DNA from: Vreelandella halophila
GTDB taxonomy: Bacteria; Pseudomonadota; Gammaproteobacteria; Pseudomonadales; Oleiphilaceae
Length of the DNA: 64,000 bases
Assembly: GCF_009856365.1 (NCBI RefSeq)
Contig: NZ_WMEX01000005.1
Location: 186,001 to 250,000 of the forward strand
Reading direction: 5' to 3'
Part shown: positions 1-64,000 of the stretch, piece by piece
How positions within the stretch are numbered: position 1 is the stretch's first letter
How the letters are laid out: each line of letters starts with the position of its first letter
Made by a program: the position numbers and the translations under genes
Notes under the pieces: generated by a model
What the model saw: only the letters and a program-made list of their open reading frames with translations
What the model was told of the DNA's origin: nothing
The model's database searches: none

Positions 1-1875
1 CACCATGACGGTGGCGATATGGGGCCCGGTTTCTCCGGCACTGGCGTGATGGTTGAACCGCGTCTGGATGTTCTCAACCAGGGGCTGTTCTCCGGGTTGC
101 TCAGGCCTCAGCTTCTGATCGATGGCCTCCATGGCAGCGCTGACCTGCTCTGCAACCGCCTCGGTGCGTTCCAGTGGGGTACCCTGGGGCATGAGGATCC
201 GTGCTTCCAGTACGTCACCTTCGATGTCCGGCATTCCTTCCATCTTGATCGCCCCAAAGGCGATGACACCGACAGAGCCGAACAGGAACAGCAGTATGGC
301 GGCAAGCACCGGGTAGCGGGCTCGGATGGCGTGGTCCGTGACACGTCCGGCGTGCTCGCGCAGCACCTCGAAACGCTGCGTGAAGCCCGCCCTGAAGCGG
401 GAATCGGCACCATCTTCCAGCGTCTTCAGGCTCCGTTTCAGGTGATGGGGGAGGATCCAGAAGGCTTCAATGAGGCTGGCGGCCAGGGCGGCGAGCAGGG
501 CGACCGGCAGGACTTCGAGCACCGCCCCCATTTCTCCGGCCAGAAAGCCCAGGGGTACAAATACGGAAGCCGTGGTCAGAAACGAGGACATGACGCCGGG
601 AAAGACCTCGCGGGCGCCGTGGGCGGCGGCTTCCAGCGGGGAGCGGTTCTGTTTGGCGTGGGTGGCGATGTTATCGGTAATCACCACGGCATCGTCCATG
701 ACGATGCCAATGGCCATGAGCAGAGCGACCAGAGTGATCATGTTCAGGGTAAGCCCGGTCGCCAGCATGACCGCAAAGGCTCCGGCAAACGCGGCGGGCA
801 GTCCGAACAGGGCCCAGAGAGCAAGGCGTGGGCGGAAGAACAGGCTCAGAACCAACCCCACAAGCACCAGCCCGAAAATACCGTTCTCAACCAGCATCTG
901 GAGGCGATCCCGGACGATGGAGGTCATATCCTGGGTCAGTTCCAGGCTGACGGTACCATCCGTGGCCTTGAGCTCACTGTTGCGGAATGCCTTGAGCGCG
1001 TCCATGACGCGCAGCGAATCGGCCCCCAGGCTTTTGTGGACCTCCAGAATGATGGCCCGCTCACCGTTGAAGGTAACCCGTTCTTCATCCCGTTCATGAG
1101 AAATGCTGACATCGGCAATGTCGTCCAGCCGGATCTCGGCACCGCTGTCGCCGCTGATGATGCGGATGTCCCTGAGGTCTCCGGCACGTTGGCGCTGGTC
1201 CACAAAGCGCAACTGAACATCCTGCCGCTCCGTCTCCAGGGTTCCCAGAGGCAGGTCCAGGTTCTGGCGCTGCAGGGCCGCGGCGATATCCGTGGTGGCC
1301 AGCCCATATTGGCGCAGTTGGTCGCGCGAGACCGCTACCTGCCACTGGCGCTGTGACAGGCCCCGGGTTACCACATCCGCGACACCCTCCAGGTGCAGCA
1401 GTCGGTCCTCGAGGTCGTCGGCGTATTCCTCCAGGTCGTTGAAGGACATGGGGCCGGAAATAGCGAGGGCGGCCACCAGATCGGTGCGGTAACGTTCTTC
1501 AATGACCGGGTCCTCGGCGCGCTCGGGCAGGTTCTGAAGCGCCTCAATCTCTGTCCGGATGTCGTCCAGGAAACGCCCCATATCACCACCACGGTTCATG
1601 CTGGCGATGGCGTTCGCCCTGTTGTCCCGGGCCGTGCAGGTGAGTTCATCCAGGTTCTCGACCCGTTGGAGGGCTTCATTGAACCGTTGGCAGATGGCTT
1701 CTTCGACGTCTGCGGCGGTTGCACCGCGGTATTCCATGGTGATGCTGACTTCCGGTGGTCGGTAGTCGGGGAAGGTCTCGCGCTTGAGGTTGGGTGCGGC
1801 GAACAGCCCGATGGCCAGAATCAGGATCAGAAGGAGATTGCCAGCCGTGGGGTGGGCTGCAAACCAGCGGATCAT
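1..1875 (-). CDS. RND-family efflux transporter, inner-membrane pump (3' end cut by window edge)
   Basis: Proton-driven inner-membrane pump of the AcrB/HAE class, working with the adaptor encoded just upstream. The 625 codons visible cover the N-terminal TM helix (residues about 10-30), the first large periplasmic loop and the first TM bundle. The diagnostic TM4 motif GIVMDDAVVITDNI lies near residues 388-405, with the paired acidic residues of the proton relay. About 400 more residues are expected beyond the window. The ATG at 1875 overlaps the adaptor stop (ATGA), so the two genes are translationally coupled. Short linker loops and the sequence MEYRGATAADVEEAI fit the AcrB/HAE family. Substrate cannot be told from sequence. 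Confidence 0.9.
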   Translation of the reverse strand, partial: MIRWFAAHPTAGNLLLILILAIGLFAAPNLKRETFPDYRPPEVSITMEYRGATAADVEEAICQRFNEALQRVENLDELTCTARDNRANAIASMNRGGDMGRFLDDIRTEIEALQNLPERAEDPVIEERYRTDLVAALAISGPMSFNDLEEYADDLEDRLLHLEGVADVVTRGLSQRQWQVAVSRDQLRQYGLATTDIAAALQRQNLDLPLGTLETERQDVQLRFVDQRQRAGDLRDIRIISGDSGAEIRLDDIADVSISHERDEERVTFNGERAIILEVHKSLGADSLRVMDALKAFRNSELKATDGTVSLELTQDMTSIVRDRLQMLVENGIFGLVLVGLVLSLFFRPRLALWALFGLPAAFAGAFAVMLATGLTLNMITLVALLMAIGIVMDDAVVITDNIATHAKQNRSPLEAAAHGAREVFPGVMSSFLTTASVFVPLGFLAGEMGAVLEVLPVALLAALAASLIEAFWILPHHLKRSLKTLEDGADSRFRAGFTQRFEVLREHAGRVTDHAIRARYPVLAAILLFLFGSVGVIAFGAIKMEGMPDIEGDVLEARILMPQGTPLERTEAVAEQVSAAMEAIDQKLRPEQPGEQPLVENIQTRFNHHASAGETGPHIATVMV

Positions 1876-3245
1876 CGGGCGGAACTCCGGGCCTGGCTCC
1901 GGATGGTATTCAGGGCTTTATCATCGCGGCTCGGGTTGAGTCGGGTTCCATCGATGGCGGGAACCAGATCATCCAGCACCAGCCGTTCTCCGGGGGTCAC
2001 CCCCTTCTGGATGACAGCAAGATCATCCTGGGTCCATCCCACCGAGACCCTGCGCCGTTCAAGGCGGTCCTGGTCATCGGCCAGATAGAGGGTATCTTGG
2101 TGGACGCTCGCTGCGGGAACCGCAATCACGTCATTCGGCGTTGGGAGCGAGAGGGTGCCCTGCACGTACATGCCCCGAACCAGTGGTGGCTTCTCGGGTG
2201 GATTGGCATTGCGGTAGGGCTCTTCCACGCTCAGTACTACCTGGACGGTGCGTGTGCCCGGATCAAGGCCACTGGCAATCCGCGTGACGCTGGCGTCCCA
2301 GTTGACATCCGGGGCTCCCGCCAGTGAAAGGGTTGCAGTGATCCTGCTGAGATCAAGGCGTTGGTGCAGATCCGCCACTGATCTGTCGGCTGTGCCAGCG
2401 GGCGTGTCCGGGAGCTGACGCAGCAGGCGGCGGAGCTGGGCAACGGGAAGCTGAATGACGGCTTCCGCCCGGGCGATGCCGCCGGCCCGGAGCAGGGTTT
2501 GCCCTGTGCGCACTTCCTCCTGCTTTTCCACCGTGGCGTCATGGATGCGCAGGTCGAAGGGAGCGGTGAACCGGGTGTCCGCCAGATCCTGCCGGGCCTG
2601 CTCCAGAGCGGATTGGGCACGGGCAGTGTGCGCCTTAAGCCTCTCACGTTGGCTGGGCATCAGTGCCAGTTCATTCTCCAGTGACTGCACGGCCTGACGT
2701 TGCTGAAGTGTCGCCCGTTCCTGTTCGTCCACACGTGTTCGGGAGACTGCGTCCCTCTCTGCAAGGCGGCGGATGCGCTCAAGCTCTTTCTCCGCCAGGG
2801 CCAGGCGTTCTTTCTCCAGTTCGAGCAGCATCCGGGTGTTGGCGGCTTTCTGTTCAAGCTCGCGGCGGTCACTGCGGGTGGCCGCCAGATCCGCTTCGGC
2901 GCTGGCGACGGCCAGCTCGTAACGGGTTGGATCGATCCGGAGCAGTTCGGTGCCTTCATCGATGATGTTGCCGCTTTCCAGCTCCGGGTGACGCTGGGTG
3001 ATGCGCCCGCCCACTCGGGCGACCGCCTGCCAGCGTCGGGCCGCGCGCACGTTGCCGTAACCACTGACCTCAACACGAAACGGCATGGGGGTAATGGGGA
3101 TGACCCGTACACTGCGGGCAGGCGAAGGGGAGCTGGATTCCGCGGGGCCTGGCCTCAGGCTGGCCATAACCACGACGAAGACAACGCCTGCGAGCAGGGA
3201 CAGCATGACCAGGAGCGCGTTTTTCCGGTGCGGGACAGTAACCAC
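1872..3245 (-). CDS. RND efflux periplasmic adaptor (membrane fusion protein, HlyD/AcrA family)
   Basis: Periplasmic adaptor linking the RND pump to an outer-membrane channel. The 457-residue protein has an N-terminal membrane anchor (residues about 10-30), a split lipoyl domain (about 60-110 and 230-260), a long alpha-helical hairpin rich in Glu/Arg/Leu (about 115-225), and beta-barrel plus membrane-proximal domains after that. Start is GTG at 3245, preceded by GGAG at 7 bases. The stop overlaps the RND start. Upstream 3246-3332 is AT-richer and probably carries the promoter. No regulator gene is adjacent, so inducer and substrate are unknown. Confidence 0.88.
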   Translation of the reverse strand: MVTVPHRKNALLVMLSLLAGVVFVVVMASLRPGPAESSSPSPARSVRVIPITPMPFRVEVSGYGNVRAARRWQAVARVGGRITQRHPELESGNIIDEGTELLRIDPTRYELAVASAEADLAATRSDRRELEQKAANTRMLLELEKERLALAEKELERIRRLAERDAVSRTRVDEQERATLQQRQAVQSLENELALMPSQRERLKAHTARAQSALEQARQDLADTRFTAPFDLRIHDATVEKQEEVRTGQTLLRAGGIARAEAVIQLPVAQLRRLLRQLPDTPAGTADRSVADLHQRLDLSRITATLSLAGAPDVNWDASVTRIASGLDPGTRTVQVVLSVEEPYRNANPPEKPPLVRGMYVQGTLSLPTPNDVIAVPAASVHQDTLYLADDQDRLERRRVSVGWTQDDLAVIQKGVTPGERLVLDDLVPAIDGTRLNPSRDDKALNTIRSQARSSAR

Positions 3246-3332
3246 GGCTGACTCCGGAATGGATTACCCAGCATTAAGAATAATCTAATGTAATACAGTA
3301 CCTGGGGCATCAGTTGCTCACAATGATGTCCG

Positions 3333-3539
3333 TCAATGGCTGGTGCCTTCCTCATACTGGATCTTATTCCAGACGTTGTATTTGCCGGGTGCTGGCTGGA
3401 GTGTCTTTTCGATTTCCAGTGTCTGTCTGTCGATCACGTGGACCTTGTCTCTGTTGGGGCCGAAGAAGACATCCACCCAAGCGTAGCGTGAGTTCTCATG
3501 GCTGCGCATGAAAAACATCTTCTTCACCAGCCGGCTCAC
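3333..3539 (-). pseudogene. Collapsed cytochrome d1-type protein (NirN/NirF-like) remnant
   Basis: The 68 codons resemble heme-d1-protein sequence: SHENSRYAWVDVFFGPN and VHVIDRQTLEIEKTL recall the central beta-propeller, and YNVWNKIQYEEGTSH recalls the extreme C-terminus of NirN/NirF-type proteins. These blocks are normally tens of residues apart, but here they meet directly at PAPGK-YNVWNKI. This suggests an internal in-frame deletion between two PxxGK-like motifs. More than 300 N-terminal residues are missing; upstream sequence runs straight into nnrS. A short expressed peptide is possible but would have no intact propeller. Family assignment is from memory of conserved motifs, not alignment. 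Confidence 0.6.
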
Positions 3540-3555
3540 CGGATTGGGTTGTAGT

Positions 3556-4659
3556 TCAACGGTGCAGGATCAATGCGCCCGCAGTGAACGCATAGGCCAG
3601 TGACCAGGCAGCGGCCGCTGTCCACAGAAGCTCAGGCGCGTTCCAGGGAACCGGCCCTGCTGCCAGCCGCGCCAGTGCCGCTACTGCCACGGGGACCAGG
3701 GTGGCCATGAGAACGCCTGAAGGCGGCGGCTGGCGGCGGATAGCGTGATAGTGGATCCGCAGCATCACACCGATGGTCAGGGTTCCCAGCGCGCCCACTG
3801 TAATCAGGTGAAGTAGCGCCGATGGATCCCGGCCGAGCAGTTGCGCCAGGCCTATGCCCAGGGCGCCGGCTGCCAGCCACACTGTTCCCAGCGCCAGACC
3901 CAACAGATCCGGCCGGTCCAGGCACAGCCAGAGCCGCCAGCGGACCGTGCGGATCAGGATCAGAATACCGGCAGCTGCCAGAAAAGTGCCTGCGGGCAAT
4001 ACAGGCAGCGGCAGCAGGGTCAGGGCGGCCGCCAGCCCCAGTATCAGGATCAGGGCGGCCTCGATCCGCGGCTGGACCCGTGCTTCCTGCGTAATGCCAC
4101 GTTTTTCCAGAGTGCCCGCCACAGCTGGAGCGATCAGTCGCCCGCTCATGAAGGTCATCAGAAGCAGCAGCAGGGCTACCCCGGTGTGAAGCAGCGTCGT
4201 GGCCCCCGGAACCGGGATGATCGGCAGTATCAGCCAGAGCAGGGGAAGACCGCACAGGCTCACCATCAGCGGCACCAGCATGCGGTTGCGCCATTTCTTG
4301 GCGGCATTGAAGCGGGGGACCACCCGCCAGGCCAGCAACAGGGCGAATGCGGGGCTGAGCAGCTGGCTCAGCCAGAATCCGGGTGCCAGGGCGTAGCCCA
4401 GACGAGCAGCCAGCCAGAGCCCGAACAGTGCAGCCAGCCAGCGCCTGGGCTGAGGGCCAAGGGTGTAGCCAGCAATCACCGCCAGGGCAAAGCCGAACAC
4501 CATCTCGTGACCATGGTGGCTGCCTGCCAGACCGGGAGCCCAGCGCCAGCCGGCCAGCATGGCGGCCATGGACAACGGCATTGCGATGGCCGCATGGAGG
4601 CAGGCGGCCGGAAAGAAAAAGCGGTGGCTTTTCAGGCGTTTTTCGCGGCTGCGGGCCAT
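3556..4659 (-). CDS. nnrS: NnrS family heme/copper-containing membrane protein
   Basis: Polytopic membrane protein of the NnrS family, associated with denitrification and nitric-oxide stress tolerance. It has 367 residues and about 11-12 hydrophobic segments. The family-typical opening FFFPAACLHAAIAM is followed by SHHGHEMVFGFALAVIAGY near residues 45-65, whose histidines are candidate metal or heme ligands; a second conserved stretch, RIHYHAIRR, lies near residue 300. The gene directly follows (same strand) a denitrification-type remnant, so it may be a survivor of a lost nir cluster. No clear FNR/DNR box is visible upstream. Start ATG at 4659. Confidence 0.85.
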   Translation of the reverse strand: MARSREKRLKSHRFFFPAACLHAAIAMPLSMAAMLAGWRWAPGLAGSHHGHEMVFGFALAVIAGYTLGPQPRRWLAALFGLWLAARLGYALAPGFWLSQLLSPAFALLLAWRVVPRFNAAKKWRNRMLVPLMVSLCGLPLLWLILPIIPVPGATTLLHTGVALLLLLMTFMSGRLIAPAVAGTLEKRGITQEARVQPRIEAALILILGLAAALTLLPLPVLPAGTFLAAAGILILIRTVRWRLWLCLDRPDLLGLALGTVWLAAGALGIGLAQLLGRDPSALLHLITVGALGTLTIGVMLRIHYHAIRRQPPPSGVLMATLVPVAVAALARLAAGPVPWNAPELLWTAAAAWSLAYAFTAGALILHR

Positions 4660-4786
4660 GCCGGTTCCATTTCCTTAAAAGATTCAATAAATATAAATGT
4701 TAATGGTGGGGCCCGCAATCCGGTTCCCCGCGGGTCGGCTGCCCGGTAAGATGGGGCTGACGGCCACAGGTGGATTAGGGGGGATA

Positions 4787-5458
4787 TTGGCAACAGCACT
4801 CAAGCATCTGTTCGATAACAACGCGCAGTGGGTTCAGGACACGCTGGCGCAGGATCCGGATTTCTTTGAGCGGCTCTCCCAGCAGCAGGCGCCGGAATAC
4901 CTGTGGATCGGCTGTGCCGACAGCCGGGTTCCCGCCAACCAGGTGGTGGGGCTGATGCCTGGCGAGCTGTTCGTGCACCGGAATGTGGCCAATGTGGTGG
5001 TGCAGACCGACCTGAACCTGCTGTCGGTGCTGCAGTTCGCCGTGGAAGTCCTGAAGGTGAAGCATGTGATCGTCTGCGGTCATTACGGCTGCGGTGGCGT
5101 CAAGGCGGCTTATCAGGATGCCCACCTGGGGCTGATCGACAACTGGCTGCGCCACATCCAGAACGTCGCTGCGGACTATCGGGAACTGTTGGCGGCCCAG
5201 CCGGATGAGATGGCCGCCGTTAACAAGCTCTGCGAGCTGAACGTGGTGGCGCAGGTTGCCAATGTCTGTCGGACCACGGTGGTGGCGGATGCCTGGCGGG
5301 GCGGCCAGGAGCTCTCGGTCCACGGCTGCATCTATGGTCTGGAGGATGGCCGTCTGCGGGATATGGGTCTGGGCGTCCGCAGCACTGGCGAGCTTGATGA
5401 ACAGTGTCGGCAGGCCGTGGAGCGCCTGAGCCAGGGGGCGCCCATGCCGCAGGAATGA
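4787..5458 (+). CDS. can: Beta-class carbonic anhydrase
   Basis: Cytoplasmic zinc enzyme interconverting CO2 and bicarbonate. Zinc ligands and active-site residues are all present: C43-x-D45-x-R47 (CADSR) and H99-x2-C102 (HYGCGG). The rest matches the E. coli Can type closely, including ELFVHRNVAN and the C-terminal VHGCIYGLEDG. I place the start at TTG 4787 because a G-rich ribosome-binding site (4778-4783) sits just upstream and homology begins there (ALKHLFDNN). In-frame ATGs at 4697 and 4751 would add 30 or 12 non-homologous residues. Predicted length is 223 residues, usual for the family. Followed after 37 bases by an MFS gene. Confidence 0.93.
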   Translation: MATALKHLFDNNAQWVQDTLAQDPDFFERLSQQQAPEYLWIGCADSRVPANQVVGLMPGELFVHRNVANVVVQTDLNLLSVLQFAVEVLKVKHVIVCGHYGCGGVKAAYQDAHLGLIDNWLRHIQNVAADYRELLAAQPDEMAAVNKLCELNVVAQVANVCRTTVVADAWRGGQELSVHGCIYGLEDGRLRDMGLGVRSTGELDEQCRQAVERLSQGAPMPQE

Positions 5459-5495
5459 TCCTGTTGCGTGGCCCTCATCAGCGGCGGGAGCCCAC

Positions 5496-6674
5496 ATGAA
5501 GCTGTTTCTGGCGGTCGCCACCGTCACTGTCATGGGGCTGTTCCAGTCATCGCTGCTGGCAACCCTGCCCTGGATCATTGAACGCACTGGGCTGCCGCCC
5601 GTTTTCTGGTCGGTGCTGGTTGCCGCCAGCCTGATTCTGGTGGCCGTGAGCAGTCCGGTCTGGGGCCGGCGTACGGACAGCCATGGGGCCCTGCCGGTGA
5701 TGCGCCTCACCATGGGGCTGGTGGTGGTCTGCTATGGCCTGTTGATCCTGGCGATCCTTGCCCTGTCGTCTCCCTTCTGGATTGCGGTCATCGCCATCGC
5801 GACGCGCCTGGTCTACGGCATTGCCACTGGCGGCGTATTCCCCTCTGCCCAGCGTTTCGCGCTGGCGGACAAACCGGTTGCCCAGTGGCCGGAGACACTG
5901 GCCTACATCCAGGCCTCAACCCATGCCGGGCGCGTCATGGGTCCAGGCATCGTGGCGCTGGCGGCGATATGGAGCCTGCCGCTGGGGCTGGTCCTGATCG
6001 TCCTGCTGGGCGCGGCTCTGTGGCTCATGCAGTGGTACTTCGCAGCGGGCGTGGCCCCGGAGCCGTCCGGAAACCGTGAAAGCGCCGTGGCGCCGCCCTG
6101 GAACGAGGACTGGCCCCTGTATGCCCTTGGGTTCGTGATCACCCTCTGGGTGGGGCAACTCCAGTTTGCTCTGGGGCCCTACATCCAGAACCTGGCAGAC
6201 CTCGATTCGGTAACGGCCTCCCAGTGGACGGGGACGGTGCTGATGGTGGCATCGGTTTCCGCGGTCCTCGCCGGGCCCCTGGGGAACCGCTGGCTGTCGC
6301 CCATGCCCCGAATCCTGAGTGGCCTCTGGCTCGGCGTATTTACCCTGGGGGGCGTATTGCTGGCGGCTTCGTCCAGCGTGATCGGTGTGGGCGTAGCCGT
6401 GTGCCTGATCACCGCCGGGCTTACCCTAGCCGCCCCCTGGTACGGCAGCATCCTGCGGGCACGGCGCCCGGATGCCCAGGGCCAGGTCTCCGGGCGCCTG
6501 ATCAGTGTCCATACCATCGGTTTCGGCAGCGGCACGCTTTTCGGTGGCCTGATGCTGGAACTGGTGCCGGATCAGGCCATGGCTGCCTTCTATCTGCTGG
6601 GGCCGGTGGCGGGAACACTGGCGCTCATCCATCACCTGAGGGTTCGGGCAGGGACTGTTCCACCAACTGCCTGA
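5496..6674 (+). CDS. Major facilitator superfamily transporter
   Basis: Secondary transporter of 392 residues with 12 predicted membrane segments in two halves separated by a charged loop around residues 188-205 (SGNRESAVAPPWNED). The loop-2/3 motif is a variant of the MFS GxxxDxxGRR signature (GRRTDSHGALPVM, residues about 57-70). It lies downstream of carbonic anhydrase and converges on nasA, with the 3' ends overlapping by 50 bases. The overlap with nasA does not by itself make it a nitrate carrier; no NarK-type nitrate signature is visible. Substrate unknown. Start ATG 5496 with GGGAG upstream. Confidence 0.82.
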   Translation: MKLFLAVATVTVMGLFQSSLLATLPWIIERTGLPPVFWSVLVAASLILVAVSSPVWGRRTDSHGALPVMRLTMGLVVVCYGLLILAILALSSPFWIAVIAIATRLVYGIATGGVFPSAQRFALADKPVAQWPETLAYIQASTHAGRVMGPGIVALAAIWSLPLGLVLIVLLGAALWLMQWYFAAGVAPEPSGNRESAVAPPWNEDWPLYALGFVITLWVGQLQFALGPYIQNLADLDSVTASQWTGTVLMVASVSAVLAGPLGNRWLSPMPRILSGLWLGVFTLGGVLLAASSSVIGVGVAVCLITAGLTLAAPWYGSILRARRPDAQGQVSGRLISVHTIGFGSGTLFGGLMLELVPDQAMAAFYLLGPVAGTLALIHHLRVRAGTVPPTA

Positions 6675-9279
6675 GTTCTGGTACGCAGGAACCACAGTTG
6701 GTGCCACAGCCCAGGGCACCGCCGAGGGCGGATACCGAGTCACAGCCTTGCGCCAGAGCTTCCTCGATCCGGCGCTCGCCCACCTGGTAGCAGGAACAGA
6801 TGATGGGGCCGGGGTCTGGCTGGTCGCTGTCCCGGCCTGCCAGGACACGGCGCCGTGTACCGTCATCCAGTGGTTGCGTCTGGAAGAGGCTGTCCAGCCA
6901 GTCGAGGCCGGGGAAGTCATTCCCGGGTTCCACCAGCAGCACCGCCCGCAACCGATCGCCGTGATACCAGGCTGCCCGGTAGCGCCCGGTCCTGGAGTCC
7001 CGCATCTCCGAGTCAGGTTCCCCTCCGAGCCACTGGCGTGCGGTGCCGTGCCAGTCCGGGATGGGGCTGTTGCCGGCCAGGTGCCAGCAGGTCGTCTTCT
7101 CCATCGGTACCCGGGCCCAGTAGAGGCCTTCAGGCCACTGCTCCGGCTGTTCGCCCAGTAACCGGGCATGCCAGCGGGCGTTGAAGGGCAGCAGTGCGGC
7201 GCTGGCGTGCTTGGTTTCCGGCTGTCCGGAAAGCGGATCGATGACTCTGGGGAAAAGCGCGGAAGCCAGTCCGTTCGTGGTGAACTGGTGGTTCCAGTGG
7301 ATGGGCACGAATACCTCCCCCGGCCGCATACCGTCACTGGCCCTGGTTCGACCCAGGTACCGGCCCTGGCCGTTGCTGAGCCAGGCCAGGTCGCCATCCG
7401 CGAGATCGTGAGCTGCGAGGTCGTCCGGATGGACCTCGATAAACGGTTCACACAGGTGCTGGAGCAGACGCGCCGCGCGGCCCGTGCGGGTCATGGTATG
7501 CCACTGGTCGCGGATGCGGCCGCTGGTGACCCGCAGGGGGGTGGTTACCGTGGGCCCCCTTGCCGGTGCCGTGGGATGAATGGGGGTGAAACGGGCCCGA
7601 CCGTCCGGTGTGGGGAAGGCGCCATCCCCGAACAACCGCTCACGGCCACGGGGGTGTTCCGGTGTGACCGGCCACTGGACCGGCGTCATGGCGTTATAGT
7701 CGCGGTCGGAAAAGGCGGCAAGTGCACCCAGGTTGAACTGCTGTCGGGGGGCACCGGAAAGGGTCGAAGCCAGGGCGTGTTCCCGGAAGATCGCTGCGGG
7801 GCCGGCATAGTCAAACGCTGCATTGAATCCCATGGCCTGGGCCACGGCGCTGATGATCCACCAGTCCGGGCGTGCCTCGCCGACGGCCGGTATCAGGCCC
7901 CGCTGGCGCGAGATGCAGCGTTCGGAATTGGTAACGGTGCCGTCCTTCTCGGCCCAGCCCATGGCCGGCAGGGCGACATCCGCCAGGGCCAGGGTGTCAG
8001 TGTCGGCCACACAGTCCGAGACAATGACCAGCGGGCACTGGGTCAGTGCATGGCGTGCCCGCTCCGGGTCCGGGAGCGACACCAGCGGGTTGGTGGCCAT
8101 GATCCAGACGCACTGGATCTCACCGCGCTCCATGGCCTCAAAGAGGGCAACAGCCTTGTGCCCGGGCTCCGTGGGCAGGGATGGAGCCTGCCAGAAATGG
8201 GCGAGGGCCTCCCGTGCCCCAGGGGTGTCGTAGTCCATGTGTGCGGCCAGCTGATTGGCGAGCCCGCCGACCTCGCGTCCGCCCATGGCGTTGGGCTGGC
8301 CGGTCACGGAGAAGGGTGTGGCGCCGGGCTGGCCGATGCGGCCGGTGGCCAGGTGGCAGTTGATGATGGCGTTGGCCTTGTCCGTGCCGGAGCGGCTCTG
8401 GTTCAGCCCCTGGGACCAGAAGCTGGTGGTGCGCGGGGTCGCGGCGAACCATTCATAGAAGGTGCGGACGTCCGCCACAGTCAGGTCGCACTGGTCGGCG
8501 ACGGCTTCCGGGGTGGGTGAACTATCACGAGCTGCCTGAAGGGCGGCGTCAGGGCTGTTGCAGTGGGCGCCGATCCAGGCCTGATCCAGCGTGCCGGAAT
8601 CCGCGAGCCATACCAGAAGACCATTCCAGAGGATGGCGTCCGTTCCCGGCCGCAGGGGCAGATGCAGGTCAGCCTGCTCACAGGACGCGGTGCGCCGGGG
8701 ATCAATCACCACCATCCGCCGTTCGGGCCTGTTGTCGCCTGCCCTCTGCATACGCTGGTACAGGATGGGATGGTTCCAGGCTGGATTGGCGCCGGCAAGC
8801 ACCAGCAGGTCGGCCAGTTCCAGGTCCTCGTAGCAGCCCGGCACCGCGTCCTCGCCGAATGCACGCTTGTGGGCGGCAACCGCCGAGGACATGCACAGCC
8901 GTGAGTTGGTATCCACGTGTGGCGTGCCGATGAAGCCCTTGGCGAACTTGTTGGCCACGTAGTAATCCTCGGTGAGGAGCTGGCCGGAGAGGTAGAAGGC
9001 AATCGACTGGCCGCCCTGTTCCTGCTGCAGGCGGGTCAGTTCCGCGCCCAGGTACTGGATCGCCTCGTCCCAGTCCGCATCACGCCCCTGAATGCGCGGT
9101 CGGGTCAGCCGGCCCTGGGAACCGAGCGTTTCGTGCAAGGCGGACCCCTTCACGCACAGCCGCCCCGCGTTGGCAGGATGGTCCGGATCACCCTGGACCG
9201 GCTCGAGGGTGTCTTCCTTGATAGTGGCGTCGACACCGCAGCCGACGCCGCAGTAGGGGCATGTGGTTTTGCAGCCCAT
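6625..9279 (-). CDS. nasA: Assimilatory nitrate reductase, molybdopterin catalytic subunit with C-terminal [2Fe-2S] domain
   Basis: Cytoplasmic enzyme reducing nitrate to nitrite for assimilation. The 884-residue protein has an N-terminal 4Fe-4S site (C7, C10, C14, C42), bis-MGD molybdopterin oxidoreductase domains (about 45-560), a dinucleotide-binding domain (about 640-770), and a C-terminal BFD-like [2Fe-2S] domain with C828, C830, C862 and C865. That extra domain suits electron delivery from a flavoprotein, probably the one encoded at 15183. Start ATG 9279 is favoured over upstream in-frame codons because the 4Fe-4S motif begins six residues later and GGGAG lies upstream. It is transcribed divergently from nasTS under its own sigma-54/attenuator leader. 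Confidence 0.96.
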   Translation of the reverse strand: MGCKTTCPYCGVGCGVDATIKEDTLEPVQGDPDHPANAGRLCVKGSALHETLGSQGRLTRPRIQGRDADWDEAIQYLGAELTRLQQEQGGQSIAFYLSGQLLTEDYYVANKFAKGFIGTPHVDTNSRLCMSSAVAAHKRAFGEDAVPGCYEDLELADLLVLAGANPAWNHPILYQRMQRAGDNRPERRMVVIDPRRTASCEQADLHLPLRPGTDAILWNGLLVWLADSGTLDQAWIGAHCNSPDAALQAARDSSPTPEAVADQCDLTVADVRTFYEWFAATPRTTSFWSQGLNQSRSGTDKANAIINCHLATGRIGQPGATPFSVTGQPNAMGGREVGGLANQLAAHMDYDTPGAREALAHFWQAPSLPTEPGHKAVALFEAMERGEIQCVWIMATNPLVSLPDPERARHALTQCPLVIVSDCVADTDTLALADVALPAMGWAEKDGTVTNSERCISRQRGLIPAVGEARPDWWIISAVAQAMGFNAAFDYAGPAAIFREHALASTLSGAPRQQFNLGALAAFSDRDYNAMTPVQWPVTPEHPRGRERLFGDGAFPTPDGRARFTPIHPTAPARGPTVTTPLRVTSGRIRDQWHTMTRTGRAARLLQHLCEPFIEVHPDDLAAHDLADGDLAWLSNGQGRYLGRTRASDGMRPGEVFVPIHWNHQFTTNGLASALFPRVIDPLSGQPETKHASAALLPFNARWHARLLGEQPEQWPEGLYWARVPMEKTTCWHLAGNSPIPDWHGTARQWLGGEPDSEMRDSRTGRYRAAWYHGDRLRAVLLVEPGNDFPGLDWLDSLFQTQPLDDGTRRRVLAGRDSDQPDPGPIICSCYQVGERRIEEALAQGCDSVSALGGALGCGTNCGSCVPELRQLVEQSLPEPSGDG

Positions 9280-9301
9280 GATGGATGCTCCCTGAACAGA
9301 A

Positions 9302-9353
9302 GAAGCCCGGCCCCGGCACGGATTCGGTGCCGGTGACCGGGCTTCGGTACCCG
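9302..9353 (-). promoter_or_regulatory. nasA leader: ANTAR-type hexaloop overlapping a terminator-like hairpin
   Basis: In the nasA transcript a hairpin CGGGU-[ACCGAA]-GCCCG (9353-9338) has a six-base loop with A at position 1 and G at position 4, the signature of ANTAR-protein targets. Its 3' arm is also part of the 5' arm (9345-9337) of a long GC-rich hairpin ending at 9302, so the two folds exclude each other. The tract after the hairpin is only moderately U-rich (UUCUUCUGUU), so this terminator looks weaker than those of the other two leaders. I did not find a convincing first (P1) hexaloop between the likely transcription start and this hairpin. Confidence 0.55.
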
Positions 9354-9385
9354 TGGTCTGTGATGGTGTTGCTTCTCCGTTCGCA

Positions 9386-9401
9386 AGCATTTCCCATGCC
9401 T
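9386..9401 (-). promoter_or_regulatory. Sigma-54 promoter of nasA
   Basis: On the minus strand AGGCATG-GGAA-ATGCT keeps the invariant GG and GC of a -24/-12 element at the correct 10-base separation. It lies about 107 bases upstream of the nasA start. It deviates from consensus at the first base and at -14. Its close resemblance to the two better sites upstream of nrtA and nirB supports it. Confidence 0.6.
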
Positions 9402-9462
9402 GCCTGAAATGGCCCCAATCAGGGGGAGGGGGAGCCCAGTCATGTCCTGTTTCGGGGCAGAT

Positions 9463-9479
9463 TGCACTGCATTGGGGCG
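9463..9479. promoter_or_regulatory. Candidate NtrC binding site for nasA
   Basis: TGCACT-N5-GGGGCG matches the NtrC dyad TGCACY-N5-GGTGCA with a perfect left half and four of six bases in the right half. It lies about 65-80 bases upstream of the nasA sigma-54 element, a normal enhancer distance. It could also influence nasT, which is transcribed the other way. Confidence 0.45.
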
Positions 9480-9579
9480 CTCGCTCCGTTGAAGCCGGCG
9501 ATTGAGACCGGTTTCATGGGCAAGGAGGCTGGCGTGGCTTTTGCTTCAGAATGGCGCGAATCGACGCTGGGGATGGAGC

Positions 9580-10206
9580 ATGTCGGCGGATCAGAGCGGT
9601 GTACGTGTCATGCTGGTGGACAACGAGCCGGAACGGGCAACGATGGTGTGCGACGCACTGACCTCCGAGGGCTACGAGGTGGTGGGGCAGCGCAGCAGCA
9701 CGCGTGGGCTCGTGGCAGCTGTTGCCCAGGAGGAGCCGGACGTGGTGATCATCGATATGGATTCACCGGACCGGGATACCCTCGAGTCCATGTCCGCCCT
9801 CAATGAGCACGCGCCCCGGCCGGTGGTGTTCTTCGCCAGTGATGACAGCGACAGCCATACGATCCAGCAGGCCGTTAACGCCGGCGTCAGTGCCTACATT
9901 GTGGACGGGCTTGAACAGCATCGGGTCAAGCCGATCGTGGAGGTGGCGGTGGCGCGTTTCGAGGCTTTCCAGTCACTGCGTCATCAGCTGGAGGAGACGC
10001 GGACGGCGCTGGAAGAGCGTAAGGACATCGAACGGGCCAAGGGGCTGGTGATGAAGCAGAACAACTGTTCGGAAGATGAGGCATTCCACAGCATGCGTAA
10101 ACTGGCGATGGATCGGAATCAGAAACTCAGCGAGGTGGCCCGCCAGCTGATTGAGGTACTGGGTGGGGCCGAAGGGGCGGGATCCCCGGAGGCAATGGAT
10201 GACTGA
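9580..10206 (+). CDS. nasT: NasT: response-regulator-like ANTAR RNA-binding antiterminator
   Basis: Positive regulator that binds hexaloop hairpins in nitrate-assimilation leader RNAs and prevents premature termination. The 208-residue protein has an N-terminal pseudo-receiver domain (about 8-125) and a C-terminal ANTAR domain (about 140-195) with the typical helical pattern RKDIERAKGLVMKQNNCSED. Start ATG 9580 is chosen for its GGGGA ribosome-binding site and the MSADQSG opening; an in-frame upstream start would add 26 weak residues. It overlaps nasS by eight bases. Its expected targets are the leaders at 9302-9353, 11553-11602 and 15100-15116. Confidence 0.93.
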   Translation: MSADQSGVRVMLVDNEPERATMVCDALTSEGYEVVGQRSSTRGLVAAVAQEEPDVVIIDMDSPDRDTLESMSALNEHAPRPVVFFASDDSDSHTIQQAVNAGVSAYIVDGLEQHRVKPIVEVAVARFEAFQSLRHQLEETRTALEERKDIERAKGLVMKQNNCSEDEAFHSMRKLAMDRNQKLSEVARQLIEVLGGAEGAGSPEAMDD

Positions 10207-11362
10207 CTGGATGCATGGTACGGAATCAAGTGAGACCATCCGGTTGGGATTCATCCCCCTGCTGGACGCCGCGCCCCTGATCATGGCTCAGGAGGCAGGC
10301 TTCTTCGCGGAGGAAGGGTTGGATGTCAGCCTGTATCGACAGCCCTCCTGGTCCAGTCTGCGGGATCGTGTCGGCGTTGGAATGCTGGATGGCGCCCAGA
10401 TGCTCGGGCCCATGGCCCTGGCCATCAATATGGGGCTCGGGGCGCCGCCGTGCCCGGTCATAAGCCCTATGGTGCTCAGCCGTAACGGCAATGCCATCAC
10501 GGCCAGGCGAGCGCTCTATGAGCAATTGACTTCTACCGGCTTCGATCTCTCCGAACCCTCGGAGGCGGCATGCGCCCTGGCGCGGGTCGTGGCGTCCAGC
10601 GATGAGCCGATCAGGCTGGGCATTGTCTACGCCTGGTCCACCCATTACCTGCAGCTGCTCGACTGGCTTGCCAGTGCTGGACTGTCGCCCGGCTCGGGTC
10701 TGGAGCTGGTAACGGTGCCGCCGCCGGAGATGATGACTGCACTGGCCTACGGCAGTGTTGATCTGGCCTGTGTCGGTGAGCCCTGGAATTCGCTGATGGA
10801 GTATCACGGGCTGGGCCAGATCCTGGCGACGGGGTGCCAGGTCTGGCAGAACGCGCCGGAGAAAGTCCTGGGCGTGCGCCGCGACTGGGCGCAGGCCAAC
10901 CCGGAAAAACTGCGTGCGTTGATGCGTGCCCTGGTCCGCTGCTGCCGCTGGCTGGATGACCCGGATAATCGCGAACTCGTCCACCGCATACTGGTGCACC
11001 CCCATTACCTCGGCAGTGCCATTGAGCCTCTCGGAGATCAGGGCGAAAGTCTCTTCCACCCCAGGGTCCAGCAGCACTTCTTTCGTCAGAGTGCGAACTT
11101 CCCGTGGCTCTCCCAGGCGCAATGGCTGCTGTCGCGTATGCGTCTGCGCAACCAGGGCGAGCAGCTGCTGGAGACACCGGATCTGGACAGCATTTTCCGT
11201 CCCGACCTCTACCGCAAGGTCGCGGAAAGCCTGAGTCTGGACGCGCCGATTATGGACTATAAGGACGAGGGGGAGCACCGTCAGCCCTTTGTGGTGGAAG
11301 GAGTCCGGGGGCAGGTTGAGGTAGCCCCGGATGCCCTGATCGCAACCGCCGGTCAGGACTGA
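10199..11362 (+). CDS. nasS: NasS: cytoplasmic nitrate/nitrite-sensing NrtA-like protein
   Basis: Paralogue of the periplasmic nitrate-binding protein NrtA encoded at 11657, but without a signal peptide (starts MTDWMHGTESSETIRLGFIP), so it should stay in the cytoplasm. In known NasS-NasT systems the ligand-free protein sequesters NasT and releases it when nitrate or nitrite binds. Shared signatures with NrtA include LGFIPLLDAAPL near residue 15 and the VGEPWN block near residue 195. It has 387 residues. The start ATG 10199 lies inside the end of nasT with GGAGG six bases upstream, consistent with stoichiometric co-production of sensor and antiterminator. Confidence 0.92.
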   Translation: MTDWMHGTESSETIRLGFIPLLDAAPLIMAQEAGFFAEEGLDVSLYRQPSWSSLRDRVGVGMLDGAQMLGPMALAINMGLGAPPCPVISPMVLSRNGNAITARRALYEQLTSTGFDLSEPSEAACALARVVASSDEPIRLGIVYAWSTHYLQLLDWLASAGLSPGSGLELVTVPPPEMMTALAYGSVDLACVGEPWNSLMEYHGLGQILATGCQVWQNAPEKVLGVRRDWAQANPEKLRALMRALVRCCRWLDDPDNRELVHRILVHPHYLGSAIEPLGDQGESLFHPRVQQHFFRQSANFPWLSQAQWLLSRMRLRNQGEQLLETPDLDSIFRPDLYRKVAESLSLDAPIMDYKDEGEHRQPFVVEGVRGQVEVAPDALIATAGQD

Positions 11363-11407
11363 TCCGCGCCGGTGCATGGGGGCTGCCTGATGCACCTGAT
11401 TCGGTCG
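11360..11407. promoter_or_regulatory. Candidate tandem NtrC sites upstream of nrtA
   Basis: TGATCC-N5-GGTGCA (11360-11376) is an NtrC-like dyad with a perfect right half. It is followed 14 bases later by TGCACC (11391-11396), a perfect left half whose partner is poor. The arrangement GGTGCA-N14-TGCACC recurs exactly upstream of the nirB promoter (14942-14967), at nearly the same distance from the sigma-54 element (101 versus 102 bases). Confidence 0.55.
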
Positions 11408-11471
11408 TGGATGATCATCTTCTGCGGGTCGGGTTCCATAAAAAGCCTTTAAAATCAGAATCAATGATCAG

Positions 11472-11487
11472 TGGCATGCTTCCTGCT
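11472..11487 (+). promoter_or_regulatory. Sigma-54 promoter of the nrtABD operon
   Basis: TGGCATG-CTTC-CTGCT fits the -24/-12 consensus, with GG and GC exactly ten bases apart. Transcription would begin near 11498, giving a leader of about 160 bases before nrtA. Confidence 0.75.
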
Positions 11488-11552
11488 TAGGCTTGGGTGT
11501 GCCACGGACAGGTTGACGGTTTGCCATGGCACGGACCGGCGTGGCGGCCGGG

Positions 11553-11602
11553 GTGCAGATGGAGCTGCACACCAGAACATGAATTGAAACGGCAAAGGCG
11601 CC
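11553..11602 (+). promoter_or_regulatory. Two-hairpin ANTAR (NasT) target in the nrtA leader
   Basis: The first hairpin (P1, 11553-11570) is GTGCAG-[ATGGAG]-CTGCAC: a perfect six-pair stem with an A1/G4 hexaloop. The second (P2, 11591-11602) is GGC-[AAAGGC]-GCC, again A1/G4, extended by one A-U pair across a bulged C. P2 shares the bases GCC with the 5' arm of the terminator at 11598, so P2 and terminator are alternatives. The linker between P1 and P2 is 20 bases. This matches the known ANTAR two-hairpin antitermination motif. Confidence 0.7.
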
Positions 11603-11634
11603 TGCTCCCGGACTGGGGGCAGGCGCTTTTTTTT
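11598..11634 (+). terminator. Intrinsic terminator (attenuator) in the nrtA leader
   Basis: GCGCCTGCTCCC pairs with GGGGGCAGGCGC through a five-base loop (one G-U pair) and is followed by eight T residues. It stands 22 bases before the nrtA start codon, within the untranslated leader rather than after a gene, which marks it as an attenuator. Confidence 0.85.
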
Positions 11635-11656
11635 GTTTGTTGCAGGGAGAAGTCCA

Positions 11657-13036
11657 ATGAACGGGAACAGGCGGACAGTGTCCGGAATCGGCGCGCTTCT
11701 TCTGGCGGGTCTTGTGAGTGCATTGCCGGCGGGGGCCGAGGAGATCGGCCCGGCCGAAAAGCCGGACCTCAAGCTGGGGTTCATCAAGCTGACCGACATG
11801 GCGCCGCTGGCCATTGCCAAGGAGAAGCACTTTTTCTTCGACGAGGGTCTTTTTGTGGACCTGGAAGCCCAGTCCAACTGGCGCGTCCTCCAGAATCGCG
11901 TGGCCCGGGGCGCGTTGGATGGCGCCCACATGCTCGCGGGCCAGCCCATCGGGGCCAGCATCGGGGTTGGCGGTAACAGCTCCGACATTGTGACGGCATT
12001 CAGCATGGACCTGAACGGTAATGCCATTACCGTTTCGAACGATGTCTGGGAGGCCATGCGCCCCCATGTGCCGAAGCGAGAGGACGGCAAACCTGCCCAC
12101 CCGATCAGTGCCGAGGCGCTTGCACCCGTTGTGGAATCGAGCCTGGACGAGGGCGAATCGTTCGACATGGGGATGGTTTATCCCCTCTCCACCCACAATT
12201 ACGAGATCCGTTACTGGCTGGCGGCTGGCGGGCTTCACCCCGGGTTCTACGAGCCGCTTGAGGGTGACAACAGCGGTCGCAGCGGAGCGGATGTCCGGCT
12301 TTCCGTGACGCCACCACCGCAGATGCCCTCCACCATGGAGGCCGGCACCATCCAGGGCTACTGCGTGGGCGAACCCTGGAACCAGCAGGCCGTTGCCAAG
12401 GGCATTGGCGTTCCCGTGGTCACCAACCATGACATCTGGCCCCACAACCCGGAGAAAGTCTTCGGCGTGACCCGGGAGTGGGCCGAAGAGAACCCGAACA
12501 CCCACCTGCGCGTGCTCCGGGCGCTGATCCGGGCAGCCCACTGGCTGGACGAGAACGGCAACGCCAATCGCGAGGAGGCGGTCGAGATCCTCTCGGGTTC
12601 CCGTTACGTGGGGGCGGACGAAGAGGTCATCGCCAACTCCATGACCGGGACCTTCGAGTATGAGCCGGGCGATGTGCGCGAGGAGCCGGACTTCAATGTC
12701 TTCTTCCGCCACAACGCCAACTACCCCTACTACAGCGATGCCATCTGGTTCATGACCCAGATGCGGCGCTGGGGCCAGATTTCCGAACGGAAGCCGGATG
12801 ACTGGTACATGAAGAAGGCGCGCGAAGTCTACAAACCCGCCATCTACGAGAAAGCGGCGCGCTCCCTGGTGGCGGACGGCACCCTGGAGGCCTCTGACTT
12901 CCCGGATTTCGAAGAGATCGACGGCTTCAAGCCGGTGCAGGACGACTTCATCGACGGCCGGGCCTACAACGGTCGCGAGCCCAATGCCTACATCAACAGT
13001 TTCGACATCGGCCTCAGCGGCGATGAAACGCCCTGA
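11657..13036 (+). CDS. nrtA: Nitrate/nitrite ABC transporter substrate-binding protein
   Basis: Periplasmic nitrate receptor of the importer encoded by this operon. The 459-residue precursor has a signal peptide (residues 1 to about 27, cleaving after AGA). The mature part begins [19 protein letters not shown], matching the NrtA fold, with the VGEPWNQQA block around residue 240 and the C-terminal RRWGQI segment typical of the family. ATG 11657 has CAGGGAG upstream; a TTG eight codons earlier lies just after the terminator T-tract and is less likely. Expression should depend on sigma-54/NtrC and NasT antitermination. Confidence 0.95.
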
Positions 13037-13054
13037 TCAACAGGAGGCGGCGTT

Positions 13055-14047
13055 ATGCAACAGACAGCCCCGGTGACACGGATCACCGACTTCATGAAGC
13101 AACGGATGGCGGGGTTCAATCTCCAGGGGGCCATCAGGGCCCTGAGCATGCCGGTACTGGGCGTGCTCGTGTTCCTCCTGCTGTGGCAGATGGCGGCCCA
13201 GAACGTTACCACCTCCCTGGGCAGCCTGCCCGGGCCGGCGGGCGTCTGGGAGCAGGCGGGCAACCTCTGGGCGGACCATCTCGAGGAGCAGCGACGCGCC
13301 GCCGAGTTCATCGAGATGCAGAAGGAACGCAATGCTCAGATTCTGGAGCGCAACCCGGACGCCGAGGTGCGGATCCGCCCCTACAGCGGCAAGGAAACCT
13401 TCATTGATCAGATCCTGACGAGCCTGGGGACGGTGTTCTCGGGCTTTGTCCTGGCCTCACTGGTAGCGATCCCCCTGGGTATTGTCGTGGGGCTGAACCG
13501 GTACCTGTACGAGGCGGTGAATCCCGTGATCCAGGTGTTCAAGCCGGTTTCACCGCTGGCCTGGCTGCCCATTGTCACGCTGGTGGTGTCCGCCACCTAC
13601 ACGGTTGAGGACCCGATGGTCTCGCGCGCCTTCATCACGTCCATGGTCACGGTCTCGCTGTGCAGCCTCTGGCCCACGCTCGTGAACACCATCATGGGTG
13701 TGAATGCGGTGAGCCAGGACCTGCGCAACGTCAGCCAGGTCCTGCGGCTGGGCTTTTTCACCCACGTCTGGCGGGTGGTGCTGCCCTCCGCCATACCCAT
13801 GATCTTCACCGGCCTGAGGCTGTCGCTGGGCATTGCCTGGATGGTGCTGATCGCCGCCGAGATGCTCGCCCAGAGCCCCGGGCTCGGCAAGTTCGTCTGG
13901 GATGAGTTCCAGAACGGCAGCAGCGAATCACTGGGTCGCATCATGGTGGCCGTGATCGTTATTGGCCTGATCGGGCTGGTGCTGGACCGCAGCATGCTGA
14001 TGCTGCAGCGCCTGCTCTCCTGGGATCGCGCCAGCGCCACACACTGA
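13055..14047 (+). CDS. nrtB: Nitrate ABC transporter permease
   Basis: Inner-membrane permease of the binding-protein-dependent transport family. The 330 residues comprise an N-terminal TM (about 30-50), a long charged periplasmic insert (about 60-115, EEQRRAAEFIEMQKERN), then about five to six TMs. The cytoplasmic EAA-type loop that docks the ATPase lies around residues 225-250 (VLRLGFFTHVWRVVLPSAIP). GGAGG precedes the ATG. The gene lies 18 bases after nrtA and 17 before the ATPase gene. Confidence 0.94.
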   Translation: MQQTAPVTRITDFMKQRMAGFNLQGAIRALSMPVLGVLVFLLLWQMAAQNVTTSLGSLPGPAGVWEQAGNLWADHLEEQRRAAEFIEMQKERNAQILERNPDAEVRIRPYSGKETFIDQILTSLGTVFSGFVLASLVAIPLGIVVGLNRYLYEAVNPVIQVFKPVSPLAWLPIVTLVVSATYTVEDPMVSRAFITSMVTVSLCSLWPTLVNTIMGVNAVSQDLRNVSQVLRLGFFTHVWRVVLPSAIPMIFTGLRLSLGIAWMVLIAAEMLAQSPGLGKFVWDEFQNGSSESLGRIMVAVIVIGLIGLVLDRSMLMLQRLLSWDRASATH

Positions 14048-14064
14048 ACAAGGGAGGTTTCACC

Positions 14065-14937
14065 ATGAGTCATTCACGTCCCCATCTCGAACTGTCCTCA
14101 GTGGGCATGGGTTTCCCCGTCAAGGGCGGGACCTTTACGGCCCTGGAGGACGTCAACCTGCGCGTCGCCGAGGGCGAGTTCATTTCCCTGATCGGCCACT
14201 CCGGCTGCGGCAAGTCCACCGTTCTCAACATCATCGCGGGACTGATGCGGGCCACGCGCGGCGGGTGCCTGCTGGACGGCCGGGAGGTCACCGAGCCGGG
14301 CCCGGAGCGGGCAGTGGTCTTCCAGAATCACTCGCTGATGCCCTGGCTGACTGCCTATGGCAACGTCGAACTGGCCGTGCGACAGGTGTTCCGCCGTTCC
14401 ATGACGCGTCAGCAGCGCCGGGACTGGGTCATCCACAACCTGGAGCTGGTGCACATGGGGCATGCCATCGACAAACGTCCGGATGAGCTCTCCGGTGGCA
14501 TGCGCCAGCGCGTGGGCATTGCGAGAGCCCTGGCCATGCAGCCAAAGGTGCTGCTGATGGACGAACCCTTCGGTGCCCTGGATGCGCTGACCCGGGCGCA
14601 CCTGCAGGACTCGCTCATGGAGATCCAGCGTGAGCTCAACAGCACCGTCATCATGATCACGCACGACGTGGACGAGGCGGTGCTGCTGTCCGACCGGATC
14701 GTGATGATGACCAACGGGCCGGCCGCAACCATTGGCGAGGTCCTGGACGTGCCGTTGGCCCGGCCTCGCGACCGTGTCGGGCTGGCGGACTGCGCCGAGT
14801 ACAACCGTTGCCGTCAGTCGGTGCTGAGCTTCCTCTACGAAAAGCAGCAGAAAGTGATGTCGATGCCCAGGAAGAGTGGTGAGGCCCGGGGTGATCCGGA
14901 AGGGGCACCATCGGCATCGGGGGCCGTGAACGCCTGA
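14065..14937 (+). CDS. nrtD: Nitrate ABC transporter ATPase (NrtD-type)
   Basis: Cytoplasmic ATPase energising the NrtAB importer. The 290 residues contain Walker A GHSGCGKST (about 47-55), Q-loop FQNHSLMPW, signature LSGGMRQRVGIARAL (about 147-161), Walker B VLLMDEPFGALD and the switch histidine (MITHDVDEA). It lacks the C-terminal NrtA-like regulatory domain seen in cyanobacterial NrtC, so it is the simple NrtD form. The short C-terminal tail after residue 260 is Gly/Ala-rich and probably unstructured. Confidence 0.94.
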   Translation: MSHSRPHLELSSVGMGFPVKGGTFTALEDVNLRVAEGEFISLIGHSGCGKSTVLNIIAGLMRATRGGCLLDGREVTEPGPERAVVFQNHSLMPWLTAYGNVELAVRQVFRRSMTRQQRRDWVIHNLELVHMGHAIDKRPDELSGGMRQRVGIARALAMQPKVLLMDEPFGALDALTRAHLQDSLMEIQRELNSTVIMITHDVDEAVLLSDRIVMMTNGPAATIGEVLDVPLARPRDRVGLADCAEYNRCRQSVLSFLYEKQQKVMSMPRKSGEARGDPEGAPSASGAVNA

Positions 14938-14941
14938 TTCT

Positions 14942-14978
14942 GGTGCATCAGCGCCCACGTGTGCACCAGCAGGGTTCC
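14942..14978. promoter_or_regulatory. Candidate NtrC sites upstream of the nirB operon
   Basis: GGTGCA-N14-TGCACC (14942-14967) repeats the arrangement upstream of nrtA. The right-hand TGCACC continues as TGCACC-N5-GGTTCC, an NtrC dyad with a perfect left half and four of six bases in the right half. It lies 102 bases upstream of the sigma-54 element. Confidence 0.5.
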
Positions 14979-15043
14979 AGTGACTCCCTTCCATCGACAT
15001 GCCTTTGTTTCCAGGTAGTTGATTCTGTTGGGGAGTAAGTGTT

Positions 15044-15059
15044 GGCACGCAACCTGCTT
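15044..15059 (+). promoter_or_regulatory. Sigma-54 promoter of the flavoprotein-nirBD operon
   Basis: TGGCACG-CAAC-CTGCT is a near-consensus -24/-12 element. Transcription would begin near 15070, giving a leader of about 113 bases. Confidence 0.8.
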
Positions 15060-15099
15060 CCTGAAGGGTGTGTCTGAGGACACGGACATTGCGAATCAA

Positions 15100-15116
15100 C
15101 AGGGCATTGGCGCCTG
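15100..15116 (+). promoter_or_regulatory. ANTAR (NasT) P2 hexaloop hairpin in the nirB-operon leader
   Basis: CAGGGC-[ATTGGC]-GCCTG forms a five-pair stem with one bulged G and an A1/G4 hexaloop. Its 3' arm GCCTG is part of the 5' arm of the terminator at 15109, so the two are mutually exclusive. The same core, GGCAxxGGCGCCTG, occurs in the nrtA leader with only two differing bases. The upstream hairpin that should be P1 (GTGTC-TGAG-GACAC, 15070-15083) is stable but its loop lacks the A1/G4 pattern. Confidence 0.65.
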
Positions 15117-15156
15117 ATCGGTCTTCCTTAAGGGAAGGTTGGCAGGCGCCTTTTTT
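15109..15156 (+). terminator. Intrinsic terminator (attenuator) in the nirB-operon leader
   Basis: GGCGCCTG (15109-15116) pairs perfectly with CAGGCGCC (15143-15150), with an inner CTTCC/GGAAG stem, and is followed by six T residues. It lies 26 bases before the first gene, inside the untranslated leader. Confidence 0.85.
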
Positions 15157-15182
15157 GTTGGGGCAGGGCCCCGGAGGCAGGA

Positions 15183-16391
15183 ATGGGCGGTGAGCTCGTC
15201 ATCATCGGACACGGCATGGCCACGCAGCGGCTCCTGGAGTCGCTGGCGGGGGAACAGCACGGCTGGCGTGTGACCGTCATCAGTGACGAACCGGAGCTGG
15301 CCTATAACCGGATCCTGCTCTCCCCCTGGCTGGCCGGCGAAACCACCACGGATGCGCTGGCGCTGGCATCGCCCGGCTGGTACGCGAATCAGGGCGTGCA
15401 GCTGCACCAGGGTGACGGCGTGGCCTGGATTGATCGCGCCGCACGGGCAGTGATCACCCGGGCCGGCCACAGGATTCCCTTTGACCGGCTGGTGATCGCC
15501 ACCGGCTCCCGTCCGGCCATACCAGGGATCGAGGGGGCCGACCTGGAGGGCGTAACCGGATTCCGGAGCCTTGAGGATGCCCGGTGGATGGCGGAGGGCT
15601 CCCGGCAGGGAGGCAATGCCGTCGTTATTGGTGGTGGCTTCCTCGGGCTGGAAGCGGCCGAAGGCCTGAGGGCGCAGGGGATGACAGTGTCCGTGGTGCA
15701 TCGGGGGCACTGCCCCCTGAACCGGCAGTTGGACGCGACCGCCGGCGGGATGCTCGCTGAGGCGCTCCGCCGGCGGGGTATGGTCCTGCACCTGGCCAAT
15801 GGTGTGGATCGGATCCAGGGCAAAGGCCGGGTCGAGGCGGTTCGCCTTCAGGACGGCCGTGAACTGGCAGCGGATCTGGTGGTGATGGCGGCAGGGATCC
15901 AGCCGAACCGGGAACTGGCGGAGGAGGCCGGGCTTGAATGCGAGCGTGGCATTCATGTGGACGCCACGCTCACCACCAGCGACGAACGCATCCATGCCCT
16001 GGGTGAATGCTGTCAGTTCCGGGATCAGACCTACGGTCTGGTCGAGCCGGTCTACCGGCAGGCAGAAGTTCTCGCTGACCGGCTCTGCGGTGGCCGGCGG
16101 GTCTACCGTGAAACGCCCGTGGCAACGCGGCTCAAGATCAGTGGTGTGGACGTGTTCTCCTGCGGGGATATTGAAACCCGTGACCGGGACACCGAATCCA
16201 TCCTCTACCACGATCGTCGCGGTGGCGAGTACCGCCGCCTGCTCCTGAAGAACAACCGCCTCGTCGGTGCCGTCCTGTATGGCGATGCATCGATGGGCCC
16301 CTGGCTCTTCGAGCACCTGAGCCGGGGAACGGATCTCAGTGCCTGGCGCGCGAGCCTGGCATTTGGCGAAGCATACTGCGAGGCGGCCTGA
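15183..16391 (+). CDS. FAD/NAD(P)-dependent oxidoreductase, likely electron donor to nitrate reductase
   Basis: Stand-alone 402-residue flavoprotein homologous to the N-terminal half of NirB. It has an FAD-binding segment at the N-terminus (VIIGHGMATQRLLESL), the ATGSRPAIPGIEG block near residue 108, and a second nucleotide-binding GGGFLGLEAAEGL near residue 150. It has no siroheme or Fe-S ligands. Position as first gene of the nirBD operon and homology to NasC/NasB-type electron-transfer subunits suggest it passes NAD(P)H electrons to NasA through that enzyme's C-terminal [2Fe-2S] domain. The role is inferred. Start ATG with GGAGG upstream. Confidence 0.85.
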   Translation: MGGELVIIGHGMATQRLLESLAGEQHGWRVTVISDEPELAYNRILLSPWLAGETTTDALALASPGWYANQGVQLHQGDGVAWIDRAARAVITRAGHRIPFDRLVIATGSRPAIPGIEGADLEGVTGFRSLEDARWMAEGSRQGGNAVVIGGGFLGLEAAEGLRAQGMTVSVVHRGHCPLNRQLDATAGGMLAEALRRRGMVLHLANGVDRIQGKGRVEAVRLQDGRELAADLVVMAAGIQPNRELAEEAGLECERGIHVDATLTTSDERIHALGECCQFRDQTYGLVEPVYRQAEVLADRLCGGRRVYRETPVATRLKISGVDVFSCGDIETRDRDTESILYHDRRGGEYRRLLLKNNRLVGAVLYGDASMGPWLFEHLSRGTDLSAWRASLAFGEAYCEAA

Positions 16392-16424
16392 GACGCCGCC
16401 CGCTGGCAACCGGAGGAAAACGTC

Positions 16425-18962
16425 ATGAGACAACAGAACCTGATCGTGATCGGTAACGGCATGGTCGGTCACCACTTCCTGGAGCAACTGGCTGAAAGCG
16501 GCCAGGCGGACGGCTTCCATGTGACCGTCCTGGGGGAAGAGCGGCACATCGCCTACGACCGCGTGCACCTGTCCGAGTACTTCCAGGGCAAATCCGCCGA
16601 TGACCTGGCGTTTTCCACGGCGGACCAGTATGCCCAGTGGGGGGTCGAGTTGCGGCTGAACACGGCGGCGACCGCCATTGACCGGGAGGCCCGCACGCTC
16701 ACCCTCGACAACGGCGAAACCCTGCCGTACGACAAGCTCGTGCTGGCCACCGGCTCCTATCCCTTCGTGCCCCCGATCGAGGGCAATGACCGGGAGGACT
16801 GCCTGGTCTATCGGACCCTGGACGACCTGGACGCCATCCGCGAGGCCGCTTCCCGGTCGAACACCGGTGTGGTGGTTGGCGGCGGCCTCCTGGGGTTGGA
16901 GGCCGCCAACGCCCTGCGCGAACTGGACCTGGACACGGCCGTGGTGGAATTCGCACCCCGGCTGATGCCGGTCCAGGTGGACGAAGAGGGCGGTGGCATC
17001 CTGCGCGAGAAGATCGAGGAACTGGGCGTGCAGGTGCTGACCGGCCGCGCGACCCAGCGCATCGAGGCGGGCACCAATGCCCGGCACCAGATGGTCTTCC
17101 AGGATGATCGGCTGCTGGAGACGGACCTGGTCGTATTCTCCGCCGGCATCCGTCCGCGCGATGAACTGGCGCGCGACGCGGGCCTGACCATGGGCGAACG
17201 CGGGGGCGTCGTGATTGACGATCACTGCCGCACCAGTGATCCCGACGTCCTCGCTATCGGGGAAGTGGCGCTGTGGAACGACAGCATCTTTGGCCTGGTC
17301 GGCCCCGGCTACCAGATGGCCAAGGCGGCACTGGACACCCTGACCGGGGGCGACCGGGCCTTCACCGGGGCGGACATGAGCACCAAGCTCAAGCTCATGG
17401 GCGTGGACGTGGGCGCCATCGGCGATGCCCACGGCAACCAGAACCCGGGGGCGCGCTTCTACCGCTACACCAACGGCATCGCCCAGGAATACCGCAAGCT
17501 GGTGGTCTCCGCCGATGGCAAGCAGCTCCTCGGCGCCATGCTGGTGGGCGACAACAGCTATTACGACACCCTGCTCCAGTACGCTCTGAACGGCCTGGAA
17601 CTGCCGGACAACCCGGAATCCCTGATCCTGCCGGCCAGTGAGGGTGGGGCGCCGGCACTGGGCGTGGATGCCCTGCCGGAAACCGCCGGCATCTGCTCCT
17701 GCCACAACGTCACCAAGGGCGACATCGTCCAGTACGTACACGACGGGTACACCTCGGTCGGGGACGTTAAGGCCGCGACCAAGGCGGGTACCGGCTGCGG
17801 TGGCTGCGCTGGCCAGCTCAAGGAGATCGTCGACCACGAGATGGCGGCGTTGGGTATGGAGGTGGACAACAGCGTCTGCGAGCACTTCCAGTACACGCGC
17901 CAGGAGCTCGAGCACATCATACGCGTCGAGGGCATCCATGATTTCCATACCCTGCTAAAGAATCACGGCCATGGCCTCGGCTGCGACATCTGCAAGCCGG
18001 CGGTGGCCTCGATCCTGGCATCCACCTGGAACGACTACGTGCTCAACCCGGAACACGTGGGTCTGCAGGACACCAACGACACTTTCCTCGCCAACATGCA
18101 GAAGGACGGGACCTTCTCCGTGGTGCCCCGTGTCGCCGGCGGTGAGATCACCCCGGATAAGCTGATCACTCTGGGCGAGGTGGCCAAGGAATTCGGCCTC
18201 TACACCAAGATCACCGGTGGCCAGCGCGTGGATCTGTTCGGTGCGAAGCTCAACGACCTCCCTTCAATCTGGCAACGCCTGGTGGATGCCGGCTTTGAGA
18301 CGGGCCACGCCTACGGCAAGGCCCTGCGGACCGTGAAGAGCTGCGTCGGCAGCACCTGGTGCCGTTACGGGGTGCAGGACAGCGTGCAGCTCGCCATCGA
18401 CCTGGAGCACCGCTACAAGGGCATCCGCGCCCCGCACAAGATCAAGTTCGGCGTCAGCGGCTGCACCCGTGAATGCGCCGAAGCCCAGAGCAAGGACTTC
18501 GGCGTGATCGCCACCGAGAATGGCTGGAACCTCTATGTGGCGGGCAACGGCGGCATGCGGCCGCGCCACGCCGATCTCTTTGCCCAGGACCTGGACACCG
18601 ACTCCCTCATCCGGTTCGTTGACCGGCTCATGATGCTCTACATCCGTACCGCGGACCGGCTGCAGCGCACCGCGCGCTGGCTGGAGAACCTGGAAGGCGG
18701 CCTGGATTACGTCTACGACGTGGTCGTCAACGACTCACTGGGCATCGCCGAGGACTTGGATAACCAGATGGCGCGGCTGATCGAGAACTACCAGTGCGAG
18801 TGGAAGACCACGCTGGAGGATCCGGACAAGCTCAAGCGCTTCCGCCAGATGATCAACGACGACGGCGACGACCCCTACGTGGTCTCGGTGGAGGAGCGCG
18901 AACAGCCGCGCCCCGCCACGGCCGAAGAGAAGCTGGAACGCATTCCGGCGGTATCCGTCTGA
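16425..18962 (+). CDS. nirB: Assimilatory nitrite reductase [NAD(P)H], large subunit
   Basis: Six-electron reduction of nitrite to ammonium in the cytoplasm. The 845 residues contain an FAD/NAD(P)H module (about 1-300), a BFD-like [2Fe-2S] domain (C424, C426, C458, C461), a second cysteine-bearing segment near residues 486-525, a ferredoxin-like half-domain, and the siroheme/4Fe-4S site with C640-x5-C646 and C680-x3-C684. Length and order are standard for NirB/NasD. GGAGG precedes the ATG. It follows the flavoprotein gene by 33 bases and precedes nirD by 11, consistent with one operon. Confidence 0.97.
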   Translation: MRQQNLIVIGNGMVGHHFLEQLAESGQADGFHVTVLGEERHIAYDRVHLSEYFQGKSADDLAFSTADQYAQWGVELRLNTAATAIDREARTLTLDNGETLPYDKLVLATGSYPFVPPIEGNDREDCLVYRTLDDLDAIREAASRSNTGVVVGGGLLGLEAANALRELDLDTAVVEFAPRLMPVQVDEEGGGILREKIEELGVQVLTGRATQRIEAGTNARHQMVFQDDRLLETDLVVFSAGIRPRDELARDAGLTMGERGGVVIDDHCRTSDPDVLAIGEVALWNDSIFGLVGPGYQMAKAALDTLTGGDRAFTGADMSTKLKLMGVDVGAIGDAHGNQNPGARFYRYTNGIAQEYRKLVVSADGKQLLGAMLVGDNSYYDTLLQYALNGLELPDNPESLILPASEGGAPALGVDALPETAGICSCHNVTKGDIVQYVHDGYTSVGDVKAATKAGTGCGGCAGQLKEIVDHEMAALGMEVDNSVCEHFQYTRQELEHIIRVEGIHDFHTLLKNHGHGLGCDICKPAVASILASTWNDYVLNPEHVGLQDTNDTFLANMQKDGTFSVVPRVAGGEITPDKLITLGEVAKEFGLYTKITGGQRVDLFGAKLNDLPSIWQRLVDAGFETGHAYGKALRTVKSCVGSTWCRYGVQDSVQLAIDLEHRYKGIRAPHKIKFGVSGCTRECAEAQSKDFGVIATENGWNLYVAGNGGMRPRHADLFAQDLDTDSLIRFVDRLMMLYIRTADRLQRTARWLENLEGGLDYVYDVVVNDSLGIAEDLDNQMARLIENYQCEWKTTLEDPDKLKRFRQMINDDGDDPYVVSVEEREQPRPATAEEKLERIPAVSV

Positions 18963-18973
18963 GGAGGATTCAC

Positions 18974-19339
18974 ATGACACAGCAGAATGAATGGACCCCT
19001 GTGGGCAGCAGGGCCGACCTGGTACCGGGCGCGGGCATCGGCGCGCGCTTCGGTGACCGCCAGGTGGCCATCTTCTACGTCCCTGAGCTGGAGCAGCCAC
19101 TTTTCGCGGTGGATAACTACTGCCCCATCTCCGGCGTGAACATCATTGCCCGGGGCATCGTGGGTGATGTGGAAGAAGAACCCGTGGTGGCGACGCCGCT
19201 GTATAAGAAACATTTCTCGCTGCTCGATGGGCGCTGTCTGGAGGACGACAGCCACCGGCTTCGGACCTACGCCGTGCGTCTGGAAGGAGACCAGCTGCAG
19301 CTCGCGCCGCGGGAGCAGGGGCAGGGCGCTGCGGCCTGA
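18974..19339 (+). CDS. nirD: Nitrite reductase small subunit
   Basis: Rieske-fold partner of NirB, 121 residues. The positions corresponding to Rieske ligands are not CxH/CxxH (NYCPISG and LYKKHFSL are seen), so it probably binds no iron-sulfur cluster, as is usual for bacterial NirD. Start ATG 18974 follows a GAGGAGG ribosome-binding site that overlaps the nirB stop. Confidence 0.93.
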   Translation: MTQQNEWTPVGSRADLVPGAGIGARFGDRQVAIFYVPELEQPLFAVDNYCPISGVNIIARGIVGDVEEEPVVATPLYKKHFSLLDGRCLEDDSHRLRTYAVRLEGDQLQLAPREQGQGAAA

Positions 19340-19405
19340 ATCCTGAACACCGGCCGGGGGCACGGATAGGATCCTGGCTTGCCGCGTGGCGGGGCGGGTG
19401 GAGAA

Positions 19406-19419
19406 TTGACGGAAATCAA
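19406..19419. promoter_or_regulatory. FNR/ANR-type site upstream of ompW
   Basis: TTGAC-GGAA-ATCAA matches the TTGAT-N4-ATCAA consensus at nine of ten fixed positions. It lies 85-98 bases before the ompW start in an AT-rich intergenic stretch, suggesting oxygen-dependent control. The rest of 19340-19503 shows no other clear element. Confidence 0.6.
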
Positions 19420-19503
19420 ATTCAAAATCAATGAGATAGATCAATCTTGTTTTGGGTTAACGGGCTTATGCTGGTTCCATAATCCAACGGCAGGAGCCCG
19501 ACC

Positions 19504-20157
19504 ATGAAATTGAACCCGATTCGCCAATCCCTAATCGCTGCCCTTTCCATCAGTGTCATTGGCGCAGCTGCCCCTGCTTTGGCCTACGACAAGGGTGACA
19601 CCATTGTCCGTGGCGGTATTGCCAGCGTGGTGCCCGGTGGCAGTTATTCCTCCGTCGCGGGAGGTAAATTTGATCTTCGCGCGGATTCAGACATCCAAGC
19701 GGGCGCCAGCATCAGCTATATGATGACGGACAACATGAGTGTGAACCTGCTGGCTGCCACGCCTTTTGAGCATGATATTGAAGCGAGTGGCGGCACCAAC
19801 ATCGGGTCCACCAAGCATCTGCCTCCGACGGTGACGGTTTCCTGGTTCCCGCTGGCCGGCCAGGATCTTGGGTTTAAGCCCTATGTTGGGGCAGGCGTGA
19901 ACTATACAACGTTCTGGGATGAAAAACTGAACAGTACTGGTAAAGGTGCAACTAAAGCGCAGAATCTGAGCCTGGACGATTCTGTTGGTCTCGCTGCCCA
20001 GGTAGGTGTAGATGTACCCCTCGATGAAAACTGGAGTGTTGGTGCAGCAGCCTATTATGCGAATATTGAGACGGATGCGGAACTTGATGGTAACGGCATC
20101 GGTACGGTGGAGATTGATCCCATGATCTACCGCCTGCACGTCGGCTACAGCTTCTGA
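19504..20157 (+). CDS. ompW: OmpW family outer-membrane beta-barrel protein
   Basis: Small eight-stranded outer-membrane porin of 217 residues. A signal peptide covers residues 1 to about 27 (cleaving after ALA). The mature part alternates polar and aromatic residues and ends in a C-terminal phenylalanine (HVGYSF), the outer-membrane insertion signal. FKPYVGAGVNYTTFW near residues 120-135 is typical of OmpW. OmpW genes in other gammaproteobacteria are FNR-controlled, which agrees with the site at 19406. Codon use is more AT-rich than in neighbouring genes, perhaps from high expression or transfer. Confidence 0.9.
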   Translation: MKLNPIRQSLIAALSISVIGAAAPALAYDKGDTIVRGGIASVVPGGSYSSVAGGKFDLRADSDIQAGASISYMMTDNMSVNLLAATPFEHDIEASGGTNIGSTKHLPPTVTVSWFPLAGQDLGFKPYVGAGVNYTTFWDEKLNSTGKGATKAQNLSLDDSVGLAAQVGVDVPLDENWSVGAAAYYANIETDAELDGNGIGTVEIDPMIYRLHVGYSF

Positions 20158-20171
20158 ACCCAGTGACTCTG

Positions 20172-20199
20172 CGAGCGGGCGTCAATTGGCGTCCGTTCG
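20172..20199 (+). terminator. Terminator after ompW
   Basis: CGAGCGGGCGTC and GGCGTCCGTTCG pair over 12 positions (three G-U) around an AATT loop, followed by a pyrimidine-rich tract. It lies 15 bases after the ompW stop. The rest of 20200-20340 presumably holds the lemA promoter; I see no specific site. Confidence 0.6.
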
Positions 20200-20340
20200 A
20201 GTCCTTTCCTGATTGTTCCTGTCTATTCTTCTCCCCAAGCTGTTATCCACTGATTCCGAAACCGCCCCTGATTACTGGCGTTATCGTGACTTTTCCTCTT
20301 TAATCCTGCTCAGTATCCGGACCTGAAGAGGATTGAGCGT

Positions 20341-20934
20341 ATGGACACAACCACCCTGATCGGCCTGGCGGTGATCGTCCTGATCGTCGGCTATGCCATC
20401 GTCATTTACAACCATCTGGTCACGCTGAAGAACCGCTTCAAGAATGCCTTTGCGCAGATTGATGTCCAGCTCAAGCGTCGGCATGACCTGATCCCCAATC
20501 TGGTGGAAACCGCCCAGGGCTATCTGACTCATGAGCGCGAGACGCTGGCCCGGGTGACCGAAGCCCGCACCGGGGCGATGCAGGCCCAGGAAAATGCCCG
20601 GAAAGATCCCGGGGACGGACAGAAGATGAACAACCTGGCCAATGCCGAGAACATGCTCACCAAGGCCCTTGGCGGTTTCAATGCGGTGATGGAGAACTAC
20701 CCGGACCTCAAGGCCAACGAGACCATGCTGCAGCTTATGGAGGAGCTGTCCTCCACCGAGAACCGCGTGGCCTTTGCTCGTCAGTCGTTCAATGACTCCG
20801 TGATGGACTACAACACCTACCGTGAGAAGTTCCCCAACAACTTCATGTCGGGTTTTTTCGCCTTCAAGCCCGCCGGGCTGCTGGAGTTTGATACCGAGGC
20901 GCTGAGCGAGCCGCCCTCCGCCTCATTCAGCTGA
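20341..20934 (+). CDS. lemA: LemA family membrane protein
   Basis: LemA-type protein of 197 residues: one N-terminal TM (about 5-25), then a long helical bundle facing the cytoplasm or periplasm. The conserved stretch NRFKNAFAQIDVQLKRRHDL is at residues 31-50, and SFNDSVMDYNTYREKFP near 160-177. Its biochemical role is unsettled. It is 13 bases upstream of an M48 protease gene, a frequent LemA partnership that suggests a membrane proteostasis function. Confidence 0.93.
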   Translation: MDTTTLIGLAVIVLIVGYAIVIYNHLVTLKNRFKNAFAQIDVQLKRRHDLIPNLVETAQGYLTHERETLARVTEARTGAMQAQENARKDPGDGQKMNNLANAENMLTKALGGFNAVMENYPDLKANETMLQLMEELSSTENRVAFARQSFNDSVMDYNTYREKFPNNFMSGFFAFKPAGLLEFDTEALSEPPSASFS

Positions 20935-20947
20935 GGGGGCGGCTGCC

Positions 20948-22876
20948 ATGCGTTTCTTCGAACGCCAGGACCGGGCCCGGCGCCAGTCGCTGGTCCTGAT
21001 TCTGCTGTTCCTGCTGGCCGTGAGCCTGATCATCCTCGCGGTCTCGGCGGTGCTCTACGGCTTCTACGTTTTCTGGGTCCACTACCCGGTGCCGTTCCTG
21101 GACTGGCTCCTCTCGGAGCCCGGCTGGGCCGTGACCGGTACAGTGGCGGCCATTGTCGCCATGGGGTCACTCTACCGTTACGCGGATCTGCGTCGCGGCG
21201 GGGAACGGGTGGCGCGCATGGCGGGTGCCCGTCCGGTTCCCGCTGATACGGCAGAGAAGGGAGAGCGTCAGCTGCGCAATGTTACCGAGGAGATGGCCCT
21301 TGCCAGCGGGGTCACCGTCCCGCAGCTGTTCGTGATGGACCAGGAGGCGGCCATCAACGCCTTCGTGGCCGGTTATCAGCCCAATGAGGCGGTGCTGGTG
21401 GTGACCCGGGGCACTCTGGATGAGCTCAGCCGCGATGAGCTGCAAGGCGTCGTGGCCCATGAATTCAGCCATATTCTCAACGGCGACATGCGCATCAACG
21501 TGCGGCTCATCTCGATGCTGGCGGGTATTCTGCTGATCGGCCAGCTGGGCCAGTACCTGGTGCGGTTCGGCATCTGGGGCTGGAGCGGTTACCATCACCG
21601 GCGCCGCTACGATGGCGCTCTCGTACTCGCGGGCGCCGTGCTGGTGATTGTGGGCTACGTCGGGCTTTTCATGGGGCGGGTTATCAAGTCGGCGGTCTCG
21701 CGCCAGCGCGAATACCTGGCGGATGCCGCCGCCGTGCAGTTCACCCGCAATCCTGAGGGCATCGGAGGGGCGCTGTACCGGATCGGCGTGGCTGCTTCCG
21801 GATCGCGGCTCAGAGCCACCAGTCATGCGGAAGACCTGAACCACCTGTGCTTCGGGGAAAGCGTCTCTCTGGCGCGCCTTCTGGCTTCCCATCCTCCGAT
21901 TGAGGACCGGCTTAACGCCATCGATGAGACCCTGCTGGTGCGCATGAAATCCCGGGATCGCAAGGCTGCCCGGGAACAGGGTGAGGCGCCGCCCACGGCA
22001 GCCAACGAGGCAGCAGCGGCCATGGGGTTCTCGGGTGCGGGCGGTCTCGAGATCGGCAGTGGTGCCGCCTCGGTGGGGGCGCTCAGTGAGTCCGGGACCT
22101 GCCATGTCCGCTCACTGCTTGCCGCGCTGCCCGGCGGCCTGAACCAGCAGCTGCATGGGGCCGAGGGGGCAGTCCACCTGTGTCTGGCGCTGGCGCTGGA
22201 AGAGGCGGACCACGGCGCCTTGGATCAGTGGCTCCCGGAGCTGGAGCCGGTGGGTGCCGTAGCGATTGACCCACTCCTGGTGCGCCAGATGATCCAGACG
22301 CTGCGTGATCTGGGCCCGGCCTACCGGGTGCCGCTGGTCGAGCTGTCACTGCCGGCATTGCGGGAGCTGGAGACACCGGCGAAAGGCCAGTTACTGCGGG
22401 ACATGGAACAGCTGATCCGCGAGGACCGTGGCGCCCGCCTGCACGACATCGCCATCCTGGGCTTCCTCAAACATCATCTCGGCAAAAGAGCGGGTCGCAA
22501 CCGGAAGGTGGTCCACCGTCGCTACGGGGCGGTAATGCCGGACATCCGCCGGCTGTTGTGGCTGATGGCATCGGCGGGTACACGCGCCGATCCGGAGCCC
22601 CTGTACCGGGAGGCCATGGCGGGATTCGAAACGGAGGCCAGGCGGCCTTCCGGCGAGGGCACCAGCGCCCGCAAGCTGCTTCAGTCACTGGGGCGGCTGG
22701 ACGGGCTGCCGGCGATGCTCAAGCCCGCCATCATTGATGCCTGTGTTCACTGCATCCAGGAAGACGGGCGTGTCAGCCCGCGTGAGTATGAGCTGCTGCG
22801 CATCATCGCCGATCAGCTGGACTGCCCCATGCCGCCGCTGCCCAAGTCCGGGGATAACACCCCGGAGGAAGACTGA
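20948..22876 (+). CDS. M48 family (HtpX-like) membrane zinc metalloprotease with long C-terminal extension
   Basis: Membrane protease of 642 residues. TM segments lie at about 16-40 and 58-75, with a further pair near 195-215 and 220-245. The zinc site is H171-E-F-S-H175 (HEFSH), with the third ligand probably in the later REYLADAAAVQF helix (about 257-268). HtpX itself ends near 290-300 residues; here another 300 or more residues follow. The end (about 595-640, ACVHCIQEDGRVSPREYELLR) resembles a TerB-like helical module. It pairs with lemA and converges head-to-head on sqr with no gap. Confidence 0.88.
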   Translation: MRFFERQDRARRQSLVLILLFLLAVSLIILAVSAVLYGFYVFWVHYPVPFLDWLLSEPGWAVTGTVAAIVAMGSLYRYADLRRGGERVARMAGARPVPADTAEKGERQLRNVTEEMALASGVTVPQLFVMDQEAAINAFVAGYQPNEAVLVVTRGTLDELSRDELQGVVAHEFSHILNGDMRINVRLISMLAGILLIGQLGQYLVRFGIWGWSGYHHRRRYDGALVLAGAVLVIVGYVGLFMGRVIKSAVSRQREYLADAAAVQFTRNPEGIGGALYRIGVAASGSRLRATSHAEDLNHLCFGESVSLARLLASHPPIEDRLNAIDETLLVRMKSRDRKAAREQGEAPPTAANEAAAAMGFSGAGGLEIGSGAASVGALSESGTCHVRSLLAALPGGLNQQLHGAEGAVHLCLALALEEADHGALDQWLPELEPVGAVAIDPLLVRQMIQTLRDLGPAYRVPLVELSLPALRELETPAKGQLLRDMEQLIREDRGARLHDIAILGFLKHHLGKRAGRNRKVVHRRYGAVMPDIRRLLWLMASAGTRADPEPLYREAMAGFETEARRPSGEGTSARKLLQSLGRLDGLPAMLKPAIIDACVHCIQEDGRVSPREYELLRIIADQLDCPMPPLPKSGDNTPEED

Positions 22877-24121
22877 TCAGCCGGTTTTCAGGGGCTTGTG
22901 GGCAATGTCGGGCTCCTTGCCCTTAAGCATCTGGTTCCAGTAGAACGGCGGAAGCAGGTGCTTCTTGACCACCCAGTAGAACCGGGATTCCTTGAAGGGG
23001 CTCAGGGGCAGCGTAGGGGTCACGACACCGTCGTACATGAACTCGGCCAGCATCACCTTGCCGTAGGCGGTGACCAGTGGGCACGAGGTGTAGCCGTCGT
23101 ACTGGGCGTCCAGTGCCTGCCCGTCCAGGCGCGCCAGCAGATTGCGCACTGTGACCGGAGCCTGCTTGCGCACGGCTGCGGCGGTCTTGGAGGTGGGCAG
23201 GGAGCTGGCATCGCCCAGTGAGAAGACGTTGGGGTAGCGGGTGTGCTGTGTGGTGCCCTTGTCCACGTCCACCCAGCCGTCGGCATTGGCCAGCGGGCTC
23301 TGTTTCACGAAGTCGGGTGAGGTCTGATGCGGTGTCACGTGTAGCAGGTCGTAGGGCTGTTCCACCTCGGTGGTTTCCCCGTTGGCGTCCTTGGTGGCGA
23401 AGCGGGCCACCTTGCGCTCGGCATCAATGGCAACCAGGTCATGGCCCAGGTTGACGCCGATGCCGTAGCGGTCCATCACCTTCTGCAGGTGGGGCACGAA
23501 GTCCGGCACGCTGAACAGGGCGCCGGCGCCACTGTAGAACTGCAGGTTGCTTTCGGGGGCCAGGTCGTTCCGGCGCAGGTGATCCGCGGCCAGGTAGGCG
23601 ATCTTCTGTGGCGCGCCGGCGCATTTCAGCGGGGGCGGCGGCTGGGTGAAGATAGCGTTGCCGCCCCGGAACTGGCGCAGGCATTCCCAGGTGTAGGGTG
23701 CCGTCTCCGGACTGTAGTTGCTGCACACGCCGTTGCTCCCCAGAGCTTCACGCAACCCTTCCACGCGATCCCAGTCCAGCTTGATGCCGGGGGCGACGAC
23801 CAGGTGCTCATACTGCACCTGGCGGCCGTCCTCAAGTGTGAGCTGGTTGCTGTCCGGCTCGAACGTGGCCACGCCGGCGTGGATCCAGGTGGCCGTTTCC
23901 GGCAGTGTTTCCTTCTGGGCCCGCCGGGTGCTGTCCATGTCATAGGTGCCGCCGCCGACCAGCGTGAATGCCGGCTGGTAGTAGTGGACTTCCGAGGGTT
24001 CCACCACGGCCACATCCAGTTCCGGACGCTGGCGTAGCAGGGAAGCGGCCACCGTGGTGCCGGCAGTGCCACCGCCGACGATGACCACCTGATGGCTGGG
24101 GGACTGGGAGGAAGCGTTCAT
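22877..24121 (-). CDS. sqr: Sulfide:quinone oxidoreductase, type II (SQOR-like)
   Basis: Membrane-associated flavoenzyme oxidising sulfide and passing electrons to quinone. The 414 residues start with the FAD motif GGGTAG (16-21). Cysteines C133, C167 (KCAGAPQK) and C347 (YTSCPLV) are present; the last two are in the contexts of the redox cysteines of the mitochondrial-type enzyme. LLHVTP and GDASSLPTSKTAAAVRKQ also match type II SQR. The ATG at 24121 fits homology; an upstream in-frame extension of about 148 codons does not resemble SQR. The flanking AT-rich region probably contains promoters for both sqr and ubiU. Confidence 0.93.
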   Translation of the reverse strand: MNASSQSPSHQVVIVGGGTAGTTVAASLLRQRPELDVAVVEPSEVHYYQPAFTLVGGGTYDMDSTRRAQKETLPETATWIHAGVATFEPDSNQLTLEDGRQVQYEHLVVAPGIKLDWDRVEGLREALGSNGVCSNYSPETAPYTWECLRQFRGGNAIFTQPPPPLKCAGAPQKIAYLAADHLRRNDLAPESNLQFYSGAGALFSVPDFVPHLQKVMDRYGIGVNLGHDLVAIDAERKVARFATKDANGETTEVEQPYDLLHVTPHQTSPDFVKQSPLANADGWVDVDKGTTQHTRYPNVFSLGDASSLPTSKTAAAVRKQAPVTVRNLLARLDGQALDAQYDGYTSCPLVTAYGKVMLAEFMYDGVVTPTLPLSPFKESRFYWVVKKHLLPPFYWNQMLKGKEPDIAHKPLKTG

Positions 24122-24198
24122 GGGGCCTCTCACTCTGGTTCTGGCTAATAATGCGTTGGAATTGCTGCTTATGGTAACGCGTTTTATGAGATCATAAT

Positions 24199-24212
24199 TT
24201 GATAAAAACAAA
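24199..24212. promoter_or_regulatory. Imperfect FNR-like site between sqr and ubiU
   Basis: TTGAT-AAAA-ACAAA has a perfect left half and three of five bases in the right half of an FNR box. It lies in the AT-rich 216-base gap between two divergent genes whose products suit low oxygen. The same spot contains the palindrome ATCA-TAATT-TGAT (24191-24203). Nothing else in 24122-24337 is recognisable. Confidence 0.35.
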
Positions 24213-24337
24213 ATTGTAAGTCTTTTTTGGAATATAAAAATCAGACAAGTGCATGGCGGGGACAGTTGACGGATTCGGTGGCGGGAGCGCGCGGGTAGCG
24301 GGATCATACCCGTCGCCGTCAGCCACCGGAGGCTCCC

Positions 24338-25333
24338 ATGGAACTCGTCTGCCCGGCGGGCAGCCTGCCCGCTCTCAAGGCGGCTGTTGATGCGGGAGCG
24401 GATGCCGTCTACATCGGCTTCCGCGACCACACCAACGCCCGCCAGTTCGCCGGCCTCAACTTCACCGAAAAGCGCATGCGCGAGGGAATGGAGTACGCCC
24501 GCCAACGTGGCACACGCGTTTTCTGTGCCCTCAACACTTACCCGCAGCCCGCGGGCTGGAAGCACTGGACGTCAACGCTGGACCGGGCGGCGGACCTGGG
24601 GTTTGATGCCCTGATCCTGGCGGATATGGGGCTGCTGGACCATGCGGCCCGTCACCATCCCGGGATTCCGCGCCATCTTTCCGTACAGGGCTCGGCCACC
24701 AGCCATGAAGCACTGCGGTTCTATCACCGGGAGTTCGGTATCAGCCGCGCCGTGCTCCCCAGGGTCCTGTCCATGGATCAGGTGCGGCAGGTGGCCGGGC
24801 ATTCCCCGGTGGAACTGGAAGTGTTCGCTTTCGGCAGTCTCTGCATCATGGCCGAGGGGCGCTGTTATCTGTCTTCCTATCTGACCGACGAGTCCCCGAA
24901 TACCTGTGGTGCCTGTTCACCCGCAAAGGCCGTGCGCTGGGAGGAGAAGGGCGATGATCTGGAGGCCCGGCTCAACGGGGTACTGATCGACCGTTTCGCC
25001 GGTGATGAGCAGGCGGGCTACCCGACCCTGTGCAAGGGGCGCTTTGAAGTGGAGGGGGCCGTCTACCACGCCATTGAGGAACCCACCAGTCTCAACACCA
25101 TGGATCTGCTTCCGGAGCTGCACCGCCTTGGTGTTTCCGCCGTCAAGATCGAAGGGCGGCAGCGCAGCCCCGCCTACAGCGGTCAGGTGGCCGGAACCTG
25201 GCGGGCGGCGATCGACCGCGTGAAAGCGGATCCCGAGACCTTTGAACCCGCCCCGGAATGGCAGCGCACGCTGGGCGACCTGTCCGAGGGTGGGCAGACC
25301 ACACTGGGCGCATGGACCCGGAGCTGGAAATGA
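24338..25333 (+). CDS. ubiU: UbiU, O2-independent ubiquinone hydroxylation protein (U32 family)
   Basis: Forms a complex with UbiV that hydroxylates ubiquinone precursors without oxygen. The 331 residues have the U32 opening ([20 protein letters not shown]) and the four cysteines that ligate the 4Fe-4S cluster in E. coli UbiU at identical positions: C169, C176, C193 and C232. This positional identity makes the assignment strong. The stop overlaps the ubiV start (ATGA), and ubiT follows in the same way, so all three form one operon. Confidence 0.95.
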
Positions 25334-26229
25334 CGATGAAACTCTCACTGGGGCCGATTCTCTGGTACTGGCCCCGCCAGGATGTGCTCAACTTCTACGC
25401 CGAAGCGGCCGAATGGCCGGTGGAGACCATCTATCTCGGCGAGGTGGTGTGTTCCCGCCGCCGGGACATGAAGGTGGCGGACTGGATGGATCTGGCCCGC
25501 GATCTGCGCGACTGCGGCAAGGAGGTGGTGCTTTCGAGCCAGACGTTGATCGAATCCGAAGCGGACCTGCGCACCCTGCGCCGCATCCGGGACAACGGCG
25601 AATTCCTGGTCGAGGCCAACGATCAGAGTGCGCTGAACATGGTGATCGAGGCCGGCCTGCCGTTCGTCACTGGCCCCTCCATGAACGTCTACAATCCCGC
25701 AACACTGCGGGTTCTGCTGCGCCGGGGCCTGCAGCGCTGGTGCCTGCCAGTGGAACTGAGCCGCGATACGCTCGCCGACATGCAGACCACGCTGTATGAG
25801 CAGTCCCTGCATGCGCCGGTGGAAGTCTTCGCCTGGGGCTTTCTGCCACTGGCCTGGTCCTCACGCTGCTTCACCGCACGCTACTACGGCAAGCCCAAGG
25901 ACCGCTGCGAGTTCGTCTGTCAGCAGCATCCGGACGGGTTGGCTCTCAGGTCCCGGGAGCATCAGGATGTTTTCCGGCTCAATGGCACCAGCACCCTGTC
26001 CGGCGCCCGCTATGACCTGATGCGGGAGCTGCCGGACATGCAGCGGCTGGGCGTGGACGCCGTGCGCTTGAGCCCGGAGCACGAAGGTATGGCGGAGGTC
26101 GTGGCACGTTTCGACCGGGCGCGTCAGGGAGACATGCCAGAGCGTCATCCGCTTCACCTGGCGGAGGCGCCCCCCTGTGACGGCTACTGGTATGGCCGGC
26201 CGGGCATGGACTGGAGTCAGACCCCATGA
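25330..26229 (+). CDS. ubiV: UbiV, O2-independent ubiquinone hydroxylation protein (U32 family)
   Basis: Partner of UbiU, also with a 4Fe-4S cluster. It opens [13 protein letters not shown], matching E. coli UbiV MKYSLGPVLWYWP. The first cysteine ligand is in [10 protein letters not shown] (C39 if the second ATG at 25336 is used, as in E. coli), and the other three are in [24 protein letters not shown] 25330 overlaps the ubiU stop and has GGAG seven bases upstream; 25336 is the alternative. Length is 299 or 297 residues. Confidence 0.95.
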
Positions 26230-26681
26230 AGCAGACACTGGACCGAATGGCGCGCAGCCTGATTCCGCTGGTGGATGCCCGGCTGCCCTGGGGGCTCAAG
26301 CAGGGGCTGGTGGAAGTGCCCCTGAATCACCTTTTTGCCGAAGCCCTGGTAGAGGGTGATTTCGAGGAGCTGGAAGGGCGTGTGCTGCGGCTCGAACTGG
26401 AAGACGCCACCACCGGGGTGACCCTGGGGTTCTGGGGTGGACGCCTGCGAATGGCGGACGCAGCGCCCGAGGCGACCATACGGGGCACCACGGAAGCCTT
26501 CCGGCGGCTGGCGGAGCGTCGGGAGGACCCGGACCGCCTGTTTTTCCAGCGTCAGCTGGTGATCGAGGGGGATACGGAGTTGGGGCTGGCGGTGAAGAAC
26601 CTGCTGGATGCGCTGGAATGGCGCATTCCCCTTCTCAGCGGCCCTGCCGCGCTCAGCGCGCCTCCGGATGACGCCGGTTGA
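26226..26681 (+). CDS. ubiT: UbiT, SCP2-domain ubiquinone biosynthesis accessory factor
   Basis: SCP2-type lipid-binding protein of 151 residues that presumably binds polyprenylated ubiquinone intermediates for the anaerobic pathway. The beta/alpha SCP2 pattern runs from about residue 40 to 130, with [20 protein letters not shown] in the conserved last helix region. Start overlaps the ubiV stop (ATGA). Its 3' end overlaps the convergent J-domain gene by 29 bases. Confidence 0.92.
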
Positions 26682-27405
26682 TCAGATCCCAGGCCTTGTG
26701 GATCTCCTCCAACCGGGCCCGGGCCAGCTCCGGGTCCATGTCCGTGTGCTGGACGCGGTCCGGATGATAGAGGCTGCGCTGTTTGCGATAAGCCTGGCGC
26801 AGGGTCTCCAGTGAATCCGAGGGTTTGCCACCAACCACCTGGCAGGCGCGGGCGAGACCGGTCAGGGGCGTTTCGCTGGTGCCTTCGCCCGGGGAAGTGA
26901 TCCAGACCTTGCCCCGGTAGCTCTGAAGGATGCGGTTGCTGGCGGTGGCCGGCAGGCCGGTGGCGATGATGGCGGTGTGGCAGCGGGCAATGCGGGCGGC
27001 CGAATCCGGGCCGTCCTGGTAGCACAGGTGCGCCAGCGCCATGCTCAGGCGCAGCGCTGAATCCGGCCAGCGGCGTGTGAGCAGCCGGAACCACAGGGGC
27101 ACAACCGGCTGGGCATCCTGCTTGCCGTTAGTGAAGCGCCGGATCAGCCGGCGGCGCTGACGGGGCCCTGCATTGAAATTGCGCATCAGGGACTCGCCGT
27201 AGCGGATGTCCAGCTCGGTCACCCGGCCGTCCGCCTTGGCCACATAGCCCATCAGCCGGAACAGTGTGCCGCGTGCCCATCGGGGCAGACCGGTGCGTTC
27301 CAGGAGCCGGGCGCCGTGATGGCCGCAGGACGCCAGCTCACGGAGCAGGTCGGAAAGGTTCTCCGGCAGTGCGTCCGTACTGTTGTGGCTGTGTTTCGCG
27401 CTCAT
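26653..27405 (-). CDS. DjlA-like co-chaperone: TerB domain plus C-terminal J domain, no membrane anchor
   Basis: Probable DnaK co-chaperone of 250 residues. A TerB-like helical domain (about 45-120, [21 protein letters not shown]) precedes a C-terminal J domain (about 185-247) with the essential HPD in [10 protein letters not shown]. coli DjlA has an N-terminal TM that is absent here, so this form should be soluble. The start overlaps the murU stop (ATGA), tying it to the amgK-murU operon. Confidence 0.88.
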
Positions 27406-28088
27406 GGGGCAGCACCACTCCCTGCCAGTGTGCGCGCCGTTTCGAGGCGCTCTGGGGTGCCAACATCCACCCAGTGACCGTCATGGCGGAGGCCGCTCAC
27501 CCGCCCCTGCTGGCAGGCGGTGCGCAGAATGGGGCCAAGCCGGTCCTCTTCATCCGGTGCACTGTCGATCAGGCGTCGGTTCAGCCGGCTGATTCCGGCA
27601 AAGGTGAGCGATTCACCCTGGTCCCTGGTTATCCGGCCATTGGCCAGTGCGAAATCCCCGCCACTGTGGTGGGCCGGGTTCGGCACCAGGACCAGGTGGG
27701 CATCCAGATCTTCCCCCAGTGGCGTGGTGGCAAGCGCGGCCATGTCGAAATCCGTCCAGACATCCCCGTTGATGACCAGGAATTCATTGCCTGTTTCCGT
27801 GAGCATCGGCAGCGCCCGGCGTAATCCGCCCAGAGTCTCCAGCGGCTCCCCCTCCCGGGAGTATTCAATGCGGGCCCCCAGATGGGCGCCATCGCCGAGC
27901 TCGGCTTCAATCCGCTCGCCCAGCCAGGCGGTGTTGATGACGATATCGGGAACACCGGCCCGCACCAGGGCCTCGATGTGCCACTGGATCATCGGCCGGC
28001 CGACCACCGGCAACAGCGGCTTGGGGGTCTCCAGGGTCAGTGGCCGCAGGCGTTCGCCGCGCCCGGCTGCCAGGATCATGGCCTTCAT
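27402..28088 (-). CDS. murU: N-acetylmuramate 1-phosphate uridylyltransferase
   Basis: Transfers UMP from UTP to N-acetylmuramate 1-phosphate in the peptidoglycan recycling bypass that avoids de novo (fosfomycin-sensitive) synthesis. The 228 residues carry the nucleotidyltransferase signature [20 protein letters not shown] near residue 7 and NGDVWTDFD near 107. ATG 28088 is chosen because the signature begins six residues in; the ATG overlaps the amgK stop. Pairing with amgK makes the specificity secure. Confidence 0.93.
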
Positions 28089-29092
28089 GTGGCCCCCGCC
28101 ATGGGTTCCACGGCCGGTGCCACGCGTTCCGCGAGCCAGTCCCCGAAGTGTTCGAGTGCCGGCTGACGCCGTGCGGCCGAGATGATGTAAGCCAGGGTGC
28201 GCGGGATGTCCGCCAGGTAGCGCGGCTTGCCATCGCGCTGGTCGAGCCGCGCGAAGATGCCGCTGGCCTTGAGGTGGCGCTGGATGCCCATGAGCTCGAA
28301 CCACTGGCGGAAGGTGGCCTCGTCCGCCTGATGCAGGCCGGCCTCCCGCGCCTCCAGGCGGTAGGCCTCCAGCCACTGGTAGACCTTTTCGAGCGGCCAG
28401 GCGACGTAGCAGTCCCGCAGCAGTGAGGCAGCGTCATAGGTGATGGGGCCGGTGACCGCGTCCTGGAAGTCGATGATGCCGGGGCTGTTATTGTCCGTCA
28501 CCAGCAGGTTCCGGGAGTGGTAGTCACGGTGGACCGTAACCCGGGGCTGGGCGAGGGCGGACTCGGTCAGGGTGGCGAAGGTGGTCGCCAGCATGGCTTG
28601 TTCCTGGCTGGAGAGCTTTAGGCCGAGCTTCTGTTCCAGAAGCCAGTCCGGGAAAAGCTGCATCTCCTGCTGCAGGCGCTCGCGGTCATAGGATGGCAGG
28701 GGATGGTCCGGCGGCGAGGACAGGCCCTGAAGGCGGACCAGCGCACTGAGGGCTTCGCCGTAAAGCCGGTCCGCGCTTGCCTCGCTGGTGAGTTCATCCA
28801 GGTAGAGCCGGTCGCCCAGATCCTCCAGCAGCAGGAACCCCTGCGCCTGATCCTCGGCCAGCAGTGCCGGCACATGCAGGCCGTGTTCGTGCCAGTGGTG
28901 TGTCAGCGCCACAAAGGCCCCGCAGGATTCCTTCTCAGGCGGGGCATCCATCACGATCCGGGAGCCCTCCGGGGTCTGCACACGGAAATAGCGCCGGAAA
29001 CTGGCATCGCCGGCCACCGGCTCCGGTGTCCGCGGCGCCGTTCCGAGGCACTGGTCCAGCCAGACCAGCATGGCGTCGTAGCGTTGATCCAT
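28085..29092 (-). CDS. amgK: N-acetylmuramate/N-acetylglucosamine kinase
   Basis: Anomeric sugar kinase feeding MurU in cell-wall recycling. The 335 residues have an aminoglycoside-phosphotransferase fold, with the catalytic loop [13 protein letters not shown] (about 187-199) and metal-binding [11 protein letters not shown] (about 207-217). It is divergent from lptD, the same order as in pseudomonads. Confidence 0.93.
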
Positions 29093-29159
29093 GGTTGCTC
29101 CCGTTAATGGGCGCCGCGCCAGGCAGCACCTTTCAGATGTGTTGTATTCTGCATTAACC

Positions 29160-29211
29160 CTCTGCCAGCTGGCCAGAGAGCGTTAACATGCTGCAGTGGC
29201 CCATGTAGACT
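29160..29211 (+). promoter_or_regulatory. Candidate sigma-70 promoter of lptD with overlapping palindrome
   Basis: TTAACA (29183-29188) and TAGACT (29206-29211) are separated by 17 bases, a plausible -35/-10 pair 48 bases before lptD. Immediately upstream, CTCTG-N9-CAGAG (29160-29178) with a central CAGCTG forms a near-perfect palindrome that could be an operator. Confidence 0.45.
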
Positions 29212-29258
29212 GTGCCCCTGTTTCAGCCGCATGCCGGTGGACGCTCCGGAGAGGGTGA

Positions 29259-31658
29259 GTGGCAATACAGAAGTGGACAAACAACCGCGCCGGGCGACTC
29301 CGGATGCTGGCTGCCAGCATCACGCTGGCCTGTGTGTCCGCGCAGGCCCAGGAACCCCGCTCGGCCGCCGCCATCGATTGGGTGGAGTGGGAGCAGCTGC
29401 CCCCGGAACTGCAGGAAAAGGTGCCGGCCTACTGTGGCGGCGCCTATCGCCCTCCGGCACTTGAATCCAGCAGTGCCGATGACGCCCCTGTGGGAGAAGG
29501 TGACGGCAGGCCTGTCCATATCACCAGTCGAGAGGCCCGCTACCGTATGGACGAGACCCTGGACCTGAGCGGTGACGTGCGGGTACGCCAGGGCGAGCTC
29601 CGGGCACGCAGTGACCGTGCCCAGTACAACCAGAGCAGCGGCATGCTCAACCTCAGTGGCGGCGTGGTCAGCCGCGCCAACGGGGTGCTGCTGACCGGCA
29701 ATGAAGCCGAGGCCAGCGATGAGGGCGGCAGCCTGACCCTCAATACTGCCCGCTTCCTGCTCCATGATGCCCATATGCGCGGCAGTGCCGGTCGTATCAA
29801 GCGCACCGGGGAAGAGGCCATGCGCATTGATCAGGCCGTCATGACCACCTGCCAGCCCGGCCGCAATGACTGGTCGCTGGCGGCGAGCGGGGTTGACCTG
29901 GATCAGGCGAGTGGCTTCGGCACCGCCCGCAATGTCCGGCTGCGGGTGAAGGATGTGCCGGTGATGTACGTGCCCTGGATCCGGTTCCCGATCGATGATC
30001 GCCGCCATACCGGTTTCCTGTACCCAACGTTCGGCAGTTCCAATGCCGGCAGCGGCCTGTTCCTTGCCACGCCTTTCTACATGAATCTGGCGCCCCACTA
30101 CGATGCGACCTATACCCCGCAGTATATCCATGGTCGGGGGTACTTCTCGGAGCTTGAGACCCGCTATCTGAGTCGCTTCGGGCAGACGGATGTACAGCTG
30201 GGCTTTATCGACAGTGACTCTGAATTCGAGTCGGAGAATCCTGGTATGGACGGCAAGCGCTGGGGCCTGGATGTCACCAGTGATGCCGACTTCGGTGGCG
30301 GCTGGCGGGGGGATCTGGATTACGCGGCGGTCTCAGACGACGACTATTCCAGTGACCTCAACCGGACCCTGGACATCCAGCAGAACACCCATCTGCGCCG
30401 GGATGGGCGGATCCGCTACAGTCAGCCCGGAGTGAACTTCTCGGCGGCATTGCGAGGGTTCCAGACCATTGATCCCGCCATTCCCGAAGGCCGCCGACCC
30501 TACAACCAGCTGCCGCGTGTGCAGCTTGATCTCAGTACCAGCAGTGGCAACTGGTACGCTGCCCAGGATACCGAGTACAACCATTTCTGGCGCGAGAACC
30601 GGAATCTCCAGGGCATGGATGCGGCCGTTGGCCATCGGCTGCGTACGCGCCCGGAGGTGGGCTGGCAACTGCGGGGCCTGCCGGGCTTTGTGAGCACCTC
30701 CGTGATGCTTGACCACACCCAGTACGAGCTGGACGACATTGAACGGGATGAGCGCTTCAGTCGCAGCGTACCCTTTGCGGACGTGGATGCCGGGCTCTAC
30801 TTCGACCGCTTCTTTGATGTGGGCGACAGCTTCTACAACCAGACGCTGGAGCCGCGGCTGTATTACGTGTACTCACCGGAGCGCGAGCAGGACGGTATCC
30901 CTGTCTTTGATACCCGGCTCAACTCCTTCAACTTCAACCAGCTCTTCGCCCGTGACCGTTTTGTGGGAGGGGACCGTGTGGGGGATAACAACCGCCTCAC
31001 GACGGCGCTGACCTCGCGCGTGTATGATATGGACGCCGGAATCGAGCGGGCCCGCGTGAGCCTTGGCCAGATCCACCGTTTTGACGATGAAGAGGTGGCG
31101 CTCAATGGAGCTGGCACCACGGAGGAAAGGCGTTCCCCGTACGCCGGTGAGCTCGTGCTGCGGCCGCTGGAGACCATGGACCTTCGGGTCACGGGACAGT
31201 GGGACGCGGATGAACGTGAGACCGTTCGTGGGCGGAGCCAGTTCCGCTTCCATACCAGCGACTACCGCTATCTGTTCAACGCCGGCCACACCTATGATGC
31301 GGACACCGACCTGGAGCAGTCGGATGTGAGCACGGTGCTGGCGCTGGGCGAACAGACGAGCCTGATTGGCCGCTGGCTCTACGATATGGAGAATAGGGAG
31401 ACAGCGGGCACACTGCTGGGACTTGAGTACAGCAGCTGCTGCTGGAACCTGCAGCTCGTGGCCCAGCGTTACCGTACCCGGGATGAGGGACTGGATACCC
31501 GGTTCCTGTTCCAGATCCAGCTGCTCGGGCTGGGTGGCAGTGGCGATGCCCAGGATACCGCCCGTGATGCCATTCCCGGCTTTGATCAGCGCACTGCCAT
31601 CAGAGAGCGCCCAACGCCCGAACAGCTGCGGCGCCCGGCGCAGGAACGATGGCCCTGA
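29259..31658 (+). CDS. lptD: LPS-assembly protein LptD
   Basis: Outer-membrane barrel that inserts lipopolysaccharide into the outer leaflet together with LptE. The 799 residues have a signal peptide (to about residue 31, SAQAQ), an OstA jellyroll domain (about 85-210) and a 26-stranded barrel beyond. Cysteines characteristic of the LptD disulfide relay occur as PAYCGG (about 59), TTCQPG and the pair SSCCWN (about 727-728). Start is GTG 29259; no better ATG is present. It heads the conserved lptD-surA-pdxA-rsmA-apaH group. Confidence 0.95.
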   Translation: MAIQKWTNNRAGRLRMLAASITLACVSAQAQEPRSAAAIDWVEWEQLPPELQEKVPAYCGGAYRPPALESSSADDAPVGEGDGRPVHITSREARYRMDETLDLSGDVRVRQGELRARSDRAQYNQSSGMLNLSGGVVSRANGVLLTGNEAEASDEGGSLTLNTARFLLHDAHMRGSAGRIKRTGEEAMRIDQAVMTTCQPGRNDWSLAASGVDLDQASGFGTARNVRLRVKDVPVMYVPWIRFPIDDRRHTGFLYPTFGSSNAGSGLFLATPFYMNLAPHYDATYTPQYIHGRGYFSELETRYLSRFGQTDVQLGFIDSDSEFESENPGMDGKRWGLDVTSDADFGGGWRGDLDYAAVSDDDYSSDLNRTLDIQQNTHLRRDGRIRYSQPGVNFSAALRGFQTIDPAIPEGRRPYNQLPRVQLDLSTSSGNWYAAQDTEYNHFWRENRNLQGMDAAVGHRLRTRPEVGWQLRGLPGFVSTSVMLDHTQYELDDIERDERFSRSVPFADVDAGLYFDRFFDVGDSFYNQTLEPRLYYVYSPEREQDGIPVFDTRLNSFNFNQLFARDRFVGGDRVGDNNRLTTALTSRVYDMDAGIERARVSLGQIHRFDDEEVALNGAGTTEERRSPYAGELVLRPLETMDLRVTGQWDADERETVRGRSQFRFHTSDYRYLFNAGHTYDADTDLEQSDVSTVLALGEQTSLIGRWLYDMENRETAGTLLGLEYSSCCWNLQLVAQRYRTRDEGLDTRFLFQIQLLGLGGSGDAQDTARDAIPGFDQRTAIRERPTPEQLRRPAQERWP

Positions 31659-31680
31659 ACCCATTCAGACTGAGGTAAGC

Positions 31681-33006
31681 ATGATTCCGAAACGACAGCG
31701 CCCTTCAAGCCTGCTGGCCCTGGTATTCCTGGCCTGCCTGCCCATGCTGGCGGCCGGAGCCGAACGCCAGCCGCTGGATCGCGTTGTGGCCGTGGTGGAC
31801 GAGGGCGTGGTTCTGCAGTCCGAGCTCCAGGCACGGATCCAGCAGATCCGCTCACGGCTGAGCGCCCAGGGCACACGGCTGCCACCGGAATCCGTGCTGC
31901 GCCAGCGGGTTCTGGACCAGCTCATTCTGGAGGAGATCCAGATCCAGCGGGCTCGCCAGATGGGCATTCGCATTGGTGACTCCGAGCTCAACAGCGCCAT
32001 GCGCAATGTGGCCCGGAACAACGGCTTCAGCAGTCTCAACGCCTTCGAGCAGGCGCTGTCCAGCGAGGGGCTGAGTTTCCAGCAGGCGCGCGAGCAGATC
32101 CGCCGGGAGATGCTGGTCAGCCGCGTTCAGCAACAGCGCGTGGGCCGGCGCGTGCGTGTTACCGAAAGGGAGGTGGACAACTTCCTGAGTTCCGCGGAAG
32201 CGCGTAAACGTTCCGGGATTGAACACCTGCTCGGTCACATCCTGATTGAGGTGAACAACTTCAATAACGACGAAGCGGTCCAGGCGGCCCGGAGCAAGGC
32301 GGAGTCGATCCAGGAGCAGCTTGAGGACGGTGCCGACTTCCGCGAGCTGGCGGTTGCCGAATCCGACGGTCGTAACGCGCTGGAGGGCGGTGAGCTGGGG
32401 TGGCGTTCCGGTCAGGAGCTGCCGTCGCTGGTGGCCGGCGAGATCCCGCGCCTGGATGTGGGCGAGCCTTCGCCGGTGCTGCAGAGCAGCAGTGGCTTCC
32501 ACGTGGTCACACCATTGGACCGCCGGGGGCAGGATACCAATGAAGTGGAACAGCGCCGGGTGAGCCATATTCTGGTCAATACCCAGGAGCGCTCTGACGC
32601 CGAGGCGGAGTCACTGATCCGCGAGATCGAGTCGCAACTGGAGAATGGAGCTGATTTCGCTGCGCTCGCCAAGGAGTATTCGGATGACCCCGGTACCGTC
32701 TCTGAGGGTGGTGAACTGGGTTGGGTCGGGCCCGGCGAAATGGTGCCGGCGTTCGAGGACACCATGATGGAGACCGGTGTTGGTGAGACCAGTAACCCGT
32801 TCCGCTCACGGTTCGGATGGCATATCCTCAAGGTTGAGGATAAGCGCGTGGCGGAGCAGAGCGATGAAATCCGGCGCAATGAAGCCCGCCAGGCGCTGCA
32901 GCAACGCCAGTACGAGCTGGAACTCCAGAACTGGCTGAGCCAGATCCGCGAGGAAGCCTACGTGGACGTCAAGACTGTGGTCAGTGGCATGGAGGGCACG
33001 CTTTGA
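31681..33006 (+). CDS. surA: Periplasmic chaperone/peptidyl-prolyl isomerase SurA
   Basis: Chaperones outer-membrane proteins through the periplasm. The 441 residues have a signal peptide (1 to about 27), a SurA N-terminal domain (about 30-150) and two PpiC rotamase domains (about 185-285 and 295-395; GGELGWRSGQELP and GGELGWVGPGEMVPAF mark each). ATG 31681 with GAGG upstream opens the signal peptide; an in-frame extension into lptD is not credible. Stop overlaps the pdxA start. Confidence 0.95.
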   Translation: MIPKRQRPSSLLALVFLACLPMLAAGAERQPLDRVVAVVDEGVVLQSELQARIQQIRSRLSAQGTRLPPESVLRQRVLDQLILEEIQIQRARQMGIRIGDSELNSAMRNVARNNGFSSLNAFEQALSSEGLSFQQAREQIRREMLVSRVQQQRVGRRVRVTEREVDNFLSSAEARKRSGIEHLLGHILIEVNNFNNDEAVQAARSKAESIQEQLEDGADFRELAVAESDGRNALEGGELGWRSGQELPSLVAGEIPRLDVGEPSPVLQSSSGFHVVTPLDRRGQDTNEVEQRRVSHILVNTQERSDAEAESLIREIESQLENGADFAALAKEYSDDPGTVSEGGELGWVGPGEMVPAFEDTMMETGVGETSNPFRSRFGWHILKVEDKRVAEQSDEIRRNEARQALQQRQYELELQNWLSQIREEAYVDVKTVVSGMEGTL

Positions 33007-34010
33007 CCCGTCCGGCACGGCTGGCGGTAACAGCCGGTGAGCCTGCCGGCATCGGGCCGGATCTGTGTCTTACTCTGGCTGACCGTGAGCGGGAAACGGA
33101 ACTGGTGGTGATCGCGGACGCTGACCTGATGCGTGAGCGGGCCTGGGTGCTTGAACTGGACGTGCGGATTGAGCCCTGGGAACCGGACCAGCCCATTCCG
33201 ACCGGAGCCGGTGTGCTTCCGGTCTGGTCGGTGGCCTCTGTCGCGACGACCCGGGCCGGGAAGCTCGACCCGGAGAACGCGGGCTATGTGTTGCGGACCC
33301 TGGAAGCGGCTGTTGAGGCCTGCCAGCTCAGCATCGTGGATGGCATGGTCACCGCGCCGGTGCACAAGGGGGTGATCAATGAGGCCGGCATCCGCTTCAG
33401 TGGTCACACCGAGTTCCTTCAGGAGAAAACCGGCGCCAGTGGTGTCGTGATGATGCTGGCCACCGAAGGGCTGCGCGTGGCGCTGGCCACTACCCACCTG
33501 CCATTGCGTGACGTGCCGGATGCTATTACCAGCAGCCGCCTCAGCCGGGTGCTCCACATCCTTAATGACGACCTGCGAAAGCACTTCGGCATTGCCCAGC
33601 CGCGCATACTGGTCGCGGGTCTCAACCCGCACGCCGGGGAAGGCGGGCATCTCGGCCGCGAAGAGATGGATGTGATCGAACCGCTTCTGGAACGGCTGAA
33701 CAGCGAGGGTATGAACCTGATTGGTCCGCTGCCGGCGGATACCCTGTTCACGCCCTACAACCTGGAAGAGGCGGATGCCGTCCTGGCCATGTACCACGAC
33801 CAGGGGCTGCCGGTGCTCAAGCACAAGGGGTTTGGCCGGGCGGTGAACATCAGCCTGGGCCTGCCGATCATCCGCACCTCCGTGGATCACGGTACGGCCC
33901 TGGACCTTGCGGCTACTGGCCAGGCCGACGCGGGCAGCCTGCATGAGGCCATCCAGACGGCGGCCCACATGGTACGCCAACGCGAGCGGACACGGCAGGA
34001 GCGCGCATGA
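33003..34010 (+). CDS. pdxA: 4-hydroxythreonine-4-phosphate dehydrogenase
   Basis: NAD-dependent step of the DXP-dependent pyridoxal phosphate pathway. The 335 residues open LAVTAGEPAGIGPDL and include the metal-site blocks SGHTEFL (about 139), GLNPHAGEGGHLGREE (about 207) and YHDQGLPVLKHKGFG (about 264). Start is TTG 33003, overlapping the surA stop, with GGAGGG upstream. Stop overlaps rsmA. Confidence 0.94.
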   Translation: MTRPARLAVTAGEPAGIGPDLCLTLADRERETELVVIADADLMRERAWVLELDVRIEPWEPDQPIPTGAGVLPVWSVASVATTRAGKLDPENAGYVLRTLEAAVEACQLSIVDGMVTAPVHKGVINEAGIRFSGHTEFLQEKTGASGVVMMLATEGLRVALATTHLPLRDVPDAITSSRLSRVLHILNDDLRKHFGIAQPRILVAGLNPHAGEGGHLGREEMDVIEPLLERLNSEGMNLIGPLPADTLFTPYNLEEADAVLAMYHDQGLPVLKHKGFGRAVNISLGLPIIRTSVDHGTALDLAATGQADAGSLHEAIQTAAHMVRQRERTRQERA

Positions 34011-34819
34011 GCCGGCCGTTGGGGCACCAGGCGCGCAAGCGCTTTGGCCAGAACTTTCTGCACGACGCGGGGGTGATCGACCGCATCGTGGGCGCCATCA
34101 ACCCGACGCCCGAGGATAACCTCGTCGAGATTGGTCCGGGCATGGGCGCACTCAGCGAGCCGCTGCTGGAGGCCTGCCCGTCCCTTCAGATGATCGAACT
34201 GGACCGGGACCTGATCCCCGGCCTGCGGGCCCAGTTCTTCCGCTATCCGGAGCTGGTCATCCACGAAGGCGACGCCCTGCGGTTTGACTACCGTGCCATC
34301 GCCGGCAAGGGGCCGATCCGGGCAGTGGGCAACCTCCCCTACAACATCGCCACGCCGCTGATCTTCCATCTGTTCGAATTCAGCGACGTGATCCGCGACA
34401 TGCACTTCATGCTCCAGAAGGAGGTCGTCGAGCGCATGGCCGCGGCGCCGGGGGAAAGCCAGTGGGGCAGGCTGGCGATCATGACCCAGTACCGCTGCCG
34501 GGTGCAGCCGTTGTTCACGGTCGGTTCGGGTGCCTTCAGCCCAGCGCCCAAAGTGGAGTCCGCCATTGTGCGGCTGGTGCCCCACGGGACTATCGACAAC
34601 CCGGCCCATGACCCGGAGCTGCTGGCGAAAGTCGTACGGACGGCCTTCAATGCCCGCCGCAAGACGCTGCGCAAGGCGCTGGCACCGTTGTTCGGGGATG
34701 GAGACTGGCCGCGGCTGGGCATCGACCCTACGCTCCGGCCCCAGAACCTGACGCTGGCGGATTACGTGATGCTGGCCAATGATCTGTACGCACAGGCATC
34801 CAACGGGAGTACGGAATGA
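34007..34819 (+). CDS. rsmA: 16S rRNA adenine dimethyltransferase (KsgA)
   Basis: Dimethylates A1518 and A1519 (E. coli numbering) late in 30S assembly. The 270 residues have KRFGQNFLHD at 11-20, SAM motif VEIGPGMGALSEPLL (about 39-53) and catalytic NLPYNIATPL (about 108-117). ATGA overlaps join it to pdxA and apaH. The apaG gene commonly found between rsmA and apaH is absent here. Confidence 0.95.
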   Translation: MSRPLGHQARKRFGQNFLHDAGVIDRIVGAINPTPEDNLVEIGPGMGALSEPLLEACPSLQMIELDRDLIPGLRAQFFRYPELVIHEGDALRFDYRAIAGKGPIRAVGNLPYNIATPLIFHLFEFSDVIRDMHFMLQKEVVERMAAAPGESQWGRLAIMTQYRCRVQPLFTVGSGAFSPAPKVESAIVRLVPHGTIDNPAHDPELLAKVVRTAFNARRKTLRKALAPLFGDGDWPRLGIDPTLRPQNLTLADYVMLANDLYAQASNGSTE

Positions 34820-35622
34820 GCGAGTACGCCATCGGCGACATTCACGGCTGCCATGACAGCCTGAGGGCCCTGATGGACCGCATCGGCTTCAGCCCGGACC
34901 GGGACCGGCTCTGGTTTGTGGGAGACATCATCAACCGGGGGCCGAAGTCCCTGGAATCCCTGCGGCTGGTGAGGGATCTTGGTGACAATGCCCTGGTGAC
35001 CCTGGGCAACCATGACATGCACTTCCTGGCGGTGGCGCTGGGCGGGCATGAGCCCCGGCCCAAGGATACGCTTCAGGCGATCCTGGAGGCTCCGGACCGC
35101 AATGAGCTGATCGATTGGATGCTGCAGCAGAACTTTGCCATCCCGGATGAGGCGCGCGGCCTGCTGATGGTGCACGCCGGTATTCCGCACCTGTGGACGG
35201 CGGAGCAGGCGGTGGGGTACAGCCGTGAACTGGAAGCAGTGCTCCAGAGTGACCAGGCGCCGCGCTACTTCCGTGAAATGTACGGCAACCGGCCCGAACG
35301 CTGGGATGCCGCCCTTGAAGGGATGGACCGCTGGCGGGTGATCACCAACTACTTCACACGCATGCGGTTTCTCGCTGAGGACGGCACCCTGGATCTGGCG
35401 ACGAAAGAGGGGGTTGGCGCGGCGCCCGATGGTTTTGCGCCCTGGTTCCAGTACCCGCGGCCGGATTCGGTGGAACTGATTTTCGGGCACTGGGCCGCCC
35501 TGGAGGGTCGAACCAATACGCAGGGTATCCATGGGCTGGATACAGGCTGCGTCTATAACGGCCAGCTCACCGCAATGAATCTGGATACAAAGGAGATGAC
35601 GCGTGTTGAACCCTGCGACTGA
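34816..35622 (+). CDS. apaH: Diadenosine tetraphosphatase (symmetrical)
   Basis: Hydrolyses Ap4A to two ADP and removes Np4 RNA caps. The 268 residues carry the metallophosphatase motifs DIHGCHDSL (about 8), GDIINRGPKSLE (about 36), GNHD (about 64) and a late GHWAALEG. Its 3' end overlaps the DUF423 start by 20 bases. Confidence 0.94.
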   Translation: MSEYAIGDIHGCHDSLRALMDRIGFSPDRDRLWFVGDIINRGPKSLESLRLVRDLGDNALVTLGNHDMHFLAVALGGHEPRPKDTLQAILEAPDRNELIDWMLQQNFAIPDEARGLLMVHAGIPHLWTAEQAVGYSRELEAVLQSDQAPRYFREMYGNRPERWDAALEGMDRWRVITNYFTRMRFLAEDGTLDLATKEGVGAAPDGFAPWFQYPRPDSVELIFGHWAALEGRTNTQGIHGLDTGCVYNGQLTAMNLDTKEMTRVEPCD

Positions 35623-36010
35623 AGCCGGCTTCCCGGCAGGGACCTGGCTGAGCGTGGCCGGGATCCTGGGCGGACTGGCCGTGGCGGCGGGCGCCTTCGG
35701 GGCGCATGCGCTGGAAGGCAGGCTGTCGGAGCATTACATGAACGTCTTCCAGACGGCGGTGCAGTACCAGATGTTCCACGCCCTGGCCCTGCTGGGCGTG
35801 GCGCTTATCGGTCTCGTCCGGCCGGATGCCTCCTGGCTGGTACCGGCGGCCTGGGCCTTTCTGGTGGGCATCCTGCTGTTCAGTGGCAGCCTGTACACAC
35901 TGGTGCTCAGTGGTGTGAAAGTGCTGGGGGCCATTACGCCGATCGGCGGTGTCGCGTTCCTGGTGGGATGGGTCTGTCTGGTGGTGACTGGATTGCGGCT
36001 GGGGGCTTGA
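35603..36010 (+). CDS. DUF423 family inner-membrane protein
   Basis: Small membrane protein of 135 residues with four predicted TMs. The conserved motifs GAFGAHALEG (about 32-41) and YQMFHALALLG (about 53-63) define the DUF423 (YgdD-like) family. Function unknown. Start is GTG 35603 (or TTG 35606), with AGGAG upstream inside apaH. Confidence 0.88.
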   Translation: MLNPATEAGFPAGTWLSVAGILGGLAVAAGAFGAHALEGRLSEHYMNVFQTAVQYQMFHALALLGVALIGLVRPDASWLVPAAWAFLVGILLFSGSLYTLVLSGVKVLGAITPIGGVAFLVGWVCLVVTGLRLGA

Positions 36011-36041
36011 AGCTGATGGGCTCAACCATCAGTTTAAGAGT

Positions 36042-36242
36042 ATGAACATTATCCTGAACGGCGAAAACACCGAAGTCGGCGAAACCGCCAGTATCCAGGC
36101 CCTGATCGAGCGCCTGGAGCTGACCGGCCGTCGTATTGCCGTGGAGGTCAACGAGGAGATCGTGCCCCGCAGTGAGCATGAGTCACACCAGCTTGCGCCC
36201 GGAGACCAGGTCGAGATCGTGCACGCCATAGGCGGCGGCTGA
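36042..36242 (+). CDS. thiS: Sulfur carrier protein ThiS
   Basis: Ubiquitin-like 66-residue sulfur carrier for the thiazole moiety of thiamine. It ends in the required Gly-Gly (HAIGGG), the site of thiocarboxylation. The N-terminal [12 protein letters not shown] is the family opening. thiG follows 64 bases later. Confidence 0.93.
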
Positions 36243-36306
36243 CCCCGTAGGAGCGGCCATGGCCGCGATCCTGCCCCCTGATCCCATGATCCAGACGAGA
36301 GACACC

Positions 36307-37104
36307 ATGACCAACGAATCCCCGCAGGACACCCCCCTCACCATAGACGGCACCACCTACAGCTCCCGCCTGCTGGTGGGTACCGGTAAATACGGCAGCT
36401 GGGAGCAGGCGCGGGATGCCATTGAGGCCAGTGGGTCGCAGATGGTGACCATGGCGGTCCGCCGCACCAACCTGGGCCAGAACCCGGATGAGCCGAGTCT
36501 TCTCGATATTGTCTCGCCGGAGAAGTATACGCTGCTGCCGAACACGGCGGGTTGTTACTCGGCGAGGGACGCGGTGCGCACCTGTAAGCTGGCGCGCGAG
36601 CTTCTGGATGGGCACAACCTGGTGAAGCTGGAGGTTCTGGGTGATGAGAAGACCCTGTACCCGGACGTCACCGAGACCCTGAAAGCGGCGGAACAGCTGA
36701 TTGATGATGGCTTCCGGGTCATGGTCTATACCAACGACGATCCCCTGATTGCCCTCAAGCTCGAGCGCATGGGGTGCATAGCTGTGATGCCATTGGGTGC
36801 CCCCATCGGATCCGGGCTGGGCATCCAGAACCGCTACAACATCCGCACCATCGTGGAGAACGCCAGTGTGCCCATCCTGGTGGATGCCGGCGTGGGCACG
36901 GCCTCGGATGCCAGTCTGGCGATGGAGCTGGGCTGCGACGGCGTGCTGATGAACACCGCCATCGCGGAAGCAAAAGACCCGGTGCGGATGGCGGGCGCCA
37001 TGCGCAAGGCGATTGAGGCAGGGCGCGATGCCTACATGGCCGGGCGCATGCCGAAGCGGGCCTACGCCAGCGCCTCATCGCCGCTGGACGGGACCTTTTT
37101 CTGA
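36307..37104 (+). CDS. thiG: Thiazole synthase
   Basis: Assembles the thiazole phosphate of thiamine from DXP, ThiS-thiocarboxylate and an imine (glycine or tyrosine derived). The 265 residues form a TIM barrel with the Schiff-base lysine in [10 protein letters not shown] (about 106) and phosphate-binding GAPIGSG and [18 protein letters not shown] 36307 is taken because family homology begins a few residues later; an in-frame start at 36259 would add 16 residues. The thiS-thiG pair is followed directly by an oxidoreductase rather than by thiH or thiO. Confidence 0.94.
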
Positions 37105-38423
37105 TGACGGCTTCCCCGGGGCTGGATACACCGCTGCCGCTGCCCTGCGGCTCTGTACTGCCCAATCGTCTTGCCAAAGCCGCCATGACCGAAGGCGTGG
37201 CGGATCAACACCTGCATGCCACGGAACGCCATCAACGACTCTACGGGCGCTGGTCGGACGGTGGTGCAGGCCTGCTGATCACCGGTAACGTAATGATCGA
37301 CCGGCGGGTTCTGGAGCGCCCGGGCAATGTGGCGATTGACCCGGTGCCGGCCGAGGGCGAGCCGGCCGGGATGGAGGCGCTGCGCGCCTGGGCGCGGGAG
37401 GGCACACGCAACGGCAACCACCTCTGGATGCAGATCTCGCACGCAGGGCGCCAGTCACCGCGTTACGTGACCAGTGAGCCGGTTGGCCCTTCTGAGGTGC
37501 AGCTGGAGTTGATGGGCAACTACGCGCGGCCGCGGGCACTGACCGATCCGAAGATCCTCGATTTCATCGAACGCTTCGGGAGCGTGGCGCGGACCGCAAA
37601 GGCGGCGGGCTTTACCGGCGTCCAGATCCATGGGGCGCACGGGTATCTGCTCTCCTCGTTCCTTTCCCCGGTGACCAACCAGCGCGCGGACCGTTGGGGC
37701 GGCTCGCTTGAAAACCGGGCACGGTTCCTTCTGGAAGCAGTTCGCTCGGCCCGCGAGGCGGTGGGGCCGGACTTTCCGGTGGCCGTGAAGCTGAACTCGG
37801 ACGACTTCCGCAAAGGCGGGTTCAACCACGAGGAGTGCCTGCGGGTGGTGCAGTGGCTCAATGATGAAGGCATCGACCTGCTGGAGATCTCCGGCGGCAC
37901 TTACGAGCAGCCGCGCCTTCTGGGCCACAGTGGCGATGCCGACACGGCGAGCGAGCCGGGCGCGGTCCGGGCCAGTACCCGTGCGCGGGAGGCCTACTTC
38001 CTGGAGTATGCTGAGGCGATCCGTAAGGTCTGTCGGTGTCCGCTGATGGTCACTGGCGGCTTCCGTACCCGCAGCCTGATGGAAGAAGCCCTGGCCAGTG
38101 GCGAGCTGGACGTGATCGGGCTCGGGCGGCCCCTTTGCACGGACCCGGATACCCCGAAAGAGCTGATCGGGAAGCGGATTGACCAGGCCGTGAACCACGA
38201 GGCCCGCCTGCGCCTGGCCAACACCGGCTGGTTCTCCCCGGCAAGCCCGCTGATGCCCCTGAAGATGATCAACGTCCTCGGCGCCCAGGCCTGGTACTAC
38301 CAGCAGATCTTTCATCTGGCGGACGGCGAACCGGTGGACCTGAACCTGAGCGTGCTCGGGGCCTTTGCGCGTTACTTCGGGGACGAGCTGAGTACGGCGT
38401 TTTGGCTCAGGCGTAGCGGATGA
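37104..38423 (+). CDS. NADH:flavin oxidoreductase, old yellow enzyme family
   Basis: FMN-dependent ene-reductase-like protein of 439 residues. The TIM barrel has NRLAKAAMTEG (about 21), MQISHAGRQSPR (about 112), the catalytic pair in QIHGAHGYLLSSFLSP (about 174) and phosphate-binding VTGGFRTRSLMEEAL with GLGRPL near the end. The start ATG shares its A with the thiG stop, so the genes are translationally coupled. That coupling hints at a redox role near thiamine synthesis, but it may be only positional. Substrate unknown. Confidence 0.88.
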   Translation: MTASPGLDTPLPLPCGSVLPNRLAKAAMTEGVADQHLHATERHQRLYGRWSDGGAGLLITGNVMIDRRVLERPGNVAIDPVPAEGEPAGMEALRAWAREGTRNGNHLWMQISHAGRQSPRYVTSEPVGPSEVQLELMGNYARPRALTDPKILDFIERFGSVARTAKAAGFTGVQIHGAHGYLLSSFLSPVTNQRADRWGGSLENRARFLLEAVRSAREAVGPDFPVAVKLNSDDFRKGGFNHEECLRVVQWLNDEGIDLLEISGGTYEQPRLLGHSGDADTASEPGAVRASTRAREAYFLEYAEAIRKVCRCPLMVTGGFRTRSLMEEALASGELDVIGLGRPLCTDPDTPKELIGKRIDQAVNHEARLRLANTGWFSPASPLMPLKMINVLGAQAWYYQQIFHLADGEPVDLNLSVLGAFARYFGDELSTAFWLRRSG

Positions 38424-38424
38424 C

Positions 38425-39714
38425 CTATACGACCTGGTCCCGGCCGTTATCCTTGGCCTCGTAAAGATGCCTGTCGGCTTCCTGGATCATCGCCTCAACG
38501 CTCGGGGATGCCTTGCTATAGGTGCTGACACCAATACTCAGAGTCAGGTGAATAGGGCCGGCCTGGGTGTGGATTGGCTCGTGGGCGATCAGGCTGCGCA
38601 GCCGCTCCGCCATCTGGCGTCCGGAGTCATTGCCTGTCTCGGGTAACAGCACCGAAAATTCCTCGCCGCCGATCCGGGCGGCCGTGTCCGATTTACGCAG
38701 CATGCCCTGGCAGCGTTCGGCAAACGCCTGGATGACTTCATCCCCGGTGCTGTGGCCGTACTGGTCATTGATCCGCTTGAAATGGTCCATGTCGATCATC
38801 AGCAGGCTCAGCGGCCGCCCGTGGCGTATGGCCCGTTCCACTTCCTTCTCCGCCTGCTCGAGGAAGTGCCGGCGGTTGGGGAGGGTGCTCAGTTCATCAT
38901 GGGTGGCGAGGTACCGCAGCTGTTCCTCAAGCCGGCGCCGCTCGTTGATTTCGGCCTCCAGGTCGAGGCGGATCTGCTTATTCTGGGTGATATCCGTCTG
39001 GATCGAGTTAAAGCCATACAGCTCGCCGTCTGAATCGAATTCAGGCTGGCAGGAGATGCGCAGCCAGTAGTAGGCGCCGCCTTTTGTGTAATTCAGAACC
39101 TCGCAGGAAAAGCCCTGCTGGCGGGCCAGGCAGTCGCGCATGTAGGCAATGGTTTGTGGATCCGTTTCCGGGCCCTGTAGGAGGTCACCGGGCTCGTGGC
39201 CCCGCGCCTCCTCCAGGCTGTAACCGCTGAGGGTTTCAAAGGCGCTGTTGGCCCAGTTGATGCGGCCGTTACTGTCCGTCATCAGTATGAGTTCCTGGGT
39301 GTTTTCCAGTACCCAGGCCAGCCGCTGGTTGTGCATCCGCTGTTGCTGGTTCTCCGTGATGTCACGGAATATCCCGAACAGATACCTTGTATTGGAAGCC
39401 GGGCTGCTCTTGAGTTCACCCAGCGTCTCCACCCAGCGGACGTCTCCATCCACGCGGACGATGCGCGCATCGAAAGACAGCGGCTTGCCCGTCTCGATGG
39501 TTTCGTTGATCAATGCCTCAACACGATCACGATCGTTCGGGTGGTAGAAACTGAGAGCATTGTCCACGGTAGGGGGAATCGCGTTGGGCGACATCCCGTG
39601 CAGGAGGAACACTTCTTCAGACCAGAAGAGCGTGTTGTCATTGAGCCTTATATACCAGTGCCCGGATTGGGCGACCTTATGGCTCAGTCTCAGAATATCT
39701 TCGTTCTGCAGCAA
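38425..39714 (-). CDS. PAS-PAS-GGDEF diguanylate cyclase
   Basis: Likely soluble sensor that makes cyclic di-GMP. Of 429 residues, two PAS/PAC modules come first (about 12-120 and 130-255), then a short coiled coil (EINERRRLEEQLRYLA) and a GGDEF domain with intact G349-G-E-E-F353. The upstream DQYGHSTGD block is standard. No EAL domain. The only usable start I see is TTG 39714. The frame stays open far upstream with a plausible helical extension but no ATG or GTG, so the N-terminus is uncertain. Confidence 0.85.
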   Translation of the reverse strand: MLQNEDILRLSHKVAQSGHWYIRLNDNTLFWSEEVFLLHGMSPNAIPPTVDNALSFYHPNDRDRVEALINETIETGKPLSFDARIVRVDGDVRWVETLGELKSSPASNTRYLFGIFRDITENQQQRMHNQRLAWVLENTQELILMTDSNGRINWANSAFETLSGYSLEEARGHEPGDLLQGPETDPQTIAYMRDCLARQQGFSCEVLNYTKGGAYYWLRISCQPEFDSDGELYGFNSIQTDITQNKQIRLDLEAEINERRRLEEQLRYLATHDELSTLPNRRHFLEQAEKEVERAIRHGRPLSLLMIDMDHFKRINDQYGHSTGDEVIQAFAERCQGMLRKSDTAARIGGEEFSVLLPETGNDSGRQMAERLRSLIAHEPIHTQAGPIHLTLSIGVSTYSKASPSVEAMIQEADRHLYEAKDNGRDQVV

Positions 39715-39941
39715 CGTATCTCTGATCGTTTCAGGTTGGTGTCTGCGCGAGATCCCTTCACATTCATTGTTCAGTCTAGCAGTTTCATCTTCAGAGGCAG
39801 CCCGTTGAGCTATTCGCGGTTGTCGTGGGCCACCCGAGCAATAGTGTGGATGGGGTTTGTCATGCTTGCTTTTGCTGGGTGAGTCTTGTCTGAGCTTATC
39901 ACATGCCCGGGTGGCAGGCCGCGATGCCTTTACTGTTGAGG

Positions 39942-39956
39942 TGAGAATCGTTATTG
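39942..39956. promoter_or_regulatory. Candidate Fur box upstream of the iron operon
   Basis: TGAGAAT-C-GTTATTG matches the 7-1-7 Fur motif TGATAAT-N-ATTATCA at 10 of 14 positions. It lies 34 bases before the first gene of the ferric-iron ABC operon. The rest of the 275-base gap (39715-39989) shows no other recognisable element. Confidence 0.5.
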
Positions 39957-39989
39957 TTTGCGAAATTGGTTGGGATAGAGGGAAACGTG

Positions 39990-40790
39990 ATGCGTAAGCG
40001 TTTTACGGCAGTTACCGGAGCACTGGCACTGGCCGTGTCTGTTGGCTTCGCCTCCACCAGTGCTTTGGCCAGTGGTGAGATTGGTGAGCATGTCCAGAAC
40101 CTCAAGAGCAATCTAGGCACCTATGAACAGGATGTTGGTCGGTTCACTGACCGCCTTGACACCATGGCGGCAGCCTATGCCGAGAACGGCCCGGACGCCG
40201 TGGAAACGGATCAGCTCATTGAGCTCTGGGAAGAGGTAAAGCTGCACGCGGCGGTGGAGGTGACCTATGTGCCGGTCTATGCCTCCATCTGGCAGGGCAT
40301 CTATGGCTTCAAGGAAGCTGTGGACAATGACAGCGGCATTGAGCGTGTCCGCGCGGAGCAGGCAGCTCTGGAAGCCGCGCTGTGGCAGGGTCTGGGCGCC
40401 GTGAAGATGGCTTCAAAGCATCAGGCATCCGGTGGTTCCAATAAGGGTCAGGAGGCTGATTCCGCGGGAGGTGACCCGGTTGACCGGATCATCACCAACC
40501 TGGAGAAGGTCACCGTGGAGCACGCTGAAGGTGAGACCGAAGAGGCCACTGAGCTGGTGCATGACACCTACATGGAGATCTTCGAGGGTATTGAGGGGGC
40601 ACTGATCGAGCAGGACGCGGAACTGGTTGAGTCGCTGGAGAAGGACTTCAACGTGACGCTGCCCCAGCAGTTGGAGAAAGGCGCGCCTGTCTCTGAGGTG
40701 ACCGCTCAGGTTGATGCCATGAAAGAGAAGCTCAGCCGGGCACAGGAGCTGCTTCAGAAAGCCGAAGAGAGTCAGGGCGATGTGTTCTGA
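39990..40790 (+). CDS. Periplasmic helical protein, first gene of iron ABC operon (unrecognised family)
   Basis: Protein of 266 residues with a signal peptide (residues 1 to about 29, cleaving after ALA/SG). The mature part is predicted almost entirely helical and acidic, with conspicuous aromatic/acidic patches: ELWEEVKLHAAVEVTYVPVYASIW (about 82-105; only the first part is conserved-looking) and LVHDTYMEIFEGIEGAL (about 190-206). A low-complexity Ser/Gly/Lys linker lies around 145-160. I do not recognise a family. A Fur-like site upstream and an 11-base overlap with the substrate-binding gene suggest a role in periplasmic iron handling, comparable in concept to the periplasmic helical parts of FTR1/Efe systems. 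Confidence 0.75.
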   Translation: MRKRFTAVTGALALAVSVGFASTSALASGEIGEHVQNLKSNLGTYEQDVGRFTDRLDTMAAAYAENGPDAVETDQLIELWEEVKLHAAVEVTYVPVYASIWQGIYGFKEAVDNDSGIERVRAEQAALEAALWQGLGAVKMASKHQASGGSNKGQEADSAGGDPVDRIITNLEKVTVEHAEGETEEATELVHDTYMEIFEGIEGALIEQDAELVESLEKDFNVTLPQQLEKGAPVSEVTAQVDAMKEKLSRAQELLQKAEESQGDVF

Positions 40791-41826
40791 TGTGACCCGA
40801 AGGGATGTGGTGCGCGCTCTGGGCGCGCTCGGTATTATGGGCGCTCTTCCTCTGCCCGGCCTGGCAGCCGGCAGGGGCGGGGCGCCCTTTTCCGTTGAGT
40901 CGCTGCCAGCGCTTGAGGGGGAGCTGACGCTCTATCTGGGGCGTGGCGAAGGCGGCCTCTATGAGGATGTCATCAATGCCATCCGGGATCGCAACCCGGG
41001 GCTCTCTCTGCAGGTGCGCCGCGGCCCCACGGTGGCGCTGGCAAACACCATTGTGGCAGAGGCCGAAGCCGGGGTGCGGCAGGCGGATCTGTTCTGGGCT
41101 GTGGATTCCGGATCCCTGGGGCTGGTCAGTGATGCCGGCCTTGCCCAGCCCGTTCCCGAGGCACTTGGTGCCGGGCTGAGAGAGGGGTTTCGCTACGATA
41201 ACTGGGTGCCTGTCTCCGGTCGGATCAGAACACTGCCCTTCAACAGTGATCGTCTGAGCCTGGAGCAGATTCCCGAAGACATCATGGCACTGCCGGAAAC
41301 GGACCTCAGCGTTGGCTGGGCACCCGCCTATGGCTCGTTCCAGTCCTTCATCACCGCCATGCGGCTGCTCGAGGGCGAAAAAGCCACGCGCGAGTGGCTC
41401 CTGGGCATGAAAGCCCGGGCCCGCCAGTACGCGGGTGAGTTCGGTGTCGTTATGGGTGTTTCCCGGGGGGAAGTGGATCTGGGGCTGGCCAACCACTACT
41501 ACACTCTTCGACTGCTGTCCGGCCAGCCGGACGCCCCGGTCGCCCTGGCCATGACCCGTGATGACGCCGGTTCACTGCTGAATGCCTCCGGCGCCATGGC
41601 ACTGTCGGAACGCCCCGTGGCCATGGACTTCATCCGCTATCTGCTGACCACCGAGGTCCAGTCCTATCTGGCGCGTGAGGCGTATGAGATTCCGATGGTC
41701 AGTGGTGTGGAACTGCCTGAGGGGCTGCCGTCGGAGGATCGCATCCAGCCGCCCGAGCTTGAGCTGACCCGCCTTGCGGACATGCGTCCGACGCTGGACC
41801 TGATGCGTGATGCCGGAGTGTTATGA
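40780..41826 (+). CDS. Ferric-iron ABC transporter substrate-binding protein (FbpA/FutA family)
   Basis: Periplasmic iron-binding receptor of 348 residues. The N-terminus TRRDVVRALGALGIMG looks like a Tat signal (twin Arg at 7-8), which would suit export of a folded cofactor-bound protein. The body has the type II binding-protein pattern (LTLYLGRGEGGLYEDVI; FRYDNWVPVSGRIRTLPFN) and a tyrosine pair near LANHYYTL, the usual ferric ligands in this family. It overlaps the genes on both sides. Confidence 0.85.
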   Translation: MCSDVTRRDVVRALGALGIMGALPLPGLAAGRGGAPFSVESLPALEGELTLYLGRGEGGLYEDVINAIRDRNPGLSLQVRRGPTVALANTIVAEAEAGVRQADLFWAVDSGSLGLVSDAGLAQPVPEALGAGLREGFRYDNWVPVSGRIRTLPFNSDRLSLEQIPEDIMALPETDLSVGWAPAYGSFQSFITAMRLLEGEKATREWLLGMKARARQYAGEFGVVMGVSRGEVDLGLANHYYTLRLLSGQPDAPVALAMTRDDAGSLLNASGAMALSERPVAMDFIRYLLTTEVQSYLAREAYEIPMVSGVELPEGLPSEDRIQPPELELTRLADMRPTLDLMRDAGVL

Positions 41827-43340
41827 GGCCTTGGCCGGTCTCCTATGTGCTGGCCGCACCCGTTGCCATACTGGCGGTGCTGCCGTTGCTGGTCCTGCTG
41901 GACCTGGGTGTCGGGGCGGACACCCTGTGGGACCCCCACTGGCTGGACGTTCTGGGGCAGTCACTGGCGCTGGCCGGGCTGACGGTTGTCGGGTCGCTCC
42001 TTCTTGGTGTGCCTCTGGCGGTCATGAGCGCCTATGTCAGGCTTCCCCTGCGTGGTCTATGGTTGCCTCTTCTGGCGGCACCACTGGCGATGCCGAGCTA
42101 CATCGGTGCCTTCACGTTCTATGCGGCCTTCGGGCCCGGGGGCGAGATTGAGCAGCTGACAGGCATTCCGACACCGGAACTCCGCGGTCTTACCGGAGCG
42201 GCCGTCGTGATGTCGCTCTACACCTTCCCCTTTGTACTGCTGACCACCCGGGCGTCCCTGCGGGGGCTGGATGCCAGCGTCCTGGATGCGGCGCGTACGC
42301 TGGGGCTGTCGCTGCCGCAGGCCCTGTGGCGGGCGGTTCTGCCCCGGGTGCGCCGGGGCATTGCGGCGGGCGCGCTGCTGGCGGCGCTCTACACGCTCTC
42401 GGATTTCGGTACGCCGGCCATCATGGGCGTGGACACGTTCACCCGTGTGATCTTTGTTGAATACAATGCCTTTGGTCTCAGCCAGGCCGCGATGCTCTCA
42501 TTGCACCTGCTGGTGATTGTGGGTCTGATCCTGTTTCTGGAAAGCCGCTTCGGAACAGAGCAGGAACGACCCGGCCGCACGCTGGTTGTGACCCCCGGTA
42601 CCCTCTCCGGAGCTGGTATGATGGGACTGGCGGTGCTGGTCTTTGCTCTGGCTGTGGGGCTGCCTCTGGCACTTTTCGGTATCTGGATCGCGCGTGATGG
42701 TCTGGCCGGCTTTGACCCCATGACGGCGGTCAACTCGGCCTGGGCAGCCGCCCTGGCGGCACTCGGCGCGGTTCTGCTGGCGCTGCCGGTCGCGTATGCG
42801 GCGCTTGCAGGGCCTGCGGGCCGCGTCATGGACAGGCTGACCTACTTCGGTTTCGGGGTGCCTGGCATCGTCATGGGTACGGCTCTGGTCCATCTCGGGC
42901 TCAGGGTGCCGGTGCTTTACCAGACCCTGTTCCTCCTGGTGCTGGCCTACATGCTGCGGTTCCTGCCGTTGGCGGTGGGCGCGGTGCGCTCCACGGCGGA
43001 GCGGGTGGACGACAACATGACCCACGCCGCCCGCCTTCTGGGGGCCTCCCGCTGGGAAGCGTTCCGCCGCGTGAGCCTGCCGCTGACGCTGCGGGGTGTG
43101 GTTGCCGGAGGGGCGCTGGTATTTCTGGAGGCGATGCGCGAGTTGCCCGCAACACTGATGCTGCGCCCGACTGGGTTCGACACCCTGGCCACGGAGCTCT
43201 GGCGCGTCTATGAGGCTGGGTACTTCGGCCGTGCCGGCGTTCCGGGCCTGCTTCTGGTGGTGATCTCAGGGGTGGCGCTGGTGTTGATGGTCAGTGGTGA
43301 GCGGGGCCTGAAAGCGGGCCTTGCAGAGAATAAGGGGTAA
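41823..43340 (+). CDS. Ferric-iron ABC transporter permease (fused two-domain, FbpB-type)
   Basis: Inner-membrane permease of 505 residues, about 12 TMs in two homologous halves, each with an EAA loop (DAARTLGLSLPQALWRAVLP near 155-175 and HAARLLGASRWEAFRRVSLP near 400-420). This fused architecture is typical of FbpB/SfuB iron permeases. It starts in an ATGA overlap with the binding-protein gene. Confidence 0.92.
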   Translation: MRPWPVSYVLAAPVAILAVLPLLVLLDLGVGADTLWDPHWLDVLGQSLALAGLTVVGSLLLGVPLAVMSAYVRLPLRGLWLPLLAAPLAMPSYIGAFTFYAAFGPGGEIEQLTGIPTPELRGLTGAAVVMSLYTFPFVLLTTRASLRGLDASVLDAARTLGLSLPQALWRAVLPRVRRGIAAGALLAALYTLSDFGTPAIMGVDTFTRVIFVEYNAFGLSQAAMLSLHLLVIVGLILFLESRFGTEQERPGRTLVVTPGTLSGAGMMGLAVLVFALAVGLPLALFGIWIARDGLAGFDPMTAVNSAWAAALAALGAVLLALPVAYAALAGPAGRVMDRLTYFGFGVPGIVMGTALVHLGLRVPVLYQTLFLLVLAYMLRFLPLAVGAVRSTAERVDDNMTHAARLLGASRWEAFRRVSLPLTLRGVVAGGALVFLEAMRELPATLMLRPTGFDTLATELWRVYEAGYFGRAGVPGLLLVVISGVALVLMVSGERGLKAGLAENKG

Positions 43341-43342
43341 TC

Positions 43343-44362
43343 ATGCTGGATGTTCGCAACCTGAGCCTTGCCTACGGCCAGACACCGGTACTGGCGGATC
43401 TGTCTTTCAGTCTGGGCGCGGACGAGATCCTGATGCTCGTGGGGCCGACCGGCTGTGGCAAGACCACGGTGCTGCGTACACTCGCTGGGCTGGTGCGCCC
43501 GGATGCCGGGGAGATCGTGCTCGGGGATCAGCGGATTACACCGAAGCGGGACGTGCCGCCGGAGAAACGGCGGGTCGGGATGGTATTCCAGGACTTCGCG
43601 CTGTTTCCCCACCTCAGCGTCATCGACAATGTCGCCTTCCGTCTCAGCGATCGCGGGCCCGCCCATGAGTGGCTGGAGCGGCTTGGGCTCACAGCGCTGG
43701 CCGATGCCATGCCGGAGCGCCTTTCCGGCGGGCAGAAACAGCGTGTCGCCCTGGCCCGGGCACTGGCCCACAAGCCCCAGCTGATGCTTCTGGATGAGCC
43801 GCTGTCCAATCTGGACGCCGCCCTCAAGGACACTCTTCGGTGGGATATCCGTACGGCCCTCAAGGAGGCCGGAGTGCCGGCGCTCTGGGTGACCCATGAT
43901 CAGGAGGAGGCACTTTCGGTTGGGGACCGCCTGGGGGTTCTCAATAACGGCCGCCTGGAACAGCTCGATACCCCGGAGCAGTGCTTCAGCCAGCCAACAA
44001 GCCGGTTCGCCGCCCAGTTCCTGGGAGAGGCGGCTTTCGTGCGTGGGCACCGGGACGGGCCTGTAGTGGCGACGCCGCTTGGCAGCGCCACCGCCATCAC
44101 CCAGGGCGCCAGTGGTGAGAAAGTAGACCTGATGGTACGCCCTGATGATCTGACGGTGGTGCCCTCACGGGACGGTAACGGCGTGGTTGAGTGGCGCCGG
44201 TATGAGGGCGAGACACGGCTTTACGCTATCCGAGTCTGCGATGGCGAGGCCCTGCGGGTGCGGACCAACCATGAGCTGGATCTGGCTGTGGGCGCGCCGG
44301 TGCATCTGCGGATCAGTTCTGAGCACCCTCTCGCCGCGTTCACGCCAGAACCAGCGGCCTGA
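43343..44362 (+). CDS. Ferric-iron ABC transporter ATPase (FbpC-type)
   Basis: ATPase of 339 residues with Walker A GPTGCGKTT (about 34-42), signature LSGGQKQRVALARAL, Walker B LMLLDEPLSNLD and H-loop WVTHDQEEAL. A C-terminal TOBE-like regulatory domain (about 240-339) is present, as in FbpC. Two bases after the permease stop. Convergent with suhB. Confidence 0.92.
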   Translation: MLDVRNLSLAYGQTPVLADLSFSLGADEILMLVGPTGCGKTTVLRTLAGLVRPDAGEIVLGDQRITPKRDVPPEKRRVGMVFQDFALFPHLSVIDNVAFRLSDRGPAHEWLERLGLTALADAMPERLSGGQKQRVALARALAHKPQLMLLDEPLSNLDAALKDTLRWDIRTALKEAGVPALWVTHDQEEALSVGDRLGVLNNGRLEQLDTPEQCFSQPTSRFAAQFLGEAAFVRGHRDGPVVATPLGSATAITQGASGEKVDLMVRPDDLTVVPSRDGNGVVEWRRYEGETRLYAIRVCDGEALRVRTNHELDLAVGAPVHLRISSEHPLAAFTPEPAA

Positions 44363-44368
44363 TGCCGT

Positions 44369-45178
44369 TCAGTCTGGCTCCGGAAGCAGGGGCTTGAGGC
44401 TGGCGTGGATGCCGGGTGCGGTGATGATGATATCCCGCCCCCACAGATCCTCTGGATAGCCCTCCGGTACTTCCGAGAAGTGACCACAGGTGGCGCCGGC
44501 TTCCAGCGCGATCAGCCGGGCTGCGGCGAAGTCCCAGGGGCTGACGCTCTCGTAGTAACCATCCAGCCGGCCACAGGCCACCCAGCAGATGTCCACGGCT
44601 GCGGAGCCGATGCGCCGGATGTCACGGCACTCGGTGAGCACCCTTTCCAGGCGCCGGATCAGGGTCGGAATCTCATCCTTACCGTAGGGGAAGCCGGTGG
44701 CGATCAGGCTCTGGCGCAGGTTGGTGGCGCCGGAGACCTCAATCGGCATGCGGTTGAGCAGCGCCCCCTGACCATGGGTTGCCATGAAGGTTTCCTGCTG
44801 GAAGGGGCAGTGGACCACGCCGGTCCGGACCCGCCCCTTTTCGGCGTAGGCGATGGACACCGCCACCTGGCCATGGCCGTAGGCGTAGTTCACCGTTCCG
44901 TCGATGGGGTCAACGATCCACAGCGGTGTATCAAGGTTCTCCGCCTGTGTCAGGTCGGGCATGGCTTCCTCGGAGAGGATGCGGTGACCGGGGTAGGCGT
45001 TACGAATGCGCTGAGCGATGAACTCGTCCGCCTTGATGTCCGCCTGGGTCACCAGTTCGGTGGCATCCTTATAATTGTGCTCCATGCTGCCCTGACGGCG
45101 CTCCTGGATGATGAGCTCACCGGCCTGGATGGCTGTTTCCTCGGCGAATTCGGTAATGGCGTTCAGGTCGTCATGCAT
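44369..45178 (-). CDS. suhB: Inositol-1-monophosphatase family protein SuhB
   Basis: Lithium-sensitive Mg-dependent phosphatase; in E. coli SuhB also assists rRNA antitermination. The 269 residues have the metal-binding motifs EEAMP (about 67), DPIDGTVNYAYG (about 84-95) and SPWDFAAARLIALEAG (about 215-230). ATG 45178 opens MHDDLNAITEF, matching the family start. Confidence 0.9.
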   Translation of the reverse strand: MHDDLNAITEFAEETAIQAGELIIQERRQGSMEHNYKDATELVTQADIKADEFIAQRIRNAYPGHRILSEEAMPDLTQAENLDTPLWIVDPIDGTVNYAYGHGQVAVSIAYAEKGRVRTGVVHCPFQQETFMATHGQGALLNRMPIEVSGATNLRQSLIATGFPYGKDEIPTLIRRLERVLTECRDIRRIGSAAVDICWVACGRLDGYYESVSPWDFAAARLIALEAGATCGHFSEVPEGYPEDLWGRDIIITAPGIHASLKPLLPEPD

Positions 45179-45272
45179 TGAGGTGCGGCCCCTCTGGTAG
45201 GATATGGCGGATTGGGTCGGTCTGCCGCGTAGTGTACTCCGGCCCCCGGTATGGCCACAAAACGGAAACCCT

Positions 45273-45773
45273 ATGCATCTGATTCTAGGCCTTGTTCTTA
45301 CCGTCCTGCTCTTCCTGCTGCTGCGCCAGTGGGCGCGCCTGGATCCGGCGGAAAAGCGCAAGGGGCTGTTCTGGGGCGTAGCCGTGGCGGTGGGCGCCCT
45401 CTGTACGCTGCTGGTGGTCACCGGGCGGCTGCATGTGATCGGAGGGCTGCTGGCGGCACTCGTGCCCTTTGCGCATCGTGGCTGGCGCGCCTTCCAGCTC
45501 TGGCTTCTGTGGCGCCGTATCCGTAATGCCGGGGGCGGCGCGGATAGCGGGCAGGAGTATGACAGTGGCCAGCAGGCGCCGCCCAGCTCGGGCCGTATGG
45601 ATCCGGAGCAGGCACGGGATGTTCTCAATCTGCCCGTGGATGCCGGCCGGGATGAGATCGTGAAGGCGCACCGGCGGCTGATCCAGAAGGTGCATCCGGA
45701 CCACGGTGGCAGTGATGAGCTGGCTGCAAGGGTGAATGAGGCCAAGGAGGTGCTGCTGAAGACCCTGCGGTAA
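45273..45773 (+). CDS. Membrane-anchored J-domain protein
   Basis: Protein of 166 residues: an N-terminal TM (about 3-20), a second hydrophobic segment (about 32-52), a basic stretch, a flexible Ser/Gly/Gln linker (about 85-105) and a C-terminal J domain (about 108-165) with HPD in KVHPDHGGS. This arrangement resembles TIM14/Pam18-like DnaJ proteins, in which the J domain closes the chain. It would recruit DnaK to the membrane. Convergent with the next gene. Confidence 0.85.
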   Translation: MHLILGLVLTVLLFLLLRQWARLDPAEKRKGLFWGVAVAVGALCTLLVVTGRLHVIGGLLAALVPFAHRGWRAFQLWLLWRRIRNAGGGADSGQEYDSGQQAPPSSGRMDPEQARDVLNLPVDAGRDEIVKAHRRLIQKVHPDHGGSDELAARVNEAKEVLLKTLR

Positions 45774-45792
45774 AGCGGGTTTCCGGCGGTAC

Positions 45793-46536
45793 TCAGCGGG
45801 CCGGAAGTACGTTCACCTTTACTTCCCAGAGTCGGCTGCCTTTTGACTGTGTACTGTAGACCCGGCTGCCCTTCTGATCCCGGATACTCCGGCGCTCCTC
45901 ACCCAGCTCCACCCATTCGCCGGGGTTTACCCGGCGGATGGTCACCACACCGGCCGTTTTGTAATCCGGCTGGCCCGGTACGGGCTCGTTGCGGATGGCG
46001 GTGATGTGCAGCTCCACCTGGTTCTCGCTGAGCACCGTGGGGCGCACAAGGAAGCCGCTGGTCATGTCCACTTCCTCAAGAATCACCATCGGGTTCCTGC
46101 CACCACGCGCCGCCACGGGCAGCCGCGCGATACGACCGGACGAGATCTGTGCGATCTGCTGGTCCTGGACCACCAGTGAGCGCGTCGAGTCCTTCCGGGT
46201 ACTGTAGACACGGCTGCTGCCACGGTTGTCGTCCTCACCCGATGCCATCTTCCGGTGGCGCAGGGAGAGGCGTACCTGGCGTACGGGCTGGTCGATCTGC
46301 TTGAGCAGGGTCTTGATCTCGGCGAGCTGTTCGGGCTCAGCGCGCACCATCAGGGTCTGTCCGTCCGGCGAGAGTTTTATGTCATCCCCGTAGAGGTTGC
46401 GGAGCTGGGGGACTACCGTCTGAGCCCGCCGGTTCTCCAGTTCAAACACATGGCTTTCCGGAGCGGCGAATGCGGCCGGTATGGCCAGCAGCAGTGACAG
46501 ACAGGCCAGAATAAGGTTGCGGTTGACTGGTTTCAT
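45793..46536 (-). CDS. Exported secretin-domain protein without the pore-forming region
   Basis: Protein of 247 residues with a signal peptide (1 to about 25, cleaving AFA/AP). A secretin N/NolW-like domain follows (about 28-85, VFELENRRAQTVVPQLRNLYG). The remainder (about 95-247) is beta-rich and ends with GEWVELGEERRS and LWEVKVNVLPAR, reminiscent of the early secretin homology region. A full secretin is twice as long and no secretion genes are nearby. Function unknown. ATG 46536 opens the signal peptide. Confidence 0.75.
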   Translation of the reverse strand: MKPVNRNLILACLSLLLAIPAAFAAPESHVFELENRRAQTVVPQLRNLYGDDIKLSPDGQTLMVRAEPEQLAEIKTLLKQIDQPVRQVRLSLRHRKMASGEDDNRGSSRVYSTRKDSTRSLVVQDQQIAQISSGRIARLPVAARGGRNPMVILEEVDMTSGFLVRPTVLSENQVELHITAIRNEPVPGQPDYKTAGVVTIRRVNPGEWVELGEERRSIRDQKGSRVYSTQSKGSRLWEVKVNVLPAR

Positions 46537-46639
46537 GATATTCCATGGAATGCCATCTATGCTCAGGGTATCGCACCGGCAACAGGTGCGCGACCGTTTC
46601 ACGCTCAGGATAGCATCCTGCTAACGAGGGAGTGCCGTT

Positions 46640-47764
46640 ATGACGGTGACCATCACTGCGCCCCGGGAGACACGGGCCAACGAGAAGCGGGTGGCCGTGG
46701 TACCCGCGGTGGCGCCCAAGCTGGAAAAGCTGGGGACTGAGATCCGTATCCAGAAGGGGGCTGGTGAAGCGGCCCGGATTCCGGACGAGGCCTATGAGAA
46801 TGCCGGCATCCATGTAGGGAAGCTGGAGCTGGGCAAGGCGGATATCGTGCTCAGCGTTCAGGCCCCCAGCCCGTCCGAGATCCGGAAGATGAAAAAGGGC
46901 AGTATCCTTCTGTCCTTTGTCTACGCGCACCGGGATCCCAAGGTCGTGGAAGCACTGGTGGAGCAGGAGGTTACCTGTTTTGCCATGGATCGGGTGCCGC
47001 GCATCACGCGCGCTCAGGCCATGGACGCGCTCTCCACCCAGGCCGCCTTGGCGGGCTATTACGGCGGGCTTCTGGCGGCAACCAACCTGCATCGTATCCT
47101 GCCCATGATGACCACGGCGGTGGGGTCCATCCGTCCGGCCAAGGTGTTGGTCATCGGTGCCGGTGTCGCAGGGTTGCAGGCCATTGCTACCGCGCGGCGC
47201 CTGGGAGCCATGGTGGAAGGCTATGACGTGCGCAGCGAGGCCGCGGAGCAGGTGGAATCGCTGGGCGCGAAGTTCGTGGACACCGGCGTCTCCGCGACTG
47301 GCGAGGGCGGTTATGCCCGGGAACTAACCGATGAGGAGAAAGCCCGGGCGGCGGAAGTGGTGACACGCCATGTCCAGAACGCGGATGCGGTGATCACCAC
47401 CGCGAATATACCGGGGCAGGAAAGCCCGAAGGTGCTCAGTGAGGAACAGATCCGGGGTATGAAACCAGGCGCCGTGATCGTGGATCTGGCGGCCGACGGT
47501 GGCGGTAACACGCCGCTGACGCAGCCGGGCGAGACGGTGGAGGAGGGCAGCGTGACCATTGTGGCCCCACTGAACGTGCCCAGTCTGCTGGCCGAGCACG
47601 CGTCTGAACTCTACGCCAAGAACCTGCTCAACTTCCTGGGGCTGATCGTCGCTGATGGCGAGATCCAGCTCAACTGGGAAGACGAGGTCATTGCCCGCTC
47701 GTGCCTGACGCACGCGGGCGAAATCCGGGACGAAGTGGCGGCTGAAGCCGTCAGGGGGGACTGA
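46640..47764 (+). CDS. pntAA: NAD(P) transhydrogenase subunit alpha part 1 (dI domain)
   Basis: NAD(H)-binding component of proton-translocating transhydrogenase. The 374 residues have the alanine-dehydrogenase/PNT N-terminal domain (ETRANEKRVAVVPAVAPKL at about 10-28), the Rossmann motif GAGVAGLQAIATARRLGA (about 172-189) and the mobile-loop region. In this split form the membrane part is the next gene, two bases away. Confidence 0.95.
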   Translation: MTVTITAPRETRANEKRVAVVPAVAPKLEKLGTEIRIQKGAGEAARIPDEAYENAGIHVGKLELGKADIVLSVQAPSPSEIRKMKKGSILLSFVYAHRDPKVVEALVEQEVTCFAMDRVPRITRAQAMDALSTQAALAGYYGGLLAATNLHRILPMMTTAVGSIRPAKVLVIGAGVAGLQAIATARRLGAMVEGYDVRSEAAEQVESLGAKFVDTGVSATGEGGYARELTDEEKARAAEVVTRHVQNADAVITTANIPGQESPKVLSEEQIRGMKPGAVIVDLAADGGGNTPLTQPGETVEEGSVTIVAPLNVPSLLAEHASELYAKNLLNFLGLIVADGEIQLNWEDEVIARSCLTHAGEIRDEVAAEAVRGD

Positions 47765-47766
47765 TC

Positions 47767-48072
47767 ATGGATGCCACCACGGCCATTACCGGCTTTGTTG
47801 CGCTCTATATCTTCATGCTGGCGGCCTTCACCGGCTACGAGATCATCGGACGGGTGCCGGCGATCCTGCATACGCCGCTGATGTCCGGCTCCAACTTTGT
47901 GCACGGCATTGTGGTGGTGGGCGCCATCTGGGCCCTGCTCAATGCCGCTACACCGCTGGAGCAGACGATCGGTTTCATCGGCGTCCTGCTGGGCGCGGGT
48001 AACGCGGCCGGCGGTTACGTGGTAACCGACCGCATGCTCGACATGTTCAAATCCAGTGACCGGCAGGACTGA
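47767..48072 (+). CDS. pntAB: NAD(P) transhydrogenase subunit alpha part 2 (membrane)
   Basis: Membrane part of the alpha subunit, 101 residues with three TMs. FTGYEIIGRVPAILHTPLMSGSNFVHGIVVVG is the family signature region (residues about 20-50). Follows pntAA by two bases and precedes pntB by 11. Confidence 0.94.
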   Translation: MDATTAITGFVALYIFMLAAFTGYEIIGRVPAILHTPLMSGSNFVHGIVVVGAIWALLNAATPLEQTIGFIGVLLGAGNAAGGYVVTDRMLDMFKSSDRQD

Positions 48073-48083
48073 GGGGCACAATC

Positions 48084-49496
48084 ATGGTGAGTTTCCTGAT
48101 CGCAGCGGCTTTCTTTGTCGCAACCCTGCTGTTCATCTACGGGCTCAAGCGCATGGCGAGCCCCGTGACCGCACCCTCCGGTATCCGTGTTGCGGGCTGG
48201 GGCATGGTGATCGCGGTCGCGGCCGCCTTCCTGTATGCCTTCGACGTACGCCCGGCGGCTTCGGAGCACCTTGGTACCAATTTCCTGCTGGCCCTGGTCG
48301 CATTGGGGATCGGTGTGGCCTGGGCCTGGCGCAGTGGCAAGCGCGTCGAGATGACGGGGATGCCGCAGATGGTGGCGCTCTACAACGGCATGGGCGGTGG
48401 TGCGGCCGCGGCCATTGCGGCCGTGGAGCTGTATTCCGGTAATGCCCAGCACTACGGTTTCGTGGTGACGGTTCTGGCGCTGGTTGGCGGTCTGATCGGC
48501 GCGGTGGCCCTCTCGGGCTCGATCGTCGCCTGGGCCAAGCTGGACGGACGGCTCAAAAGGACCCTGCGTTTCAGCACCCAGCAATTGGTTAATGGTGGGC
48601 TGCTGGCGCTGGCCGCGCTGTTTGCGCTCTATGTCCTGATCGTCGGTGCCGGTGGCGTGCCCACCACCGGCATCACGCTCTTTTTCATTGCCGCCCTGGT
48701 GCTGGGGGTGCTGCTGACCACGCCCATCGGCGGCGCGGACATGCCGGTGGTCATTTCGCTCTACAATGCCTTCACCGGCCTGGCCGTGGCGTTTGAGGGC
48801 TTCGTGCTCCAGAACCCGGCGATGATCATTGCCGGTACCGTGGTGGGGTCCGCCGGCACGCTGCTGACGTTCCTGATGGCGAAGGCCATGAACCGCTCGG
48901 TGAGCAACGTCATCTTCTCGAACTTCGGTGAGGAAGACGATGGCTCCGGCGGTATCGAGGGCTCCATGAAATCGGTGGATGCATCGGATGCCGCCATCTC
49001 CATGTACTACGGCTCGAAGGTGATCATCGTGCCTGGCTATGGCCTGGCGGTGGCGCAGGCCCAGCACAAGCTTTACGAGTTCGTGAAACTGCTGCAGAAG
49101 CAGGGTGTCGAGGTGGCCTTCGCCATCCACCCGGTGGCCGGACGCATGCCGGGGCACATGAACGTACTGCTGGCAGAGGCCGGCATTCCCTATGACATCA
49201 TCCATGACCTGGAGGACATCAACGAGGAGTTCGCGTTGTCGGATGCGGCCCTGGTGATCGGCGCCAATGACGTGGTGAACCCCGCGGCGCGCACCAACGA
49301 GTCCAGCCCCATCTATGGCATGCCCATCCTGAACGTGGACTATGCCCAGCAAGCCTTCGTGGTCAAGCGCGGTCAGGGCAGGGGGTACAGCGGCGTCGAG
49401 AACGAGCTCTTCTTCGCGGACAACACCCACATGGTCTATGGCGATGCCCAGAAGGTCATGGTGGAGATGATTGAGGCGGTGAAGTCTCTGGGGTAG
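48084..49496 (+). CDS. pntB: NAD(P) transhydrogenase subunit beta
   Basis: Proton channel and NADP(H)-binding domain, 470 residues. About nine TMs occupy residues 1-270; the C-terminal dIII domain (about 295-470) carries VIIVPGYGLAVAQAQHK, HPVAGRMPGHMNVLLAEA and VIGANDVVNPAA. With pntAA and pntAB it completes the enzyme that makes NADPH from NADH using the proton gradient. A perfect hairpin follows the stop. Confidence 0.95.
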   Translation: MVSFLIAAAFFVATLLFIYGLKRMASPVTAPSGIRVAGWGMVIAVAAAFLYAFDVRPAASEHLGTNFLLALVALGIGVAWAWRSGKRVEMTGMPQMVALYNGMGGGAAAAIAAVELYSGNAQHYGFVVTVLALVGGLIGAVALSGSIVAWAKLDGRLKRTLRFSTQQLVNGGLLALAALFALYVLIVGAGGVPTTGITLFFIAALVLGVLLTTPIGGADMPVVISLYNAFTGLAVAFEGFVLQNPAMIIAGTVVGSAGTLLTFLMAKAMNRSVSNVIFSNFGEEDDGSGGIEGSMKSVDASDAAISMYYGSKVIIVPGYGLAVAQAQHKLYEFVKLLQKQGVEVAFAIHPVAGRMPGHMNVLLAEAGIPYDIIHDLEDINEEFALSDAALVIGANDVVNPAARTNESSPIYGMPILNVDYAQQAFVVKRGQGRGYSGVENELFFADNTHMVYGDAQKVMVEMIEAVKSLG

Positions 49497-49504
49497 CGCC
49501 GGAA

Positions 49505-49527
49505 GCGATGCCCGCCACGGGCATCGC
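49505..49527. terminator. Hairpin between convergent pntB and DsbA-like genes
   Basis: GCGATGCCC and GGGCATCGC form a perfect nine-base stem with a five-base loop, eight bases after the pntB stop and six before the end of the convergent gene. There is no T-run on either side, so a bidirectional terminator is likely but not certain. Confidence 0.5.
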
Positions 49528-49533
49528 ACCCTG

Positions 49534-50184
49534 TCACGCGGCAGTGCCGGCCTGGATGTCCCGGAAAGCCTGCACCAGGTAGTCCGGCTCCTGGGCACCG
49601 GAGATCAGGTACTGCTGGTTGATGACGTAGGCCGGGACGGCGGAGATGCCGGCTTTCTGGTAATAGGCCTCTTCCTTCCGGACTGCTTCCGCGAAGTCGC
49701 CCTCATCCAGGACCCGGCGCGCCTCGCCCGTATCCAGGCCGATGGCGGCCACGCATTCCAGCAGTACCCCATCGTCTGAAATATCGGCCGCGCGCCCGAA
49801 ATAGGCCTCAAAGAAGGCCTTTTTCATCTCGGTCTGGCGGTTCTGTTCGCCGGCCCACATGACCAGCCGGTGTGCGTTGAAGGTATTCCGGGTGTAGCGC
49901 TCCTGCATGTGCTCGAAATTCAGGCCGAGTTCATGGGCAATGGCCGCCATGTCGTTCTGGGCCTTCTCCATTTCTTCGGGGCTGCGGCCGTACTTGCGGC
50001 TCAGGGCCTGCAGGATGGGTTCGCCGTCGGCGTCCTTGTCCGGGTTGAGTTCAAACGGATGCCAGCTCACCGTGAAATTGCATTCGCCGGCAACCTGGTC
50101 CATCGCCTGCTCCAGACGGGCATAGCCAATGGCGCACCAGGGGCAGGCAATGTCGGAGACGATGTCGATATGCAGGGTTGTCAT
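49534..50184 (-). CDS. DsbA family oxidoreductase (FrnE-like)
   Basis: Thioredoxin-fold protein of 216 residues with a CPWC active site (C14-C17) in IVSDIACPWCAIG and a cis-proline block GISAVPAYVINQQYLISGAQ (about 180-200). FrnE-like members are cytoplasmic; no signal peptide is seen here. ATG 50184 overlaps the stop of the tandem DsbA-fold gene upstream, so it is the last gene of a coupled four-gene operon. Confidence 0.88.
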   Translation of the reverse strand: MTTLHIDIVSDIACPWCAIGYARLEQAMDQVAGECNFTVSWHPFELNPDKDADGEPILQALSRKYGRSPEEMEKAQNDMAAIAHELGLNFEHMQERYTRNTFNAHRLVMWAGEQNRQTEMKKAFFEAYFGRAADISDDGVLLECVAAIGLDTGEARRVLDEGDFAEAVRKEEAYYQKAGISAVPAYVINQQYLISGAQEPDYLVQAFRDIQAGTAA

Positions 50185-51533
50185 GGGGAAACGGCCTGGT
50201 TCTGGGATGACTGCTGCCCTGATTCTGGGGATCGCTCGGGATGGGTACAATCCCCGCCACGCATGGCTTCCTGGATCAGCCACAGCCGGTCCTGGCCCCA
50301 GGCCGTGACGTCGCCGAAGCGGAACCCGGGTACGCCCCAGAGGCCGATCCGGTAGAGTTCCTGGCAGTTGGCTTCCACTTCGTCACGCCAGTCTTCGCTG
50401 TCCAGCCACTGGCGGGCTTCGGTCCAGTCCAGGCCGGCATCCTCAACAATGCGCCGGAGGCCCCTGTCGGTCTCGGAACGGATACCCCGGGCGTTCACCG
50501 CGCGCGCAAAAGTCATCATCAAGGTAACCTCCAGCCCCTGTTCCCGGGCATAGGGGAAAAGCGCATAGCAGCGTTCAACCCCGGCACCCAGCGGATCGGC
50601 GACGAAGCCATACGGGATACCGAGTTTTTCGGCTTCCCGTTTGGTGTCCCTGAAGATGTACCACTTCTTGGCCGGTGGCACCGCCTGGCCGCGCATGAGC
50701 ATGGGCAGAACGGGCCGGACCTGCAGGGGGCAACCGAAATAGTCCGCCAGCTGTTTGGCCCGTTCAAGCCCCAGGTAGGAATAGGGGCTGCGCATGGAGA
50801 AGAAGATCTCAAGGGGTGTGGTCACTGGCGTGGCCGGTTTCGGCTTTCGGCAGAGGTCCGCCCAGGTGCGCACGAAACGGGCGCTCTCATTGGCATGGCG
50901 GGCATACCCCTTGGCAATCAGGCGCCGTTCCAGGTGGTCGAGCCGGTCCAGCCCCCAGAACCACTCACCCTCGTAGTGCAGCATGGCGCCCAGGTAATGG
51001 CCTGCTTGCTGAAGGTGCTGCTCATTGCGGGCGATGGCAGCACGGGCCTGTTCGGATTCCTCCGGCGTGGGCGTCGGCAGTGGTGGGTCGCCGTGCCATA
51101 GCCCGCGCAGGGCCGCGAGCGCTTCATCCAGGAAGTCCGGGTCCTTTTCGGCTCGGGTCATACGGCAGGCTGCTGCGTGAACGGCCTCTTCCGTCAACGC
51201 GGGAGCGGTCTCCGGGAAGTCCAGCCGGTACAGGCGGGCGAGGTCGCGGGCATCGGCCACGGCCCAGGACTGCCAGAGGTCGCGCTCGGGGAACATGTCA
51301 TCCTGCAGCGCCTCGACTGTGAAAACGCGGTAGTTCAGACCGAAACGCTCCGCCAGAGAGGGCAGGACCTGCAGCAGCACGTAGCCGTGTGGATCCCTCG
51401 GGTTGAGATACACATCGACCTGTCGTTCCTGTCCCTTACGTCGAGCCTGCCTTGCCTGCAGGCCGCGCCGGAGGTTGTGTACGAGCGGACTGCTGACAAA
51501 ACGGGCCGCATAGGGCATCAATGCGGATTTCAT
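50181..51533 (-). CDS. Tandem DsbA/HCCA-isomerase-fold protein
   Basis: Protein of 450 residues with two thioredoxin-like (kappa-GST/HCCA isomerase) domains. The first (about 38-220) begins VDVYLNPRDPHGYVLLQVLP; the second (about 240-430) begins LEIFFSMRSPYSYLGLERAKQ and ends with GVPGFRFGD. Neither has CxxC, so a glutathione-transferase or isomerase-type role is likelier than disulfide exchange. Its start directly follows the stop of the flavoenzyme gene (TGAATG on the minus strand). Substrate unknown, presumably linked to the lipid-modifying enzymes in the operon. Confidence 0.82.
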   Translation of the reverse strand: MKSALMPYAARFVSSPLVHNLRRGLQARQARRKGQERQVDVYLNPRDPHGYVLLQVLPSLAERFGLNYRVFTVEALQDDMFPERDLWQSWAVADARDLARLYRLDFPETAPALTEEAVHAAACRMTRAEKDPDFLDEALAALRGLWHGDPPLPTPTPEESEQARAAIARNEQHLQQAGHYLGAMLHYEGEWFWGLDRLDHLERRLIAKGYARHANESARFVRTWADLCRKPKPATPVTTPLEIFFSMRSPYSYLGLERAKQLADYFGCPLQVRPVLPMLMRGQAVPPAKKWYIFRDTKREAEKLGIPYGFVADPLGAGVERCYALFPYAREQGLEVTLMMTFARAVNARGIRSETDRGLRRIVEDAGLDWTEARQWLDSEDWRDEVEANCQELYRIGLWGVPGFRFGDVTAWGQDRLWLIQEAMRGGDCTHPERSPESGQQSSQNQAVSP

Positions 51534-52670
51534 TCAGGAGGCGGTCTCCAGCGCCGGGACATGTTCGTGCAGGAACCAGCGTTCGGTTACCACCCGGCGC
51601 GTGAACCAGTGCGTTTTCATGAGCGCCGGGGCGATGCGCAGTTTGGCCCAGTCCGGAAGGTCCAGGCCGCCGCCCTCGTGCTCCACCTCGCGGGTGCCGA
51701 AACGCTCGCGCAGGCGGTCGGCGTAGGGCTGGAGGCTGGCAGCCCGGTAATCCGGTGCTTGCTGAATGACGTCCGCCGCCAGGAAGGCGGACTCCACGGC
51801 CGGCCGGATGCCTTCGCCGCTCTGGGTGTAAGCGAGGCCGGCGGAATCGCCGATCAGGAGAATACCGTCATCGATCAGTGGTCTCTCCGCGTGGTCGTAG
51901 AGCAGGTAGGCATGGCCCTTGAACTTCCCGGGCAGGTCCTCCGGGATACGTTCCTCGGCCTGCATCCTGGCAACGAAGTCATTGAGGTGCTGCTTGAGGT
52001 CATCCGGGTCCTCACGCCCCAGGCCTATGTTGAGGAAGTTGTCCTTGCGGAAGACCCAGGCGTAGCCCATCAGGTCCCGACAGAACCAGAGTTCCGGGGT
52101 ATCCTCGCGGACCCGGCAGTGCCGGGCCTGCTCCGGCGTCATCTCGAACTCTACTTCCTTGGCGGTCACCGAGGTTTCGTGGCTGCCGGGGCCTTCCCCG
52201 ATTGTGGCCGCCACCGGGCAGAAGTGACCACCGGCGCCAATGACCAGCGGCGCCTGGTACTCGCCGTTCAGGCACCATTCGCCGTCGTCGGTGCGTTCCA
52301 GGGACTTGAATTTGACGCCCTCGGCCCGATCGCTGCCGCTGCGCTCGAGCAGGTAGTGGTCGAACTCACAGCGGCGGATGCCGTAGCTGACGGGCTCGCT
52401 GCCATGGTCATTCTCCACCGCCTTCTGCCCCATCATGCCGATGCGGAAGCGATGGATGGGCTGCATGATGTTCTCCCGCCGGTAGTCATCCGGGTTGATG
52501 GCCAGGAGCTCCAGCACGGCGGGCGTGACCCAGCCCGCGCAGGTCTTATCCCGGGGGAAGGTCTGCTTGTCGACCACCAGGGTATGGTAGCCCCGCTGTG
52601 TCAGGGTCTGTGCCATGGTGGAGCCGGCCGGCCCACCACCAACGATCAGTGCATCATAGCGCTGTACCAT
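51534..52670 (-). CDS. FAD-dependent oxidoreductase, geranylgeranyl-reductase family
   Basis: Flavoprotein of 378 residues with the FAD motif VGGGPAGSTMAQTL (about 10-23), a cysteine in PRDKTCAGWVTPAVLELL (about 39-56) at the place of the conserved GGR cysteine, and GDSAGLAYTQSGEGI (about 280-294) for FAD ribityl binding. GGR-family enzymes reduce isolated double bonds of lipids. Gene coupling to a CFA-type lipid methyltransferase suggests fatty-acyl or phospholipid modification. That role is an inference. Confidence 0.85.
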   Translation of the reverse strand: MVQRYDALIVGGGPAGSTMAQTLTQRGYHTLVVDKQTFPRDKTCAGWVTPAVLELLAINPDDYRRENIMQPIHRFRIGMMGQKAVENDHGSEPVSYGIRRCEFDHYLLERSGSDRAEGVKFKSLERTDDGEWCLNGEYQAPLVIGAGGHFCPVAATIGEGPGSHETSVTAKEVEFEMTPEQARHCRVREDTPELWFCRDLMGYAWVFRKDNFLNIGLGREDPDDLKQHLNDFVARMQAEERIPEDLPGKFKGHAYLLYDHAERPLIDDGILLIGDSAGLAYTQSGEGIRPAVESAFLAADVIQQAPDYRAASLQPYADRLRERFGTREVEHEGGGLDLPDWAKLRIAPALMKTHWFTRRVVTERWFLHEHVPALETAS

Positions 52671-53992
52671 CAGTAACTGTCCTCCGGCGGCACGTTGGAG
52701 CTGGTGTAGAGGTGTTTACGGTTACGTGGCACATTGTTGTTCTCGGGGTGCGCCAGCACCATCTGGAACAGCTGGAGTGCGTTCGCCCGGAACGAGGCGA
52801 TCGAGCCGGCCAGGTAGAGGCGCCAGGCCCGGACGAAGTTCTCACCGTACATCTCGCGCACGGTGTCGATGTTGGCCTCAAAGCGGGCGAGCCAGTCCTC
52901 CAGGGTTTCGGCGTAGTGCAGCCGCAGGTTCTCCACATCCAGCACCGAGAAGGGACCGGCCTCGCCGATACTGGTGAATTCGGTGATGCTGGGTGGATAG
53001 GCGCCGGGGAAGATCCGCTTCTCGATCCAGGCGTTGGTGCGCATCGGGTAGTTGCGCCCGATGGAATGAACCAGCGCCAGGCCCTCGGTCTTCATGTGCC
53101 GGCGGATGACCGCGGCCAGGTCCGGATAGTAGTCGGTTCCCACATGCTCGAGCATGCCCACGGAAACGAATCGGTCGTACAGGCCGGAGATGTTGCGGTA
53201 ATCGTCCAGCACGTACTCCACCTGGTTTTCCAGGCCTTCCTCCTTCGCTTTTTCGCGCGCGAAGGTCACCTGTTCCTCGGAAATGTTGAACGCGCGCACC
53301 TTCACGCCGTAGTGCTTCGCCATGTAGCGGGCGAGTCCGCCCCAGCCACAGCCGGCTTCCACCACGGTCTCGCCGGGCTTGAGCTGCAGCTTGCGGCAGA
53401 CCAGCTCAAGCTTGGCGAGCTGGGCTTGTTCCAGGGTGATGTCCGGTTCCTCGTAGTAGGCGCAGGTGTACTGCATCTGGGCCCGGTCCAGCCATAGCTG
53501 GTAGAAATCGTTGCCCATGTCGTAATGGTGGTGGATGTTGTCCCGGGCCGCCTTGAGGCTGGTCGAGCGCGGCGCCTGGTCGCGCCAGAGCATGCGCAGG
53601 AACAGCGGCAGCTTCTCGTAGGCCTGGTCCAGTGAGCGGTAGAGATCCGTGAGAAGATCCGGCATGTGGCCGTCCATCTCCAGCCGCCCTTCGCTGTAGA
53701 GGTCGCCGAAGGCCAGGTTCGGGTTGGTCATCAGTTCATACAGGGCGGAACGGTCCGCCACCCGCAGGCGGTAACATGGGCTCTGCCCGGAAGGCGTGAT
53801 CTCCTGGGTTCCCCATAGATCCAGGGTCAGGGGCGGATTGCCGGCCACCGACAGGAATTTCTCCGCCATCCAGCGCTCGGCGCCGGTGGCTGTGCTGTTC
53901 GGCTCAATGAGTGACTGGGTCAGGCCCAGCGGTGAAAAGCGGTCACTTCGGAATGACCGTGCCGTTTCCCTTTGAGGGGTTTTCTGTTCCAT
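52670..53992 (-). CDS. Cyclopropane-fatty-acyl-phospholipid synthase family methyltransferase
   Basis: SAM-dependent methyltransferase of 440 residues acting on unsaturated acyl chains. An N-terminal lipid-interaction domain (about 50-130) precedes the CFA catalytic domain with HHHYDMGNDFYQLWLD (about 154-169), SAM motif VVEAGCGWGGLARY (about 210-223) and SVGMLEHVG (about 277). It could make cyclopropane rings, or with the downstream flavoenzyme a methylated or methylene-branched acyl chain. First gene of the operon. Confidence 0.9.
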   Translation of the reverse strand: MEQKTPQRETARSFRSDRFSPLGLTQSLIEPNSTATGAERWMAEKFLSVAGNPPLTLDLWGTQEITPSGQSPCYRLRVADRSALYELMTNPNLAFGDLYSEGRLEMDGHMPDLLTDLYRSLDQAYEKLPLFLRMLWRDQAPRSTSLKAARDNIHHHYDMGNDFYQLWLDRAQMQYTCAYYEEPDITLEQAQLAKLELVCRKLQLKPGETVVEAGCGWGGLARYMAKHYGVKVRAFNISEEQVTFAREKAKEEGLENQVEYVLDDYRNISGLYDRFVSVGMLEHVGTDYYPDLAAVIRRHMKTEGLALVHSIGRNYPMRTNAWIEKRIFPGAYPPSITEFTSIGEAGPFSVLDVENLRLHYAETLEDWLARFEANIDTVREMYGENFVRAWRLYLAGSIASFRANALQLFQMVLAHPENNNVPRNRKHLYTSSNVPPEDSY

Positions 53993-54164
53993 AGGTGCCC
54001 TCCAGCATCCGGTTGTTATCTCCCCATACGGTATCGAGTATAGGAAGTGATCAGTTCATGCGGCAACTGCAGGATGTGATGGGGGCCACGTTGGCGTTCT
54101 CCAAGGGCCTTCGCAGTGGCCGCGGAACGCGCTAGCCTTGGCGCTGGTTTTCCGGGAGCAACCG

Positions 54165-54602
54165 ATGGAAGCACTGTTTGCAATGCTGGTCCGCTGGTTT
54201 GAGCGCCATGAAACCTTCCTGTGGGCCCTTGGGGGCGTTTCCCTCCTGATGTTTGTGGCCACGCTGGTGGCGGTGCCGTTCGTCATCGCCCGGATTCCGT
54301 CGGACTATTTCACCCGGCCGCGGCGCCGGCGCTATCTCCTCCAGGGCCGCTATCCGCTGCTGGGGCTGCTGGCACTCATCCTCAAGAACCTTCTGGGCCT
54401 GATCCTTCTGTTTGCGGGGATCGCGATGCTGGTGCTGCCGGGGCAGGGCCTTCTGACCATCCTCATCTCGCTGACGCTTCTCAATTTCCCGGGCAAATAC
54501 CGCCTGGAGCGCTGGGTGGTTGAGCGCCCGGCGGTGTTCCGGTCCATCAACTGGATCCGGCGGCGCTGGGGAGTGCCCGAGCTCGAGTTTCCGTCGCTGT
54601 AG
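54165..54602 (+). CDS. Small membrane protein, PGPGW-type
   Basis: Protein of 145 residues with two or three TMs (about 20-45 and 68-105). The signature LPGQGLLTILISLTLLNFPGK near residues 95-116 resembles the PGPGW putative transmembrane family. Function unknown. Start ATG 54165 with GGGAG upstream. The 172-base gap before it shows no clear element. Confidence 0.75.
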   Translation: MEALFAMLVRWFERHETFLWALGGVSLLMFVATLVAVPFVIARIPSDYFTRPRRRRYLLQGRYPLLGLLALILKNLLGLILLFAGIAMLVLPGQGLLTILISLTLLNFPGKYRLERWVVERPAVFRSINWIRRRWGVPELEFPSL

Positions 54603-54657
54603 ATCCCGGGCGTGCGGATCTTTTCATTGCGCCTTATTCCGTGTAGAGTTGCGATTG

Positions 54658-54683
54658 TACATATATGGATATGCGGATATGGT
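54658..54683. promoter_or_regulatory. Candidate ArsR operator
   Basis: The AT-rich stretch TACATATATGGATATGCGG with a further ATATGG contains three ATATG units directly around the arsR start, in contrast to GC-rich flanks. ArsR repressors usually bind AT-rich imperfect repeats over their own promoter, so this is the likely autoregulatory site. Confidence 0.4.
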
Positions 54684-55017
54684 TACGCCGGAGCAGTTTT
54701 TTCGAGCGCTTTCAGACACCACCCGGTTGAACAGCCTGTTGCTCCTTGAGCAGGAAGGGCGGCTCTGTGTCTGCGAGCTGGTTGCGGCCCTTGAGCTTTC
54801 ACAGCCGCGTATCTCGCGCCACCTCTCCCAGCTCCGGGATCAGGGCATTGTGCAGGATGAGCGCCGTGGGCAGTGGGTGCATTACCGTCTGGCCACGGAC
54901 CTTCCGGACTGGGCCCGCCAGGTCCTGCGCGCGGCGCTGGAGGCGCGGGATCTGGGTGAGCTCAGTGCCCGCCTTTCATGCATGACCCAACGTCCTTCCC
55001 TGGATGCGGCCCAATGA
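54679..55017 (+). CDS. arsR: ArsR family arsenic-responsive repressor
   Basis: Winged-helix repressor of 112 residues. The alpha-3 metal site RLCVCEL (C30, C32) and helix-turn-helix SQPRISRHLSQL (about 41-52) match As(III)-sensing ArsR. ATG 54679 is used because it opens VTPEQFFRALSDTTR, the normal N-terminus; the frame remains open upstream but without homology. It heads the ars operon, ten bases before arsC. Confidence 0.93.
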   Translation: MVTPEQFFRALSDTTRLNSLLLLEQEGRLCVCELVAALELSQPRISRHLSQLRDQGIVQDERRGQWVHYRLATDLPDWARQVLRAALEARDLGELSARLSCMTQRPSLDAAQ

Positions 55018-55026
55018 GGTTTGGTG

Positions 55027-55452
55027 ATGAATGTGTTGTTCGTGTGTACCGGTAACTCCTGCCGCTCCCAGATGGCCGAGGGGGTCCTGCGGCATCTGGC
55101 CGGGGATCGCGTGAGCGTGGATTCCGCCGGTCTGGAAGCCCATGGCCAGAACCCGAGGGCCATCAAGGCGATGGATGAGGCTGGCGTGGATATCCGTGAT
55201 CAGGCGTCCACCCTCCTGACGGATGCGCACCTGGAATGGGCGGATCTGGTGGTGACGGTCTGCGGTGATGCCGATGAGTCCTGCCCGATACTGCCCCCAG
55301 GGACGATCAAGCGCCATTGGGGACTGCCGGACCCGGCAAAAGCCCTGGGGTCGGAGGACAGGATCATGCAGCAGTTCCGTAACGTTCGGGATGATATAAG
55401 GGCACGGGTTGAATGCCTGATTCGCGATGACGTTGATGGAGGCCAGGCGTGA
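55027..55452 (+). CDS. arsC: Arsenate reductase, thioredoxin-coupled (low-MW phosphatase fold)
   Basis: Reduces arsenate to arsenite. The 141 residues have the phosphatase loop C7-TGNSC-R13 and the relay cysteines C79 and C86 (VCGDADESC), the spacing of the Bacillus/Staphylococcus ArsC class. ATG 55027 is preferred over TTG/GTG codons just before it. Stop overlaps the transporter start. Confidence 0.93.
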   Translation: MNVLFVCTGNSCRSQMAEGVLRHLAGDRVSVDSAGLEAHGQNPRAIKAMDEAGVDIRDQASTLLTDAHLEWADLVVTVCGDADESCPILPPGTIKRHWGLPDPAKALGSEDRIMQQFRNVRDDIRARVECLIRDDVDGGQA

Positions 55453-56522
55453 GTACCACTGAGGATACCCCGAACATCAAGGAGGGCATGGGTCTGTTCG
55501 AGCGTTACCTGTCGGTCTGGGTGGCGCTTGCGATTGTGATTGGTATTGCACTGGGGCAGTTCGCGCCAGTGGTGCCTGATGTGCTGTCGCGTTTTGAATA
55601 CGCGCAGGTGTCGATTCCGGTAGCGGTCCTGATCTGGGCCATGATCTTCCCGATGATGGTGCAGGTGGATTTCGCCTCCATCGCGGGCGTGCGTCGCCAG
55701 CCCAGGGGGTTGGTGATTACCACGGCGGTGAACTGGCTGATCAAGCCCTTCACCATGTTCGCCATTGCGTGGTTCTTCCTGCTGGTGGTGTTCGCGCCCT
55801 TCATTGCCGAGGATATGGCACGCCAGTACCTGGCCGGGGCCATCCTGTTGGGGGCCGCCCCCTGCACGGCCATGGTGTTCGTCTGGAGTTACCTGACCCG
55901 TGGCGATGCGGCCTATACGCTGGTTCAGGTATCGCTTAACGACATCATTATGCTGTTCGCCTTCGCCCCCATCGTGATGGTGCTTCTGGGGCTGTCCAAC
56001 ATCATGGTGCCCTGGGACACCATTGCGCTTTCGGTCTTCCTCTACATCGTGATTCCGCTGACGGCCGGCTATGCCACGCGTCGTTATGTCATTGCCAGGA
56101 AGGGGAGTGATTACTTCGAGAACGTCTTCATGAAGCGTCTGGGCCCCGTGACACCCGTTGGCCTGATCCTGACGCTGGTGCTGTTGTTTGCCTTCCAGGG
56201 CGAGGTGATCCTCCAGAACCCGGTGCACATTGCGCTGATCGCAGTGCCGCTCATTCTTCAGACCTTCCTGATCTTCGTGATTGCCTACGGCTGGGCCAGG
56301 GCCTGGAAAGTCCCGCATAGCGTGGCGGCGCCGGGGGCCATGATCGGGGCCAGCAACTTCTTTGAGCTGGCCGTGGCTGCGGCCATTTCGCTCTTCGGGC
56401 TGCAGTCCGGTGCGGCACTGGCCACGGTGGTCGGCGTGCTGGTCGAGGTGCCACTGATGCTGGGGCTGGTCTGGATTGCGAACCATACCCGTCAGTATTT
56501 TCCGGGAACCAGCCAGGGCTGA
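55449..56522 (+). CDS. acr3: ACR3 family arsenite efflux transporter
   Basis: Arsenite/proton antiporter of 357 residues and ten TMs. The essential cysteine is C139 in [15 protein letters not shown], followed by the conserved [17 protein letters not shown]. Start is GTG 55449, overlapping arsC. Confidence 0.94.
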
Positions 56523-56532
56523 GGTGTATCGA

Positions 56533-57204
56533 ATGGTGGATCTACCCAACGTGAACCGGACCTTTCTGGATCATCCGGATCTTGAGAAACTCAACAGCCC
56601 CGGAAGCGCTCATCCGCCACGGGTCCTGCTGCTCTACGGCTCGCTCCGGGAGCGTTCCTACAGCCGCTTCCTGGCCGAGGAGGCGCAGCGCCTTCTGCAT
56701 GAGTTCGGCGCCGAGACCCGAATGTTCAATCCCTCGGGCCTGCCGCTGCCGGACGATGCGGAGGCGGATCACCCCAAGGTGCAGGAACTTCGGGAGCTTT
56801 CCCAGTGGTCCGAGGCGCACGTCTGGGTCAGCCCGGAGCGTCATGGCAACATGACCGGGATCATGAAGACCCAGATCGACTGGCTGCCGCTTTCGGTCGG
56901 CGGCGTGCGGCCCACCCAGGGACGGACCCTGGCGGTGATGCAGGTCTCCGGCGGTTCCCAGTCGTTCAACGCGGTGAACAACCTGCGTATCCTCGGGCGC
57001 TGGATGCGCATGATCACCATCCCCAACCAGTCCTCCGTGCCCAAGGCCTACCAGGAATTCGATGAGGCGGGCCGGATGCTGCCGTCACCGCTCTACGACC
57101 GGGTAGTGGACGTGATGGAGGAGCTGGTGAAGTTTACCCTGCTGCTGCGTGATCGCTCGGAGTATCTGGTCAGCCGTTATTCGGAGCGTAAGGCGGAAGA
57201 CTGA
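56533..57204 (+). CDS. arsH: ArsH, NADPH-dependent FMN reductase/organoarsenical oxidase
   Basis: Flavodoxin-like flavoprotein of 223 residues. The FMN-binding [20 protein letters not shown] (about 33-52) and [20 protein letters not shown] (about 98-117) are typical of ArsH, which oxidises trivalent methylated arsenicals. Last gene of arsR-arsC-acr3-arsH. ATG 56533 lies 11 bases after the acr3 stop. Confidence 0.93.
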
Positions 57205-57957
57205 TCAGTTGAGGAAGAACACCGCTGTCATGATCGCGCCCGTGACGATGACCACGGCGCGTATGGTCGCCTCCGGCAGCTTCCGGGCTACCCTTGCGAC
57301 CACATAGCCGCCCGCCACCGCCGAGATCATCATGACCAGGGCCTTGATCCAGATAATGGCCCCGCCGATGGCATAGAGTGCCACGGCGATGGCGGTAAGT
57401 ACGGCGGAGATGAGGTTCTTGAGGCCCTGCATCCGGTTGAGACCGGTGTGGCCGAGCAGCCCGAAAGTGGCCAGAAGCACGATTCCGAGGCCGCCATTGA
57501 AGTAGCCGCCGTAGATACAGACCGCCAGAAGTGCTGTGATCTGGACGCCAGGGCGGGACTCGCCTCCGCTGGTATTCAGGTTACGCAGCAGGCGTGGCCC
57601 GAGGGCGAACAGCAGGGTGGCGGCCAGCAGCAGCCAGGGGACGATATCGCTGAAGACCGCATCCGGTGTGATCAGTAGAAGGCCGGCTCCGAGGCTGCCA
57701 CCGATCAGGCTGGTGGCCAGGACTGCTGCCATGGAGAGTTGCTCCGGTGCCTTCAGATCCTCGCGGAACCCCCAGGTGCTGGCCATGTAGCCGGGGAGCA
57801 GCGCCATGGTCCCGGAGGCGTTGGCGGCTACCGGCGGTACGCCGGCCCAGACCAACGCCGGGAAGGTGAAGAAGCTGCCGCCCCCGGCTACGGCATTGAG
57901 GCCGCCCCCCAGAAAGGCTGCCGCCACCAGCATTGTCCAGGTGAGCAGGGGCTCCAC
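57205..57957 (-). CDS. TauE/SafE family sulfite/organosulfonate exporter
   Basis: Membrane protein of 250 residues with about eight TMs. GGGLNAVAGGGSFFTFPAL (about 18-36) is the family signature, repeated in weaker form at GGYFNGGLGIVLLATFG (about 151-167). Substrate is probably a sulfur oxyanion or organosulfonate by family, not shown by sequence. Three bases after the Yip1-like gene on the same strand; 3' end adjoins arsH. Confidence 0.88.
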   Translation of the reverse strand: MEPLLTWTMLVAAAFLGGGLNAVAGGGSFFTFPALVWAGVPPVAANASGTMALLPGYMASTWGFREDLKAPEQLSMAAVLATSLIGGSLGAGLLLITPDAVFSDIVPWLLLAATLLFALGPRLLRNLNTSGGESRPGVQITALLAVCIYGGYFNGGLGIVLLATFGLLGHTGLNRMQGLKNLISAVLTAIAVALYAIGGAIIWIKALVMMISAVAGGYVVARVARKLPEATIRAVVIVTGAIMTAVFFLN

Positions 57958-57960
57958 GCT

Positions 57961-58521
57961 TTACAGACCCCAGATGATTGCCAGCAGCAGACCCCAGGCC
58001 AGCACGCTTGCCGCCATAACCGTGTAGGTGATCGACATGGCCTCCACGTCCGCTCCAATCCGGCAGAGGTGGCTTATCCCCCGGAAAACGATGGCGCAGC
58101 TCCATATCAGTCCGATCAGGGCGATGCTTGTTATGACCGTCAGGCTCGGAACGAAGAGCGCAAACGCGGAAAGCCACATGGGAACGGGCGCAACGGCGGC
58201 CACCAGGTAGGCACTGTGGGCACTGATGTGGGCGCTGCGGGTATTGCCCACTTCATGGATCAGCCAGCCCATGACGGCGAACGTCAGCAGTTCCGCGAGG
58301 AAAAGGATGATGGTGATGTAGCCCCATTCGCGCCCGGCGAAGGCGTCGCCGAAGGCTTCCGGATAACCTGTGCCCGCCTGATAGAGCATGATCGGTGGAA
58401 TCAGGGCCAGAGGCAGGACGGGGAACAGGATAAGCGCCAGAACAGAGGGCGGATGATCGCGCAGCCTGGCCCATGCGCCGCTGGATGGAAGGATCAGCCG
58501 GAACAGCATTAACGGCGACAT
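57961..58521 (-). CDS. Yip1 domain-like membrane protein
   Basis: Membrane protein of 186 residues with five TMs, resembling bacterial Yip1-domain proteins (RLILPSSGAWARLRDHPPS opening; WGYITIILFLAELLTFAVMG). Function unknown. ATG 58521 is preceded by AAGGAGA. Confidence 0.7.
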   Translation of the reverse strand: MSPLMLFRLILPSSGAWARLRDHPPSVLALILFPVLPLALIPPIMLYQAGTGYPEAFGDAFAGREWGYITIILFLAELLTFAVMGWLIHEVGNTRSAHISAHSAYLVAAVAPVPMWLSAFALFVPSLTVITSIALIGLIWSCAIVFRGISHLCRIGADVEAMSITYTVMAASVLAWGLLLAIIWGL

Positions 58522-58566
58522 GATGGGTCTCCTTTTCCTCTCATGTCTTGCATAGTTGGCCTGGAA

Positions 58567-58616
58567 ACCAGGGGTGTCAAGGAGTCTCGCTGTCAGACAG
58601 CCGATACGCCCCTGGT
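58567..58616. repeat. Nested palindrome between purD and the Yip1-like gene
   Basis: ACCAGGGG (58567-58574) and CCCCTGGT (58609-58616) are perfect inverted repeats. Between them sits a perfect 13-base palindrome GCTGTC-A-GACAGC (58589-58601). It follows purD and precedes the next same-strand gene, so it may be a structured terminator, though neither side has a T-run. Confidence 0.55.
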
Positions 58617-58631
58617 CTGCGGAGTGCCGAA

Positions 58632-59915
58632 TCAGTCCCGGTTGAGCGCGCGGAAGCCGATATCCCGCCGGCAGTAGGCGTCGTCCCACCGGATGCGATC
58701 AACGCCCGCATAGGCCGCCTTCTGGGCCTGCTCGACCGTTCCGCCCAGCGCGGTTACGCACAGGACCCGGCCGCCGGCGGTGGTCACACGACCATCAGCC
58801 TCCTGCTGGGTGCCGGCGTGGAAAACCTTGAGGCCGTCGCCGTCCAGGTCATCCAGGCCGGTGATGGCATCGCCCTTACGGTATTTGGCGGGGTAGCCGC
58901 CGGCGGCCATCACCACGCCCAGGGCGGGGCGCTCATCCCAGTCGCACTGCTGCCGGCCCAGTCCACCCTGGGTGGCGGCGAGGCAGAGTTGGACGAGGTC
59001 CGAGCGCAGCCGCATCAGCAGCGGCTGGGTTTCCGGGTCGCCCAGCCGGCAGTTGAACTCGATGACCTTGGGGGAGCCGTTGGGGGTGATCATGAGCCCA
59101 GCGTACAGGAAGCCTGTGTAGGGGTGGCCCTCGTCCGCCATGCCGGCAACCGTGGGCTCGATGACTTCCCGCATGATGCGTTCGTGGACCTCCTCCGTAA
59201 CCACGGGGGCAGGGGAATAGGCGCCCATGCCACCGGTGTTGGCGCCGGTGTCGCCATCGCCCACCCGTTTGTGGTCCTGGCTGCTGGCCAGTGGCAGGAT
59301 GTTGGAGCCATCCACCATGGCGATGAAGCTGGCTTCCTCGCCGGCCAGGCATTCCTCGATGACCACGCGGTGGCCGGCATCGCCGAAGGTGTTGCCGGCG
59401 AGCATGTCGCGCACGGCATCTTCCCCCTCGGCCAGGGTCTCCGCCACGATCACGCCCTTGCCGGCGGCCAGGCCGTCCGCCTTGACCACAATGGGCGCAC
59501 CTTTCTCACGCAGGTACTCCAGTGCCGCCTCCATGTCCCCAAAGGTCCGGTAGTCGGCAGTGGGGATGCTGTGGCGCGCCAGGAAGTCCTTGGCGAAGCT
59601 CTTGGACCCTTCCAGCTGGGCGGCGGCTTCACTGGGACCGAAAACGGCTATGCCGGCTGCACGCAGCCGGTCACTGATACCCGCAACCAGTGGCGCCTCG
59701 GGACCGACGATGACCAGGTCAATGGTCCTGTTCGTGGCAAAATCAACGAGGCCATCAATGTCGTCGTCCGCCAGCGCCACGTTCTCAACACCCGGCTCAC
59801 GGGCGGTCCCGGCATTGCCGGGCGCGGCGTACACCTGCTGGACCTGCGGTGACTGGGCCGCCTTCCAGGCCAGTGCGTGTTCACGGCCACCGCCGCCGAT
59901 GATCAGGATCTGCAT
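58632..59915 (-). CDS. purD: Phosphoribosylamine-glycine ligase
   Basis: Second step of de novo purine synthesis (GAR synthetase), 427 residues. It opens [21 protein letters not shown]-grasp motifs include [10 protein letters not shown], the [14 protein letters not shown] loop (about 144-157) and [13 protein letters not shown] (about 285-297). ATG 59915 has GAGG upstream; a GTG two codons earlier is possible. Eight bases after purH. Confidence 0.95.
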
Positions 59916-59922
59916 AAGCACC

Positions 59923-61509
59923 TCAATGCCGGAAGTGACGCATGCCGGTGAAGACCATGGCGATGCCGTGCTCGTTGGCGGCGTCGATCACTTCCTGATC
60001 GCGCATGGAGCCGCCGGGCTGGATCACCGCCTGGATGCCCGCTTCGGCCGCCTGGTCGATGCCGTCCCGGAACGGGAAGAAGGCATCCGAGGCCATGACC
60101 GAGCCCTTGACTTCAAGCCCTTCGTCGGCGGCCTTGATGCCGGCAATGCGCGCACTGTAGACACGGCTCATCTGGCCGGCGCCAATGCCGATGGTGCGGC
60201 CATGGCGGGCGTAGACGATGGCGTTGGACTTGACGTACTTGGCCACTTCCCAGGCGAACAGCAGATCTTCCAGTTCGTCCTGTGAGGGCGAACGGTCGGT
60301 CACCATCTGCAGGGTGTTCTCATCGACCATGCCCAGATCCCGGTCCTGAACCAACAGGCCACCGGTGACCCGCTTGTAGTCCCAGGCCGCAATCCGTTCG
60401 TCATTGAAGGGGCCACAGGCCAGAACGCGCACGTTCTTTTTGGCTGCCAGCACCTCCGCTGCCTCCGGCGTGATTTCCGGTGCGATGATCACTTCCACGA
60501 ACTGGCGTTCGATGATCGCAGCCGCCGCTTCCGGATCCAGGGGGCGGTTGAAGGCGATGATGCCGCCGAAGGATGAGGTCGGGTCGGTGGCGAAGGCCAG
60601 TTCGTAGGCCTGCTTCAGGTCCGAGCCGATGGCCACCCCACAGGGGTTGGCGTGCTTGACGATCACGCAGGCCGGATCCGCGAAGGGCTTGACGCATTCC
60701 AGGGCGGCGTCGGTGTCCGCCACGTTGTTGTAGGACAGGGCCTTGCCCTGGAACTGGTGCGCGGTTGAGACGGACGCCTCGGTAGCGCCACGTTCACGGT
60801 AGAACGCGGCACTCTGGTGCGGGTTCTCGCCGTAACGCATGTCCTGCACCTTTTCGAACTGGTTGTTGAAGGTGCGCGGGAAGGGATCCGGCTCCGCCTG
60901 GCTGTCCAGCCGGCCGCCCAGGTAGTTGGCGATGGCGCCGTCGTAGGCGGCGGTGTGCTCAAAGGCCCGGGTGGCCAGGTCAAAGCGCGTGGCGCTGCGT
61001 AGACCGCCGTCGTTGGCATCCATTTCATTCAGGATGGGGTCGTAATCGTCGGCATTCACGACAACAGCAACATCCTGGTGGTTCTTGGCAGCAGCGCGGA
61101 GCATGCCTGGCCCGCCGATGTCGATGTTCTCGATGGCGGTGGGCAGGTCGCAGTCCGGGTCGGCAACGGTCTGTTCGAAGGGGTAGAGGTTCACGACCAC
61201 CATGTCGATGGGGTCGATTCCCTGTTCCGCCATAACGCTGTCGTCCGTGCCACGGCGGCCAAGGATGCCGCCATGGATGAGCGGGTGCAGCGTCTTGACC
61301 CGGCCACCCATGATTTCCGGGAAGCCGGTGTGGTCGGAGACTTCCTTCGCCTCGATACCACTGCTGGTCAGAAGCCGGAAAGTGCCGCCGGTGGAGAGGA
61401 TCTCCACGCCGCGCTCGCGCAGGGCCTGGGCGAATTCAACAATACCGGTCTTATCCGAGACGCTGATCAGCGCCCGGCGTATGGGGGTCGCATTTGGCTG
61501 TTCCGTCAT
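59923..61509 (-). CDS. purH: Bifunctional AICAR transformylase/IMP cyclohydrolase
   Basis: Last two steps to IMP. Of 528 residues, the N-terminal IMP cyclohydrolase domain (about 1-200) opens [17 protein letters not shown], and the AICAR transformylase domain follows (about 205-528) with the catalytic KHANPCGVA (Lys-His near 270) and [12 protein letters not shown]. It lies between fis and purD. Confidence 0.96.
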
Positions 61510-61524
61510 GATGGCTCCGATTCC

Positions 61525-61833
61525 TTACAGCAGGCCGTACTGCTTGAGCTTCTTGCGCAGGGTGCCCCGGTTGAGACCGAGCATGGCGGAGGCGCGCGTC
61601 TGGTTGTCACCGGTGTATTCCATGACCTTCTCCAGCAGCGGCGCTTCCACCTCGGACAGCACCAGCTGGTAGACGTCGCTGACCGGCGCGCCGTCGAGCT
61701 GGGAGAAGTAGTTCTCCAGAGCCTGTTCCACGCTGTCGCGCAGTGTGACGGTCTGACCGTTGCCGGCCGCCGTTGTGAGGGGCTCGTCGGTTTGCCGGGC
61801 CCGGTTGTCCTCGGCCATGAATTCAGTGCTCAT
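61525..61833 (-). CDS. fis: DNA-binding protein Fis
   Basis: Nucleoid-associated protein of 102 residues. The C-terminal helix-turn-helix [20 protein letters not shown] (about 76-95) ends KQYGLL as in other Fis proteins. The start overlaps the dusB stop (ATGA), the classic dusB-fis operon. Confidence 0.95.
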
Positions 61834-62819
61834 GCGACACGTACCTCTTCTGTCTGGATGCCTTGAAAGTAATGATCGAGCAGCTGAAGCTGCGCGCCGG
61901 CGTCCTCAATGCGGTTGAAGTGCCGGCGGAATGTCTTGTCCGGATCACGGGCCTGCAGGTACCAGCCCACGTGCTTGCGTGCCACCCGCAGCCCGATGTA
62001 CTCGCCATAGAAGGCGTGCAGCGCCTCCACGTGCCCCATCAGGATGTTGCGGATTTCCTCCGCTCCGGGGTCCGGGAGCTCCTCGCCCGTGGCCAGATAG
62101 TGGTTGATCTGGCGGAAGAGCCAGGGCCTGCCCTGGGCGGCCCGACCGATGAACAGGCCATCGGTGCCGGTTTCCCGCAGAACCTGTGCGGCTTTGCGGG
62201 GGGTGTCCACATCGCCGTTGGCGAAGACGGGGATATCCACCGCCTGCTTGACCTGAGCGATGGTCCCGTATTCCGCCTCGCCCTTATAGGCGTCGGCCCG
62301 GGTTCGCCCGTGTACCGCCAGTGCGGCAATGCCGGCGTCTTCGGCCATGCGTGCGATGGTCACCGCGTTCTTGTTATCCCGGTCCCAGCCGGTGCGCATC
62401 TTGAGCGTGACCGGCACATCCACGGCCGCCGCGACGGATTCCAGAATCTCGCGCACCAGGGCTTCATCGCGCATCAGCGCGGATCCCGCGGCCTTGTTGC
62501 AGACCTTCTTGGCGGGGCAACCCATGTTGATGTCGATGATCCGGGCGCCATTGGCGACGTTGAAACGGGCGGCCTCGGCCAGCATCGGGGCATCGCCGCC
62601 CGCGATCTGGACCGCGATGGGCTCAGATTCCCCGTCGTGGTCCATCCGCTGGCGGGATTTGCGCGAACTCCACAGGCTGGCGTCCGCTGTAACCATTTCC
62701 GAGATGGCGAGACCAGCACCCATTCTGCGGCACAGGAGCCGGAAGGGTCTGTCCGTGACACCCGCCATGGGGGCCAGAACCAGGTTGTTGGGCAGCGTAT
62801 GGGGGCCAATGGCGACCAC
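61830..62819 (-). CDS. dusB: tRNA-dihydrouridine synthase B
   Basis: FMN-dependent reduction of uridine in the tRNA D-loop. Family blocks: [18 protein letters not shown] (about 15-32), [20 protein letters not shown] (catalytic Cys near 100) and GRTRADAY. I choose GTG 62819 (GGGAG seven bases upstream), which gives 329 residues and fits the E. coli start; TTG 62858 would add 13. The gap 62860-62953 holds a weak CATCCC/GGGATG hairpin and perhaps the promoter. Confidence 0.93.
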
Positions 62820-62953
62820 AGCGTTCTCCCGGTGATTGGATCCGTGCGGGTTGGTCAAATCTCGACCAGCTCAGGGGGAGACAATGATACTCTGGGCTCT
62901 CATCCCATTAAAGGGGATGGCTGGCTGAAAAACCGAGTATTTTTGGGTCGGGA

Positions 62954-64000
62954 CTATTGACGCGCGGGGAGGAAGTCGATCCGGTAATTGATGGCGTCCT
63001 TGCCCGGGTCCTGAAGTCCCAGACGGATACGCCGCCCCTCCCCGGAGGGAATGCGGCCACGTTCTGCTTCGTCGTCCGCCAGGTAGGCCTGTGGCTGGAA
63101 AACGCGCTGGGCCACCACATCGTTGTTGAGGTTGGAGAAGCTCAGGGCGATGGCGGGCCACGGCTGGTCAAAGCCGGCTTCGTTGACAATAGTGACCTCC
63201 AGCAGAAGGGCATTGGCCATGTCCGGATGGCTGCGGACCACGAGGCGGCGCGGTTCCAGCGCGTCGGTGGCGACCAGGGGGGGCAGCTCACACCCAGCCC
63301 ATTCGCAGGCCTGCTCGTACCAGGGGCGGATCGGCTCGTAGAGCGCCAGCCGTTCGAAACGGTACCAGCCCAGCTGGTAGACGAGAAGGGCGGCCATACC
63401 GGCAATGCCCAGCAGCCATGCCAGTCTGCGCAGCCAGCGCCAGCGGTCGGGCCGACTGGTGACAATGGGGTCGGTGCTCAGTGATTGCCAGTCCGGCCCG
63501 CTAGGGGCTGTATTCCGGGGTTCCGGTCGGGGACCAGGTTCCAGCTCGGGCTCCGGGTCAGGCGTCTTTTCCCGGGGCGGTGGTTCCGGGGCAGGGGAGT
63601 CGGGCTTGTCGGGGGCTTCGGTCGGTTCACTCTCGACCTCCTGCAGGAGTGACTCCGCCCAGCTTTCATCATCCTCCAGCTGTTCCCGGGAATCCAGGTC
63701 GTCGAGCTCGCTGCGGAAGCCCGAACGGTCGCCGGCATCCAGCGCCAGGAAGTCCTCGCTGAAAGCTTCTTCCTCGAGCTCGTCGTGGCCGGCGTAGCGG
63801 CTATCCTGGGCGTCCTCCTCCGGGTTGTCGTCGAAGACCAGGTCGTCCGCGTCGGTTTCCGTTCCGGAAGACGGCTCCTGTGGGGCTGTGGACTGGGGTT
63901 TGGTGGTGGGGTCTTCTTCCGGCTCGGCGTGTTCAACGGCATTGAACACGTACAGGCAGTGGCCACAGCGTACCCGTCCCCTGGCCGCCTCTATCTGGCG
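62954..64000 (-). CDS. DUF3426 zinc-ribbon membrane protein (5' end beyond window)
   Basis: The visible 348 residues start inside an MJ0042-type zinc ribbon (ARGRVRCGHCLYVFNAVEH shows the second Cys pair). A very long acidic, Pro/Glu/Asp-rich linker follows (about 25-185), then one TM (LLGIAGMAALLVYQLGWY) and a C-terminal DUF3426 domain with VVRSHPDMANALLLEVTIVN. Function unknown. The gene normally sits between prmA and dusB, so prmA is expected just outside the window. Confidence 0.88.
   Translation of the reverse strand, partial: RQIEAARGRVRCGHCLYVFNAVEHAEPEEDPTTKPQSTAPQEPSSGTETDADDLVFDDNPEEDAQDSRYAGHDELEEEAFSEDFLALDAGDRSGFRSELDDLDSREQLEDDESWAESLLQEVESEPTEAPDKPDSPAPEPPPREKTPDPEPELEPGPRPEPRNTAPSGPDWQSLSTDPIVTSRPDRWRWLRRLAWLLGIAGMAALLVYQLGWYRFERLALYEPIRPWYEQACEWAGCELPPLVATDALEPRRLVVRSHPDMANALLLEVTIVNEAGFDQPWPAIALSFSNLNNDVVAQRVFQPQAYLADDEAERGRIPSGEGRRIRLGLQDPGKDAINYRIDFLPARQ

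Follow-up and report, generated by a model that had tools for sequence, protein, structure and literature searches.

The closest described counterparts of the locus treated here are operons in which an ANTAR protein prevents termination in the leader RNA. In Klebsiella oxytoca, the nitrate operon nasF is Ntr-dependent and its leader is antiterminated by NasR, a one-component NIT-ANTAR protein, with a hexaloop at the 5' base of the terminator; the NasR leader and SELEX ligands carry two A1/G4 hairpins with C:G closing pairs (PMC7496416). In Azotobacter, Pseudomonas putida and Paracoccus denitrificans the antiterminator is NasT and the nitrate sensor is NasS. The excerpt of PMC5424462 that deals with P. 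denitrificans places nasTS before the operon and describes hairpins in the nasS-nasA gap, one of which is needed for induction. In the eut system of Enterococcus faecalis, governed by EutV, the second hexaloop (P2) overlaps a terminator arm, the linker between the hexaloops is 5-12 nt, and both hexaloops are required (PMC3369931). ANTAR targets are in practice defined by this two-hairpin rule, which also guides genome searches for them.

The window, by which we mean the whole 64,000-nucleotide stretch of DNA analysed, carries a nitrate-assimilation cluster (Table 1). The plus-strand order is nasT, nasS, nrtA, nrtB, nrtC, a nasB-like reductase (15183) and a nirB-like nitrite reductase (16425), and the leader with which we are concerned, 11363-11656, sits between nasS and nrtA. 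An initial annotation, made from the sequence alone, had described it as a complete switch joining an NtrC/sigma-54 promoter to an ANTAR antitermination site, with nasTS immediately upstream. That gene order is as claimed, and every element listed lies at, or 1-2 bases from, the position assigned to it. The hallmark of a NasS-NasT system, a receiver-ANTAR protein and an NrtA-like sensor beside nitrate assimilation genes, is present; nasS orthologues follow nasT in close relatives, and NasT, adjoining the leader, is the sole ANTAR match in an assembly rated 96.9% complete. The genome also contains rpoN, csrA and an ntrC gene that scores above the family cut-off. We conclude that the leader very probably acts as an antitermination attenuator controlled by NasT and preceded by an NtrC/sigma-54 promoter.

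Table 1. Features of the nitrate-assimilation cluster and its leaders, in window coordinates.
Feature	Position	Strand	Basis or detail
Molybdopterin nitrate-reductase-like gene	6625-9279	-	Divergent from nasT side
Probable third leader, before divergent nitrate reductase gene	9294-9353	-	P2 and terminator
Third-leader terminator stem, weak tail TTCTTCTG	9345-9302	-	Sequence
Third-leader P2, cgggt-ACCGAA-gcccg	9353-9338	-	Hexaloop scan
Sigma-54-like AGGCATGGGAAATGCT before third leader	9386-9401	-	By eye; under 10/12
nasT, receiver + ANTAR RNA-binding regulator	9580-10206	+	Pfam PF00072, PF03861
nasS, NrtA-like nitrate sensor, NasT partner	10196-11362	+	PF13379 (NMT1_2), E 2.8e-69
NtrC-like site TGATCCGCGCCGGTGCA	11360-11376	+	10/12 of assumed consensus
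Half-site pair GGTGCA-N14-TGCACC	11371-11396	.	Exact match
Sigma-54 -24/-12 element TGGCATGCTTCCTGCT	11472-11487	+	10/12 positions
5' hairpin of leader RNA	11498-11533	+	-13.6 kcal/mol
ANGGA motif 1, ACGGA, within 5' hairpin	11504-11508	+	Position +7
ANGGA motif 2, ACGGA, end of first hairpin and following gap	11531-11535	+	Position +34
Second hairpin, CCGGC-GTGGCG-GCCGG, hexaloop G1/G4, not A1/G4	11536-11551	+	Sequence and fold
Hairpin P1, gtgcag-ATGGAG-ctgcac, A1/G4, closing G:C, ANGGAN loop	11553-11570	+	-7.8 kcal/mol
ANGGA motif 3, ATGGA, P1 loop	11559-11563	+	Position +62
P2, antiterminator hexaloop ggc-AAAGGC-gcc, C:G closing pair	11591-11602	+	R1 match, conservation
Intrinsic terminator, stem about 11594-11630, eight-T run 11627-11634	11594-11634	+	5' arm shared with P2
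nrtA, nitrate-binding protein of ABC transporter, first gene after leader	11657-13036	+	PF13379, E 4.1e-90
GGTGCA-N14-TGCACC before nasB promoter	14942-14967	.	Exact pair
Sigma-54 element of nasB leader, TGGCACGCAACCTGCT	15043-15058	+	11/12
Hairpin at P1 position of nasB leader	15070-15089	+	Predicted loop AGGACA, no A1/G4
nasB leader P2, gggc-ATTGGC-gcct (15102-15115), and terminator (15109-15150), then TTTTTT	15102-15150	+	Fold, relatives

The closest solved structure to NasT is 6wsh, a response regulator identified as EutV (PMC8934654). In the alignment with 6wsh the RNA-stacking Tyr of EutV is replaced by Phe in NasT and the Met is retained (roles and numbering as in PMC8934654). The NasT receiver reads VDG at the position of EutV VKP, which would fit control by NasS rather than by phosphorylation.

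Comparisons were drawn from three groups of leaders: the window's genus (g1: the window and L032-L035); sister genera of the same family (g2, g12, g13, g15), whose NasTs are roughly 52-68% identical to that of the window; and 16 "other leaders", of which 11 lie outside the family or order and five are from g4 and g14 of the same family (L059, L060, L061, L065, L067), where the NasTs are more distant. The nrtA leader set numbers 33, the window included, after removal of L050 and L087 from an initial 35 as having no assignable terminator; L069-L073 were left out, coming from the same genomes as L032-L036. Identical leaders were counted once in the chance counts for P1 and ANGGA and in the nasB hairpin count. 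Seventeen loci that failed the automatic leader test were excluded from the P1 and ANGGA chance counts, and six of them were restored for the count of GGA hairpins at nasB. A P2-like hexaloop is visible in 15 of the 17 (L055, L064, L065, L068 and L095 among them; that of L186 has G at loop position 1), and not in L067 or the incomplete locus L166.

Scored against what we take to be the sigma-54 -24/-12 consensus, just three places in the window, both strands considered, reach at least 10/12 with GG and GC correctly spaced: 9530 (before nasT), 11472 (nrtA) and 15043 (nasB). A search of the genome for the strict pattern TGGCAYGNNNNYTGCW gives 10 occurrences, compared with 2 for its reversed control. 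The element at 11472 reported by the initial annotation is thus recovered, and it has counterparts of at least 10/12 in 27 of the 33 nrtA leaders, this one included; L032, L059 and L065 score 9, and L055, L064 and L068 less or none. A sigma-70 promoter scan of 11300-11700 found no candidate. A conserved -24/-12 element in a genome with rpoN and ntrC is what an NtrC/sigma-54 promoter calls for, and its transcript would start at about 11498.

The NtrC-like dyads of that annotation are also present, as an NtrC-like site and a pair of half-sites. The score of the former, measured against TGCACCN5GGTGCA, presumably the NtrC consensus, is weak by itself, because the window holds 14 such sites at 10/12 on its two strands. 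A 10/12 site is nevertheless centred 104-116 bp before the -24 element in all five genus members, and sites of at least 10/12 occur in 34 of 92 upstream regions against 1.0 expected from shuffles, which, because the sequences are related, do not amount to 92 independent tests. The 3.34-Mb assembly has just two exact copies of the half-site pair, at 11371 and 14942, and both start 101 bp upstream of a sigma-54 element, that of nrtA and that of nasB. When up to one mismatch is permitted the genome count, 16, is no higher than that of the control, 18, so only the exact pairs are meaningful. The pair is present in L032, L033, L130, L131 and L132 and absent from L034, L035 and L133; together with the sigma-54 element it is conserved in near relatives. 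We rejected the idea that the half-sites form a single palindromic NtrC site, since GGTGCA precedes TGCACC, opposite to the consensus we assume. Judged by that same consensus, each might instead be the inner half of one of two NtrC sites spaced about 31 bp apart. What can be recognised of the enhancer here is a single 10/12 site with a half-site, rather than a pair of full sites.

Beyond the promoter, the eight-U terminator, its 5' arm reusing the second A1/G4 hairpin (P2), is as first described, P2 exactly so; the computed stem includes the first Ts of the eight-T run, and P2 and the terminator are mutually exclusive. One A1/G4 hexaloop means little, because such hexaloops are frequent: with at least three pairs demanded, each strand of the 64 kb holds 116. 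Position carries more weight: in 32 of the 33 nrtA leaders (the exception being L067) the T run is preceded, at a distance of 25-70 nt, by an A1/G4 hexaloop, closed by C:G in 30 of the 32 and by U:G in 2, and the P2 hexaloop overlaps the computed terminator arm in 30 of 33 (not L037, L067 or L095). Given the 32/33 and the 30/33, we do not regard the arrangement as chance. Folding with constraints, a check put forward with the initial annotation, favours the terminator: RNA 11498-11633 folds freely into it at -64.7 kcal/mol, against -54.2 kcal/mol with P1 and P2 enforced. Because P1 and P2 cost 10.5 kcal/mol over the terminator, the default state should be off. In the prefix folds tested, P1 has a probability of at least 0.95 and P2 of at most 0.043, and with so low a folding probability P2 would need NasT.

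The first hairpin is less straightforward. The perfect A1/G4 hexaloop hairpin annotated at 11553-11570 exists exactly as drawn, with a stem well formed beyond three pairs, and all five genus members have an A1/G4 hexaloop hairpin on a 6-8 bp stem upstream of P2, with loops ATGGAG, AAGGAA, AAGGAG, AGGGAC and AGGGAA. There are two main ways to regard it. The first is that P1 and P2 make up a functional dual-hexaloop ANTAR site whose closing pair is relaxed and whose linker is longer; the second is that the hairpin is real without being a canonical ANTAR P1. The former gains from the retention of A1 and G4 on stable stems in 5/5 genus members, from one compensatory pair change (L035 versus the rest), and from the NasT of the genus, which, in the alignment of the sequences compared, keeps the MDRN stretch of canonical NasTs, while relatives without P1 mostly read MDHS or MEHS. 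An A1/G4 P1 lies within 45 nt of P2 in 4/5 genus members, against 0.36 expected, and retention of this sort is how a functional P1 would behave. L034 has an extra A1/G4 hairpin 12 nt from P2, closed by U:A. In two other relatives, L051 and L068, the A1/G4 P1 is found solely at a long distance (47 and 38 nt), for which reason we rejected linker length alone as proof against P1.

What weighs against a dual site is that the closing pair is G:C in 5/5 genus members, where the NasR SELEX gave C:G (PMC7496416), and that altered closing pairs disrupted eutP induction (PMC3369931). The linker is 20 nt in the window's nrtA leader and drifts across the genus (20, 20, 22, 39, 49), outside the 5-12 nt range of eut; a 14-nt eutP linker drastically cut induction in vivo (PMC3369931), and an additional 20 nt abolished antitermination in vitro (PMC8934654). 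Moreover, G3 and A5 of the P1 loop are also fixed, for which there is no known ANTAR requirement, and the genus nasB leader has no A1/G4 P1 (0/5). An A1/G4 hairpin with four or more pairs and no more than 50 nt from P2 occurs in 13 of the 16 other leaders; each of these offers at least one P1 candidate closed by C:G or U:G, and 11 have a candidate at 14 nt or less. Only three of 12 sister-genus leaders have an A1/G4 candidate, at 31, 43 and 47 nt. The chance counts within 45 nt agree, with 8/10 other leaders against 0.41 expected, and 2/27 nrtA leaders of g12, g13 and g15 against 0.73, which is near chance.

At gathering level Rfam 15 matches nothing in the window, and when E up to 10 is allowed no ANTAR-named family is among its 15 weak matches in 11360-11700, so that Rfam speaks neither for nor against the motif. 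We therefore refer to a covariance model of our own, R1, derived from the P1-P2 segments of 10 other dual-hexaloop nas leaders; as these have short linkers, R1 penalises one of 20 nt. A match over 11553-11602 had been named in advance as support for the complete motif. R1 covers just 11584-11602, the P2 half, at 12.9 bits, leaving P1 unmatched (E 0.0018 in 181 bases; 0.63 in 64 kb, not significant and ranking second to 19570-19609). Over 45 loci at E of at most 1 it gives 25 matches, comprising the 10 training leaders and 15 more in 12 other loci, in six of which (L086, L088, L081, L083, L075, L090) the best match lies behind nasT or nasS. At the same threshold it finds none in 16 genus and sister loci (L032-L044, L046-L048), and a genome search with R1 returned not the window's leaders but a single match elsewhere, at E 1.14, which is not credible.

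On this evidence we hold, at little better than even odds, that the hairpin at 11553-11570 is real but no canonical ANTAR P1; the dual-site explanation stays a serious competitor, to which we give somewhat under an even chance. Thus, of the switch as first annotated, the NtrC/sigma-54 promoter and NasT-controlled attenuator are supported, and the complete two-hexaloop motif, as stated, is not. The canonical P1 may have been lost in the genus and sister genera. We rejected a loss across the whole family, since g4 and g14, with more distant NasTs, keep a canonical P1 (L060, L061, L065). We also considered that P1 is a mere spacer or structural hairpin whose loop contacts the C-rich upper part of the terminator's 5' arm. 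By eye, the loop GGAGC is complementary to GCUCC of that arm, as is GGGA to UCCC in L034 and L035; as just three pairs are left in L032, and C-rich terminator arms are frequent even in leaders without a GGA loop (again by eye), we think this quite improbable.

The nrtA leader is not the only one of its kind in the cluster. The P2 and terminator of the nasB leader were missed by a strict hexaloop scan and found by a looser one (L129). Of 39 distinct nasB leaders from g2, g11, g12, g13, g15 and g16, 33 have a hairpin located 16-22 nt ahead of P2; in 33, though not entirely the same set, the best hairpin carries GGA in or at its loop, and the loop sizes in this second set range from 3 to 8. A strict A1/G4 hexaloop occupies the P1 place in 1/39, and in 3/33 by a second count, where 1.45 were expected. 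In an alignment of 18 hand-picked nasB hairpins, double changes affect 3/6 stem pairs; the number of double-change cells, 9, exceeds the 3.1 of shuffled alignments (reached in 0/500), while the number of pairs is reached by 63/500 and further pair types show no excess. Such leaders also occur in genomes without a NasT match, and in three of these that were inspected nasB has a NIT-ANTAR (NasR-type) gene no more than about 4 kb away. At the place of the probable third leader, a P2-like A1/G4 hexaloop is found in eight relatives (L112 and L113 by program, six by eye), followed by a T run of at least 6 in 6/8. As the nasB and nitrate reductase genes have P2 and terminator elements of their own, the cluster probably contains two or three leaders on which NasT acts.

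The GGA of these hairpins suggests a further possibility, namely that P1 and the two other ANGGA motifs of the nrtA leader are candidate CsrA/RsmA sites, which would bring in carbon status or growth phase as a third input. The P1 loop places GGA in a hairpin loop as ANGGAN in 5/5 genus members, which is the RsmE hexaloop consensus (PMC7652899). Counting ANGGA, a motif chosen post hoc with the sequences already in view, we find 13 in the genus nrtA leaders (five sequences) against 2.8 expected; 7 against 1.95 in three dissimilar genus representatives, with 3/2000 shuffles as high; 3 against 0.67 in the window's nrtA leader alone (35/2000 shuffles); and 14 against 5.47 in nasB representatives of other genera (1/2000 shuffles). 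Among the arrangements of A, A, G, G and N, ANGGA is the commonest in both leader sets. The nasB leaders of other genera keep GGA at the loop (33/39) while loop size varies from 3 to 8 by program pairing, the pattern that a CsrA/RsmA site would show, and in many of them a second YARGGA or CAGGA can be seen by eye close to the inferred RNA start. The excess is not general: the nrtA leaders of g12, g13 and g15 have 2 against 6.1 expected and the other leaders 2 against 4.4, and the genus nasB leaders, with 3 against 1.6, show barely any. Two of the three motifs of this nrtA leader fall wholly or partly within predicted stems. The closing pair of P1 is G:C, whereas AC is paired with GU in most CsrA SELEX ligands, and the 6-bp P1 stem is longer than in most of these ligands (PMC7652899). 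Our literature search, mainly of open-access papers, showed none on CsrA at nas leaders among the matches listed. Despite the csrA gene in the genome, we regard this explanation as tentative and rather unlikely.

The explanation that best accounts for these observations together, to which we assign a probability of about 0.75, is a NasT attenuator behind an NtrC-activated sigma-54 promoter, one in which NasT leaders of this and the sister genera appear to depend on P2, other hairpins, some with GGA at the loop, holding the place of P1. The promoter, half-sites, P2, terminator and their conservation can be read directly in the sequence; promoter, P2 and terminator are ordinary for NasT attenuators, and the departure lies in P1 and the GGA hairpins. 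A dual input of nitrogen limitation and nitrate would follow from the anatomy of the leader and from the known systems of K. oxytoca, Azotobacter, P. putida and Paracoccus. When nitrogen is limiting, phosphorylated NtrC would start the RNA at about 11498. Without nitrate, NasS would hold NasT and the terminator would halt the RNA before nrtA; with nitrate, NasT would be freed to bind the P2 hexaloop and keep the terminator open. A bolder version, which we consider distinctly unlikely in its entirety, is that P2 alone works for NasT (or for NasR where there is no NasT) in the genus and sister genera, that P1 lost its ANTAR loop, and that the GGA hairpin recruits CsrA/RsmA in one leader per lineage (nrtA in the window's genus, nasB elsewhere), giving three inputs: nitrogen limitation, nitrate and CsrA status.

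If it is true that several genera obey the two-hairpin rule at P2 alone, then genome searches built upon that rule miss real targets, and these genera are natural material for asking what P1 does. Binding of CsrA to the GGA hairpins, if it occurs, would link nitrate assimilation with the carbon-storage regulator within the RNA of the nitrate switch itself.

Set beside the described systems, the nrtA leader's likeness to CsrA/RsmA sites extends to the ANGGAN hexaloop of P1 and the repetition of ANGGA, whereas closing pair and accessibility are not ideal here. With eut of E. faecalis it shares the overlap of P2 and terminator arm, but not the short linker. It resembles nasF of K. oxytoca in its Ntr-type promoter, its leader antitermination by an ANTAR protein and the hexaloop at the base of its terminator; it differs in employing NasT with a separate NasS in place of one-component NasR, and in a P1 that is off the NasR consensus. 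The same NasT antiterminator and NasS nitrate sensor serve Azotobacter, P. putida and P. denitrificans. For P. denitrificans the excerpt of PMC5424462 treats one leader, that of nasA, whereas the cluster in the window probably has two or three, each with a sigma-54-like element.

A second NasT-type leader lies before nasB, where the hairpin at the place of P1, the first hexaloop hairpin, lacks an A1/G4 loop (A at position 1, G at position 4), and a third leader probably precedes the divergent nitrate reductase gene. In the window this third leader has a weak U run, and a hexaloop resembling P2, the second hairpin, is found at its place in 8 relatives.

Further leaders in the window
Leader	Position	Strand	Elements
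Second, NasT-type, before nasB	15043-15156		own sigma-54 element, P2, terminator
Third (probable), before divergent nitrate reductase gene	9294-9401	minus	

Close to the inferred RNA start, similar sequence recurs in the relatives' leaders L046-L048, several of L165-L176 and the nasB leaders L105-L108, reading AGACGATCTTGC in nrtA leaders and AGGACGACTTGC in some nasB leaders. In nasB leaders such as L136-L151, GCCGGACCATC occurs twice, once in the GGA hairpin, on its 3' side, and once as the terminator 5' arm; the GGA-hairpin copy could therefore pair alternatively with the terminator 3' arm.

Architecture also varies among relatives. L060 and L063 carry three consecutive A1/G4 hexaloops 5' of the terminator, as if P1 had been doubled. 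The sigma-54 element of L042 stands 275 nt upstream of the T run, and a hairpin placed at 31 nt in L041 has its counterpart far upstream in L042, as would follow from an insertion 5' of P2.

In the ANTAR domain, the sister-genus NasTs of L009-L019, L116 and L117 show AMDHS or AMEHS in place of AMDRN, and most of the accompanying nrtA leaders have no A1/G4 P1, so that the two features have possibly changed together. Genomes without a NasT match carry nasB leaders of identical anatomy (L187-L194, L200-L202), and in three that were examined (G065, G014, G067) a NIT-ANTAR (NasR-type) protein is encoded nearby. Thus the regulator may have been swapped in such genomes while the nasB leader was kept.
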